Part shown: in pieces, positions 1 to 40,938 of the stretch | How the letters are laid out: each line of letters starts with the position of its first letter | How positions within the stretch are numbered: the first letter of the stretch is position 1 | IMG/VR virus record: IMGVR_UViG_3300020020_000093 | Coordinates: 1-40,938 of that record | Direction: 5' to 3' (one strand) | From: a virus | DNA length: 40,938 nt | Made by a program: the position numbers and the translations under genes | Notes under the pieces: generated by a model | The model's input: only the letters and a program-made list of their open reading frames with translations | Told to the model about the DNA's origin: nothing | Databases searched by the model: none

Positions 1-132
1 TTCGATCCAGCAGGCGCCAATGCCGGATCGAATGCCGTGGACGCGCAACTGGAGTTGCCGCAAGTGGTGACGCCGAGGGGATACACCCCGCGGCCCTACA
101 TCGACCAGCCCGTCTCGCTCCTCAATTCGAGC
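1..132. repeat. Left copy of 126-bp terminal direct repeat
   Basis: Bases 7-132 are identical to bases 40813-40938. Bases 1-6 (ttcgat) do not match the corresponding bases 40807-40812 (ggccag). The reading frame crosses the repeat without a break. This is what a circular or circularly permuted genome looks like when an assembler leaves its overlap at both ends. A true short terminal redundancy is possible but less likely, because the repeat sits inside a coding gene and its outer edge is ragged. Confidence 0.9.
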
Positions 133-261
133 GGACTCCCCAATGCGGTCCAGGAACCCGGAGAAGGTCCGGGAGGATTGTTGACGCAGGAGCAGTTGAA
201 GAAAAGGGCTGGCGGGTACATCCCATCGAAGTACAAACCACCGGGGTTGATAACAGTATGA
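1..261 (+). CDS. C-terminal part of Gly/Pro-rich virion-associated protein (start lies at 40168)
   Basis: The frame is open from the first base and ends at the TGA at 259-261. It continues the gene that starts at 40168: the last residues before the right end are repeated here, and the joined protein would be about 299 aa. A GTG at 37 could be read as a start, but it lies inside the repeated sequence in mid-protein. The C-terminus is hydrophilic and Pro/Gly-rich, with no recognised domain. The next gene overlaps by ATGA. It lies among large Ala/Gly-rich late genes, so a role in the tail or in DNA ejection is inferred from context only. Confidence 0.75.
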   Translation, partial: FDPAGANAGSNAVDAQLELPQVVTPRGYTPRPYIDQPVSLLNSSGLPNAVQEPGEGPGGLLTQEQLKKRAGGYIPSKYKPPGLITV

Positions 262-596
262 ACAATCTAGGATTCACAGGGTCTTATGACCCGAGACAGA
301 ACGCCAATCAATTCTACGGCGGGTATGACCCTGCGGGAACGCAGGGGGCGCCCCAGATGGCCGCGCCTCATTCCGGGGACATGAGCAGCTTCGGCGGGGA
401 GAGCGATCCGATGTCTTTCATGGCAGAGGGGACGTATGCGCCAGCGGGTCCAAAGTTTGCCCAAGCCCCCAAGAAGAAAGCCAAGTGGCGAGGCAAGGCC
501 AAGGCGGGACTGGAAGGTTTCGCCGCCGCTACGGCATCTGCGCCACCCATCCAACACCATCGTTTCGGTAGCATGAACGGACTCCTGGGAGGGTAA
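258..596 (+). CDS. Hypothetical Gly/Ala/Pro-rich late protein (112 aa)
   Basis: The start codon overlaps the upstream stop (ATGA), so the two genes are probably translationally coupled. The N-terminal half is rich in Gly, Tyr, Gln and Pro. Residues about 70-80 hold a basic patch (KKKAKWRGKAKAG). No membrane segment or known domain is visible. It sits in the late operon between two low-complexity virion-type genes, so a minor structural role is the best guess. Function unknown. Confidence 0.7.
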   Translation: MNNLGFTGSYDPRQNANQFYGGYDPAGTQGAPQMAAPHSGDMSSFGGESDPMSFMAEGTYAPAGPKFAQAPKKKAKWRGKAKAGLEGFAAATASAPPIQHHRFGSMNGLLGG

Positions 597-597
597 T

Positions 598-2088
598 ATG
601 CCAAATCCATTCGGACTCATCGGCGGGGGATTGAAGCGCACGGGCGGACTCCTTGGCTCAGGACTGCAAACCTTGGGGCGGAACTTCGACAAGAATGCCG
701 CAGGCGGCATCGACATCGCGATGGGAGACGAGTACACCCCCGAGATGCGGCGCGGGATGCGTGGCAACGCCGTCATGGCTATGGGCCAAATGCTGGCCAC
801 CCAAGGACGCACTCCTATTCAGGAGGGGTTGCAGAAAGGCCAGCAGCAGGCTCTGGGCGCGTGGAAGATTGGCCAGGAACGGAAGCAGCAGAAAGAGGGG
901 CAAGCCGTGGCCGCGGACGTGGCGCGGCAGTTGAGCTTGGGGGAGGGTGGCGGATCGCAGCAGGCACCCACTCCCATAAATACGGCGCCCGTGCAGAACC
1001 CCGGACTGGCTCCTGGAATGCCCAACATCCAGACGCCCCCGGTGGCGCCCCCGCCCGATCCCGCGGCGATGATCAAGAATGAGATTGCCAAGATCACGGG
1101 ACAGGCCAAAATGTTCCGCAACATTGCGATCAAGTACGGGGCCATCGGCAACAACAAAGTGGCCGATAAGTACATGGCCGATGCTCTCGACGCCGAGAAG
1201 CTCGTACAACAATATCAATTGAAATTGTTTGAGATGGCGCCGCAGGAAACAGGCGCGTTGACCGAGGCAATGGTCGATGGCAAACGCGCCTATTTGCAGA
1301 ACGTGAAAGGCGGCGCCCCCAAGGTCTTCGGCGGCGGGACGCCACTGCCGCAGTACGAGAACGTCAACGTGAAAGACAAGATTCTGCGGGTGGACAAGAC
1401 TGCCGCGGGACCGGAAGGTGGATACACCATCGGGCGGGATCCCAACGATGTCATCCAGGCGAAGATCCAGCAGGACACGCTGAACGAAAACATCGCGGAG
1501 AACCAACGCAACTTCCCGTTGCGGGAGCGTCAGGTGGCGGCATCGGAGAGCCAAGCCAATACGGCGCGGGGGAACCTCACCGTCCACCAAGCCCAACTCG
1601 AGATCGCCCAAGCCAAGGAGATGCGGGACGCGATAGTGGCCAAGGCTCCCAAGACCCTCTCCGGGGATGCGGCGAAGACCTACGCCATTGCGTCCACCAT
1701 GCAGCCGGAACTGCAAGCCCTCAGGCAGGCGTATGTCGAGCAGGGGGTGGCGGCAAGCCGGGGCATCTCCAAGGGAACCAATCGCGTGCTGATCGATCTG
1801 GTCGATAGCATCAGCGACAAGATTGGGCGCCTGCGGTCTGGTGGCGCCATCGGTGAGGTGGAAGCGGAGCGTTTCCTCTCCCAGATCCACCACTGGACAA
1901 ACAGCCTGCCGTTCTCCGGGCCGCAGGACTCGATCAAGGGTATTGACCGCTTGATGCGCGAGTCGCAACTGGTGATCCAAGGCATCGACCCCACCGGATC
2001 GATGAGCGGGGGCAAGAGCGCGGCGCCGATCAAGAACGAGAACGAGACCGATGCGGAACTGGAGAAGCGCGGAGTGAAGTGGAAGTGA
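598..2088 (+). CDS. Putative internal virion / ejection protein (496 aa)
   Basis: The start follows GGAGGG with close spacing, one base after the upstream stop. The N-terminus is Gly-rich. It is followed by a Gln/Lys-rich helical stretch (about residues 60-110), a Pro-rich linker (about 120-155), and long helical segments rich in Ala, Gln and Glu (about 280-420). I recognise no enzyme motif. The composition (low complexity, long amphipathic helices, no Cys cluster) and the place among tail-end late genes resemble podovirus proteins that leave the capsid with the DNA. The role is inferred from context, not from a recognised family. Confidence 0.7.
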   Translation: MPNPFGLIGGGLKRTGGLLGSGLQTLGRNFDKNAAGGIDIAMGDEYTPEMRRGMRGNAVMAMGQMLATQGRTPIQEGLQKGQQQALGAWKIGQERKQQKEGQAVAADVARQLSLGEGGGSQQAPTPINTAPVQNPGLAPGMPNIQTPPVAPPPDPAAMIKNEIAKITGQAKMFRNIAIKYGAIGNNKVADKYMADALDAEKLVQQYQLKLFEMAPQETGALTEAMVDGKRAYLQNVKGGAPKVFGGGTPLPQYENVNVKDKILRVDKTAAGPEGGYTIGRDPNDVIQAKIQQDTLNENIAENQRNFPLRERQVAASESQANTARGNLTVHQAQLEIAQAKEMRDAIVAKAPKTLSGDAAKTYAIASTMQPELQALRQAYVEQGVAASRGISKGTNRVLIDLVDSISDKIGRLRSGGAIGEVEAERFLSQIHHWTNSLPFSGPQDSIKGIDRLMRESQLVIQGIDPTGSMSGGKSAAPIKNENETDAELEKRGVKWK

Positions 2089-2092
2089 TCCT

Positions 2093-4687
2093 ATGGCAGA
2101 TGAAGAACAAGTCGAAATAATCTCCAGCAGTGGAAAGCGCGGGTTCGTGAAACGCTCTGGCCTTGACGCCGTTCTGGCTGTTCCGGGGACCAAGCTGGCC
2201 AACGCTCCTGCGCCTGCGCCTGCGCCTACTGGAGAGAAGCAGTACGAGATCGTCTCCCCGAGTGGAAAGCGCGGGACCGTTGGAGAGTCCAACCTGAAGG
2301 GGGTGTTGCAGGCAGGAGCGTCCCTCTACAAAGCCCCGATGCCACAATCAGAAGCCTTTGAACTCGGTGGCCAGCAGGGTCTCACTTGGGGAACCGCGGA
2401 CGAGATGATCGCAGGGGGGAGCGCAGGGCTGCGGAAGCTGGTGCATGGTGAGCCTGCCAAGGAAGGCTATCTCAAGCAGCACAACAAGGAGAATGACCGC
2501 ATCGATCAGGCATTCAAGGAGCATCCCTGGACCTACCTTGGCGGCAACGTGGTGGGATCCCTCCCGTGGATGGTGGGGACGAGGGGCAAGTCCGGGGTGC
2601 AGAATCCTACCCTGCTGCGGAAACTCCTCCGATTGGGTCCGCAAGCCGAGAACCCCGGCATCTGGCGCAGCATGGGCCATGCCGCCGAGAACGCCATCCT
2701 CCCCGGCATGGGCATCGGGGCGGCATCGGCCCGTGAAGGGCTGGAGAACCGCGCCAAAGGTCTGATCACCGGGGGAGCGGTAGCACCGCTGGCCGCGGCA
2801 GGTCTCACCGGACTGGTCCGGGGCGGACACCAGCTATTGAAAGGCGGGATGCAGAAGATCTCCGATTGGTTCCCTGAGCCAGTTCCGCCACCGGGGGCCG
2901 GATCCGCGCCTGCCGCCGCGCCCGTTCCTGCCGCTCCTGTGGCACCACCACAGGGGAGGGCGCCCGTTCCTGCTCCCCCGCCGCTGCGCCCCCCATCGAC
3001 GGGGCCAATCCCCAACATGGCTGCTACCGGGGCGCAGCGGGGACCAATACGGCCCCCGCTGGCTGGACCTCCGGTAGTCCCGCCTGCGGCGCCAGCACGT
3101 CCGCCTGGTCTGATGAGTCCCAACCAGCCGCTACGGCCCCCGATGGCGCCGCCGGGAACCCCCGCACCCGTCCAGGCCGCGCCTGTCCCGCCAATGGCAG
3201 GACCGATTGGCCAGCCGCCCCTGATGCCGAATCCGATCCCGGCGCCGGGAGGGGTCACCTCCCAGATCCCCGGTGCGGCGGACCTGCCTGAGAAGGCGAA
3301 TCTCCTGGGCCGGATCGCACGGCAGTATCCCGGCGTCGAGACACCCGCGGGGATGGCCGAGATCAAGATGCTCGAATCCTTGGGCATGGACAGGCTATCC
3401 ATCGACCGTGTCCGCGCCCGTGTGCGCCGCGCCCATGACTTGGGGCAAACCGATTACACCATTGCCGATGCGATGGGAGAGGCAGGCCAACGGCGGACGC
3501 AGGGCGCCATGCTGCATGAAGGGGAGCAGCAGTCTCTTGCCACCGAGAAGCTCTGGAACCGCCAGAACCGCGCCCGAGGGGAAGCCGTGGGGCAACTGGA
3601 GCGGACCACCGGGGTCTCCGGTGACGCCGAGGAGGTTGCCTTGGGCCTGCAAAGGCAGGCGCTGGAGAGGGCGGCGCCTCACTACGATGCGGCATTCTCG
3701 GACCCGAAATTCAAGCGGATCATCGACCCGGAACTCAACCACATCCTGAACGCTCCGCAGATGGCCCCGGCTTACGCCAAGGCGCAGAAGCTCAACGCCA
3801 TGCAACGCAAGCCGCCGCTCCCGGCGCTCTTCGATGAGAACGGCGGGTTCAATGTGAACAACCCGCCAAGCCTCGAAACGCTCGACATGATGAAACGAGC
3901 CATTGGGAGGATGATCAATGCGGAGAAGCGGAACAAGATGGTGGTGGGCGACCCTGAAGAGCTTCGCGTGCTGGACATGGACCTGAGCGGTCTCACCCGC
4001 AGGCTGAAGGAGATCACGGGCGGCGAAGACGGGGCTTATGCCAAAGCCCTCAAGGAGTACCGCGGACCCAAGGAGTTGCAGGAAGCACTCGACGCGGGAC
4101 TGAAGTTTGTGAAGAACTCTCCGGGCCAGATCGCACGCGATCTGCGCGACAAGTACACCACCCATGCCGAGAGGGAGCATTACCTGTTGGGGGTGGTCGA
4201 TCATGTGCGGGAGGATCTCTCGGAGAATCCCGCCGGGACCGATGTCTTCCGGCTGGTCTTCGGGGACGACAAGAAGCGGGAGCAACTCCGGGCGCTATTC
4301 CCCAACACGCAAGCCTACACCAACTTCTACAACAAGATGCAACTGCTGGCACGGGAGAACCGCACCAGGCTGCGGACCATCGGCGGATCCGACACGATGA
4401 AGAAGAAGCTCTCGGCGGACGCCATCGCCTTCAACCCCGCCGATGCGGTGATCGACGCCGCGCAAGGGAACTGGCTAGGCGCCGCCGGGAAGATGATGAA
4501 GATCAACCCCGGTGGCGTGCCCGCCGCCACTGCCGGGGAGATCACCGATATCGCCTTGGGCAACCCGTTCGCTGGCCTGGACAGGCTGGCGGCGCGGCAA
4601 CGCATGATGGCTATGCCGAAACCTTCGACGCCCGTCCCCGGAACCAATGCCATCACCCATTACGCTGGACTACTATCCGGCAGATAG
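2093..4687 (+). CDS. Large putative ejection/internal virion protein with duplicated N-terminal motif (864 aa)
   Basis: The start follows GGAAG after a 4-base gap. Two imperfect copies of a roughly 30-residue unit open the protein: EIISSSGKRGFVKRSGL near residue 8 and EIVSPSGKRGTVGESNL near residue 53. An Ala/Gly-rich region around residues 85-250 has weakly hydrophobic stretches. A very Pro/Ala-rich linker spans about 255-395, and the C-terminal half is helical and charged. The size, the low-complexity linker and the glycine-rich helices are typical of podovirus internal proteins. No catalytic motif was recognised. The N-terminal repeat could be a binding module, but that is speculation. Confidence 0.75.
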   Translation: MADEEQVEIISSSGKRGFVKRSGLDAVLAVPGTKLANAPAPAPAPTGEKQYEIVSPSGKRGTVGESNLKGVLQAGASLYKAPMPQSEAFELGGQQGLTWGTADEMIAGGSAGLRKLVHGEPAKEGYLKQHNKENDRIDQAFKEHPWTYLGGNVVGSLPWMVGTRGKSGVQNPTLLRKLLRLGPQAENPGIWRSMGHAAENAILPGMGIGAASAREGLENRAKGLITGGAVAPLAAAGLTGLVRGGHQLLKGGMQKISDWFPEPVPPPGAGSAPAAAPVPAAPVAPPQGRAPVPAPPPLRPPSTGPIPNMAATGAQRGPIRPPLAGPPVVPPAAPARPPGLMSPNQPLRPPMAPPGTPAPVQAAPVPPMAGPIGQPPLMPNPIPAPGGVTSQIPGAADLPEKANLLGRIARQYPGVETPAGMAEIKMLESLGMDRLSIDRVRARVRRAHDLGQTDYTIADAMGEAGQRRTQGAMLHEGEQQSLATEKLWNRQNRARGEAVGQLERTTGVSGDAEEVALGLQRQALERAAPHYDAAFSDPKFKRIIDPELNHILNAPQMAPAYAKAQKLNAMQRKPPLPALFDENGGFNVNNPPSLETLDMMKRAIGRMINAEKRNKMVVGDPEELRVLDMDLSGLTRRLKEITGGEDGAYAKALKEYRGPKELQEALDAGLKFVKNSPGQIARDLRDKYTTHAEREHYLLGVVDHVREDLSENPAGTDVFRLVFGDDKKREQLRALFPNTQAYTNFYNKMQLLARENRTRLRTIGGSDTMKKKLSADAIAFNPADAVIDAAQGNWLGAAGKMMKINPGGVPAATAGEITDIALGNPFAGLDRLAARQRMMAMPKPSTPVPGTNAITHYAGLLSGR

Positions 4688-4700
4688 AAAGAAGGAAACC

Positions 4701-5087
4701 ATGAACGACAAGCACGACAAGACTCACAAGAAACCCCCCGCTCCCGATCTCCGCGAGGTGCGGCGGCAACTGATGGCTCAGATTGGGGCGCTGGCGCTCC
4801 CGGACCAGCAGGCCGCGGACCCCACCCTCCTGGCCGCGGGACTCAACATGTGCGCCAGCGCCGGATTGCCCGATCCGGTCATCACCGTCGAGAGCGTATC
4901 GGACGGGGTCAACGTCCTTGACGTGACCGTCTACGTCTTCACCCACTTCCGCATCCCGCAGCTAGCGTGCCGTGTGACGGAAGACGAGATGGCGCTGTAC
5001 CCGGACAGGATTGTCCAAATCTGTAAGAATGCCGGGATCCGCGCCGATTCGTTGGCGATTACCGATGACCCGCCGATAGCAGCCTAA
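4701..5087 (+). CDS. Hypothetical protein (128 aa) in late operon
   Basis: The ATG at 4701 is preferred because AAGGAAACC lies just before it and it starts 14 bases after the upstream stop; an in-frame ATG at 4647 would lie inside the previous gene. The N-terminus is Lys/His-rich, followed by a compact region with predicted strands (ITVESVSDGVNVLDVTVYVF). No known domain. It lies between two large ejection-type genes, so a small chaperone or minor virion role is possible but unproven. Confidence 0.7.
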   Translation: MNDKHDKTHKKPPAPDLREVRRQLMAQIGALALPDQQAADPTLLAAGLNMCASAGLPDPVITVESVSDGVNVLDVTVYVFTHFRIPQLACRVTEDEMALYPDRIVQICKNAGIRADSLAITDDPPIAA

Positions 5088-5098
5088 GGAGCGCACCC

Positions 5099-5167
5099 GT
5101 GCCTATTCCAGAACTCGGTTTCCCGAGCCGCAGATCGTTCCAGTCCAATCCGTTTGGCGTGGGGGGG
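5099..5167 (+). other. Out-of-frame 5' end of the 686-aa gene, ending in a G7 tract
   Basis: A GTG at 5099 has a strong ribosome site (AAGGAG at 5086-5091, 7-base spacing). It opens a frame reading MPIPELGFPSRRSFQSNPFG. At the seven-G tract (5161-5167) this frame parts from the long downstream frame by one base. With six Gs the two would join as ...FGVGGGQAPPP. The frame is therefore broken by a sequencing or assembly error, by a real phase-variable tract, or translation uses slippage. Confidence 0.7.
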
Positions 5168-7214
5168 TGGTCAAGCACCCCCTCCGGTCACAGAGGCCGC
5201 ACGCAAGCTGGCAGAGACCGAGCGTCTGCGGCAGGAGATGATGGCGCGGGATGCGGCGCAGGCCGCGGAAGCCGAGCATGGCAGGATCAGGGGGAGCGGC
5301 GCCATTGCCAGCGACACCGATACTCTCAGCGCCCTGAGCGGGGGCGGACTGAAAGCCAAGCTGGCCAATCTGGGCATGACCGTGACGGGCCTCGATCCGC
5401 TGGCCGCGGCCCTTGGGGCGCAGGACCAGCAACAGGGCTGGTCCGAGAAGATGGGCGTCGATATCGGCAACAACATCCGGCAGGGATTCGGCATGGAACC
5501 CGTCCGGGTCCACCCCGCCGGGAATCCCCTGTCCCTGCTCCGCGGCAGCGGGGAAGGCGCGGCGCTGGCTGCGGCGGCAGTAGGCAAAGGCAAGGGCGCC
5601 GCCACCGCGGCCAAAGCAGTCAAGCTGGCCGCGCAACATCCGGTGGCAGTGGAGCAGGTGGCGAAGCAAACGGGACGGGCGCTCTCCCCACGGGCGCAGT
5701 CGCTGGCCGATTATGGCAAGCCCGTTGAGGAAGACATCGTCCGCAGCCTGGAGAATGCGTACAAGGGCGGACAGGAGATTCCCCACAAAGTGCTGGACAA
5801 GGCGACGGCCCGTCGCGCCAAGCTCCGGGAAGAGCCATCGGCGGCAGGCAAGCCCTTCTCCCAACTGAGCGATGAGGAGCGGATGGCTTTCGGCGCCAAG
5901 CATGGCGTCGATATGACGGCCAACCCAATGGAGAAGGTCATCGACCAGGGGACGGGCCGGGAGTTCCTTATTCCCGGCGGGATGAAGAAGCCGCTTACTA
6001 TCGTGGACATGCACCAGTTGCAGGCGCAGGGATACAACCCCAAGGACATGTCCCCGGAGTTCCACCGGGAACTGCACAAACTGATCGTAGGCGCCGCCAC
6101 GCCAAAGGATCTGACCGATGCCCACGTCCACCGCGGCATCAACTTCGGGCTGCTCTCACCCAACTCCCCGCTGCTCCCCAACGAGATGATGGTGGCGCGG
6201 ATGCACCCCCGCACTCCCGAGGAGATGGACAAGCTGGCCAGCTACACCCGCGGCAAGACGCTCACCAAGAGCCAACGGGCCAAGCTGAACAAGCAGATGG
6301 GTGTTGACTACGGCGTCGAGAAGAGCGCCTTGGGTGGCTTGGGGATGCGCCAGTCCCCGGATATGACCAACCTCTCGGAGTTCGCCGATAAGTTCATGCA
6401 GAACCCGGAGTTCTTCCGCAAGCAGGGGGATGAGACCTGGAAGCAGACCGCGGAACGGGTAGGTAATGAACTGCGGGGACTGGGCGCCAAGACGGCGTCG
6501 ATGGGAGTGGTCTGGCAGGACGCAGCCGGGGCCGATATCAGTGCGATGGACCGTCACATGGCGCGGAACTTCCGCCCCTTTGTGATCAACCACCCGGACA
6601 TCGGACCCAAGTTCAAGAGCAGTGCCGTCACCCGCTGGAATCAAGGAGTGGGCAAGGATCCCAAGAAGATGAAGGCATTGGGGATGCCCAAGGACGCCAC
6701 CCCGGTCAAGGACTGGGACGATCTGGTGGCACGCAAGGGAGGGGTGGACTTCACCGAGGCGCAGATCGAAACGCAGGTCAATGCGGGTCCGCGGGTCAAG
6801 GTGAAAGGCAAGGGCGGACTGTTGAATCAAAAGGTGCCGGAACACTTGCGCGATCTCCCATCGGACCCGTCCCATGTGCAGGGATTCGGCCCGATGTATG
6901 ACGCCATGATTGGGGAGAATGCCAAGTCCGCCGCGGAGAACAACCGCAGCGTGTTCGCCGAGCAGTGGGGCATCTGGGATCCCATCCGGGAGCGGGTCTC
7001 CACCCACCCCTCGATGCACCCGGATGCGTCGAAGCTCCCCCGTATGGGCGCAGGCGAACTGCTCGACGCCTTTACCGAGTTGAAGGGAGCAGGCTTTGGC
7101 GGGAAGGGGAAGGTGCGCCCCTACGACTGGAAGAAAGGCACGTTCTGGGGCTTACCCGCCGCCGCAGGAGCAGGCGGACTGCTGACCCGCGACCGGGGAA
7201 AGGCACAGGATTGA
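5154..7214 (+). CDS. Putative ejection protein with HhH-GPD DNA-glycosylase-like motif (686 aa; true start probably 5099)
   Basis: In the sequence as given, the long frame can start only at a TTG at 5154 that lacks a ribosome site. The natural start is probably GTG 5099, out of frame because of the G7 tract. The N-terminal third is Ala/Gly-rich with weakly hydrophobic stretches (about residues 130-170). Around residues 437-470 the stretch LRGLGAKTAS followed by SAMDRHMARNF resembles the helix-hairpin-helix plus catalytic Asp signature of HhH-GPD DNA glycosylases/AP lyases, with candidate catalytic Lys (GAKTAS) and Asp (MDRH). The rest has no recognised domain. By position it belongs with the large virion or ejection proteins; a DNA-processing activity carried into the host is an inference. 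Confidence 0.75.
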   Translation: MAWGGGQAPPPVTEAARKLAETERLRQEMMARDAAQAAEAEHGRIRGSGAIASDTDTLSALSGGGLKAKLANLGMTVTGLDPLAAALGAQDQQQGWSEKMGVDIGNNIRQGFGMEPVRVHPAGNPLSLLRGSGEGAALAAAAVGKGKGAATAAKAVKLAAQHPVAVEQVAKQTGRALSPRAQSLADYGKPVEEDIVRSLENAYKGGQEIPHKVLDKATARRAKLREEPSAAGKPFSQLSDEERMAFGAKHGVDMTANPMEKVIDQGTGREFLIPGGMKKPLTIVDMHQLQAQGYNPKDMSPEFHRELHKLIVGAATPKDLTDAHVHRGINFGLLSPNSPLLPNEMMVARMHPRTPEEMDKLASYTRGKTLTKSQRAKLNKQMGVDYGVEKSALGGLGMRQSPDMTNLSEFADKFMQNPEFFRKQGDETWKQTAERVGNELRGLGAKTASMGVVWQDAAGADISAMDRHMARNFRPFVINHPDIGPKFKSSAVTRWNQGVGKDPKKMKALGMPKDATPVKDWDDLVARKGGVDFTEAQIETQVNAGPRVKVKGKGGLLNQKVPEHLRDLPSDPSHVQGFGPMYDAMIGENAKSAAENNRSVFAEQWGIWDPIRERVSTHPSMHPDASKLPRMGAGELLDAFTELKGAGFGGKGKVRPYDWKKGTFWGLPAAAGAGGLLTRDRGKAQD

Positions 7215-7422
7215 AGGACCGCTCGTCGCGGGAATAGCGGCGGGTGATCCAGACGGTAGGATGGCCTTTGTAGCCGGGGCTGATGCGTGTGCCTTCCACT
7301 TCGGCGCCCCCGGCTTCGGCGTCCATATCGGCAAAGGTGGTGGTGATGAGATGCGCCGCGGAGTGTGCGGAGTCGAGTGTCTGGTGGCTCAGGATCCGTT
7401 CCAGGAAGAAGTGCGCCTTCAT
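7072..7422 (-). CDS. Hypothetical small protein (116 aa), convergent with late operon
   Basis: The ATG at 7422 follows AAGAAGT, nine bases after the stop of the membrane-protein gene at 7432-7638, so the two probably form one leftward unit. The first ~70 residues (MKAHFFLERILSHQTLDSAH...) look like a real soluble protein with a conserved-looking HPTVWITRRYSR segment. The last ~45 residues are Arg/Ser-rich and are read antisense to the 3' end of the 5154-7214 gene, so the true protein may be shorter in function. Family not recognised. Confidence 0.5.
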   Translation of the reverse strand: MKAHFFLERILSHQTLDSAHSAAHLITTTFADMDAEAGGAEVEGTRISPGYKGHPTVWITRRYSRDERSFNPVPFPGRGSAVRLLLRRRVSPRTCLSSSRRGAPSPSRQSLLPSTR

Positions 7423-7431
7423 ACTTCTTGC

Positions 7432-7638
7432 CTATCGGCGCGACTGGACTAAAGGCGGGGTCCGCTCTTCCAATCGGGTGATCCGCTGGCCCTGATCCCG
7501 CAATATCCCCTCGATCACCTCCAGCCGCCGGATGATATCGTCCAGCCGCTTGTTCTGCATCCAGGCCGCGCCGAGGATCGCTCCCACTAAAGGGAGAGTG
7601 ATCTGGAGTACGGGCATCAACTCCGGGGCAATGTGCAT
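7432..7638 (-). CDS. Small membrane protein with C-terminal coiled coil (68 aa), holin-like candidate
   Basis: The ATG at 7638 is chosen because GGAAGGGGGG lies just upstream; ATG 7653 or TTG 7665 could extend it. A hydrophobic segment (MPVLQITLPLVGAILGAAW, about residues 7-25) is followed by a heptad-patterned hydrophilic helix (LDDIIRRLEVIEGILRDQ). One transmembrane helix plus a coiled coil is seen in small phage membrane proteins, including some holin or superinfection-related proteins. It is one of four candidate holins in the window, and no endolysin is nearby. Confidence 0.65.
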   Translation of the reverse strand: MHIAPELMPVLQITLPLVGAILGAAWMQNKRLDDIIRRLEVIEGILRDQGQRITRLEERTPPLVQSRR

Positions 7639-7728
7639 ATGCCCCCCTTCCATCTGCTCATCCAATACCTTCCTTCATACTTCTAGTGTAACGGATTCCG
7701 GGGGTATGATTTGTTTACATCAATCACC

Positions 7729-7756
7729 TTGGCGGTAGCACAAGTTGTGCTATTCT
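7729..7756 (+). promoter_or_regulatory. Sigma-70-like promoter with palindromic operator in the spacer
   Basis: TTGGCG (7729-7734), a 16-base spacer and TATTCT (7751-7756) form a good promoter with an extended -10 (TGC before TATTCT). The spacer contains the perfect palindrome GCACAAGTTGTGC (7738-7750), well placed for a repressor. It would drive the small-gene cluster from 7801 to 8949. Confidence 0.6.
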
Positions 7757-7762
7757 AGGTTT

Positions 7763-7804
7763 GTGAGCGGCGAACGAATCGCCCAAACGAAAGGAACAAA
7801 ATGA
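7763..7804 (+). CDS. Possible 13-codon leaderless leader peptide
   Basis: A GTG lies six bases after the -10 box, close to the expected transcription start. It opens MSGERIAQTKGTK and stops at a TGA that overlaps the ATG of the 7801 gene (ATGA). The same overlap joins many real genes here. It could couple translation of the operon, or it may simply be untranslated leader, since the 7801 gene has its own AAAGGA site. Weakly supported. Confidence 0.25.
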   Translation: MSGERIAQTKGTK

Positions 7805-8037
7805 CCCTCAGTCAACCGAAAACAGATCGAACCCGCCGAGCGGCTTGGGCGCTGGATTCCAAGTACAAAACCGGAAACGGTCAAGAGAATAGATACTTCC
7901 ACTCGAAGCGCGAGGCGGCTGCTTCCGCTAAACGTCAGTCCTGCTTCGGGACGGTGGTCCTGTGCCAGCGCAACGTCACCGGAGACGGCTGGATCGTGAT
8001 GGATTCGTATCGCTTCGGGAAGAAGGTGGGCGCCTAA
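7801..8037 (+). CDS. Small hypothetical protein (78 aa), first of early accessory cluster
   Basis: The ATG at 7801 follows AAAGGAACAAA and the promoter at 7729-7756. The protein is basic, with a pattern YFHSKREAAASAKRQS then GDGWIVMDSYRFG. The next gene shows a similar layout (YEVINRD, RFKTLEEARGAV, DRDGWNVE), so the two may be diverged paralogues. Such small proteins occur in phage early regions and often target host factors, but no family is recognised. Confidence 0.7.
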   Translation: MTLSQPKTDRTRRAAWALDSKYKTGNGQENRYFHSKREAAASAKRQSCFGTVVLCQRNVTGDGWIVMDSYRFGKKVGA

Positions 8038-8044
8038 GGCGCCC
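8028..8044. other. Perfect stem-loop around a stop codon
   Basis: GGGCGCC, TAA, GGCGCCC: a seven-base-pair perfect stem whose three-base loop is the stop codon of the 7801 gene. No T-run follows, so a classic terminator is unlikely. It could act as an attenuator or mRNA stabiliser between the first and second genes of the cluster. Confidence 0.5.
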
Positions 8045-8066
8045 CCGGAACGAAAGGAACATGAAC

Positions 8067-8273
8067 ATGGCAAAGAAGAGCAAAAAGATGGGCGCCCTAG
8101 ACTTGGGCTACGAAGTCATCAACCGGGACAACAACGAGTCCCACGGCAGGTTCAAGACGTTGGAAGAGGCGCGAGGCGCCGTGGCGTTCGACCGCTTGAC
8201 CTCCTGGGTCATCGACCGGGACGGCTGGAACGTCGAGAGCAAGTGGGCTTTCAACCGGGAGGTGGACCGATGA
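8067..8273 (+). CDS. Small hypothetical protein (68 aa), possible paralogue of upstream gene
   Basis: Two in-frame ATGs lie at 8061 and 8067. The second has the better spacing from AAAGGA. A Lys-rich start (MAKKSKKMG) is followed by a compact alpha/beta-like region with RFKTLEEARGAVAF and IDRDGWNVESKW. It resembles the 7801 product in its alternating pattern. The next gene overlaps by ATGA. Function unknown. Confidence 0.7.
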   Translation: MAKKSKKMGALDLGYEVINRDNNESHGRFKTLEEARGAVAFDRLTSWVIDRDGWNVESKWAFNREVDR

Positions 8274-8461
8274 TCAACGCCAACGAGATCGTCAAGCTGT
8301 CCCAACGGGACACTATCAAGTGGCTGGAAGTCCTCAAGGGGATGCGCGTCACCCCCGAGACCTCCGAGGCCATCCGCCAGTACGAGATCCACCTCGCCAA
8401 CCTGCAAGCCGAGGCGCGGCGCCGGGAGCGGGAGTATGTGGACAACGTGGTGGACATCTAG
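8270..8461 (+). CDS. Small helical hypothetical protein (63 aa)
   Basis: The ATG at 8270 overlaps the upstream stop (ATGA); an earlier in-frame start at 8243 would lie within the previous gene. The protein is almost entirely helical and charged (MINANEIVKLSQRDTIKWLEV..., EARRREREYVDNVVDI). It is followed directly by the DUF3846 gene. No known domain; probably a small regulator or adaptor of the early region. Confidence 0.65.
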   Translation: MINANEIVKLSQRDTIKWLEVLKGMRVTPETSEAIRQYEIHLANLQAEARRREREYVDNVVDI

Positions 8462-8752
8462 ATGGCCCGTCACATTAAGGCGGCAACCGGGGAGATCGAC
8501 ATGGTCTTCCCGGCCAACGGCAAGCAGTTCACGCTCCCGGAGTTGCAAGGGTATGTCGGGGGCTACATCGAGTTGGTCCCGCGCATGGATCACCTCAACC
8601 CGCCGATGGACATGCTGGTGAATGAGGACGGGCGCCGGATGGAGTTGAGCTACAACGGCGCGGCCTCTACGCTGGCGCAGCAGGTGATCGTAGGGGATGC
8701 CCTCCTGCTGAAGCGGGAAGAGTGGGACACGCCCGAGGAGGAGGACGCTTGA
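8462..8752 (+). CDS. DUF3846-like protein (96 aa)
   Basis: The ATG directly follows the upstream stop. The central pattern YVGGYIELVPR ... LVNEDGRRMEL ... NGAAS ... VIVGDALLL matches what I know of DUF3846: a GG-x-IE strand pair, a conserved VNEDG turn, an N..A segment and a late IxG..L strand. DUF3846 proteins are small, found in phages and mobile elements, and have no established activity. Its presence supports reading 7801-8949 as an accessory early cluster. Confidence 0.6.
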   Translation: MARHIKAATGEIDMVFPANGKQFTLPELQGYVGGYIELVPRMDHLNPPMDMLVNEDGRRMELSYNGAASTLAQQVIVGDALLLKREEWDTPEEEDA

Positions 8753-8949
8753 AAGACATCTGCTACAGCGGTTCCGAGTACATGGAGATGGCCCGACTGA
8801 ACAACTTATTCCAGTGGATGACGGCGGGTGGGTGGGCCGTCCCCGTTACCGAGGAAGAGTTCTTACGGTTCCATCGCGCCTGGGTCAAACATCAGCGAAA
8901 AGAAGCGCGGAGTCATTCCCAACAGGGGAGCGGCGCCACGGTAGAATAG
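8749..8949 (+). CDS. Small hypothetical protein (66 aa), end of early cluster
   Basis: A TTG at 8749 overlaps the upstream stop in the same 4-base style as its neighbours and is the preferred start; ATG 8782 or 8788 would give a shorter form. Aromatic N-terminal half (YMEMARLNNLFQWMTAGGW), basic C-terminus. No domain recognised. A strong terminator follows. Confidence 0.5.
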   Translation: MKDICYSGSEYMEMARLNNLFQWMTAGGWAVPVTEEEFLRFHRAWVKHQRKEARSHSQQGSGATVE

Positions 8950-8986
8950 AGCCGTTCCCTTTCGTAACCTTTGGGCATTTCCACTC

Positions 8987-9018
8987 TGGCCAGCCGCGTT
9001 AAGCGACTGGCCATTTTT
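8987..9018 (+). terminator. Rho-independent terminator between convergent clusters
   Basis: TGGCCAG pairs with CTGGCCA (8987-8993 / 9007-9013). An inner CGC/GCG stem around GTTAA extends the hairpin, and TTTTT follows at 9014-9018. It ends the rightward 7801-8949 unit. The leftward gene's stop codon lies inside the hairpin loop. Confidence 0.85.
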
Positions 9019-9424
9019 GCGTGGCTTTCCGCAGGCGGGACCGCTCGATCTTCCGCATGGCGGCGAGAGCCTTCCGGCCCGGACGGTGGATGTCCCGCAG
9101 CCCATGCTCCGCAGCGGCGGCGCCGCTGGCGAATAGCGGGACGGTAGTGTCTGGAAGAGGAACCAGTTCCCCGGTCACAGATGCCAGCACGCGCAACGCC
9201 ATCAACTCCTTGCCCCGTCCACTGCGCTCATGGCAGACCGCCCATCCGGTGCAGAGGAAGTTGGGAGAGGTATGGCAGTGGAAGGGGCCGAGAGGCTGCT
9301 CTCCGGTGGGCTTGTCGTATTCAGGGAGTTTGTTGTACTCATGGGCGCCCCATAGCCCGGATGGCACGTCCCGGCGGTAGGGACAGGTCTCGCAGGGCTG
9401 CTCCCGGCATCGAGGCGCACTCAT
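8999..9424 (-). CDS. DUF6283-like cysteine-rich protein (141 aa)
   Basis: The ATG at 9424 overlaps the upstream gene's stop and opens MSAPRCREQPCETCPYRRDV. The PCETCPYRRDVPSG signature near the N-terminus, with later Cys/His pairs (FHCHTSPNFLCTGWAVCH), matches the DUF6283 family as I know it from phages and actinobacterial genomes. The paired Cys/His suggest a metal-binding fold. The C-terminal ~40 residues are basic. Last gene of a three-gene ATGA-coupled run; function unknown. Confidence 0.7.
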   Translation of the reverse strand: MSAPRCREQPCETCPYRRDVPSGLWGAHEYNKLPEYDKPTGEQPLGPFHCHTSPNFLCTGWAVCHERSGRGKELMALRVLASVTGELVPLPDTTVPLFASGAAAAEHGLRDIHRPGRKALAAMRKIERSRLRKATQKWPVA

Positions 9425-9741
9425 GGCGCAGCCCTCCGCGGACCCGCCTTGCCAGCCTTGGGCGGATCGATGGGGTTGTGCCGATAGAACCAGGCGCACA
9501 GGGGAGCCAGCGGGTTGGCGCGGACGATGTCCGTATTGCCGAATACCCGCCATGCCTCGCGCCCTTCCCATGTGATGGTGAAACCGTAGCCTTTCTCATA
9601 CCGGATCCAGCCGCGCATCAGCAGGCTGCGGAAGGGGCGCTGATCGAGCGTGGCTGCTTCAGTGAGGCTCATGAACTTGTTCTCCCCGAGCTTCACAAAG
9701 ATGCGGAGGAGGGGATACTGGCGGTTGGAGAGGGTAGTCAT
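9421..9741 (-). CDS. Putative winged-helix-like protein (106 aa)
   Basis: ATGA overlaps on both sides place it in a coupled leftward operon. The first ~60 residues read like a winged helix: helix RQYPLLRIFVKL, then SLTEAATLDQRPFRSLLMRGWI, then a strand-turn-strand wing RYEKGYGFTITWEG. The C-terminus is Pro/Arg-rich. It could be a DNA-binding regulator of the control region, but it lacks a clear family signature. Confidence 0.65.
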   Translation of the reverse strand: MTTLSNRQYPLLRIFVKLGENKFMSLTEAATLDQRPFRSLLMRGWIRYEKGYGFTITWEGREAWRVFGNTDIVRANPLAPLCAWFYRHNPIDPPKAGKAGPRRAAP

Positions 9742-10319
9742 TTGGCTGCGCTCCGGGCCGCGGCGAGTGCCTCGATATCAGCGACGGCATAGGTGGATAG
9801 AGCCGCGCCCCTTCGCCCCGCGCCTTGGACACGGATGGATGGCGGATCGCCGCCATTGTTCTTGAACACGTAGTCCAGGGATTTGGGCGATATGCCGATC
9901 ACCTTGGCGGCGCCGATCTTGGTGTATCGGCCATCGATCATCTCTTCGGGGGAAAAGACTTTGACCGTCTTGCTGCGCGCACCCATGCGCCGCGCCATTT
10001 CCGCCTTGCGCTCTTCCGGGGAGAGGCGGGACCAGTAGTTGTCTGTTGGGCCTTTCACTCCAGCGGGTCTGCCGCGCTTCGGGGAGGTGGCCGTAAGCGC
10101 CTCCAGGGACGCCTCAGCCGCCTGGAGGGTCTTGAGGGACCGCTTCGGCTTCTCGACGCCGTTGTGGGCCATCTGTGCGCCTTGGAGCAGGCTCTGGAGT
10201 TCATGGGCGAGGAACTCTTCGATCTTAGGCTTGATGTATTGCAGCCCTGCTGCTATCGAGAACTTCCCGAGTTGCAGGAATAGGGCTTGCTGCGGGTCTT
10301 CGTTGTACTTCTTGGGCAT
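9738..10319 (-). CDS. Putative DNA-binding protein (193 aa)
   Basis: The ATG at 10319 opens MPKKYNEDPQQALFLQLG. The N-terminal half is helical. A basic region with an AT-hook-like SPKRGRPAGVKG lies near residues 79-90. The C-terminal part (about 128-155) contains a helix-turn-helix-like segment, YTKIGAAKVIGISPKSLDYV, ending in a Gly/Arg-rich tail. The AT-hook plus HTH suggests binding to the AT-rich control region at 10894-11389, but this is inference. Its stop overlaps the next gene's start. Confidence 0.65.
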   Translation of the reverse strand: MPKKYNEDPQQALFLQLGKFSIAAGLQYIKPKIEEFLAHELQSLLQGAQMAHNGVEKPKRSLKTLQAAEASLEALTATSPKRGRPAGVKGPTDNYWSRLSPEERKAEMARRMGARSKTVKVFSPEEMIDGRYTKIGAAKVIGISPKSLDYVFKNNGGDPPSIRVQGAGRRGAALSTYAVADIEALAAARSAAK

Positions 10320-10355
10320 GTTGTTCCTTTGTCGTAACGGGTGTTGAGGGGGAGG

Positions 10356-10425
10356 ACGGGATGCGGTCCCGTTCTATGTTTAGACTTTGATCTTAGCTTG
10401 CCGGGAGCAGGCGGCAGGCTGCCGC
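10356..10425. other. Two stem-loops in the gap between leftward genes
   Basis: ACGGGA-TGCGG-TCCCGT (10356-10372) and the near-perfect palindrome GCGGCAGGCTGCCGC (10411-10425) lie between the stop of the 10438 gene and the start of the 10319 gene. Neither has a T-run on the minus strand, so attenuation or mRNA processing is as likely as termination. Confidence 0.45.
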
Positions 10426-10437
10426 TTTGGGGCTGAT

Positions 10438-10893
10438 TCAGAGGGGAGATGGGGACGGTGGGGCACCGGAGTCTCCTTTCGCGTAGGGGAGCAGCCAATC
10501 GACGCCGTAGACGGCATGGGAGCGGCAGGATTGGCAGGGCTGGTGCTTGGCGCCGCGGGACGCAGCGGGGACGAGGTGTCCGCACTCCAGGCAGAAGCCG
10601 CGGGGGATGGCGGATTGGGATTCGGCAAGGATGGCCGCAGGGGTGATGGACTCATGCCAGGAGTGGACAGGGGGAGGGTTGACGGGTTCAAAGACCCAAT
10701 TGCCTGATGCCGGATCCCGGCGCTGTATCAGGAAGCCTTTGGACAGGAGAGCAAACAGGGTTCTCAGTGCGCCGGATCCGGTGGTGGAAGGGGGAGCGGG
10801 AAATACACCTTTCTCGCGGACCATGTTGATGTACTTTGTCTGACGCTCGTTGAGCGGCGCCATGTTGAGGGGATGCGTGTTGCGGGGAGTCAT
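10438..10893 (-). CDS. Hypothetical zinc-ribbon protein (151 aa), first leftward gene
   Basis: The start is at 10893, or at in-frame ATGs a few residues later (MAPLNERQ). The N-terminal ~60 residues look like a winged helix (LNERQTKYINMVREKGVF..., LRTLFALLSKGFLIQRRD). A zinc-ribbon-like motif, CLECGHL and CQSC, lies at about residues 101-123. It would be the first gene transcribed leftward from the 10894-11389 control region, a common place for a phage regulator. DNA binding is likely; identity unknown. Confidence 0.65.
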   Translation of the reverse strand: MTPRNTHPLNMAPLNERQTKYINMVREKGVFPAPPSTTGSGALRTLFALLSKGFLIQRRDPASGNWVFEPVNPPPVHSWHESITPAAILAESQSAIPRGFCLECGHLVPAASRGAKHQPCQSCRSHAVYGVDWLLPYAKGDSGAPPSPSPL

Positions 10894-10917
10894 TGGAATG
10901 ACACCTTATCACAGGAG

Positions 10918-10972
10918 AGTGTACCGTTGGGGGGCAAAAGTGTAGTGTTCGTGTAGTCGAAAGTGTACCGTT
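10918..10972. repeat. Left repeat cluster: AGTGTACCGTT x2 and GTGTAG elements
   Basis: AGTGTACCGTT occurs at 10918-10928 and 10962-10972, 44 bases apart. GTGTAGTGT lies at 10940-10948. An 18-base arm, CGTGTAGTCGAAAGTGTA, lies at 10950-10967. The arm and the second 11-mer overlap, so bound proteins would be close or mutually exclusive. Confidence 0.85.
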
Positions 10973-11099
10973 TCGATCAATAAACATCGGCATTAGTGCA
11001 TACAGTGTATGGATATATAGGATCTTTTACGCATATGTGGGTGTATATAGGTATATACGCAATGTACATGCATATGTGCATAGGGGGGGATCCCCGCTA

Positions 11100-11200
11100 A
11101 ACGGTACATTCCATACACGAAAGCCCGTAAACATTGGTCGAAGTACTACACTTTCGACTACACGGACACTACACGATTGGGGAAAATGACTACACTTTCG
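11100..11200. repeat. Right repeat cluster, inverse of the left
   Basis: AACGGTACATT (11100-11110) is the reverse complement of the left 11-mer with one mismatch. TACACTTTCGACTACACG (11147-11164) is the perfect 18-base reverse complement of 10950-10967. ACACTACAC (11166-11174) mirrors GTGTAGTGT. ACTACACTTTCG recurs at 11145-11156 and 11189-11200. Confidence 0.85.
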
Positions 11201-11373
11201 CCTTCCCTTCTCCTTTTGGCAGGCGCCGCGGGGTGGAAGGCGGTATCTCCTGGCTGCACGGGCGAAGGATGGGCGGGATATTGGGCGGAAACGGCCCTTC
11301 CTGCCATCGGGGCGCCCCGGGTGAGGGGTTGGAGGGTCTGGAGCGGTTGTGCTTGCGTATAGGCGCGGAATCG

Positions 11374-11382
11374 TGGTATTCG
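11374..11382 (+). promoter_or_regulatory. Possible extended -10 just before the small terminase gene
   Basis: TGGTATTCG sits seven bases before the ATG at 11390. It resembles the TGG-TATACC and TGG-TACACT boxes before the portal and large terminase genes. If it is active, the mRNA would be nearly leaderless. The box is weak (TATTCG), and AGGTGG could instead serve as a ribosome site. Confidence 0.35.
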
Positions 11383-11389
11383 AGGTGGT

Positions 11390-11839
11390 ATGGCAGGCCA
11401 TCCGGTAAAGCGTGCGATGTTGGCGGCGATAGCCGATAAGGGCGGGGTTGAGTGGGTCTACGCGCAGGTGGCCAACGGCAGGACGATGTGGAGTATTGCA
11501 CGGGAGTTGGAGACGAGTCGCAATGTGCTGGCGGACTGGCTGAATGTAGACGCGGAACGCAAGGCGATGTACCACGCCGCGCGTGCGGCCAGCGCCGCCG
11601 CTTTGGCCGAGGAATCGATGGAAATAGCGGACAAAGCCAGCGAACTCGGCACGTCCAAGGCGCGGTTGCAGATGGAGTCCAGGCAGTGGCTGGCTGGCGT
11701 CTACAATCGCGAGGAGTTTGGGGTCAAGCAGACCGCGGTACAGGTCAACATCGGCGCCTTGCATATCGATGCGATGCGGCAGTTTAACGCCAGCAACCCA
11801 TCCACGCAAGTCATTGATACCAAAGCACTTCCTGAATAG
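11390..11839 (+). CDS. terS: Terminase small subunit, Sf6 gp1-like (149 aa)
   Basis: The small subunit recognises the packaging start site on phage DNA and hands it to the large subunit. The N-terminal part holds a helix-turn-helix (TMWSIARELETSRNVLADWLNVD, about residues 32-54). A long helical region follows (AAALAEESMEIADKA, ARLQMESRQWLAGVYNREEFG) that closely parallels the Sf6 small terminase pattern (EIADNA ... ARLRVDTRKWALARM). It is unusual in lying far from terL (27279), alone on its strand between two leftward clusters. The mirrored repeats upstream and the tandem repeat downstream are candidate recognition sites. Confidence 0.75.
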   Translation: MAGHPVKRAMLAAIADKGGVEWVYAQVANGRTMWSIARELETSRNVLADWLNVDAERKAMYHAARAASAAALAEESMEIADKASELGTSKARLQMESRQWLAGVYNREEFGVKQTAVQVNIGALHIDAMRQFNASNPSTQVIDTKALPE

Positions 11840-11997
11840 TGGTTCCGATAAGCGTTCATATGTCAACTTGTGACTGATGTAAAGTCATTGATTGCATTGG
11901 ACTTAGCGTGATTCGGCGTATTATCGGGCGATACACTGAGCCGAGGTGGGGCGCACTGACCCGCGATACGTTGCTGTTATCGCGACCCAGGATTGGC

Positions 11998-12059
11998 GGG
12001 TCCGGGGCGCCGCGGGTCCGGGGCGCCGCGGGTCCGGGGCGCCGCGGGTCCGGGGCGCT
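11998..12059. repeat. 16-bp tandem repeat, 3.9 copies
   Basis: GGGTCCGGGGCGCCGC is repeated exactly at 11998-12013, 12014-12029 and 12030-12045, then as a 14-base partial copy at 12046-12059 (last two bases CT). Each unit holds the palindrome GGCGCC. It lies about 160 bp after the small terminase stop, in a non-coding gap (11840-12242) with no convincing gene. It could be a packaging (pac) or protein-binding site, or simply a slippage-prone GC tract. Confidence 0.85.
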
Positions 12060-12187
12060 GGCGGCGCGGCGGCGCGGTGGCCCCCCTTCGATCAGCGGCG
12101 GGGAGCGAGATAGTTGTGGGACTCCTCAGGCACCGTCCCCAATAAATTCCCATGTGCAATGGGACCGACGGCCCTATAAACCGTCCC

Positions 12188-12249
12188 CCCCTGAAATCCA
12201 GCCCCCGAAACAGGCACCCCCTCCCCGAAATTCCCTAAGATTTCAGGGG
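12188..12249. other. Inverted repeat CCCCTGAAATC ... GATTTCAGGGG
   Basis: Eleven-base perfect arms at 12188-12198 and 12239-12249 flank a C-rich 40-base spacer. The right arm overlaps the 3' end of the leftward 12243-12461 gene. It could be a terminator-like structure for that operon (no U-run is evident) or a binding site. Confidence 0.5.
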
Positions 12250-12461
12250 TTCCTGCCTTCTACGAAGGTCTTCGTACTATCGCCTTCATAGACTACCCGC
12301 CCCCGGACTCCCCGTCCGCTGAATCCAGCCGTGCAAGGCTCTCCCCTGTCCTCTCCCTTTGGGTGGAATCCGGCGTTTCTCTCAGCCTGGACAAACTCCC
12401 CTTTGGTGCATTCGATCTCAGGAGCGCCCTCCAAATCGAGCTTCAGGTAGTATCTGGTCAT
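12243..12461 (-). CDS. Small hypothetical protein (72 aa), end of leftward cluster
   Basis: The start at 12461 overlaps the upstream stop (ATGA). MTRYYLKLDLEGAPEIECTK suggests a strand-rich N-terminus. The C-terminal half is Gly/Arg-rich. No domain recognised. Coupled expression with the 12458-12772 gene is likely. Confidence 0.6.
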   Translation of the reverse strand: MTRYYLKLDLEGAPEIECTKGEFVQAERNAGFHPKGEDRGEPCTAGFSGRGVRGRVVYEGDSTKTFVEGRNP

Positions 12462-12772
12462 TTTCCCGCTTTCACTTTTGCCTCTGCCTCGATCACCGCC
12501 AACTCATGCATCAGCAGAGCATCGGCCCACGTCGAGCAACGCCAGCAAGGCTCATGCCCCGACTCCCCGCCGAATATCATGGTTTCAAATACCTGCGGTG
12601 GACCATCCCCAAAGCCGAGGTCAATGCCAACGAAAATGGTGGAGACGATCAGGCTTCCGACTTCTGCCTGCGCCACTTTCCGGTTGAAGGTGCTAAACCA
12701 CTCCCACCAAGCAAAATCGTCCGGGACCGGGACTGGCTCATGCTTCTCGTTCAGGATGTACTTGTCCAACAT
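12458..12772 (-). CDS. Hypothetical phage protein (104 aa)
   Basis: The ATG at 12772 is preferred (MLDKYILNEKHEPVPV) over an upstream in-frame start at 12841 that would overlap the previous gene. The segment DDFAWWEWFSTFNRKVAQ, then IVSTIFVGIDLGFGDGPPQVFETMIFGG, looks like a small conserved alpha/beta protein of a kind often seen in phage genomes, ending with C..C (EPCWRC) and a helical tail. Function unknown. Confidence 0.7.
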   Translation of the reverse strand: MLDKYILNEKHEPVPVPDDFAWWEWFSTFNRKVAQAEVGSLIVSTIFVGIDLGFGDGPPQVFETMIFGGESGHEPCWRCSTWADALLMHELAVIEAEAKVKAGK

Positions 12773-12797
12773 GGGCGTCCTCGATTTCCCTGGAAGC

Positions 12798-13124
12798 TCA
12801 CTTCCGCGCCAGCCGCTCGACATCGTCCTGGCTGATGACAAAGAAGCGGCCCTTATGGCCTAGCGTATCGGCCCTCACCGCCATGCGGAAGCAGGAAAGC
12901 AATTGCCCGTGCAGAAACGCTTCATCTCCGGTTAACGGGCGGGTTTCCGCCGTTCCAACCAGCGCGTTCAGCAGGGCCAGCGCCTCCCCTTCGGTCATCG
13001 GCGGCAGTGGGCGGACCTCCGGGCGCTCCCGTTCTGTCTTGTCGAGAGCGGCGGAAAGCTCCGCTTTCATCTCTTCGAGTTCTTCATGCGTCCAGGGGTA
13101 CGGATAGGCGCCTTCCGGGGTCAT
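12798..13124 (-). CDS. Hypothetical acidic helical protein (108 aa)
   Basis: The ATG at 13124 overlaps the upstream stop by four bases. An N-terminal helix (WTHEELEEMKAELSAALDKTERER), a Pro-rich turn, a second helical segment with an acidic-hydrophobic pattern, and a C-terminal FFVISQDDVERLARK. No metal-binding or catalytic motif seen. Third member of a four-gene leftward operon with no recognised function. Confidence 0.65.
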   Translation of the reverse strand: MTPEGAYPYPWTHEELEEMKAELSAALDKTERERPEVRPLPPMTEGEALALLNALVGTAETRPLTGDEAFLHGQLLSCFRMAVRADTLGHKGRFFVISQDDVERLARK

Positions 13125-13408
13125 TTCCCGCCCCTCCGGTCGATCTCATCGACTTTCCCGGTCAGACGGTCCACTTTCCCGGAGAGACGGTCCAGGCTGG
13201 CCTCTGTCCGCAACTGCGCTTTCATCAACTGGTCGAGCAGGATGTCATGCTTTACCATCCCTTCCGTTTGCTGATCCATCCGTTCCAGCAGACCGGACAT
13301 CCGCCCGTCGATGTACGCCGCATGGGCGGTCAACGAGACCAGCCCTTCGGCCATCTGCTCCAGCTTCCGCTCGATCCGCTCGAATCTCGACTCAACTTCT
13401 GGTTCCAT
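13121..13408 (-). CDS. Coiled-coil protein (95 aa), first gene of leftward cluster
   Basis: The ATG at 13408 has GGAAGGATGTGA just upstream; in-frame ATGs at 13444 and 13489 are possible but lack as good a site. Nearly the whole protein is a heptad-repeat helix (FERIERKLEQMAEGLVSL, LLERMDQQTEGMVKHDILLD, DRLSGKVDRLTGKVDEIDRR). Proteins of this shape act as oligomeric adaptors. It is the promoter-proximal gene of the 12243-13408 unit. Confidence 0.65.
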   Translation of the reverse strand: MEPEVESRFERIERKLEQMAEGLVSLTAHAAYIDGRMSGLLERMDQQTEGMVKHDILLDQLMKAQLRTEASLDRLSGKVDRLTGKVDEIDRRGGK

Positions 13409-13722
13409 TTCACATCCTTCCGTTCTTGGCATCCATTGTGCCATAAACACCAACCCCCTCCCCGAAATACCTCTCAACAGGTAACCCAAGTTACTCCCCT
13501 ATACGCGTATACGCATGAACCTGCGAATGACACTCCACCGCCCAAAGATTTATTCATTCCCCACATTTATTTGCAGCCATTAATTCGTCATTATTCGGAC
13601 CCATTCAAATGACCATTAATTCCCGCTATCCCCCACATTCCACAAACTAAGGTACTGCAACAAAACTTCCCATTGTTTACATCTCAGGGACAAAACTTCC
13701 CACTGACCCCCTGAAACCGCTA
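13409..13722. promoter_or_regulatory. Second divergent control region
   Basis: A non-coding, AT-richer gap between a leftward operon and a rightward one. It contains GTAAC-CCAA-GTTAC (13481-13494), the 12-base palindrome TATACGCGTATA (13500-13511, readable as a -10 in either direction), and a direct repeat next to the rightward promoter. It probably carries the leftward promoter for 12243-13408 and operators for both directions. Confidence 0.6.
13660..13705 (+). repeat. Direct repeat ACAAAACTTCCCAYTG, 30-bp period
   Basis: The copies at 13660-13675 and 13690-13705 match at 15 of 16 bases and start exactly 30 bases apart, about three DNA turns. The second ends 17 bases before the -35 box. Same-face spacing beside a promoter suggests cooperative binding of a regulator. 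Confidence 0.75.
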
Positions 13723-13751
13723 TTGACACCACCTCTAAGCAGGAATATTCT
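13723..13751 (+). promoter_or_regulatory. Near-consensus sigma-70 promoter, leaderless
   Basis: TTGACA (13723-13728), a 17-base spacer and TATTCT (13746-13751). Transcription should start about 13757-13760, at or just before the ATG at 13761, so the mRNA would be leaderless. This is the best promoter match in the window. Confidence 0.75.
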
Positions 13752-13760
13752 CAAACTCAA

Positions 13761-13973
13761 ATGTCCCTCCGCGCTCTCCAGACCGCCCCGTCCCCGGATG
13801 ATTGGGCGGACGATTCCATCACTGATCCAGACCAGATTTCGACCGTTCACTGGCAGGTATTCAAACAGGATCGAGACCTGCTCCGCGCCATTGCCAAGAA
13901 AAGGGGGCGCCATATTCCGCACCTCCTGGCACAACTGATCCGGGCCGAGGCGAAAAGGATCGGATTGCTATGA
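13761..13973 (+). CDS. Small putative regulator, leaderless (70 aa)
   Basis: The ATG lies nine bases after the -10 box and has no ribosome site. The C-terminal half (STVHWQVFKQDRDLLRAIAKKRGRHIPHLLAQLIRAEAKRIGLL) fits a short strand followed by two helices, as in ribbon-helix-helix DNA-binding proteins. The N-terminal 25 residues are acidic. Position, size and leaderless expression recall phage lysogeny regulators, but the fold is only inferred. Confidence 0.6.
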   Translation: MSLRALQTAPSPDDWADDSITDPDQISTVHWQVFKQDRDLLRAIAKKRGRHIPHLLAQLIRAEAKRIGLL

Positions 13974-14140
13974 AATCCGCTCAGATATTCATCATCGTGA
14001 TGGCCATCCTCTTCGGCGCCGCCTGCGCGGCCCACTCCGTCCAACTCCACCGCCGCGGCTCTCCCCTCAACTCCTTTGAACTCGCCGCCTACACGCTCTT
14101 TGGTGTAGCCCTGACCGTCCTGGTCTTCGGCCACCGCTAA
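13970..14140 (+). CDS. Small two-helix membrane protein (56 aa)
   Basis: The ATG overlaps the upstream stop (ATGA); the frame ends at TAA 14138-14140. Two hydrophobic segments, IFIIVMAILFGAACAAHS near the start and YTLFGVALTVLVFG near the end, are joined by a short basic loop (VQLHRRGSPLNS). This is a hairpin membrane protein. It could be a holin, a superinfection-exclusion protein or an unrelated lysogenic membrane protein; co-transcription with a putative lysogeny regulator favours the last two. Confidence 0.6.
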   Translation: MKSAQIFIIVMAILFGAACAAHSVQLHRRGSPLNSFELAAYTLFGVALTVLVFGHR

Positions 14141-14166
14141 CTCCCCCCACGCCGCCCCCGCCAACA

Positions 14167-14206
14167 CCGCGCCCCTCTGCACGATACCTCATGCAAGGGG
14201 GCGCGG
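14167..14206. other. Long GC-rich stem-loop in leader of 14230 gene
   Basis: Arms 14167-14181 (CCGCGCCCCTCTGCA) and 14192-14206 (TGCAAGGGGGCGCGG) pair over 15 positions with one mismatch around a 10-base loop. No T-run follows. It probably attenuates or insulates expression between the regulator pair and the downstream genes. Confidence 0.55.
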
Positions 14207-14229
14207 ACCCGCCCCTTGAAAGGAAACCT

Positions 14230-14493
14230 ATGGACCCCACGAGGGAAGTCGATCTGTCCAACCACCATCCCTGTCCCGTCTGTATGCGGGTGTTGACCGA
14301 CCAGCCGCGTTGCGGCTACTGCCAGGAGACGGCGGATTTGCAGAAGGAAGTAGCGCGGCTGCGCGAAGCGTTGGAATGCATCCCGGTGGACTTCATCAAC
14401 GCTATCGAGAATGGAGAAGCGCCAGTGAAGATATTCCTGAGCCTGGAGACATGCAAGTTGATTCAAGCGGCCCTCCGGGAGGAACAGCCATGA
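14230..14493 (+). CDS. Zinc-finger-like small protein (87 aa)
   Basis: The ATG at 14230 follows AAAGGAAACCT and is preferred over an in-frame start at 14191 inside the stem-loop. CPVC near residue 15 and CGYC near residue 29 form a four-cysteine zinc ribbon. A leucine-rich helix follows (ADLQKEVARLREALECI). The next gene overlaps by ATGA. Probably DNA- or protein-binding; no named family. Confidence 0.65.
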   Translation: MDPTREVDLSNHHPCPVCMRVLTDQPRCGYCQETADLQKEVARLREALECIPVDFINAIENGEAPVKIFLSLETCKLIQAALREEQP

Positions 14494-14792
14494 CCATAAA
14501 GCCAATTGACACTCTCGAGTTCATGCTGGCGATGGATCGGGAATCCCAGTCCAGGGACAATCCCTATGCCGCCGTGCTGAAGCTCGTCAACAATCTTGGG
14601 TCCGACCTCTTCGACGCCAACATGCGTGCCGTCAACAGCGCAGTCCGGTTAGATGTTCTGATCGGTATCGTCAGGGCCGTTGTGGAGACTTTGACCCCCA
14701 TCGATCACACCCCACAAACTGCGGCTGCCGTGGCCCATCTGGAGAATGCGCTCAAGATCGCGCAGTACGAAAAGGAAGAGGAGGAAGTATGA
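14490..14792 (+). CDS. Hypothetical helical protein (100 aa)
   Basis: The start overlaps the upstream stop (ATGA). The protein is acidic and all-helical, with a central segment SAVRLDVLIGIVRAVVETLTP, a TAAAVAHLENALKIAQ helix and an acidic tail (EKEEEEV). No recognisable domain. It lies in a tightly coupled run of small genes leading to the excisionase-like gene. Confidence 0.6.
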   Translation: MTIKPIDTLEFMLAMDRESQSRDNPYAAVLKLVNNLGSDLFDANMRAVNSAVRLDVLIGIVRAVVETLTPIDHTPQTAAAVAHLENALKIAQYEKEEEEV

Positions 14793-15082
14793 AACCTCCC
14801 GTCTATCCCCCGCCCGAATCCATCCAGGCCGCATTCGAGGTTCTGCTCACCGCGCTCGATCTCAACCGTTACCCAAAGGCCACCCGTGAAGTCTTCCGCA
14901 CCGTGTTCTTCCTGGGCGCCGATGCGGCATTCAACAGAGTGCGGTTCCCTGACGGCACGCTTCCGCCAGGATTCTCCTTCCGGCAGATGATGGAGGAGCG
15001 GCTGGAATCGGTCATCCGGCTGCGGGACGAGCTAAAGGATTTCCAGACAGAGTTCATCGACGCCACCGGGGGGATCCAGTGA
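14789..15082 (+). CDS. Hypothetical protein (97 aa)
   Basis: The ATG overlaps the upstream stop. A helical protein with MKPPVYPPPESIQAAFEVLL at the start and FRQMMEERLESVIRLRDELKDF near the end. TREVFRTVFFLGADAAFNRV resembles a conserved phage segment, but I cannot name the family. Its stop overlaps the GTG start of the excisionase-like gene. Confidence 0.6.
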   Translation: MKPPVYPPPESIQAAFEVLLTALDLNRYPKATREVFRTVFFLGADAAFNRVRFPDGTLPPGFSFRQMMEERLESVIRLRDELKDFQTEFIDATGGIQ

Positions 15083-15312
15083 TCCCCGCACGCAAACCTC
15101 CCGGCGCCGCGGACCCCCTCCTCACTGCGAAGGAGGTGGCGGCGCAGTTGAAGGTCTCCCTCACATGGGTGACGGTCCACGCCAACGGCAAGTACCGCCC
15201 CTTCCTGCCATCGATCAAGATGGGGCGCAGCCTGCGCTTCCGGCAGAGCGCGATTGACGACTTCATCGACAAGTGCAACCGCCAGATGGCCGCGGGACTC
15301 CCCTTACATTAA
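15079..15312 (+). CDS. xis: Excisionase-like helix-turn-helix protein (77 aa)
   Basis: The GTG at 15079 overlaps the previous stop. DPLLTAKEVAAQLKVSLTWV followed by IKMGRSLRFRQSAIDDFID is the MerR/AlpA-type winged helix used by excisionase family proteins. These bend attachment-site DNA and switch the integrase from integration to excision. It lies directly upstream of the integrase genes, which strengthens the call; a simple transcription regulator with the same fold is the alternative. Confidence 0.7.
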   Translation: MIPARKPPGAADPLLTAKEVAAQLKVSLTWVTVHANGKYRPFLPSIKMGRSLRFRQSAIDDFIDKCNRQMAAGLPLH

Positions 15313-15315
15313 TTG

Positions 15316-15324
15316 TGCTATACT
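15316..15324 (+). promoter_or_regulatory. Extended -10 promoter for the integrase pair
   Basis: TGC-TATACT (15316-15324) is an extended -10 with no clear -35. TTGTGC overlapping it repeats the half-site of the palindrome GCACAAGTTGTGC at 7738-7750. The ATG at 15332 lies seven bases downstream, so the transcript would be leaderless. Confidence 0.5.
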
Positions 15325-15331
15325 CATGGGC

Positions 15332-15556
15332 ATGACCAAAGCAAAACCAAGGATGAACTCCAGCGGCATCCCCTACGGGTGCGGATCGCTCCAGCTTCGC
15401 GCCAATTACTACTGGATGATCTACTACGATGCGGAAGGCAACCGCCACCAGGCCAACACCTGGGCCACCACCGAGGACGAGGCCCGGAGCGTCCTCGCCA
15501 TCAAGGCCATCGATGTCCAGAAAGCACGCCTTGCCGCATTGGAGCAACTCATATGA
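15332..15556 (+). CDS. Stand-alone integrase arm-binding-domain-like protein (74 aa)
   Basis: The start is ATG 15332, or 15326 two codons earlier; neither has a ribosome site. PYGCGSLQLRANYYWMIYYDAEGNRHQAN then TEDEARSVLAIKAID matches the three-strand-plus-helix pattern (G-SL..R...W.I.Y...G..) at the N-terminus of many tyrosine integrases, where it binds arm-type att sites. Here it is a separate gene, ATGA-coupled to the integrase, which carries its own similar N-terminal region. It could be a second arm-binding factor or a regulator. Confidence 0.6.
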   Translation: MTKAKPRMNSSGIPYGCGSLQLRANYYWMIYYDAEGNRHQANTWATTEDEARSVLAIKAIDVQKARLAALEQLI

Positions 15557-16854
15557 AGACCCCGGATCAGCCTATCGCCCAATACACCAAGGCGCATATC
15601 CTCCGCGCTCACGGGTCCGAGGATGGGTCAGTCCGCATCGCTCCCCGCAGCAAGGTCAAGAAGTGGCAGGGGATCTATCACGTCACCAAAACAAGAGCGG
15701 ATGGGACCACCGGACGCAACACGATGTACCGGATTATCGGCCTCTGCGCGAAGATGACCAAACGCGAGGCTGAGGTCGAGCATCGGGAGTGGTGCAAGGA
15801 TTTCCACGGCGCCAACCGTGCCGTGGCCACCACCCGCACTGGAAAGCAAGCGGTCACCGTGGCCGATATCGCCACCGACTATATCCGTTTCAAGCGGTGG
15901 GATAAGCCGGGGGGCGGCAACGGGATGGCCAGCCTGATCAAGAACGATATCATCGGCGGCTTGGGCCATCTGAAGCTCAAGGAGACCACCGCGGAGGATG
16001 TCCGCAGTTTTGTCTTCTCGCTGGAGAATCGGGTCCATGCTCCCCGTCCAAATCGCCCCACCTACAAGCCAAAGACCGGGGCCAGCGTATCGGTCGTCAA
16101 CAAGATTACGGGTATTCTCCGCGGGATGTTTGCGCTGGCGCAGGAGCGGGATCTGATCGTCAAGAATCCCACCCAGTCCCAACTCGTCAAGATCGAAAAG
16201 CCGGAAGGACTCCCCCCGGTGAGCAAGCCCTTGTTCTCCCCCAAGCACCTCCCGGCTCTCCTCTCCCAACTGAACGAGCGGGACTCGCTTGTTGTCTGGA
16301 TCTCCTTCCTCGCTGGCACCCGTCCCAACGAAACCTTTGCCATCCACGGGGACGATATCGGTCCCGGCTACATTGCCATCCGCCATGCTCTCGACGTGAA
16401 GCGGAAGATCAAGTTGACCAAGACCGACGAGCCTCGCATCGTCGCGATTCCTCCCGTCCTTGATGGGAAGATCCAGGCGTGGATCCGCGGCAACGGCATC
16501 GGCGCGGACGATCTCCTTTTCCTCAATCAGCGAGGCAAGCCCGTGAGCCGGAATGCCTTCCGGGACCAGATCCTCAAGCCTGCCGCCGAACGTGCAGGAC
16601 TGGCCTCGATTGGTGTAGACTTCCGTATGCTGCGACGGTCATTCGGCACGGTGGCTGCGGCTCTCGGCGCGGACGTGAAATCGATCCAGACTCAACTCGG
16701 CCACTCTCAACCGGACATGTCCTATCGCGAATATGTGCAGCCCGTTGCCGCCATGCAGATGGCCTATGTGACCAAGGTGGAGCAGGTGCTTTTAGGACTG
16801 GAAGAGATGCCTTACGACATCACCAAAAAGATGGGGTCTCAACGTGTCCAGTAA
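15553..16854 (+). CDS. int: Tyrosine recombinase / phage integrase (433 aa)
   Basis: It catalyses site-specific integration and, with an excisionase, excision. The ATG at 15553 overlaps the upstream stop; the frame is open further upstream but that part is a shadow of the previous gene. N-terminal arm-domain-like region about residues 25-80 (WQGIYHVTKTRADG), core-binding helices about 95-225, catalytic domain about 230-420. Catalytic Arg in GTRPNE (near 256), the second box FRMLRRSFGT with Arg in place of the usual His of HxxR, LGHS (near 383) and the nucleophile Tyr in YREYVQ (near 395). The catalytic domain is complete. Confidence 0.9.
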   Translation: MKTPDQPIAQYTKAHILRAHGSEDGSVRIAPRSKVKKWQGIYHVTKTRADGTTGRNTMYRIIGLCAKMTKREAEVEHREWCKDFHGANRAVATTRTGKQAVTVADIATDYIRFKRWDKPGGGNGMASLIKNDIIGGLGHLKLKETTAEDVRSFVFSLENRVHAPRPNRPTYKPKTGASVSVVNKITGILRGMFALAQERDLIVKNPTQSQLVKIEKPEGLPPVSKPLFSPKHLPALLSQLNERDSLVVWISFLAGTRPNETFAIHGDDIGPGYIAIRHALDVKRKIKLTKTDEPRIVAIPPVLDGKIQAWIRGNGIGADDLLFLNQRGKPVSRNAFRDQILKPAAERAGLASIGVDFRMLRRSFGTVAAALGADVKSIQTQLGHSQPDMSYREYVQPVAAMQMAYVTKVEQVLLGLEEMPYDITKKMGSQRVQ

Positions 16855-17104
16855 GCACACCACTTGGCACACCACTTGCCCTCAAAACGCCACTTTTCGG
16901 CACACCAGGAAGCAGTTTCTGCAACGTAAGTTATACAAAACACTAGTTATGGCCATGCTACATGATCAGGACCGGATGCCATGAAACCCAATAAACACGG
17001 GCCTCCTAGAGGTCCAGGCACACCATCAGCACACCACCTGTGCAGAATACGAACCACCAAGGCGCTCCTCACGGAGCGCCTTTCGCTTTTGGCTGGCACA
17101 CCAC
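16855..17104. other. attP: Probable attP with six arm-type repeats
   Basis: Six direct copies of GCACACCA lie just behind int: 16855, 16867, 16900, 17018, 17029 and 17096 (four extend to GCACACCAC). Three lie on each side of a repeat-free stretch of about 110 bases (16908-17017) that holds small palindromes (GCAGTTTCTGC at 16912-16922, CCTCCTAGAGG at 17002-17012) and TTATACAAAACACTAG. This is the arrangement of integrase arm sites flanking a core. The exact crossover core cannot be told without a host sequence. Confidence 0.7.
17059..17090. terminator. Strong, probably bidirectional terminator
   Basis: AAGGCGCTCC (17059-17068), loop TCAC, GGAGCGCCTT (17073-17082): ten perfect base pairs followed by TCGCTTTT, with AA at the other end. 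It separates the integrase unit from the replication operon. Confidence 0.8.
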
Positions 17105-17140
17105 CAGCCGCAATTTGAAACAACCCACAGAAAGGAACAC

Positions 17141-17458
17141 ATGACCCCAATGGAGCGCACCGTCCAATCGAACCTCCTCCGCTATGCCGCAGGCACGCAG
17201 ATGTTTTGTCCCGCCTGCAAGAACTGCCTCAACTGGCCAACGACTGTCCTCCTCGAATTGAGGAAGCGGCAGGTGGACAAATCCCTTGCGGCGACTCTCG
17301 CCCTCTGCTCCGACTGCTTCGACAAGAAGGAGTCCAAACTGCGCGACATCTGCGCGGAAGCAGGACTGCTGATGGAGGTGACGCGCAAGGAGCCGAGACC
17401 CCGCACGCTGGCCGGGATCTTCGCCCCCGAGGAGGACTCCCATGCCCCTGCCGAGTGA
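17141..17458 (+). CDS. Zinc-binding-like protein (105 aa), first gene of replication operon
   Basis: The ATG follows AAAGGAACAC. CPACKNC near residue 23 and CSDC near residue 56 form a probable zinc site bridged by a basic helix (LLELRKRQVDKSLAATLAL). It overlaps the Mom-like gene by 17 bases. No named family; a small regulator or nucleic-acid-binding protein is plausible. Confidence 0.65.
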   Translation: MTPMERTVQSNLLRYAAGTQMFCPACKNCLNWPTTVLLELRKRQVDKSLAATLALCSDCFDKKESKLRDICAEAGLLMEVTRKEPRPRTLAGIFAPEEDSHAPAE

Positions 17459-17912
17459 CATCTGGTTTGAGGTAAAAGACGGCAACCGTCTGGCGCGGGA
17501 AATCTTTGATCGCCACTACAGCCGCCGCAGATACGCGGACGGGCGGAAGCCAAAACTCTTCGTTGGTCCCGGCCAGAAGATGGTCCTCATTACGGTGGAC
17601 CTCGATGCGCTTTTCATCTGGCGGAAGTTCATTTCCAAGGACACGCAGACCGGGATCAGTTGCGCTGTTTTCCGCAACGAGTCGGATCTGTTGTCGAGCG
17701 AGTTGATCCGGGCCGCTGATCGACTGGCGATTCGCCGCTGGCCCGGAGAGCGGCACTACACCTACGTCGATTCCCGCAAGGTGCGGAAGAAGCGGGATCC
17801 CGGTCGATGCTTCATCCGGGCGGGGTGGGAAACCGTGGGTATTACCAAGGACAGAGGCTTATTGATTCTTGCGTTGGAGGATTCCAAATGTGCCGCCGAG
17901 GAGTCCGCATGA
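17442..17912 (+). CDS. GNAT-fold-like protein resembling phage Mom DNA-modification proteins (156 aa)
   Basis: The pattern FDRHYSRRRY ... AVFRNES ... SSELIRAADRLAIRRWP ... YTYVD ... RDPGRCFIRAGWETVGITK ... LLILAL matches a widespread phage family that I associate with GNAT-like proteins related to Mu Mom, which modifies adenine in phage DNA to block restriction. The PGRCFIRAGW segment and late TK..LLIL strand are its best markers. Placement beside a DNA methyltransferase and resolvase fits DNA modification or repair. The fold and the link to Mom are inferred from remembered patterns, so the activity is uncertain. Confidence 0.55.
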   Translation: MPLPSDIWFEVKDGNRLAREIFDRHYSRRRYADGRKPKLFVGPGQKMVLITVDLDALFIWRKFISKDTQTGISCAVFRNESDLLSSELIRAADRLAIRRWPGERHYTYVDSRKVRKKRDPGRCFIRAGWETVGITKDRGLLILALEDSKCAAEESA

Positions 17913-18076
17913 TCGACCGGGACGACATCATTTCCCGCGCCACCAAACGGTGGGAGGAAGAGCGCGAACGGAGAACCGCGGATGAGGAGAGATCCAGCCG
18001 CCGATGGTACCGCGGCGTCTCGCTTGTCTTCTTATTCCTCCTCACCTGGATCATGTTCCGGGGGTGGCTATGGTAA
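17909..18076 (+). CDS. Small single-span membrane protein (55 aa)
   Basis: The ATG at 17909 overlaps the upstream stop; the frame extends upstream but that part is not needed. A charged helical N-terminus (DDIISRATKRWEEERERRTADEE) is followed by a membrane helix near the C-terminus (GVSLVFLFLLTWIMFRGWLW). Tail-anchored topology. It overlaps the resolvase gene by seven bases. Role unknown; it could be a holin-like or an anti-host membrane protein. Confidence 0.65.
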   Translation: MIDRDDIISRATKRWEEERERRTADEERSSRRWYRGVSLVFLFLLTWIMFRGWLW

Positions 18077-18561
18077 TCATCGGGGTCGATCCCGGCGCCA
18101 CCGGGGCCATCGCAATTTACGATACCGAGGCAAAGACCCTCGACATCCTCGATATGCCCACCGTCAAGATCCGCCGCGGCCAGCGGATGGTGCAGGAGGT
18201 GAGCGCACCGTTCCTGGTGATCGATCTCCTGACGACTCTCGGCGAGGGGCGCACCGATGTCCAAGCCTGGATCGAGAAGGTCCATGCCATGCCCGGACAG
18301 GGGGTCTCCTCCATGTTCGCGTTTGGGCGTTGCTTGGGGATCATCGAGGGAGTCCTGGCCGGGATGCGGATCCCCATGACCTTCGTATCCCCCGCGGCCT
18401 GGACCCGTCTCATGGGCGTCACCGGGGGCAAAGGGGGAAGCCGGAAACGGGCATCGGAACTCTTCCCCCAATACACCCACCTCTTTGCCCGTGCCAAGGA
18501 CGACGGCAGATCCGATGCCGCCCTCATCGCCTGCTTCGGCTCGATGGAGGATCGGCGTTGA
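18070..18561 (+). CDS. RuvC-like Holliday-junction resolvase (163 aa)
   Basis: It resolves branched DNA before packaging or during recombination. MVIIGVDPGATGAIAIYD provides the first catalytic Asp in the RNase H-fold opening strand. WIEKVHAMPGQGVSSMFAFG carries the Glu and the typical PGQG..S.F.FG segment. DDGRSDAALIACFG gives the closing Asp. Length and motif order match phage RuvC-like enzymes. The start is ATG 18070; an earlier in-frame start at 18004 overlaps the membrane-protein gene further. It is ATGA-like-coupled to the methyltransferase. Confidence 0.8.
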   Translation: MVIIGVDPGATGAIAIYDTEAKTLDILDMPTVKIRRGQRMVQEVSAPFLVIDLLTTLGEGRTDVQAWIEKVHAMPGQGVSSMFAFGRCLGIIEGVLAGMRIPMTFVSPAAWTRLMGVTGGKGGSRKRASELFPQYTHLFARAKDDGRSDAALIACFGSMEDRR

Positions 18562-19340
18562 CTCTGAAGGCACTCGATCTCTTCTGCGGCGCCGGGGGCG
18601 CCACCCGCGGGTTGCAGCAGGCTGGCTTCCATGTGACCGGGGTGGACATCCGGCCCCAGAAACGGTACTGCGGGGACGCCTTCCACCAGGCGGACGCCAT
18701 GACCTTCCCGCTGGCAGGCTATGACCTCATATGGGCCAGCCCTCCCTGCCAGCGGTATACGAAAGGAGCGAAGCGCAACGGCACGTCCATGAACCACCCG
18801 GATCTGATCGGCCCTGTCCGCGAACGGCTGATCGCCAGCCGTACCCCTTACATCATCGAGAACGTCGAAACGGCGCGGCCTCATCTGATTGATCCCGTCC
18901 GCCTCTGCGGGACGCAGTTTGGCCTGGGCGTGTTCCGGCATCGGCTGTTTGAGTGCTTCATCGAGCCGCGGTTGACGCCGTGGGAGCCGTGCGAGTGCTG
19001 CGACGAGTTTGGCTGCAACATCCACCAGGCTCATGCATTCGAGTGCGACTGTCCTGCCATCGAGGACTGGGAGGATCTGGACCCTTACGCGCCGCTCTCC
19101 ATCCGGCGCCTTCCGCACCTCCCCCATGAGGGCCGGATCGGCGACGGGAAATATCACACCGTCACCGGACACGCTGGCGGATCCTCCACCCGCGACGGCT
19201 GGAAGAACGGGGGCGTGGTTGAGGCCCGCGCCGCCATGGGCATCGACTGGATGGTATGGAGTGAGTTGGCCGAGGCAATCCCGCCAGCCTACTCCCAACT
19301 CCTGGGGCAATGCATGGCCACGGTGGTGGACCTGCTATGA
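18558..19340 (+). CDS. DNA (cytosine-5-)-methyltransferase (260 aa)
   Basis: It transfers methyl from S-adenosylmethionine to C5 of cytosine, probably to protect phage DNA. TTG 18558 overlaps the resolvase stop and opens MTLKALDLFCGAGGATRGL (motif I). Motif IV with the catalytic Cys is WASPPCQRY (near residue 58), motif VI is IIENV (near 100), motif VIII-like is FRHRLFE, and motif X-like is PPAYSQLLGQCM at the end. At 260 aa it is short for the family. An insert at about residues 143-172 carries six Cys and two His (CECC, GCN, ECDC) and may bind zinc in the target-recognition region. No restriction enzyme gene is nearby. Confidence 0.85.
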   Translation: MTLKALDLFCGAGGATRGLQQAGFHVTGVDIRPQKRYCGDAFHQADAMTFPLAGYDLIWASPPCQRYTKGAKRNGTSMNHPDLIGPVRERLIASRTPYIIENVETARPHLIDPVRLCGTQFGLGVFRHRLFECFIEPRLTPWEPCECCDEFGCNIHQAHAFECDCPAIEDWEDLDPYAPLSIRRLPHLPHEGRIGDGKYHTVTGHAGGSSTRDGWKNGGVVEARAAMGIDWMVWSELAEAIPPAYSQLLGQCMATVVDLL

Positions 19341-20638
19341 CACCTCGCCCCTATCAGGTCGAAGGATCGCTCTGGCTGGCGCAGTCCCCCCGCGCCATGC
19401 TGGCGGACCCTCCGGGGCTTGGCAAGACCGCGCAGGCCATCCTGGGCGCAAAGTTGATCCAAGCCAGCCTGATCTACATCGTCTGTCCCGCGGTGGCCGT
19501 AGCCAATTGGCTGCGCGAATGGCGCGACTGGTGGCCCGATGGTCCCTATCCCATCGTGGTCTCCTTCGACAAAGTCGTTGCCGATAAGAAGCTGCGCGTC
19601 CTGATCAGCCTTGGCGCGGACCTGCTGATTATCGATGAGGGCCATTACCTTAAGACCCCTACCGCCAAACGCACCAAGGCCATCTACAACACCACCAATC
19701 CTGACCGGGGGCTGGCCAGCCGCGCTAAGAACGTCTGGGTTCTGTCTGGAACATTTGCGCCTAATAATGTTTCCGAGTACTGGACCCACCTCCGCGCCCT
19801 GTTTCCCGAACTGATCACGCAGCCGGGGGCGCCGCGGCCCATGAGCCACATGGAGTTCCTGGTCTACTTCACGCACTGGACGCCTACCGTCTACGGTCCC
19901 AAGATTCATGCGGTGCGGAACCGCCCGGAGTTGAGCCGGATCCTCAATCAGGCAGGGCTGCGGCGGGAGATCGCGGACGTGTTGCCGGATCTGCCGGAAC
20001 TCATCTGGGGGCAACTCACCATCGATAGCGACGAGGCGCGGCAGGAGATCGAGAAGCTGGAAGCCACCTCCGATATTCAAGACCTCTACAGCCGCATCAA
20101 GGACCATGACGACTTCCACGCCAACACGCTTCATTTGGCCACGCTGCGCCGTCTGATAGGCCAGTCCAAGGCGCAGTCCATCGTGCGGCTGGTAGGCGCC
20201 GAACTCGCCGCCGATGCCTATCCCAAGGTGGTGATCTGGGCGCACCACAAGGATGTCATCCGAACGCTGGCCGAGGGTCTGCGGCACTTCAATGCGGTGG
20301 TGATCGACGGCTCGACTTCCGCGGTTCAACGGGAGCGCAACGCCCATGCATTCGAGACCTCCGAGGTGGTCCGCGTATTCATCGGCCAGATCCAGGCCGC
20401 GGGGGTGGCCATCAACCTCACCGCTGCCAATCAAGTCGTATTCGCTGAGTCGAGTTGGGTTCCCGCCGAGATGTTGCAGGCGGCGAAACGATGCCACCGC
20501 TACGGCCAGACCAAGCCCGTCTTTGTCCGCATTTCCGCACTGGCTCGTTCCATCGACGAGCTAGTCGCGGCAACTCAAACCCGCAAGCTTTCGAGCCATC
20601 TCGAAATAGGAGAACCCATCTATGCAAGTCAACATTGA
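19337..20638 (+). CDS. SNF2-like superfamily 2 helicase (433 aa)
   Basis: ATP-dependent DNA translocase or helicase acting in phage replication or recombination. The ATG overlaps the methyltransferase stop. A Q-like motif (MTPRPYQVEGSLWLAQ) comes first. Walker A is DPPGLGKTAQAI (near residue 32), the DEAD-type box is LIIDEGHYLK (near 99), motif III is VLSGTF (near 135), and motif VI is AAKRCHRYGQTKPV (near 383). This is a typical phage SNF2-like enzyme in the usual cassette with DUF2800 nuclease, DUF2815 protein and family A polymerase. All core motifs are present. Confidence 0.88.
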   Translation: MTPRPYQVEGSLWLAQSPRAMLADPPGLGKTAQAILGAKLIQASLIYIVCPAVAVANWLREWRDWWPDGPYPIVVSFDKVVADKKLRVLISLGADLLIIDEGHYLKTPTAKRTKAIYNTTNPDRGLASRAKNVWVLSGTFAPNNVSEYWTHLRALFPELITQPGAPRPMSHMEFLVYFTHWTPTVYGPKIHAVRNRPELSRILNQAGLRREIADVLPDLPELIWGQLTIDSDEARQEIEKLEATSDIQDLYSRIKDHDDFHANTLHLATLRRLIGQSKAQSIVRLVGAELAADAYPKVVIWAHHKDVIRTLAEGLRHFNAVVIDGSTSAVQRERNAHAFETSEVVRVFIGQIQAAGVAINLTAANQVVFAESSWVPAEMLQAAKRCHRYGQTKPVFVRISALARSIDELVAATQTRKLSSHLEIGEPIYASQH

Positions 20639-21155
20639 AGCGAAGGGTAAAGGCTACAGTTTTGGCGCCATTACTGATCGGCCCGAGGACGTACTGACGA
20701 TACTGAAACTCGCTGCGTCCCATGACGACGACCCGCAGCAAGTCAGTCCGCAGATGACCCTCCCCTTGGATCGGCTAGGCGCACCGGGGGCGGAATCCCA
20801 ATATGACCCCTACCCTGCCGCCCCCGCTCCGGTGGAGACCCCGGTGCAGCCCAAGCCTGTTGGCAGGGCGAAGAAAGCCGTCGAGAAGCCGCAGGAAGCC
20901 GCCCCCGCCGCGGAACCTGCTGCGCCGCCCCCGGTGGCCGAGGAACCCGCGGCACCCGCTCCTGAGGCAACCAACGGCGCCCCTGGACCGGACCAGATCC
21001 GGCGGGATGCCACCCAAGCCTGCGTCGATGCGCTCACCCGCAACCGTCTGGGTGTGCAGGCTCTGCTCACCGAATTTGGCGTAAGCCGCTTCCGGGATCT
21101 GGGCGACAACATGGAGAAGCTCCAGGCATTCCAGGCAAGGGTATCGGCCCTATGA
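20622..21155 (+). CDS. Hypothetical protein with Pro/Ala-rich linker (177 aa)
   Basis: Starts 17 bases inside the helicase gene, with TAGGAG upstream. A short N-terminal domain (MQVNIEAKGKGYSFGAITDR, DVLTILKLAA) is joined by a long Pro/Ala/Glu linker (about residues 60-117) to a helical C-terminal part (RLGVQALLTEFGVSRFRDLG). The two-domain layout suggests a tether or accessory factor for the replication proteins around it. No family recognised. Confidence 0.65.
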   Translation: MQVNIEAKGKGYSFGAITDRPEDVLTILKLAASHDDDPQQVSPQMTLPLDRLGAPGAESQYDPYPAAPAPVETPVQPKPVGRAKKAVEKPQEAAPAAEPAAPPPVAEEPAAPAPEATNGAPGPDQIRRDATQACVDALTRNRLGVQALLTEFGVSRFRDLGDNMEKLQAFQARVSAL

Positions 21156-22360
21156 CCAACGGAGCGGCTCACAACGAGCGGTCCCACTGTGAGCATTCCC
21201 CTTCATCGGCCTATCGATGGATGGCCTGTCCCGGATCGATCCAGCTATGCCGCCGGATGCCGCCAGCGCCAACCTCCTCTTACGCCGAGGAGGGGACATC
21301 GGCGCATGAACTCGGCGAGTACTGCCTGCGGCATCGGGACATCGTCAACGAGTGGGTGGGCAAGGAATGGAACGGCCAGAAACTAAGCGCAGACTTTGTC
21401 GATGCCGTCTACACCTACGTCGATTATGTTCGCAAGCTCATCCAGGATGCGGACTGGTATGCCATCGAGCGGCAGTTCTTCCTGGACCCGCTCGATCCGC
21501 CAGCGCCGATGCACGGGACTGCGGACTTCCTCTCCCTGACCAAGGGGCGCCTGGACGTGGTCGATTACAAGCATGGGCAAGGCGTCCCGGTGGAAGTTGA
21601 GGGGAACAAGCAACTCCGCTACTACGCTCTCGGTGCGCTCCTCTCCCTCCATCAAGCGCAGGCCGATAAGGTGCAGACGGTGCGGATCACGGTGGTGCAG
21701 CCTCGCGCACCGCACCCGGACGGTCCCATCCGCTCTGAGGAGATCTCGGTTATCGAACTGCTGGACTTTGCGCTGGACCTCTTCGATGGGGTGCAGGCTA
21801 CGCTGGCCGAGGCGCCCAAGCTGGTACCGGGGGACCACTGCCGATTCTGTCCCGCCCATGCCCAATGTCCTGCTCTTCGGGATGCGGCGCTGGAGGTGGC
21901 TAAAACGGAGTTCGCCGCCGAGGATTCCCTCGCCGTCAGTCCTCCACCGGAAGCTCTGACCACCGAGGAGTTAGCGCGGTTGATGTCCCGGTTCCATTTG
22001 GTGGAGCAGTGGATGGCGTCCGTTCGCGAACACGCCTACAACGTCCTGCTGGCAGGCGGGGAGATGCCGGGATGGAAACTGGTCCCCAAACGAGCCACCC
22101 GTAAGTGGCGCGACGAGAAGGCACTGGGGGCTTGGGCAAGGAAGGAAAAGATCCCCGTCGCGCAGATCTTTGAGCCGCAGACCCTCCGCTCCCCGGCTGC
22201 GCTCGAAAAGGAGATCGGCAAGAACCGGATCCCCGAGGAATTGATCGAGAAGACTTCCTCCGGTCTCACTTTGGCGGAAGCGAGCGACCCTCGCCCTGCC
22301 GTACTTCAACTCTCAGCCGCCGATGAATTCTCGGCGTTAACCCCACAGGAACTCCAATGA
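21152..22360 (+). CDS. DUF2800 family Cas4/RecB-like nuclease (402 aa)
   Basis: SSAYRWMACPGSIQLC near the N-terminus, GTADFL near residue 122, DVVDYKHGQG near 135 and NKQLRYYALGAL form the PD-(D/E)XK nuclease core. CRFCPAHAQCPA near 230 completes a probable Cys cluster, as in Cas4/AddB-type iron-sulfur nucleases. DUF2800 genes sit in phage replication cassettes with the DUF2815 and PolA genes, as here, and are thought to process DNA ends. It overlaps both neighbours by four bases. Confidence 0.82.
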   Translation: MTNGAAHNERSHCEHSPSSAYRWMACPGSIQLCRRMPPAPTSSYAEEGTSAHELGEYCLRHRDIVNEWVGKEWNGQKLSADFVDAVYTYVDYVRKLIQDADWYAIERQFFLDPLDPPAPMHGTADFLSLTKGRLDVVDYKHGQGVPVEVEGNKQLRYYALGALLSLHQAQADKVQTVRITVVQPRAPHPDGPIRSEEISVIELLDFALDLFDGVQATLAEAPKLVPGDHCRFCPAHAQCPALRDAALEVAKTEFAAEDSLAVSPPPEALTTEELARLMSRFHLVEQWMASVREHAYNVLLAGGEMPGWKLVPKRATRKWRDEKALGAWARKEKIPVAQIFEPQTLRSPAALEKEIGKNRIPEELIEKTSSGLTLAEASDPRPAVLQLSAADEFSALTPQELQ

Positions 22361-22962
22361 ACCCAACGAATGCAACGGCGAAGTCTCCGAAATCAGAAGT
22401 CTTCAGGACACCCCCGGTCATCCTCTCCTATCCGGCTCTATTCGAGCCGCGGCTTCCCGGCCCCAATGCCACCAAACCCATCTATAGCTGCGCTCTCGTA
22501 TTCCCCGCGGAAACGCCACCGGAGGTCCGCAAGAATCTCGATGCTCTCATCGACGCCTGCGGACGCGAGAAGCTTGGCGCCAAGTACGACTCCCTGAAGA
22601 GATCGGGCAAGCTGAAATTGCCCATCCATCCGACTACCGAGGAGGAGGAAGCCAAAGGCTATCCGCCGGGAAGCTTCTTCATCAACTGCCGCAGCGACTC
22701 CGCTCCGGGCATTGTAGGTCCGGTGGCTGGCGTCGATGGCAAGCCTACCGAGATCACCAATCCGCTGGAGCTATATCCGGGCTGCATCGTCCGCGCCACC
22801 ATCAACTTCTACGGCTTTAACGCTGGCGGGGGGCAAGGTGTGGGGACGGGCCTGCGGAACATTCAGAAGATCAAGGAGGGTACTCGCCTGGACAACCGGA
22901 AGAAGGCGAAGGACGACTTCGACCCGATTGCGGAAGCGGAGATGGACGACGCACTGCTGTAG
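22357..22962 (+). CDS. DUF2815 family, probable ssDNA-binding protein (201 aa)
   Basis: VFRTPPVILSYPALFEPRLP, then KPIYSCALVFP, then GSFFINCRSD, ELYPGCIVRATINFYGFN and a late GLRNIQKIKEGTRLD match DUF2815, an OB-fold-type family likened to T7 gp2.5. The acidic C-terminus (DPIAEAEMDDALL) is typical of single-strand binding proteins and would recruit polymerase and helicase. It overlaps DUF2800 by ATGA and lies 11 bases before the polymerase. Confidence 0.8.
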   Translation: MNPTNATAKSPKSEVFRTPPVILSYPALFEPRLPGPNATKPIYSCALVFPAETPPEVRKNLDALIDACGREKLGAKYDSLKRSGKLKLPIHPTTEEEEAKGYPPGSFFINCRSDSAPGIVGPVAGVDGKPTEITNPLELYPGCIVRATINFYGFNAGGGQGVGTGLRNIQKIKEGTRLDNRKKAKDDFDPIAEAEMDDALL

Positions 22963-22973
22963 GAGATCGAGCC

Positions 22974-24920
22974 GTGATTATCAACGTCGATTTCGAGAGC
23001 AGGTCTCTTCTGGATCTGCGGAAGGTGGGGCTGTATCCATATGCAGCCCACCCCTCCACCGTGATCCTCTGCGCGGCCTATGCCGCGAACGATGGTCCGG
23101 TGCATCTATGGATGCGCGGGGATCCGGCCCCCGCGCTTCTGATCCGGGCGCTCCTGGAAGGCGCCGAATGGCACGCCTGGAACGCTCAGTTTGAGCGGGT
23201 CATGTGGCGCGACTGTTGGGCGCGTCCAGGGGAGCCGATGCACGCCTTCGGCGCCCCTGCGCTGGAGGAGTGGCACTGCTCGATGGCCCGAGGCGGGATC
23301 TACGGACTCCCGTTGGGACTGGCGCAGGCAGCATATGCATTGAAGATTCCCGAGACCAAAGATATGGGCGGCCGCGCCCTCATGCTCCGCATGTGCCGCC
23401 CCCGCAGCTTCAATGCGGACGGCTCTCCGGTCTGGTGGGAAGAGCGGGAAAAGATGGACGAGTTGGGGCGCTACTGCGCCAATGACGTGAAGGTGGAACG
23501 GGCCATCGCGAAACGGCTCAACCCGTTGTCGGACGTGGAGCGGCGGGTGTACCTGCTCGATCAGACGATCAACGACAGAGGCGTGCTGCTCGACGTGGAG
23601 TTGGCCAAGGCGTCCAAAGACTGCGCTATCCTCGCCGCCCTCCGCGCCGATGTCGAACTCGACAACATCACCTCCGGGGCCGTTCGCGCCACCAACAGAC
23701 TCGCAGACTTGAAGCGGTGGGTCTGCGCTCAAGGCGTCAAGGTGGAGACCCTCGCCATCGGCGCCATTGAGGAGATGCTCCACGGCAAGTTGCCGCAGCC
23801 CGTGGCCGAGGCTCTGGCCATCCGCGCCGATGCCGCCAAGTCCAGCGTGGCCAAGCTGGACTCCATGCTCGAATACGCGCAGTTGGACGGGCGGCTGCGG
23901 GGACTGCATCAGTACTGCGGCGCAGCTACGGGACGCTGGAGCGGACGTGGGGTCCAGCCACAAAACTTTCCCCGCGGCACGATACGCGATGTCGAACGGC
24001 TGATCCCACTGGTGATGGAGCAAGACCTGGACATGATCGACGCCTACGCTCCGGTGATGGAGGTACTCTCTTCGCTGCTCCGGGCGCACCTGTGTGCCGA
24101 GGAGGGCTTCTCCCTGATGGCTGGCGATTACGCAGCCATCGAGGCGCGAGTGCTGGCGTGGCTGGCAGGCCAGGAGGATCTGCTGGCGTTGTTCCGCACG
24201 GGCGGGGATCCCTATGTGGCAATGGCCGGGAAGGTCTATCACACAACCAAGGTCTCCAAGGACCAACGGGCTTTCGGCAAGGTTGCCGTACTGGGCTTGG
24301 GCTACCAGATGGGCCGGAAGACCTTCCGGGACAACTGCGCCAAACGCGGCATCGACATCACCGAGGAGTTCGCCGCCGAGACGGTCCAGATCTATCGCGA
24401 GACCAATGACCGCATCAAGGCTCTGTGGGATGCGATGGATGCAAACGCCATCAGAGCCGTCCGCTCCCCCGGCTACCGTACCCACTGCGGCAGGATCACG
24501 TTTATCATGCGCCACGGCTGGCTGGAGATGATCCTCCCCGGTGGACGCTCCCTCTACTATGCGGAACCGCAACTGATCATGACGCAGACCCCGTGGGGTG
24601 AAGACCGCGAGTGCGTGAGTTGCATGAACAACTCCACTATGACCAAGCAGTGGACCCCCAAGAAGATGTACGGCGGACTGTGGGTGGAGAATGCCGTTCA
24701 GGCCGTCGCACGGGACGTATTGGCCGAGGCCATGCTCAAGCTCGAATCGGCTGGATTTCCTCTGGTTCTGACCGTCCACGATGAGATCGTGGCCGAGGTT
24801 CCGGGCGGCGCCGGGAGCCGTCTGGCTGAGTTCAAGGCCATTATGTCCGAGGTACCGGAATGGGCCGCGGGTTGCCCCATCGATGTCGAAGCGTGGGAAG
24901 GGATGCGATACCGGAAATGA
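22974..24920 (+). CDS. polA: Family A DNA polymerase with 3'-5' exonuclease domain (648 aa)
   Basis: Replicates phage DNA. The GTG at 22974 follows AGGAG. The N-terminal exonuclease has DFESRS (residues 5-10), WNAQFER and YCANDVKVER. Polymerase motif A is GDYAAIEARVLAWLAG (near 384), motif B KVAVLGLGYQMG (near 435) and motif C TVHDEIVAEV (near 600). All catalytic acidic residues are present. A 5'-nuclease domain is absent, as usual in phage enzymes. A GRWSGRGVQPQNFPRG template-binding segment lies near 322. Its stop overlaps the primase-helicase start. Confidence 0.93.
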   Translation: MIINVDFESRSLLDLRKVGLYPYAAHPSTVILCAAYAANDGPVHLWMRGDPAPALLIRALLEGAEWHAWNAQFERVMWRDCWARPGEPMHAFGAPALEEWHCSMARGGIYGLPLGLAQAAYALKIPETKDMGGRALMLRMCRPRSFNADGSPVWWEEREKMDELGRYCANDVKVERAIAKRLNPLSDVERRVYLLDQTINDRGVLLDVELAKASKDCAILAALRADVELDNITSGAVRATNRLADLKRWVCAQGVKVETLAIGAIEEMLHGKLPQPVAEALAIRADAAKSSVAKLDSMLEYAQLDGRLRGLHQYCGAATGRWSGRGVQPQNFPRGTIRDVERLIPLVMEQDLDMIDAYAPVMEVLSSLLRAHLCAEEGFSLMAGDYAAIEARVLAWLAGQEDLLALFRTGGDPYVAMAGKVYHTTKVSKDQRAFGKVAVLGLGYQMGRKTFRDNCAKRGIDITEEFAAETVQIYRETNDRIKALWDAMDANAIRAVRSPGYRTHCGRITFIMRHGWLEMILPGGRSLYYAEPQLIMTQTPWGEDRECVSCMNNSTMTKQWTPKKMYGGLWVENAVQAVARDVLAEAMLKLESAGFPLVLTVHDEIVAEVPGGAGSRLAEFKAIMSEVPEWAAGCPIDVEAWEGMRYRK

Positions 24921-27238
24921 CTGCCGTCGAGTTCGCTCAATTGGCCTATGGACCCCTGTTGCCCATCGGTCCCCCCAACGGGATCATTGCGCCCAATAGC
25001 GGTCTCAAGCCCGAGAACATGGGCAAGTCTCCTGCCATGCTCAGGAACGGATTCTGGATGGGATACCCGTGGCCTAAGATCATCTTCAGCCCTTCGCAGA
25101 TCGATGCATGGGGCGCAGGCATCGGGCTGCTCCTGGGCGAACTGGTGGCCATCGACATCGATGTCCGCGAGGAGCGGGTATCGAAACTGATCCGTTCGAT
25201 TGTGGTGCGCCATCTCGGCAAGTGCGTGGCCATGCGGGTGGGGGAGGCGCCCAAGTGTGCCTTCATCTGCCGCAGTCAGGGGACCGCTCTGCTACGGCGC
25301 CAGATCCACTTCACGTATGAGGATAAGAAGCACATGGTGGAACTCCTGGCAGAGGGCCAGCAGATTGTCCTGTGGGGCATCCACCAACGCACCGGGGATC
25401 CCTACACATGGCCATTCGGCATCCCTCCTGTTGCGGATCTCCCCTACGTGGATCATGTGCTGATCGATGCCATGTTCGCCGATATCGAGCAGCAACTGAA
25501 TGGTCTGAATATCATCACCAGCCCCACCGGGGGCGGACAGATAACCAGACGCGAAGACGTGGATCAGGACTGGCTCATCGGCCCCATCGACCGTGTCCGG
25601 GAAGCCGTCGAGCATTGCCCCAACACCCGCGCCAACTACCCGTCCCGGCAGGATGCCGTCCGTATGTGCGCCATGATCAAGGCGGCAACGCGCAACGAGC
25701 CGGATGCGGGTTTTGAGATCTGGATGAAGTGGGGGATGGAGTATCCAGACAACACCGAGGACTTCTGCATCGGTCTCTGGGAGACTGTCGGATCCTCCTT
25801 TTCCGTTGGGGCGGAAGCCCTCTACCGGGAAGCCCGGAAGCACGGGCTATCCACTGCGAAATACGACTTTGAGCCATTGGAGATCGAGATGCCGTCAAGC
25901 GTGATTCCCCTGCTATCGGCAGGCTGCACCGTCAAGAACTCCGAGATCTGGCTGGCTGAGAATCTGGTCGAGAAGTATGGCGATGATCTGCGGTGGGTGC
26001 GGGACCGCAAGATCTGGTACGTCTACCGGGGGGACATCTGGGTGGCGGACGTGTCGCTCATCATGAACTATTCGATTGAGTTCTGCTCCGGTATCGCCGC
26101 CCTTGTCGCTAACGATTCCCAACTGAAGAGCGCCGAGATCAAAGCCCGTGCGATAGCATCGGCGCACACGGTCAAAGCGGTGGCGCAACTCTCCGAGTCC
26201 ATGCCCAAGGTGCAGGCCAATGTGGACACCTTCGATGCGGACAAAGACCTGCTCGGCGTGCCGGGGGGAATCGTGGACCTGCGGACGGGCGCCATGCTTC
26301 CGCTCGACCGGGAGCGGTACATCTCCCGGCGGACGACGGTGGCCCCGGTAAAGGCCGCGGCGCCGTTGTGGGAAGCCTTCCTGCTGGAAGCCTGCGGCGG
26401 CAATCTGACTAAGGTGGCCTACCTCAAGCGGATGGCAGGCTACTGCCTCACGGGGCGCACCGAGGAGCACGTATTCTTCCTGCTATGGGGGAGCGGCGGC
26501 AACGGCAAGAGCACCTTCTTGAACTGCCTCGCCGCCATCCTGGGCGAGTACTGTGCGACGGCTGCGATGGACACCTTCACCGCCCATAAGGATGCCGCTC
26601 ACCCCGCGGGGATCGCCGCCTTGGCAGGGGCGCGGGTGGTGCAGTGCCAGGAGACCCGTCCCGGCCAGACATGGGACGAGGGGCTGGTTAAACAGTTAAC
26701 GGGAGGGGACGCAGTCACGGCTCGGTTCATGTTTGGCAACCCCTTCACCTTCATCCCTCTTTTCAAGCTGATCTTCTCCGGGAATCACCAGCCGCATATC
26801 TCCTCAGTCGGACCTGCTATGGCGCGGCGCATCCATGTGGTTCCGTTCCAGTGCCAGCCGCGGGTGGTCAACAAGCTACTCGGTGAGCAGTTGCGCGACG
26901 AGTATCCGGCTATCCTGGCGTGGATGATCGAAGGCGCACGCGAGTGGTACACAGAAGGCTTGAACCCACCGCAGGAAGTGCTGATGGCCACCGAGGACTA
27001 TCTGGAGTCGGAGGATACGATGGGGCGCTGGCTCCTGGAAAGTTGTGAGACCGAGACCCAAGGCCGCGGAAGGTCAGTGGAGCTATACGAGAACTGGCAG
27101 GACTGGTGCAACAGGCAGGGGTCGAACCCCGGCTCGAATGTGGTATTCGCCAAGAAGCTGAAGGAGCGGGGATTCCAGAGTCAACGCTACAACTCCGGGT
27201 TTGAATGGCATGGCCTCGTTCTCAAGAAAGCGGAGTAA
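24917..27238 (+). CDS. Primase-helicase: AEP-like primase plus D5/SF3 helicase (773 aa)
   Basis: Makes primers and unwinds DNA at the fork. The ATG overlaps the polymerase stop. The N-terminal part has GIGLLLGELVAIDIDV, giving the DxD of archaeo-eukaryotic-type prim-pols (near residue 80). A D5-type linker region (about 350-500) follows. The SF3 helicase has Walker A GSGGNGKSTFLNCL (near 525), a Walker B-like ARVVQCQETRPGQ, and motif C KLIFSGNHQPHI (near 620). This matches the P4/D5-type phage primase-helicase family. It ends the replication operon just before the terminase promoter. Confidence 0.88.
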   Translation: MTAVEFAQLAYGPLLPIGPPNGIIAPNSGLKPENMGKSPAMLRNGFWMGYPWPKIIFSPSQIDAWGAGIGLLLGELVAIDIDVREERVSKLIRSIVVRHLGKCVAMRVGEAPKCAFICRSQGTALLRRQIHFTYEDKKHMVELLAEGQQIVLWGIHQRTGDPYTWPFGIPPVADLPYVDHVLIDAMFADIEQQLNGLNIITSPTGGGQITRREDVDQDWLIGPIDRVREAVEHCPNTRANYPSRQDAVRMCAMIKAATRNEPDAGFEIWMKWGMEYPDNTEDFCIGLWETVGSSFSVGAEALYREARKHGLSTAKYDFEPLEIEMPSSVIPLLSAGCTVKNSEIWLAENLVEKYGDDLRWVRDRKIWYVYRGDIWVADVSLIMNYSIEFCSGIAALVANDSQLKSAEIKARAIASAHTVKAVAQLSESMPKVQANVDTFDADKDLLGVPGGIVDLRTGAMLPLDRERYISRRTTVAPVKAAAPLWEAFLLEACGGNLTKVAYLKRMAGYCLTGRTEEHVFFLLWGSGGNGKSTFLNCLAAILGEYCATAAMDTFTAHKDAAHPAGIAALAGARVVQCQETRPGQTWDEGLVKQLTGGDAVTARFMFGNPFTFIPLFKLIFSGNHQPHISSVGPAMARRIHVVPFQCQPRVVNKLLGEQLRDEYPAILAWMIEGAREWYTEGLNPPQEVLMATEDYLESEDTMGRWLLESCETETQGRGRSVELYENWQDWCNRQGSNPGSNVVFAKKLKERGFQSQRYNSGFEWHGLVLKKAE

Positions 27239-27269
27239 TTGCCAGTACTAAGCGGTTAGGTGGTACACT
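27239..27269 (+). promoter_or_regulatory. Late promoter with palindromic operator, before terL
   Basis: TTGCCA (27239-27244), a 19-base spacer and the extended -10 TGG-TACACT (27261-27269), nine bases before the ATG at 27279. The spacer holds CTAAGCGGTTAGG (27248-27260), an imperfect palindrome that recurs at the portal gene start. A repressor or activator bound there would control the late operon. Confidence 0.55.
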
Positions 27270-27278
27270 TCCGGTGAA

Positions 27279-28694
27279 ATGCCAGCGCCTGCTGCGGAGT
27301 CCCCTTTCATCCATTTCATGCGGTTGTATCATGCGGACCCGTGCTTGTTCGTTAGGGAGGTGTTGGGGGCGACACCGGATCCGGCGCAGGCTGAGATTCT
27401 CCAGGCTGTAGCGGCAGGACACCGCAGGCTCTCTATTCGGAGCGGTCATGGAATCGGCAAGTCTACGACAGCGGCGTGGCTGATGCTCTGGACGCTCTTC
27501 ACTAAGTTTCCAAGCAAGACCGTGGTGACGGCGCCAACTACCGCACAGTTGTTCGATGCGCTGTTTAGCGAATTGAAACGGTGGGCATCGAAGCTTCCCC
27601 TTCCCCTTCAGGAACTGATCGAAGTTAAGGCCGAACGCATCGAGTTGAAGAACGCTCCATCGGAGTCATTCATCACCGCCAGAACGAGCCGTGCAGAGCA
27701 GCCGGAAGCCCTGCAAGGCGTCCACAGTGATTTCGTTCTCCTCATTGCCGATGAAGCTTCGGGCATCCCGGAGTCCGTATTCGAGGCGGCAAGCGGCTCG
27801 ATGTCCGGGCATCATGCGACGACGATCCTGTTGGGCAATCCGGTGCGATCAAGCGGTTTCTTCTACGACACCCATCATAAACTCGCCCCCTACTGGAAGA
27901 CCTTTGTCGTCCCCTGCCACGCCAGTCCCCGCGTCTCTCCTGCCTACATCGAGGAGATGGCGACACGCTACGGCATCGACTCCAATGCCTACCGCATTCG
28001 CGTTCTTGGTGAGTTCCCCCGCGCAGACGACGACACGCTTATCGCAATGGAATTGATCGAAGGGTCAACGACTCGCGATGTCGATCCGATCCTGGGCGCC
28101 CCTCTCGTCTGGGGTCTGGACATCGCAAGGTACGGCCCGGACTCGACCGTGCTGCTACAGCGCCGCGGCAACGCCGTCACCTCGATCACCCGCTGGAGCA
28201 GGACAGATACGATGGAGACCGTAGGGCGGGTCAAGATGGCATGGGATACCGCGGCGCCGCAGGATCGCCCCGAGGAGATCTTGGCCGATGTCATCGGCAT
28301 TGGCGCTGGCGTGGTGGATCGTCTGCGCGAACTCAAGCTTCCGGTGCGGGGGGTCAACGTGAGCGAGTCCCCATCGATCAAGGGCGGACACCACAACCTC
28401 CGGGCCGAGCTTTGGTGCAGCATGAAGGCATGGTTTGAGAAGCGCGATGTCCGCATCCCGCCGAACGAGCATCTGATCTCCGAACTCGCCGCCTGCAAGT
28501 TTCGCATCACTTCGGCTGGCAAGATTCAGATCGAGTCCAAGGATGAGGCACGCAGCCGCGGACTCCCCTCTCCCGATGTCGCGGACGCATTGATGCTCAC
28601 CTTCGCCAGCACTGCGGCGACATCGATCCACGGCTGGTCCCCATCCGGGGCTTGGTCTAAGCCATTGCGCCGGAATCAGTTGGGTATTGTTTAA
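27279..28694 (+). CDS. terL: Terminase large subunit (471 aa)
   Basis: The ATPase-nuclease motor that cuts concatemers and fills the capsid. Walker A SGHGIGKST (near residue 58), Walker B LLIADEASG (near 158) and coupling LLGNP form the ATPase. The RNase H-like nuclease carries acidic residues in GLDIARYGPD (near 280), DVIGIGAG (near 338) and SPDVADAL (near 432). All expected motifs are intact. The ATG has no ribosome site and follows a -10 by nine bases (leaderless). Unusually, the small subunit is about 16 kb away at 11390. Confidence 0.92.
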   Translation: MPAPAAESPFIHFMRLYHADPCLFVREVLGATPDPAQAEILQAVAAGHRRLSIRSGHGIGKSTTAAWLMLWTLFTKFPSKTVVTAPTTAQLFDALFSELKRWASKLPLPLQELIEVKAERIELKNAPSESFITARTSRAEQPEALQGVHSDFVLLIADEASGIPESVFEAASGSMSGHHATTILLGNPVRSSGFFYDTHHKLAPYWKTFVVPCHASPRVSPAYIEEMATRYGIDSNAYRIRVLGEFPRADDDTLIAMELIEGSTTRDVDPILGAPLVWGLDIARYGPDSTVLLQRRGNAVTSITRWSRTDTMETVGRVKMAWDTAAPQDRPEEILADVIGIGAGVVDRLRELKLPVRGVNVSESPSIKGGHHNLRAELWCSMKAWFEKRDVRIPPNEHLISELAACKFRITSAGKIQIESKDEARSRGLPSPDVADALMLTFASTAATSIHGWSPSGAWSKPLRRNQLGIV

Positions 28695-28716
28695 TTGAGT
28701 GAAAACGTGGTATACC
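28687..28716 (+). promoter_or_regulatory. Extended -10 promoter before the portal gene
   Basis: TTGTTT (28687-28692), an 18-base spacer and TGG-TATACC (28708-28716), seven bases before the ATG at 28724, again leaderless. The -10 region resembles that of terL. Palindromic sites follow at 28742 and 28785. Confidence 0.5.
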
Positions 28717-28723
28717 CTCTCCA

Positions 28724-31075
28724 ATGGCCGATTTCCTCAATCCTAAGCGGTTAGGTCAAACACTTCTACCTTCCGATCCAAGTGCTAACCGCTTAGGTGA
28801 GGCAGAGTACGAAGTGCCGGAAACCCCCGTTGAGGAAGAAACCGGGATGTCCGAGGAGGATCTCCAGGCGTGGATCTCCAAGGAAGTCAACGATGCCGAA
28901 CAAGTGATGGAAGCCATCCAGGATGACCGCATCAAGGCTGGCCGATACTATGACGGCGAGTTGTTTGGCAATGAGGAGAAGGGCCGCTCCCAAGTCATTT
29001 CCCGTGACGTGCATGACACCGTCCATGCTCTCCTGCCATCGCTGATCCGCATCTTCTTTGGCGCCGAACATGTTGCAGAATTTGTCCCGCGAGGCCCGGA
29101 GGACGTGGCCATAGCGGAGCAGATGACGGACTATTGCGATTACGTTTTGAAGCAGGAGAACGAAGGTTTCCTCCTGCTCCACAGCGTATTCAAAGATGCG
29201 TTGATCAAGAGCATGGGAGTGTCCATGTGGTGGTGGGACGACTCCTCCGAGACCTTTGAGGATGTCTACACCGGACTCGACATGGAAGCGGCCATGCTGG
29301 TCATTCAGGACGCCAAGCTCATCGGCGCCAAGGTCACTCTGGGCGATAGCGAGGACTTCGATCCGATCACCGGGAAAGCACTGATCGATGTCACCGTGAA
29401 GCGGGAACGACACCGCGCCCGGATCCGCGTCGAAGCAGTGCCGCCGGAAGAGTTTATCGTCAACCAAACCGCGAAGTGCATCGACTCGGCACGGCTCGTT
29501 GGGCGCCGATGGTACCGCAGCGTTTCCGATCTCGTCTCTAAGGGCTATGACCCCGAGGACGTGGAAGAGGCCGCGGGTGGGGATTGGGCATCCCTCTCGC
29601 AGCAAGAGGCTCAGGAGCGGTTCCCGGCCACGGCGCCTTACCCGGACGATCCGATGGATACGGCGAACCGCCCTGTGCTGTACGTCGAAGCGTACTGCCT
29701 GGTCGATTACAACGGCGACGGCATTGCGGAACTGCGGCAGATCTGCTGCATCGGCGAGGGGCTGAAAGTCGTCCGCAACGAGCCTGCCGATGAGAAGCCG
29801 TTCGCTCTCTTTTGCAGTGATCCGGTCCCCCATACGATCTTCGGCAACTCGGTGGCCGATCAGACGATGGACATCCAACTCATCAAGAGTTCGATCCTGC
29901 GCCGGATGCTCGACTCCCTGTCCCAAGCCGTGACCCCGCGGACATCGGTAGTGCAGGGGCAAGTCAACATTGAAGACGTTCTCAACAACGAGAATGGCGC
30001 CATCATCCGGCAGTTGGCCCCCGGCATGGTGCAGCCTTTCAATGTCCCGTATGTGGGCAAGGAAGCCCACCCGATGCTCGAGTATTGGGACCGTGTGAAA
30101 GAGGCCAGGACGGGCATCAGCAAAGCTTCCGCGGGTCTCGACGCCGATGCATTGCAGTCGTCCACAAGAGCAGCCGTCGCAGCCACCGTCAACGCCGCGC
30201 ATCAGCATATCGAGCTAACCGCCCGAGTGTTTGCCGAGGTGGGCATGAAGCGGATGATGAAGGGGATCCTGGGCCTTGCCTGCCGCCACCAGGACCGGGA
30301 GCGGGTGGTGCGCCTGCGAGGCAAGTGGACTAAGGTCTCCCCGGCAAGCTGGAACGCCGATGCGGACGTGACAGTCAACGTGGCCGTTGGCAGTGCTACC
30401 GAGGAAGAACGCGCACGCGCTCTCCAGGAGATCGCCAAACGCCAGGAGGGAATCCTCCAGCAGTACGGCCCCGGCAACCCCTTGGTGACCGTCGCGCAGT
30501 ACCGCTACACGCTCTCCAAGATCATCGAATCCGCAGGCTTTCGCGACCCCTCGCAATTCCTCAATGAGATCCCGCCCAACTGGCAACCTCCCCCTCCCCA
30601 GAACAAAGAGACCCCGGAGCAGATTACAGCGAAAATGCTGGCCGAGGTACAGGTTAAGCAGATCCAGGCGGACATCGAAATGAAAGCCGCGGAGTTGCAG
30701 CTTAAGCGGGAAGAGATGCTCCTCAAGAATGACCGGGAGCGGGACAAGAACGAAGCAGAGGTCATGCTCAAGACGCGGGAATTGGAACTCAAGTATCAGG
30801 GCGAGGTGGACCGCAACTCGATCAATCTGATGTTGGAGCGGGAACGGATGGCTATGCCGCCCAAGCCCCCGGAAGGGGCGCAGGCGCCGCCACCGGAACC
30901 TCCCCCTCAAGAGCCGCCACCGCCACCTCCCCCACCGCCAACGGACCCGCCGCCAATGGGTCCGCCAATGGGCGGGGGCGGACCACCAGAGCCGCCGATG
31001 ATACCTGCGGAGCCTCAGGGTCCACCCCCGCCCATGCCCCCGCCTATGCCGCCACCGGAGGAGATAGATGGCTAA
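28724..31075 (+). CDS. Portal protein, podovirus type (783 aa)
   Basis: Forms the dodecameric ring through which DNA enters and leaves the capsid. EDLQAWISKEVNDAEQ, RSQVISRDVHDTVHALLPSLIRIFFG, VPPEEFIVN, and VADQTMDIQLIKSSILRRMLDSL with NNENGAIIRQ form the ordered pattern of large P22/SU10-type portals. The C-terminal 200 residues are a long charged helix (barrel/crown type) and then a poly-Pro tail (from about residue 715). The ATG has no ribosome site and sits seven bases after a -10. It overlaps the next gene. Confidence 0.88.
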   Translation: MADFLNPKRLGQTLLPSDPSANRLGEAEYEVPETPVEEETGMSEEDLQAWISKEVNDAEQVMEAIQDDRIKAGRYYDGELFGNEEKGRSQVISRDVHDTVHALLPSLIRIFFGAEHVAEFVPRGPEDVAIAEQMTDYCDYVLKQENEGFLLLHSVFKDALIKSMGVSMWWWDDSSETFEDVYTGLDMEAAMLVIQDAKLIGAKVTLGDSEDFDPITGKALIDVTVKRERHRARIRVEAVPPEEFIVNQTAKCIDSARLVGRRWYRSVSDLVSKGYDPEDVEEAAGGDWASLSQQEAQERFPATAPYPDDPMDTANRPVLYVEAYCLVDYNGDGIAELRQICCIGEGLKVVRNEPADEKPFALFCSDPVPHTIFGNSVADQTMDIQLIKSSILRRMLDSLSQAVTPRTSVVQGQVNIEDVLNNENGAIIRQLAPGMVQPFNVPYVGKEAHPMLEYWDRVKEARTGISKASAGLDADALQSSTRAAVAATVNAAHQHIELTARVFAEVGMKRMMKGILGLACRHQDRERVVRLRGKWTKVSPASWNADADVTVNVAVGSATEEERARALQEIAKRQEGILQQYGPGNPLVTVAQYRYTLSKIIESAGFRDPSQFLNEIPPNWQPPPPQNKETPEQITAKMLAEVQVKQIQADIEMKAAELQLKREEMLLKNDRERDKNEAEVMLKTRELELKYQGEVDRNSINLMLERERMAMPPKPPEGAQAPPPEPPPQEPPPPPPPPPTDPPPMGPPMGGGGPPEPPMIPAEPQGPPPPMPPPMPPPEEIDG
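28742..28797. repeat. Inverted pair of CCTAAGCGGTTAG inside the portal start
   Basis: CCTAAGCGGTTAGG (28742-28755) and its inverse CTAACCGCTTAGG (28785-28797) are perfect over 13 bases. The same 13-mer lies in the terL promoter (27248-27260), and a variant with one extra base, CCTAAGCAGGTTAGG, lies at 38186-38200. The copy at 28743 and that at 27248 also share the following ACACTT at the same spacing. Confidence 0.8.
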
Positions 31076-31358
31076 AGACGCCGAACACATAATCGCCGAT
31101 GGGAAGACCGCGGAGCGCCTGCTGGCCGATGAGGTATTCCAGGCCGCTTGCGATGCGGTGGACCGCAAGTCTACCGACGAGTGGAAGAACTCCAAGATCG
31201 AGGACGTGAAGACGCGGGAATCGGCCTACTACACCACCCGCGCACTACAACGGATTCGGATCGAGTTGGCCGTTATCGCCGAGGACGGCAAGATGGCCGA
31301 TCACAAATTGAAGCATGAGCAGGCGCAGCGGGAACCGCTGCGTGCTGGCCGTAGCTAG
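31068..31358 (+). CDS. Hypothetical protein between portal and scaffold (96 aa)
   Basis: Starts eight bases inside the portal gene. A charged helical protein: AERLLADEVFQAACDAVDRK, STDEWKNSKIEDVKTRESAYY, TRALQRIRIELAVIAEDGKM. Short genes at this spot are common in podoviruses and often have no assigned function; a role in head assembly is likely. Confidence 0.7.
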   Translation: MAKDAEHIIADGKTAERLLADEVFQAACDAVDRKSTDEWKNSKIEDVKTRESAYYTTRALQRIRIELAVIAEDGKMADHKLKHEQAQREPLRAGRS

Positions 31359-31366
31359 GAGACTGT

Positions 31367-32293
31367 ATGGGAGACAACCAGACTGGACCTCTCGATGTTG
31401 AGGAAGCCGCAGCGGCTTTCGGCGCTTTGCCCGATGAGGATAACGAAGAGCCGGAAGAGGTAGACGGTGAGGATGCCGAGGACTCTGAAGAAGAGGGCGG
31501 CGAACCGGAATCTGACGACGAGGACGATGAAGAGGGAGATGCGGAGAACGAGGACGACTCTTATACCGTTAAGGTTGACGGCAAAGAGATCCGGGTATCC
31601 CGCAAGGAACTCCTGTCGAGCTATCAACGGCAGGCCGATTACACCAAGAAGTCGATGGCGCTGGCCGAGGAGCGCAAGTCGCATGAAGCGGAACTGACGA
31701 GCGTCCGCCAGGAGCGCCAGACGCTGGCGCACTGGGCGCAGCAGATGCTGGTTAAGTTGCAGCGGGAAGCTCCGGTGGAACCCGATTGGGACAACCTCCG
31801 GGCAACGGATCCGATTGGATTCGCTACCGCATGGGCCGAGCATCAACGCTACGCGCAACACCAGGCACGCATTGCGGAGCAGTACCAAGCCGTGATGGCG
31901 AAGAACAAGGAAGACGAGGCCCGTGCCCTGTCCCAGACGCTGGCCAACGAGGCAGAGCGTTTGGCCTTGGCTCTCCCTGAGTGGAAGGACGAGGCAAAGG
32001 CGGCGAAGGAGAAGACGGCCCTATTGCAGTACGGCAAGAAGGCTGGATTCACAGAGGAAGAACTCAATCAGGTCTACGATCACCGCACCGTATTGGTTTT
32101 GCGGAAGGCGATGAAGTATGACCAGATCCTCGCCAAACGCCCCGAGGTGGCTGCATCCCGGCAGACCCCCAAGGTGGCGCCCCCCGCCGGAACCATCCGC
32201 ACGCGCAACAGTGCCGCGCACAAAGCCGCCCAACGACTTCGAGAAACCGGATCCATCGAGGATGCCGCAATTGCATTCCGGCGATTCGTCTAA
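31367..32293 (+). CDS. Capsid scaffolding protein (308 aa)
   Basis: Guides capsid protein assembly and then leaves. A strongly acidic N-terminal 60 residues precede YTVKVDGKEIRVSRKELLSS and YQRQADYTKKSMALAEE, a pattern typical of phage scaffolds. Helical middle and a basic C-terminal tail (TRNSAAHKAAQRLRETG) that would contact the shell. It lies directly before the major capsid gene, as usual. The start follows TAGGAG. Confidence 0.8.
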   Translation: MGDNQTGPLDVEEAAAAFGALPDEDNEEPEEVDGEDAEDSEEEGGEPESDDEDDEEGDAENEDDSYTVKVDGKEIRVSRKELLSSYQRQADYTKKSMALAEERKSHEAELTSVRQERQTLAHWAQQMLVKLQREAPVEPDWDNLRATDPIGFATAWAEHQRYAQHQARIAEQYQAVMAKNKEDEARALSQTLANEAERLALALPEWKDEAKAAKEKTALLQYGKKAGFTEEELNQVYDHRTVLVLRKAMKYDQILAKRPEVAASRQTPKVAPPAGTIRTRNSAAHKAAQRLRETGSIEDAAIAFRRFV

Positions 32294-32308
32294 CAAGGAC
32301 TCACTAAC

Positions 32309-33280
32309 ATGGCTATCAAAACCAATACCTATCTCCACTATGATACTAAGGGAGTTAGGGAGGATTTATCAAATCTGATAAGTAATATCGCACCTACGGA
32401 AACTCCTCTATTAACAATGGCAGGAACCGGACCCAAGGTGAAGAATGTTCTATTTGAATGGCAGACAGATAGTCTTGCCACCCCGGACTTGGCGAACGCC
32501 CGAGTTGAGGGGGAGGATTATGATAGTGTCGGATTACAAGCTTCGACACCTACCGTCCGACTCGGCAACTATGTGCAGATCTCATCGAAGTCCGCCATTG
32601 TCTCCGGTACAAATCAGGAGACAGAGAAGGCAGGCAGAGGCAACGATGAAATGCCCTACCAGTTATCGAAGCGTAGTAAGGAACTCAAGCGGGACATGGA
32701 AAGCATCTTACTCGACAACCAAGGGGCCGTCGCAGGCTCTTCGGCGGTTGCGCGTAAGACCGCATCCCTGCTGGCATTCCTCAAGACCAATGTCTCGATG
32801 GGCGCGGCGCCCGGAGCGAATCCCGTCTACACTAACATCCCCACGCAGCCGCGGGTGGATGGAGTGCAACGGGCTTTCACTGAGATACTGCTCAAAGCAG
32901 TCGTTCAGCAGGTGTATATCAGCGGCGGCGAAGTCAACACCATCATGCTCGGACCCGCGCAAAAGCAGGTGTTTTCGACGTTCGCCGGGATCGCGGCGCA
33001 ACGCTACAACGCCGAGGGAGCCAAGGCTTCCACGGTAATTTCGGCGGTTGAAATTTATGTAAGCGACTTCGGAAACCTGCACGCAGTTCCGAACCGCTTC
33101 CAACGTAACCGGGACGCCTTCCTCTTAGACAAGAGCCTCTTTGAGATCCGTAAGTTGCGTGATTTCAAGATCGAGCCTCTGGCTAAGACCGGAGACGCCG
33201 AGAAGAAACTGCTCTTGAATGAGTGGGGACTTTGCGTGAAGAATGAGGCCGGATTGGGCCTCGTTGCTGATCTGACCTAA
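32309..33280 (+). CDS. Major capsid protein, DUF5309/SU10 type (323 aa)
   Basis: Forms the icosahedral shell (HK97-like fold in this family). REDLSNLISNIAPTETPLLT, NVLFEWQTDSLATPD, RLGNYVQISSKSAIVSGTNQ, YQLSKRSKELKRDMESILLDNQ and LLAFLKTN are the recognised order of the DUF5309 / SU10 major head family. AAGGA precedes the start. The first ~60 codons look less GC-rich than neighbouring genes, which may aid strong translation. A strong hairpin terminator follows. Confidence 0.88.
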   Translation: MAIKTNTYLHYDTKGVREDLSNLISNIAPTETPLLTMAGTGPKVKNVLFEWQTDSLATPDLANARVEGEDYDSVGLQASTPTVRLGNYVQISSKSAIVSGTNQETEKAGRGNDEMPYQLSKRSKELKRDMESILLDNQGAVAGSSAVARKTASLLAFLKTNVSMGAAPGANPVYTNIPTQPRVDGVQRAFTEILLKAVVQQVYISGGEVNTIMLGPAQKQVFSTFAGIAAQRYNAEGAKASTVISAVEIYVSDFGNLHAVPNRFQRNRDAFLLDKSLFEIRKLRDFKIEPLAKTGDAEKKLLLNEWGLCVKNEAGLGLVADLT

Positions 33281-33293
33281 CCATCCTCCGACT

Positions 33294-33323
33294 GGGGGCC
33301 GATCCGACATCGGCCCCCGATTT
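33294..33323 (+). terminator. Hairpin after the major capsid gene
   Basis: GGGGGCCGAT (33294-33303), loop CCGAC, ATCGGCCCCC (33309-33318): ten perfect base pairs followed by GATTTAT. It could reduce transcription into the downstream tail genes, so capsid protein would be made in excess. Confidence 0.75.
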
Positions 33324-33337
33324 ATAAGGTTCCCCCA

Positions 33338-33646
33338 ATGGACTCCCGTATCCTCACCGATGACCTGGAAGGCGCCAAGCAGGAGCTTTTCCATACGGAC
33401 GCCGATGGCTCGATCACCATCGAGCAGGTGCAGGACTGCACCGAGATCATCGAGCATAACCGCGCCATGTACAACCTCTCCGATGGGATCCCTCATTTCG
33501 GAGACGGGAAGTGCGTGGCGTCCATCCCGATAGTTATCTGGATGGAGCTACAACGCCAAGGGATCACCGAGGATCCCGCGGCCATGCGCCGCTGGCTGAA
33601 TGACCCCGATAACCGCGCCTTCCGGCTCTTGCCGGGGAGGGTATAG
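33338..33646 (+). CDS. Hypothetical protein between capsid and adaptor (102 aa)
   Basis: The ATG follows AAGGTTCCCCCA. The N-terminal part (LTDDLEGAKQELFHTDADGSITIEQVQD) is acidic, and an EIIEHNRAMYNLSDG then VASIPIVIWMELQRQGITEDPAAMRRWLND segment reads like the small protein often found next to DUF5309 capsid genes in podoviruses. It may be a head-completion protein, but no function is established here. Confidence 0.7.
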   Translation: MDSRILTDDLEGAKQELFHTDADGSITIEQVQDCTEIIEHNRAMYNLSDGIPHFGDGKCVASIPIVIWMELQRQGITEDPAAMRRWLNDPDNRAFRLLPGRV

Positions 33647-34261
33647 ATGGCCATCACCACCTACAGCGAATTGCAGAGCGCGGTGGCCGGATGGCTCAAC
33701 CGCACCGACCTCACCGCACGCATCCCTGAGTTCATTGCCGTTGGCGAGGCCAAGCTGAACCGCCGTCTGCGGATCATGGATCAGTTGGCGGTGATCGACT
33801 TCCTGGTGGACGCCGAGTACATGGATGTCCCGGTGGATTGGGCGCAGACCGCGAACATTGAACATGACTCGCTCCAAGGTGGGGAGATCGAGTACCTGAC
33901 CCCGCAGAAGTTCCTCGCCACCAGGCGCTGCGTGGCGCCTACGGGCAAGCCCGAGTACTACACGCTGGCCGAGAGGCAGATGCGCTTCGCGCCCGTCCCC
34001 GGTGAGCCGCAGCCCACCATCCTTCAGTACTACCGTCTGGTCCCGCCCCTGACCGATGCGGCGCCAACCAACTGGCTGCTCACCCGGCACCCGGACGTGT
34101 ATCTGGCCGCGGCCCTGCTGGCGGCGAACACGTTCTTGAGGGACATGGAGGGAGTGGCTCTGGCGACGGCTGAACTGGCCGATGTCATCTCTTCGATCCA
34201 ACTGGCCGATCAGCAGGACCGGACATCAACCACCCCGCTCATGAGAGCGCAACCGATCTAA
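33647..34261 (+). CDS. Phage adaptor protein, SU10 type (204 aa)
   Basis: Connects the portal to the tail nozzle. TYSELQSAVAGWLNRTDLTARIPEFIAVGEAKLNRRLR is the hallmark N-terminus of SU10-type adaptors. YLTPQKF, GKPEYYTLAERQMRFAPVP, ILQYYR and WLLTRHPDVYLAAALLAANTFL complete the pattern. It directly abuts the previous stop. The order capsid - small protein - adaptor - tail gene is the expected podovirus head-to-tail set. Confidence 0.85.
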   Translation: MAITTYSELQSAVAGWLNRTDLTARIPEFIAVGEAKLNRRLRIMDQLAVIDFLVDAEYMDVPVDWAQTANIEHDSLQGGEIEYLTPQKFLATRRCVAPTGKPEYYTLAERQMRFAPVPGEPQPTILQYYRLVPPLTDAAPTNWLLTRHPDVYLAAALLAANTFLRDMEGVALATAELADVISSIQLADQQDRTSTTPLMRAQPI

Positions 34262-34270
34262 GGAGTCATC

Positions 34271-34630
34271 ATGGACGAGCAGGAATTGTGGGCTAATTTC
34301 GATCCCATCAAGGAGCGTGTCTACTCTCCCGGAAGCTTCGGCGGGGAGCCGCGGCGGATCACCATACCGGAGCGTGTCCTGGCCATCCGCGACATCGTCC
34401 CCACCGATGAGGAGATGGCCGCGGGGGACACCTTCGGATCCCGCAACAAATTAGCGGTCCAGTACGCGATGGAAGGCGACATCGTGGACACCCAGATTGA
34501 TGTCTGGGGGTGGGGCGCCGAGAACACATACGATCAGCGCCGCGGCTACGGCTACTACACCGTGCCGGATTGCATCGGGCGCAACCTGATCCATACGATG
34601 CCAGCCATCGTCCCGGAGGAGCAGACATGA
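34271..34630 (+). CDS. Hypothetical late protein (119 aa)
   Basis: The ATG follows TAAGGAGTCATC. Acidic protein with ITIPERVLAIRDIVPTDEEMAA and VDTQIDVWGWGAENTYDQRRGYGYY. No recognised domain. It overlaps the small membrane protein gene by ATGA. Probably a minor virion or assembly factor, by position. Confidence 0.65.
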   Translation: MDEQELWANFDPIKERVYSPGSFGGEPRRITIPERVLAIRDIVPTDEEMAAGDTFGSRNKLAVQYAMEGDIVDTQIDVWGWGAENTYDQRRGYGYYTVPDCIGRNLIHTMPAIVPEEQT

Positions 34631-34767
34631 GTACCCTCCACTTTGTCCTCATCCTGCTGGCTCTGGTCTGCTTCCTGGTAGCAGCCGCAGGCACGCCGAC
34701 CGGGCGCGTCAACGTGCTGGCTCTGGGGCTTGCGCTCTGGGTTTCAACTCTCCTGATTCCGAGGTAA
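34627..34767 (+). CDS. Small membrane protein (46 aa), candidate holin
   Basis: The ATG overlaps the previous stop. Two hydrophobic stretches (LHFVLILLALVCFLVAAAG and NVLALGLALWVSTLLI) are split by a short PTGR turn. It is nearly all membrane, with topology suited to a small class II holin, but no endolysin lies beside it. It stands in the late operon, which is the right time for lysis. Confidence 0.6.
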   Translation: MSTLHFVLILLALVCFLVAAAGTPTGRVNVLALGLALWVSTLLIPR

Positions 34768-34773
34768 CTATCG

Positions 34774-35943
34774 ATGCCGACAACACCCAATTTCGCGTGG
34801 CCCTATCCCGTTGTTGGCGCCGATTTGGACACATGGGGCAACATCCTCAATGCGACCGGGAACCTGATCGATGCCGAGATGTTCAAAAAGGCCAATGCGG
34901 CCAATCCAGTCTTTACCGGAGTGGTGACCGCACCCGCGTTTGTGGGCGATCCGATTGCGGTTCTGCGCCCCAAGACCGATGCCGCCGCCAGTATTCAATT
35001 CCAGAATGCGGCGGGAACTGCGGCCATCGCTTGGATCGACACGCCTTCCGGGGATATGTCCGTTACAGGCAATATCACCACAACTCTCTATCGCGGCAAC
35101 CCCAGTGTGATTCTGCGCCCGTTTGTCGATGGCATCAACGGCATCCGGTTTGAACGGGCGGACGGGACGTTAACCGCAGGGGTTGACACAGTTAATGGGC
35201 GGCTCAAAGCGGCCTCAGCGGTATTCGCGCCTTTATTCTCCTCCGACACCGCTGTAGCTATCCGCCCCAGTGCGAACAGCGCGACAGCGATCAACCTCCA
35301 GAACGCGGGAGGGGCGATTATAGTAGCCCTCGATACAACGGCGAATATACTCGCCGTAACGGGTGCGGTCACCGCCGTCAGCGCGGCATTCCGTACCACC
35401 GGGGCAGGACTCCAACTCCCTCTGGCTATTGATAACGGGGCCACTGGAGTGAGTGGCGCGGGGATCGCCTTCCGCGTCTCCGATTCGGCATCTGTCGGAT
35501 ACAACTCCGCTGGCCGCATCTACGGTGTATTTGACACTCCCAGTTGGGCGGGCGCACGCATCACGCTCCAATCGCAGGACGTGAGCAACACCCCTATCGA
35601 TACACTCAGCGTGAAGAACGGGTGTGTCGGCATCAAGGTCAACACACCATCAGAAGCACTGACCATCAACGCGATTCCCTATGCCGCCAGCCAAGCCGGG
35701 GGCATGATGCTCACCTCGCCTGGAGGGGAGTTCCGGGGGCGCGTGTTCCTGACCTCGAATGCCGGGGGAGTAGGTTTCCTGTCGATGCAGATGTCATTCA
35801 CCGGGAGTCCGTGGGTGGGTATCAGCCTCGATCAATCGGGCAATATCTTTATTCCAAACTTACCTACCGCCCCCCTTCCCGCAGGGTCAAAAGGGCTTTG
35901 GTGCGACACGGCGGACGGGAATCGTGTGAAGTACGCAGTTTAA
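34774..35943 (+). CDS. Repetitive fibre-like protein (389 aa)
   Basis: GAGG precedes the ATG. Residues about 60-200 hold three related units of 50-60 residues, each with an xxLRP/xIRP start, an I.FQNA- or INLQNA-like strand and a DTxxxxxxVTG turn (for example VLRPKTDAAASIQFQNA, VAIRPSANSATAINLQNA). Repeated beta-units of this kind form trimeric phage fibres. The C-terminal half (from about 210) has a different, Gly-rich strand pattern. A receptor-binding or decorating appendage is likely. Confidence 0.65.
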   Translation: MPTTPNFAWPYPVVGADLDTWGNILNATGNLIDAEMFKKANAANPVFTGVVTAPAFVGDPIAVLRPKTDAAASIQFQNAAGTAAIAWIDTPSGDMSVTGNITTTLYRGNPSVILRPFVDGINGIRFERADGTLTAGVDTVNGRLKAASAVFAPLFSSDTAVAIRPSANSATAINLQNAGGAIIVALDTTANILAVTGAVTAVSAAFRTTGAGLQLPLAIDNGATGVSGAGIAFRVSDSASVGYNSAGRIYGVFDTPSWAGARITLQSQDVSNTPIDTLSVKNGCVGIKVNTPSEALTINAIPYAASQAGGMMLTSPGGEFRGRVFLTSNAGGVGFLSMQMSFTGSPWVGISLDQSGNIFIPNLPTAPLPAGSKGLWCDTADGNRVKYAV

Positions 35944-35959
35944 GGACAAGGAGCCAACT

Positions 35960-36271
35960 ATGGCAATGACAAGTGAACAATCCGCGGCGCTCATGGTAGA
36001 GCCGGTATTTAGAGGCCGGGTGCAGGTCTGCTGCATCCGCTACGCCGATTCCATCAACACCGCGAACAGCAACGCCATTGGCCATGTCTCCCTGGAGAAC
36101 TGGGCCAAAGCGGTGTACCAGCAACCGTCGCAGATCGCGGCGCAGGTGCAGCCATTCGCGGTAATGGACCCGGCGGTGCAGACTGCTGGCGTCGATGCCA
36201 ATGGCCTCGCACTAATCGATGACGCGGGGCTGCAAGCGGCTACGGAGGCAGTCGTCAATAAGACGATCTGA
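35960..36271 (+). CDS. Hypothetical late protein (103 aa)
   Basis: AAGGAGCC precedes the ATG. Alanine-rich helical protein with RVQVCCIRYADSINTANSNA and WAKAVYQQPSQIAAQVQPFAVMDPAV. It resembles short proteins seen near phage tail genes, but no family is recognised. It lies between a fibre-like gene and the gp10-like tail gene, so a virion or chaperone role is likely. Confidence 0.65.
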   Translation: MAMTSEQSAALMVEPVFRGRVQVCCIRYADSINTANSNAIGHVSLENWAKAVYQQPSQIAAQVQPFAVMDPAVQTAGVDANGLALIDDAGLQAATEAVVNKTI

Positions 36272-36275
36272 GCTT

Positions 36276-36485
36276 ATGGAAGACCAGCAGATTGAAGAAG
36301 CCGTCGCTCAGGACACCTTCCCCCTGGACGATGCCGCTATCGAGATCATCAGTGAGATCCATCAGCAGATGGAACCGCTGAACCTCCAACTGCAAGCGGT
36401 CCTGAGTTACTTCGCACGCCAGCACAAACTGCAAGGCAAGTGGCAACTCGCGCCCAATCGCAAGGAGCTAATCAAGGCGCAATGA
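36276..36485 (+). CDS. Small acidic helical protein (69 aa)
   Basis: The ATG at 36276 is chosen because it lies just after the upstream stop; the frame is open further upstream inside that gene. Acidic start (MEDQQIEEAVAQDTFPLDD), then helix MEPLNLQLQAVLSYFARQH, basic end. ATGA-coupled to the gp10-like gene; possibly its chaperone. Confidence 0.6.
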   Translation: MEDQQIEEAVAQDTFPLDDAAIEIISEIHQQMEPLNLQLQAVLSYFARQHKLQGKWQLAPNRKELIKAQ

Positions 36486-37984
36486 AACTGTTTGAGGTGG
36501 CCATCCCGCCGGGAGTCGTCAGGTTGGGGACTGAGTTGCAGTCCTCAGGCCGATGGTGGGACTGCAACCTCGTCCGGTGGGTGGAGGGTACGCTCCAGCC
36601 TATCGGCGGGTGGGCCGCGCTCTACTCCGGGGTGGACTCGACTCACCTCACAGTGACGGGCAAGGCGAGGGCCGCGCACTCCTGGCGGACCAACTCCAAC
36701 GTCCCGTTCATGGCCATCGGCACGCACTCCCATCTCTACGTCTACACGGGACTGGAACTCTTCGACATCACCCCGGTAGGGCTGGCTCCCGGCAGGGAGG
36801 ACACCGAGTCCTTTACGGGCTATGGCATCGGGATTTACGGCAGGGGGACTTATGGCACGCAGCGGCAGACCGCAGGCGCCACCGAGGTGGCGACGACGTG
36901 GTCACTCGATAACTTCGGCCAGGATCTGTTGGCGGTTCATAGCGACGACGGGCGGCTGATGCGGTGGTTGGGAGACCCCGCCTTCCCCGCCCTGCCAGTC
37001 GTTGCCACCACCGGGACCATCCCCATCAACAACAAACTGGTGATGGTCACCGAGGAGCGGTTCTGTATGCTACTCGGCGCCAGCGGGGATCCCCGCCGGA
37101 TCCAGTGGTCGAGTGCGGAGGACTACACCGCATGGGCCATCAGCGCCGTCACCTCCGCAGGCTTCCTGACCTTGCAGACTCCCGGCGTCATCAAAGCCTG
37201 CTGCAAGGTCCGCAAGCAGAATCTGATCGTCACCAACCTCGATGCCCATGTGGCCAACTATGTGGGGTACCCCGCATTCTACGGGCTGGACCGAGTGGCC
37301 ACAGGCTGCGGCATCATCGGCAGTAAGGCGCTGGAATCGAGCGACGATGTTGCCTATTGGATGGGGCAAGGCGGGTTCTACAAATACGACGGAGCGGTGA
37401 CCGTCCTGCCGTGCGCCGTCCGCGAGTACGTCTTCAACTCGCTCAACATCGGACAGGCGGAAAAGGTCTATGCCATCCGGTTGCCGGGACTGTCCTCGAT
37501 CAAGTGGTTCTACCCATCGGGAAGCTCCATCGAATGTGACCGCTATGTCGAGTACAACTACCTGCTCGATGTCTGGTCCTTCGGCAACGTGGCCCGAACC
37601 TGCGGCAGGCACAAGGGAGTCTTTACCTATCCCGTTTATGTCGATCCCGCAGGCAAGCTTTGGGCGCATGAGCAGGGGCGGGACTACACCGGGGAGGTTC
37701 CCTGGATCGAGAGCGGTCCCGTCGAGATAGGCGATGGTGGCAGGGTCTACGATCTGCTCCAGATCCTCCCCGATGAGCGTACCGCGGGACAGGTCCAGGC
37801 GAGGTTCCGCAGCCGCTACTGGCCTAACGGCCCCGAGTCCGCCCACGGTCCCTATTCGCTCACCAGCCCCACCTCCATCCGCTTCAGCGGCAGGGAGATC
37901 AGCGTGCGGGTGGAGAGCGCCGGGAACCATGACTGGCGCGTGGGGCGCTTTAGATTCGATCACACGTTAAGGGGGGCTAGATGA
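36482..37984 (+). CDS. Putative tail nozzle/stabilisation protein, P22 gp10-like (500 aa)
   Basis: In P22 the gp10 protein closes the head after packaging and forms the tail hub. RWWDCNLVRWVEGTLQPIGGW at the start and the strand-rich central part (FMAIGTHSHLYVYTGLELFDITP, WLGDPAFPALPVVATT, RRIQWSSAEDYTAW, DVAYWMGQGGFYKYDG, YVEYNYLLDVWSFGNV) suit a beta-propeller tail protein of this type. Length (about 500) agrees. The start overlaps the previous stop (ATGA). Confidence 0.65.
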   Translation: MKLFEVAIPPGVVRLGTELQSSGRWWDCNLVRWVEGTLQPIGGWAALYSGVDSTHLTVTGKARAAHSWRTNSNVPFMAIGTHSHLYVYTGLELFDITPVGLAPGREDTESFTGYGIGIYGRGTYGTQRQTAGATEVATTWSLDNFGQDLLAVHSDDGRLMRWLGDPAFPALPVVATTGTIPINNKLVMVTEERFCMLLGASGDPRRIQWSSAEDYTAWAISAVTSAGFLTLQTPGVIKACCKVRKQNLIVTNLDAHVANYVGYPAFYGLDRVATGCGIIGSKALESSDDVAYWMGQGGFYKYDGAVTVLPCAVREYVFNSLNIGQAEKVYAIRLPGLSSIKWFYPSGSSIECDRYVEYNYLLDVWSFGNVARTCGRHKGVFTYPVYVDPAGKLWAHEQGRDYTGEVPWIESGPVEIGDGGRVYDLLQILPDERTAGQVQARFRSRYWPNGPESAHGPYSLTSPTSIRFSGREISVRVESAGNHDWRVGRFRFDHTLRGAR

Positions 37985-38190
37985 AGCTATCCGATCCCCC
38001 CATCCGCTATGACCAGAAGATCCAGCGGACCCTCCAGCATACGGTCGAGCAGGCCGATGAGCAGAACCGCAAGAAGGGGGCTGACATCGAGGTCCACCCC
38101 GCCCGATTAATCCTCCGCGCCCCCAACGGAAGCCGTTGGATGGTGCAGGTTTCCAATGGTGGAATTTTGAGCACGGTAGCTCTCCCCTAA
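37981..38190 (+). CDS. Small hypothetical tail-region protein (69 aa)
   Basis: ATGA overlap with the gp10-like gene. A helical charged N-terminus (YDQKIQRTLQHTVEQADEQNRKK) is followed by a strand pair (HPARLILRAPNGSRWMVQVSNGG). Short proteins of this layout often follow gp10-like genes in podoviruses; exact role unknown. Confidence 0.65.
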   Translation: MKLSDPPIRYDQKIQRTLQHTVEQADEQNRKKGADIEVHPARLILRAPNGSRWMVQVSNGGILSTVALP

Positions 38191-38201
38191 GCAGGTTAGG
38201 A

Positions 38202-38609
38202 ATGGATACACTCAGCCCCTTTGAAATCTCGCTCCACAAGGACCGCATCGAATCGGCGCTCGTCTACAGCGGCGGCACGCATACCTATGAGGACATCGTC
38301 CGCGGCATCGAGGAGAACAAGTATCAACTCTGGCCCGGACTCAACGCGACGGTCCTCACCGAGATCATCGTGTACCCGCAGAAGCGCATCATCCACTGCT
38401 TCCTGGCCGCGGGGGATCTCCGGGAGATTGGCGCCATCCGCACTTGGGCTGAGGAATGGGCGCGGCGGGAAGGCATCGATGCGGTAACGCTCACCGGGAG
38501 ACCGGGATGGGAAAAGGTATTGGCCAACGACGGCTACGTCAAGGCCAGCGTGAGCCTGGAGAAAGATCTGAAGGAGGCGCCCGATGGGGAGCAGCAAATC
38601 AACGACTAG
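38202..38609 (+). CDS. GNAT-like hypothetical protein (135 aa)
   Basis: The ATG at 38202 is chosen because it lies next to the AGGTTAGGA segment, just after the previous stop. GGTHTYEDIVRGIEENKYQLWP, IHCFLAAGDLREIGAIRTWAEEWARREGIDAVTLTGRPGWEKVL resembles the small acetyltransferase-like protein found in T7-like and other podovirus late regions, though no acetyl-CoA motif is certain. It overlaps the next gene by 26 bases. Confidence 0.6.
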   Translation: MDTLSPFEISLHKDRIESALVYSGGTHTYEDIVRGIEENKYQLWPGLNATVLTEIIVYPQKRIIHCFLAAGDLREIGAIRTWAEEWARREGIDAVTLTGRPGWEKVLANDGYVKASVSLEKDLKEAPDGEQQIND

Positions 38610-40155
38610 TGAGCAGCAGACCTCCGCGATTGACCCGCAGTTGAAAGAGATGTATATGCACAACTACGCTGATGCACAGCGCGTTGGGCAAGGCGTCACC
38701 AACTTCGGGCCATACGACGGGCCGCGGGTGGCTGGACCCACCGATGCCTATGCCAATGCCGCCGGGACCGTGAATGGCATCGCAGGGGCATTGAATAGGG
38801 ACATCCCGTCCTATGCCGCGGGTTCCACAATGAACCGCGCCGAGGGCTGGCTGAACGATGCGGCAAATTACCGCCCCGGACAGGTTGGCGCCTATGGGTA
38901 CGATCCCTCGCAGTTCTACATGGACCCCGCCAGCATGAGCGCGGCGCAGCAGGACATCTACGCGATGGACCGGGGCGGGATCAGGGACCAGACCAATGCC
39001 GCGGTTCCCCGCGGCAACATCCGGGACGTGAACTTCCAGCAGGTTCCGCGGGAACTGGTGCGGGACCAGCAGTACAACGGCGTCAACCGCGGGACCGTCC
39101 GCGACATCTCCGCGGACCAGATTCTCCCCGGCATGGCGCAGTATCAGAATGCCTACTCCGATCAGGTGATCGACCAGTCCACCAAGGATCTAGACAGGGC
39201 GCGGCAGATCTCCCAGATGCAGAACGGATCCGATGCCGTGCGGCAGGGCGCCTTCGGGGGCGGCAGGCACGGGGTGGTCGAGTCCGAAACCAACCGGGGC
39301 TTTGCGGACGCCACCGCGAGGATGTCCGCCGAGGAGCGCCGGAACGCTTTCAACGTGGCAGGACAGTTGAGCGGACAGGACGTGAGCAACAAGCTGCAAG
39401 CCGGGATGGCCAATCAGGGCCAGGACGCGCGGTTTGCGGACTTTGCCCATCAGGGCGGGATGGCCGCGGCGGCAGGCAATCAGAATGCCGATCTGGCTAT
39501 GGCCAACCTGCGCCAGCAAGGTCTCTTAACCGCAGGACAGGCCAATCAGAGCGCCGATCTCAACATGGCGCAGCAGTACCTGCAAGGCGGACAGGCCGCG
39601 CAGGCCGGGAATCAGGGGATGGACTTCCAGGCCGCTCAGGCGCGGCAACAGGCTCTCAACCAGGGGGCGTCGAGCAACACCGACAGGATGATGCAGGCGC
39701 TGATGGCCAACGCTGGCTACGGCCAGCAGGCAGGACTCGCCAACCAAGCCGCGGCCATGCAGGGATCGCAGTACAATGCCGGGGCGCGAACCGCGGCGGA
39801 CACCGCGAATCAACAGGCCGGATTCCAGAATATCTCGCAGTTGCTTCAGGCTATCCAGCAAGGCCAGTCGCTGGCCAACCAGCAGTACCAGATGCCGATG
39901 GACGCAGCCAGCAAGCAGTTCCAGTTGGATCAATACTCCAGGGGCATCACCAACGAGCAGATCCAGGCGCAGATGCAGGCGTGGGACGATGCGCGGTACG
40001 CGGGTCTCCCCGGTCTGCAATTGCAGGGCGGCGCACTCGGAATGCAACTCCCCAACCTGGGGATGAGCAGCACGGGAAGCGCATCCACCAAGCAGTCCCA
40101 ATCGCCGATGCAGAACCTTGGACAACTGGCGGGTCTCGCCGGAATGTTCATGTAA
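38584..40155 (+). CDS. Gln/Ala-rich putative ejection protein (523 aa)
   Basis: AAGGAGG lies upstream of the ATG, inside the previous gene. The N-terminal third has Gly/Asp-rich segments (TNFGPYDGPRVAGPT, GVNRGTVRDISADQ). The rest is a long Gln/Ala/Asn-rich helical region with recurring QGG(M/L)xxAGNQxxD-like units (QGGMAAAAGNQNADLAMANL, GGQAAQAGNQGMDFQ). This composition is typical of podovirus proteins ejected with the genome or forming the internal core. No enzyme motif found. Confidence 0.7.
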   Translation: MGSSKSTTSEQQTSAIDPQLKEMYMHNYADAQRVGQGVTNFGPYDGPRVAGPTDAYANAAGTVNGIAGALNRDIPSYAAGSTMNRAEGWLNDAANYRPGQVGAYGYDPSQFYMDPASMSAAQQDIYAMDRGGIRDQTNAAVPRGNIRDVNFQQVPRELVRDQQYNGVNRGTVRDISADQILPGMAQYQNAYSDQVIDQSTKDLDRARQISQMQNGSDAVRQGAFGGGRHGVVESETNRGFADATARMSAEERRNAFNVAGQLSGQDVSNKLQAGMANQGQDARFADFAHQGGMAAAAGNQNADLAMANLRQQGLLTAGQANQSADLNMAQQYLQGGQAAQAGNQGMDFQAAQARQQALNQGASSNTDRMMQALMANAGYGQQAGLANQAAAMQGSQYNAGARTAADTANQQAGFQNISQLLQAIQQGQSLANQQYQMPMDAASKQFQLDQYSRGITNEQIQAQMQAWDDARYAGLPGLQLQGGALGMQLPNLGMSSTGSASTKQSQSPMQNLGQLAGLAGMFM

Positions 40156-40167
40156 GAGAGATTCACT

Positions 40168-40938
40168 ATGCCTGACTTCCGCAAGAGTATCGAGGACGCC
40201 AATTTCAAGCCCGTGATGGAGCGGATCTCCACCACCGGACCCAATGCCGCGGGGGAGCAGGAAACGTGGCAGAACCCCCGTGATCAGTTGAGCCAGTCTT
40301 CCGCCGCGGAGCTAGCAGAACTGATGGGCGCCACCCAATCCCAAGTGCGCTATGAGGCTGGACCGTACTCGCAGAACAAGCCGCAGTGGCAGATCGATTT
40401 CGGTGGCCCGGACAAATACGATGCGGCAATGGTCTGGGAGCGGTACCAGAAGAACCCCGAGTCCTTCAACCAGCAGATGGCCGATGAACTCAAGTCATCG
40501 GGAGGCCCGTCCGTGGTGCAGCAGGAGTTCGACGCCGGGAAGCTGAACGGGGGACACGGCGCTGGCGCAGGCGGCGCGGGTGGCGGGGGCGGCATGGGAC
40601 TGACGCCGGGACCGAAATGGCCCGATGCGCCGCCCCCCAACATCCCCGGTCCCGATTGGGAGATGCCTGCGGTCCCCGGACCCACGGGCAAGGATCCGGT
40701 CCCGCTCCATCCCGGCACGGGGGTCCAGGATCCCGGCTCCTACAAACCAGGCGGGATCCCGGCAACTCCATCGACCGGATTCCCGCGACCGATCGATCTC
40801 ACCAACGGCCAGCCAGCAGGCGCCAATGCCGGATCGAATGCCGTGGACGCGCAACTGGAGTTGCCGCAAGTGGTGACGCCGAGGGGATACACCCCGCGGC
40901 CCTACATCGACCAGCCCGTCTCGCTCCTCAATTCGAGC
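40168..40938 (+). CDS. N-terminal part of Gly/Pro-rich virion-associated protein (continues at 133)
   Basis: The frame opens at ATG 40168 and is still open at the last base; it continues in frame at base 133 and ends at 261, giving about 299 aa. Residues 1-110 are a compact acidic region (SSAAELAELMGATQSQVRYEAGP, QWQIDFGGPDKYDAAMVWERYQ). A Gly-run (AGAGGAGGGGG) and a Pro/Gly linker follow. No known domain. Its place after the Gln/Ala-rich gene suggests a virion or ejection role. Confidence 0.75.
   Translation, partial: MPDFRKSIEDANFKPVMERISTTGPNAAGEQETWQNPRDQLSQSSAAELAELMGATQSQVRYEAGPYSQNKPQWQIDFGGPDKYDAAMVWERYQKNPESFNQQMADELKSSGGPSVVQQEFDAGKLNGGHGAGAGGAGGGGGMGLTPGPKWPDAPPPNIPGPDWEMPAVPGPTGKDPVPLHPGTGVQDPGSYKPGGIPATPSTGFPRPIDLTNGQPAGANAGSNAVDAQLELPQVVTPRGYTPRPYIDQPVSLLNSS
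40813..40938. repeat. Right copy of 126-bp terminal direct repeat
   Basis: Identical to bases 7-132. Taken together the two ends close the sequence into a circle of about 40,812 bases with an intact reading frame across the join. Confidence 0.9.

Follow-up and report, generated by a model that had tools for sequence, protein, structure and literature searches.

A 496-bp intergenic gap of the window (the complete 40,938-bp IMG/VR record analysed here) holds a mirrored array of GTGTA boxes around an AT-rich core, and this array probably serves as the phage's origin of replication, the kind on which P4-family and PICI primase-helicases act. Its design—two sets of helicase-binding repeats flanking an easily melted core—would be the one already seen in satellite phage P4 and in phage-inducible islands, and its initiator would be the P4-family primase-helicase encoded at 24860–27238, 13.7 kb off. 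The original prediction had proposed either an origin or a cooperative looping operator. Architecture, relatives, covariation of repeats with the C-terminus of the primase-helicase, and parallels in PICIs and P4 all favour the origin over the operator.

Anatomy and non-randomness of the array

The gap separates a leftward unit (10438–10893 and on) from the rightward gene 11390–11839. Eleven GTGTA boxes fall within 277 bp, six on one strand followed by five on the other (Table 1), which bears out the earlier count of at least ten in 300 bp. The start-to-start spacings of the outer four boxes on the two sides are exact mirror images, placing these boxes roughly on one face of the helix. Boxes of the left arm share the consensus (A/C)GTGTA(G/C)(T/C). 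We recovered every repeat previously described: the 18-bp perfect inverted repeat (CGTGTAGTCGAAAGTGTA), the inverted 11-mer (AGTGTACCGTT at 10918 and 10962, with AACGGTACATT as its inverse carrying one mismatch) and the pair formed by GTGTAGTGT at 10940 and ACACTACAC at 11166. The symmetry about an AT-rich centre, originally placed near 11050, likewise holds, with the centre refined to about 11057. The core includes the 80 nt of lowest GC content in the whole 41-kb record (starting at 10976; GC 0.34).

This arrangement is not random. GTGTA never exceeded four copies per 300 bp in 200 dinucleotide shuffles of the window, nor five in 1000 shuffles confined to the 496-bp gap. Mirrored base matches numbered 67, against a shuffle maximum of 49, and the array is the top 5-mer cluster in the window (p = 8e-13). 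Rfam returned no family match.

Table 1 Positions of the array, its parts and the other features discussed
Feature	Position	Strand	Remarks
Intergenic gap with proposed replication origin	10894–11389	none	496 bp
Left iteron arm	10915–10972	+	boxes at 10919, 10940, 10951, 10963; spacing 21-11-12
Left half of 18-bp perfect inverted repeat	10950–10967	+	partner 11147–11164
AT-rich core, proposed DNA-unwinding element	10973–11099	none	
Two inner GTGTA boxes	11005–11045	+	at 11005 and 11041, within core
Perfectly alternating purine-pyrimidine run	11062–11082	none	21 nt, longest in window
GGGGATCCCC palindrome	11086–11095	none	adjoins inverted inner iteron; direct reading
Inner right elements	11100–11118	-	AACGGTACATT (11100–11110) and TACAC at 11114
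Right iteron arm, inverted	11145–11203	-	boxes at 11147, 11159, 11170, 11191; spacing 12-11-21
Leftward gene	9738–10319	-	very weak MerR-like match (E 0.015); rival binder
Leftward gene	10438–10893	-	weak DksA-type zinc-finger match (E 0.008); rival binder
Terminase small subunit (TerS), Sf6-like	11390–11839	+	PF20901, E 4.5e-13; adjoins array
Integrase	15313–16854		
Six GGTGTGC (GGCACACCA) boxes	16855–17102	-	direct orientation, 11-12-bp steps; directly after integrase gene
ssDNA-binding protein	22357–22962		
Family-A polymerase	22974–24920		
Prim-Pol / D5_N / P4-family primase-helicase	24860–27238	+	proposed initiator

Arrays in relatives and in other records

Similar arrays stand at a matching place in relatives, upstream of TerS. 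The identity of this gene is backed by matches in 30 of 31 relatives, which had been found via the large terminase. DNA similarity searches of the phage collection with the array region and TerS gave no match, and protein scans seeking relatives of the genes beside the array yielded either none or one unrelated element.

Two phages, G003 and G004, encode primase-helicases 34% identical to that of the window and carry, just upstream of TerS, GAAGG boxes, an AT-rich core and CCTTC boxes, in that order. This is the same architecture, but built from GAAGG instead of GTGTA. Their cores have the lowest GC content of the genome halves examined (0.26 and 0.29), and that of G004 includes an alternating run of 30 nt. 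By box count alone, G003 is marginal (P 0.02) and G004 not significant (P 0.46); the likeness, weak by this measure, rests on shared motif, place, order and core. In both phages, small genes lie between the primase-helicase gene and the array, which is therefore only loosely 3' of it.

In 24 further phages, whose primase-helicase is of the Toprim and RecA-like type, the gene order is primase-helicase, array, a ~225-aa gene, TerS and TerL, with the array between co-oriented genes. In all 24, the top 7-mer cluster of the region scanned (3–9 kb per relative) falls in the gap that follows the primase-helicase gene, immediately 3' of this putative initiator. This gap makes up 8% of the region, and a binomial figure for 24/24 overstates the evidence because the phages are related. 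Repeats recur every 10–11 bp, and their sequence is lineage-specific (GGTAACAAAC, GATCGGAAGC, GGACAAATGG, GGTCTACATATG or GGAGACATTT).

Between repeat types, these primase-helicases are 44–82% identical over most of their length, as against 24–34% over the last ~120 residues; within one repeat type, the same residues reach 63–74%. In 18 non-redundant phages, repeat-region similarity correlated with identity of the primase-helicase C-terminus (r 0.74), a covariation measured in Toprim/RecA-type relatives as distinct from P4-family enzymes. It persisted with core, TerS, downstream gene or exonuclease as the control (partial r 0.69–0.73), and the reverse partials of these four, given the C-terminus, were at most -0.06. 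Two pairs illustrate the pattern: G015 and G011 share 95.6% of the core and 98.6% of TerS but 19% of the C-terminus, and G027 and G030 share 97.1%, 96.4% and 55%, respectively; in each pair the repeats differ. Joint transfer by linkage contributes to the covariation, as C-terminus and repeats physically adjoin, but a matched protein-site pair would predict exchange of this one domain along with the repeats. The iteron arrays of 18 relatives (L428–L453, gap after the primase-helicase gene) also contain a conserved hairpin, CGAGAGTCTA...GACTCG, between direct and inverted repeat and irrespective of the repeat sequence; it is absent from the window.

The closest relative by structural genes, G001 (TerL 83%), carries neither a homologue of the window's primase-helicase nor a GTGTA array, and nothing array-like upstream of TerS. 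It does have a 285-aa gene with five internal GGAATCA repeats (L106 15479–15513), to which no family model matched and whose layout resembles that of the lambda O gene and ori, as if this otherwise close relative used a different replication module. A further P4-family primase was seen in L454, an element with no TerS match and no obvious array.

Arrays of the AGTGTAGT type, likewise mirrored and very AT-rich in the core, also occur ~0.2 kb after a P4-family primase domain (L141), beside a Prim-Pol (L153) and 5 kb from a P4-family primase (L167), and a mirrored GTGTACTGCC array directly follows a VapE gene (L119). A strong enrichment of phased GTGTA triplets was rejected, as the scan returned 61 raw hits versus 107 for the reversed-motif control. 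Motif clusters were intergenic in 29 of 38 cases, compared with 20 of 55 in the control, and P4-family or VapE genes were present in seven target records versus two control records, a difference that is suggestive only. With raw hits below control, we count the motif elsewhere as supporting evidence only, through intergenic bias and gene neighbourhood. Bacterial genomes with the motif showed no primase association among the families listed. Mirrored AACTACACTGA-type arrays were also observed in two Bacteroidales genomes (L293 7665–7992 and L350 6473–7048), neither with a P4-family primase.

Proposed initiator and alternative readings

The record encodes an integrase, exonuclease, ssDNA-binding protein, family-A DNA polymerase, Prim-Pol/D5_N primase-helicase, large terminase, portal and SU10-type major capsid protein, identifying a tailed phage with its own replication module. 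In a second divergent gap (13490–13760), ACAAAACTTCCCA occurs twice, along with an alternating run of 18 nt (TATACGCGTATACGCATG); the gap also has a promoter-like TTGACA/TATTCT pair ahead of the rightward early genes and is possibly a lysis-lysogeny control region.

The primase-helicase matches TIGR01613 ('phage/plasmid primase, P4 family'; E 1.2e-79, 267 bits against a cut-off of 109), D5_N (2.3e-21) and Prim-Pol. Its last 111 residues have a predicted winged-helix topology of moderate confidence (pLDDT 63). The modelled C-terminus comes closest in fold to the RFX DNA-binding domain (E 0.002), followed by the C-terminal part of ASFV PrimPol (E 0.009), with no PDB match below E 0.001. Carrying the relatives' C-terminus/repeat rule over to the window, we infer that subunits of this enzyme would bind the phased GTGTA boxes via the C-terminal winged helix. 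Since the arms face one another, a pair of helicase rings could be loaded head to head and would melt the alternating, AT-rich core between them, whereupon the enzyme's own primase domain, the family-A polymerase and the ssDNA-binding protein would start bidirectional replication. The array may also control neighbouring genes.

Among the points that count against an origin is the 13.7-kb distance, as PICI origins and those of most relatives adjoin the initiator gene: the primase-helicase gene ends at 27238 and TerL starts at 27279, so the array is not immediately 3' of its putative initiator. Compared with most relatives, array and TerS have become separated from primase and TerL, which adjoin in the window. 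Another came from GC skew, suggested earlier as a check for an origin, which near the array switches from + to -, the wrong direction for a textbook origin. Skew drops abruptly around 12 kb, from about +0.25 to -0.2 (10.5–13.5 kb), and G003 and G004, too, show local G-richness on the terS strand.

Regulation is the alternative that survives best, albeit as an unlikely one: a phage regulator (such as the product of 10438–10893 or 9738–10319) would bind both arms, loop the DNA and control the leftward operon and TerS. A 496-bp divergent gap, boxes phased on one helix face and weak DNA-binding-type matches in the adjacent genes are what such an operator would show, and as phage origins often double as control regions, it may hold in addition to the origin. 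Yet G003 and G004 have the same architecture with no detectable homologue of the leftward genes (9421–10893), which also weakens the case for their products as binders, and elsewhere among the relatives the array is flanked by genes of one orientation. A scan confined to sigma-70-like promoters, and therefore a weak test, found none in the array region, and an operator has no need for an AT-rich alternating core. The product of 11390–11839, put forward as another binder, is the terminase small subunit and not a regulator.

That this subunit instead binds the array as a packaging (pac/cos) site is very improbable, despite its helix-turn-helix and the position of the array, directly upstream of terS in the window and near terS in relatives. 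Repeats differ among relatives whose TerS is 96–99% identical, and TerS adds nothing once the primase-helicase C-terminus is given (partial r -0.06). G001, too, has an almost identical TerS recognition helix and yet no GTGTA array. A better pac candidate is a conserved block downstream of terS (12081–12123; 43 nt with GCGAGATAGTTGTGG), which is 84% conserved downstream of terS in G001 (L105 5458–5499) and may be pac or another conserved site. Units of GTCCGGGGCGCCGCGG lie in tandem a short way downstream of terS (12000–12060).

Least credible is an attP with arm-type integrase sites flanking a core: phased arm sites and an AT-rich core have the same general look, but the window has a separate six-box GGTGTGC array directly after its integrase gene, in two groups with a gap of ~110 bp, and these are likely the arm-type sites of attP; the 11-kb array is therefore not attP. 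Arm-like TTCCGCA boxes of G001 are likewise beside its integrase, in 11-bp steps around a tRNA-3'-end-like stretch (L106 6655–6890), likely its attP.

Returning to the origin, in this group of phages the repeats might form an exchangeable specificity cassette with the last ~120 residues of the primase-helicase, the window being a case in which the origin is uncoupled from the enzyme gene and adopts an exactly mirrored two-ring layout beside a packaging gene. We advance this tentatively, as a possibility we would stop short of favouring. If it were true, phages almost identical otherwise would swap domain and matching repeats together and so split into several distinct types of replicon, with a possible barrier through incompatibility or to superinfection. 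From sequence alone, the analysis predicts, for a group of uncultivated phages, where replication starts, which protein initiates it and which domain of that protein binds the DNA. The natural swaps of C-terminus and repeats in relatives make a helicase-initiator recognition code directly testable, and the exactly mirrored arms provide a clean substrate for studying how two hexameric helicases of a bacterial virus might load head to head.

Comparison with known replication systems

Of the known systems, PICI origins and phage P4 come closest. PICI origins 'always' have an AT-rich region between two sets of iterons and lie 3' of rep; a pri-ori plasmid replicates, the initiator has both helicase and primase functions, and rep-ori pairing is modular (PMC6092414). 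The window resembles PICI/SaPI elements in its two iteron sets around an AT-rich region, but differs in that their ori is immediately 3' of rep, whereas the window's array lies far from the enzyme gene and beside terS, and in that what replicates is a complete phage that encodes its own capsid. A stretch of E. coli CFT073 considered for comparison as a PICI origin proved to be a lambdoid prophage.

P4 shares with the window a P4-family primase-helicase and a location of the origin, proposed in the window, in a divergent intergenic gap away from the enzyme gene, in P4 2.1 kb from alpha, with type-1 repeats 10–11 bp apart and opposed iterons in crr. Unlike the window, P4 has the iteron TGTTCACC and splits functions over ori1 and crr, of which ori1 is not mirrored. 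P4 alpha and the window's enzyme are 24% identical in the helicase part only; their C-termini do not align.

The Cch2 helicase of SCCmec binds AAGTG iterons through its C-terminal domain (PMC7581432). It belongs to the same helicase family (D5_N / Primase_Cterm), and AAGTG occurs within several of the window's boxes. Its three iterons, however, form one 23-bp block directly downstream of the gene, with no second mirrored arm described.

In the archaeal plasmid pRN1, ORF904 joins prim-pol, SF3 helicase and winged helix. A large stem-loop takes the place of iterons there, and the pRN1 origin keeps working after relocation to another part of the plasmid (PMC4234260).

Follow-up and report, generated by a model that had tools for sequence, protein, structure and literature searches.

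Dyad sequences as putative operators at the leaderless-type terL and portal promoters of a temperate phage

The window and its packaging genes

The window, a 40,938-nt stretch that spans IMG/VR record IMGVR_UViG_3300020020_000093, is the near-complete genome of a temperate phage. The features relevant to this study are centred on the genes for the large terminase (terL) and the portal protein, and are listed here in order of position.

11390..11839, plus strand: terS, Sf6-like small terminase (PF20901, 4.5e-13), a candidate binder of the dyads
15.3-16.9 kb: integrase gene
Just before the integrase: excisionase-like HTH_17 protein
27239..27244, plus strand: weak -35-like TTGCCA of terL, 19-bp spacer
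27248..27259: dyad site 1, CTAA-GCGG-TTAG, 4 bp 5' of the terL -10 hexamer
27261..27269, plus strand: extended -10 of terL, TGG-TACACT, 9 nt before the ATG, leaderless-type
27279..28694, plus strand: terL, large terminase (phrog_2, 1e-42)
28708..28716, plus strand: extended -10 of the portal gene, TGG-TATACC, 7 nt before the ATG
28724..31075, plus strand: portal gene, SU10-type (PF23899, 4e-189)
28742..28755: dyad site 2, CCTAA-GCGG-TTAGG, at +19 in the portal gene
28784..28797: dyad site 3, GCTAA-CCGC-TTAGG, 42 bp past site 2 and at +61 from the portal ATG
32309: capsid gene, SU10-type

A Prim-Pol/D5-type primase and a family A DNA polymerase are also encoded. The ends of the window (40494-40938 and 1-166) appear to be joined, because matches to the related phage G001, described below, run on from 40494 back to 166. 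Circular permutation of a near-complete genome is the probable explanation. No tRNAs, which were sought as a clue to the host, were found, and a scan of bacterial genomes for a related prophage gave best matches of no more than 42% identity.

Dyad sites and adjoining promoters

The pattern CTAA-N4-TTAG occurs three times in 40.9 kb (at 27248, 28743 and 28785), each time at the start of terL or of the portal gene. Exact copies of the 13-mer CTAAGCGGTTAGG are situated at 27248-27260 and 28743-28755, and a third, on the minus strand at 28784-28796, matches at 12 of 13 positions (CTAAGCGGTTAGC); the full 14-mer CCTAAGCGGTTAGG is found at 28742 only. Searches with CTAANCGNTTAG returned three matches genome-wide, and still three when one mismatch was allowed, a number never reached in shuffled sequences (mean 0.27 with one mismatch allowed). 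None of 100 genomes simulated with a third-order Markov model reproduced the sites, and a motif matrix scored the three at 20-22 bits, as against 6.6 for the next best place in the genome. It is apparent that the sites share conserved CTAA/TTAG half-sites in dyad symmetry around a free centre, and that both the terL dyad and the portal dyads are placed at a promoter. The palindrome reported by the first-pass annotation at terL, with its inverted pair just inside the portal gene, is thus confirmed by position, shuffling and matrix scores, and the genome-wide count, confined to terL and portal, shows no random scatter. Two details of that annotation fared less well: the ACACTT that follows two of the copies is present in the window but is not conserved in G001, and the expanded copy proposed at 38186 does exist but is lacking in its G001 counterpart, and was dropped.

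The -10 element of terL in the window is TGGTACACT (hexamer 27264-27269) and that of the portal gene is TGGTATACC (hexamer 28711-28716). Their G001 equivalents are TGGTACAAT for terL, 8 nt from the ATG, and TGGTATACA for the portal gene, 7 nt from the ATG as in the window. Thus, in both phages and for both genes, TGGTAYA is found 16-18 nt 5' of the ATG, the hexamer ending 7-9 nt from it; among the 27 starts of the window and 16 of G001 that were examined (43 in all), it was found at terL and portal only. Matches to AGGAGG amount to 2-4 of 6 positions at terL and portal, and to 4-6 at most, though not all, of the other starts examined. Since an extended -10 is situated 7-9 nt before the ATG and there is little or no Shine-Dalgarno sequence, terL and the portal gene look leaderless in both phages. 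Published leaderless genes carry TANNNT approximately 12 bp before the start (PMC3160421), a pattern that fits both terL hexamers (TACACT and TACAAT); the portal hexamers (TATACC and TATACA) are without the final T. The genes described here partly resemble such -10-adjacent leaderless genes, which often lack a Shine-Dalgarno sequence, but those are a feature of host genomes, whereas these are two phage genes among many that have one (PMC3160421, PMC12340547). Site 1 had been placed between the -35 and -10 elements of terL; the -10 looks real, but the -35-like TTGCCA is weak, is not conserved, was missed by a simple sigma-70 scan, which returned no terL -35, and has no equivalent in G001.

Conservation in related phages

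G001 (39,370 bp) was the single close relative found in IMG/VR. Its TerL, portal and capsid proteins are 83, 79 and 78% identical to those of the window at the amino acid level, and its TerS 63%; the structural module is collinear (approximately 70% nucleotide identity), and the early module is almost wholly different. The terL-side dyad, 18-19 bp before the ATG, is retained in G001, where CTAACCGTTTAG at 7573-7584 is the counterpart of site 1. The portal pair is represented by CTAACCGGTTAG (9064-9075) and CTAACCGCTTTG (9106-9117), with a 42-bp spacing identical to that in the window. Upstream of terL, the two phages agree at 10 of 12 positions in the dyad core and 9 of 11 in the -10 block, compared with 16 of 60 further upstream; each portal core agrees at 11 of 12 positions, compared with 9 of the 30 bp between them. 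Almost all of the changed core bases are at N positions, one half-site change (TTTG for TTAG) being observed in the second portal site of G001. Such variation at the N positions, with the half-sites mostly kept, fits a dimer that contacts two half-sites, and the persistence of the dyads in place despite the divergence of the DNA around them makes a docking site for a regulatory protein their most likely role. G001 has extra sites at 7373 and, with one mismatch, at 6867, both between terS and terL. All of its dyads whose centre is 4 bp long fall within the stretch from terS to the portal start; CTAACCGTTAG, at 4993, is an 11-bp dyad centred on 3 bp, and no dyad was found in the other (last) 19.4 kb of that genome.

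In the relatives screened, conservation of the motif does not extend further. It occupies the same three places in G001 but is absent from the terL and portal positions of approximately 80 more distant TerL relatives (60-66% identity), in most of which terL and portal are separated by other genes. Pattern scans of IMG/VR (dyad plus TGGTA; dyad pairs) returned G001 only, besides unrelated or coincidental matches, and searches for TerS in phage records and IMG/VR revealed no relative beyond G001. The motif is carried by two genomes only, the window and G001.

A different sequence in a comparable layout was observed in L003, in which terL directly precedes the portal gene, as in the window. Within 6.5 kb, exactly three perfect copies of the near-palindrome CTCCTGGRGCY are present: one is situated 138 bp upstream of terL, with no recognisable -10 adjoining, and the other two form an inverted pair where the portal gene starts. 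By itself this pair had a p value of 0.005 in simulations, and the shared 11-mer one of 0.014, and both together were obtained in 0 of 1000 trials. Because L003 was picked out among approximately 70 relatives screened for inverted repeats, this layout is suggestive rather than proof. In L161 a single dyad, CACTACCCGTAGTG, is found at the portal start (L161:2187-2200, CACTA-CCCG-TAGTG, the same 5-4-5 format) and none at terL.

The position of terS was observed to vary: it is 16 kb away from terL in the window; in G001 it lies on the opposite strand, approximately 1.4 kb upstream of that gene, and in L003 it immediately precedes terL. It is thus a packaging gene of shifting position. Another relative, Sinorhizobium phage phiM5, has an annotated 357-bp direct terminal repeat (L120:1-357) directly upstream of terL, which bears on the location of packaging ends in this group.

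Possible roles of the dyads

It was of interest to consider whether the portal copies are maintained as DNA, as RNA or as peptide. Both portal sites use TTA, although this codon accounts for 2.8% of the leucine codons in the window. When the portal sequence was recoded synonymously, keeping the peptide and the phage's own codon usage, the window peptide regained both sites in 0.01% of trials, and the G001 peptide its one exact site in 0.075%. A hairpin formed by the 5' part of the portal mRNA would have a 13-bp stem, with folding z scores of -3.0 (window) and -3.9 (G001). In the window, however, it is not stronger than in synonymous recodings (p 0.16-0.26; inner loop 0.98), in G001 the difference is marginal (p 0.04-0.08), and the terL copy is a single dyad upstream of its own -10; a hairpin function is very improbable. 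Still harder to credit is a peptide motif (RLG...NRLG) in the portal protein combined with chance: RLG and NR[LF]G are retained in both portals, but the terL copies are noncoding, the TTA codons appear chosen, and the N-terminal peptide was not found in other portals, so this explanation is largely refuted. Because recodings seldom yield the sites, the hairpin is unsupported in the window and the peptide is absent elsewhere, the portal copies are, as judged from codon choice, selected as DNA.

The reading favoured here, with a probability of about 0.58, is that a dimeric DNA-binding protein, which probably acts as a repressor, uses the dyads as operators at the terL and portal promoters, both of which look leaderless. 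The first-pass suggestion of a shared late-gene operator is well supported by sites at both genes, their conserved place, their dyad form, promoter adjacency and DNA-level selection. From the sites, the promoter-like -10 elements, conservation and this selection, all of them properties of the sequence, we infer binding, its timing, and repression in preference to activation, the last because the dyad positions would block RNA polymerase. The putative dimer would recognise CTAA-NCGN-TTAG. At terL it would sit directly upstream of the extended -10, where polymerase must bind; at the portal gene, two dimers bound shortly past the start, with four helical turns between them, would block polymerase leaving the leaderless promoter, and might form a loop with the terL site, 1.5 kb distant. 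Most likely, the protein would keep both packaging genes repressed up to the late phase of lytic growth, or during lysogeny, or would shut them off by feedback. The operator-controlled promoters of phage lambda (OR/OL) likewise have short dyads at or near a promoter, several sites in helical phase and possible looping, but those are early promoters, whereas here terL and portal appear leaderless and no CI-like gene was identified. Counting against operators are the restriction of the motif to two genomes, the lack, terS aside, of any repressor or activator gene found in common between the two phages, the absence of sites from every early or lysogeny region, which would be odd for a lysogeny repressor, and the distance of the L003 terL-side copy from its start.

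The main rival, an unlikely one that corresponds to the terminase site suggested by the first-pass annotation, is that the dyads are recognised by TerS as a pac region overlapping late promoters, any transcriptional effect being indirect or an additional function. A binding role for TerS, whether or not packaging is involved, owes this rank to its being the only DNA-binding protein clearly common to both phages (RNVLADWLN in its HTH region is identical) and to a precedent in SPP1, where the pac sequence overlaps with both the late promoters and the 5' end of gene 1, pacL and pacR being bound by TerS (PMC6316719). The confinement of the 4-bp-centre sites of G001 to the interval from terS to the portal start is also in its favour. 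The SPP1 element, however, is at terS, whereas the dyads are spread over the terL-portal region (PMC6316719); they extend over 1.5-2.2 kb and hug promoters, one abutting a -10, the distant terS of the window has no site near it, and contigs pass through the terL region mid-contig with no end there. A combined role, in which TerS doubles as a regulator and the dyads both mark DNA for packaging and silence terL and portal, site and TerS co-diverging between window/G001 and L003, is quite unlikely.

Activators of the MerR type bind a site within a 19-bp spacer. The location of the terL site in a spacer of that length, behind a weak -35, would suit late-gene activation of the MerR-like or Ltr/RinA-like kind, but the portal sites are downstream of their promoter, an unusual place for activators, and the -35 is missing in G001; this explanation is decidedly improbable. 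Ltr/RinA of staphylococcal phages offers a likeness in the dedicated control of a packaging and structural gene block in temperate phages, but phi13 Ltr works through a set of four direct repeats, from -107 to -42 and thus upstream of the -35, that drives one long transcript, whereas the dyads are at the -10 spacer and past the start, at two separate genes (PMC13123087).

Under the operator reading, the motor gene and the portal gene would each seem to have a leaderless promoter and an operator of their own, an arrangement that outlasted the exchange of the adjacent early module and is possibly paralleled, with another sequence in the same layout, in a second lineage. Late phage genes are usually transcribed from one distant promoter. 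If true, this would be a simple system in which to study how a phage controls the amount of its packaging machinery.

Repeats of other kinds were observed on either side of terS. An AT-rich region upstream of it (10915-11203) contains GAAAGTGTACCGTT and ACTACACTTTCG, in pairs spaced 44 bp and in inverted arrangement, and looks like another regulatory region, one without CTAA dyads. After terS, at 12000-12060, there are tandem repeats of approximately 16 bp (GGGTCCGGGGCGCCGC).
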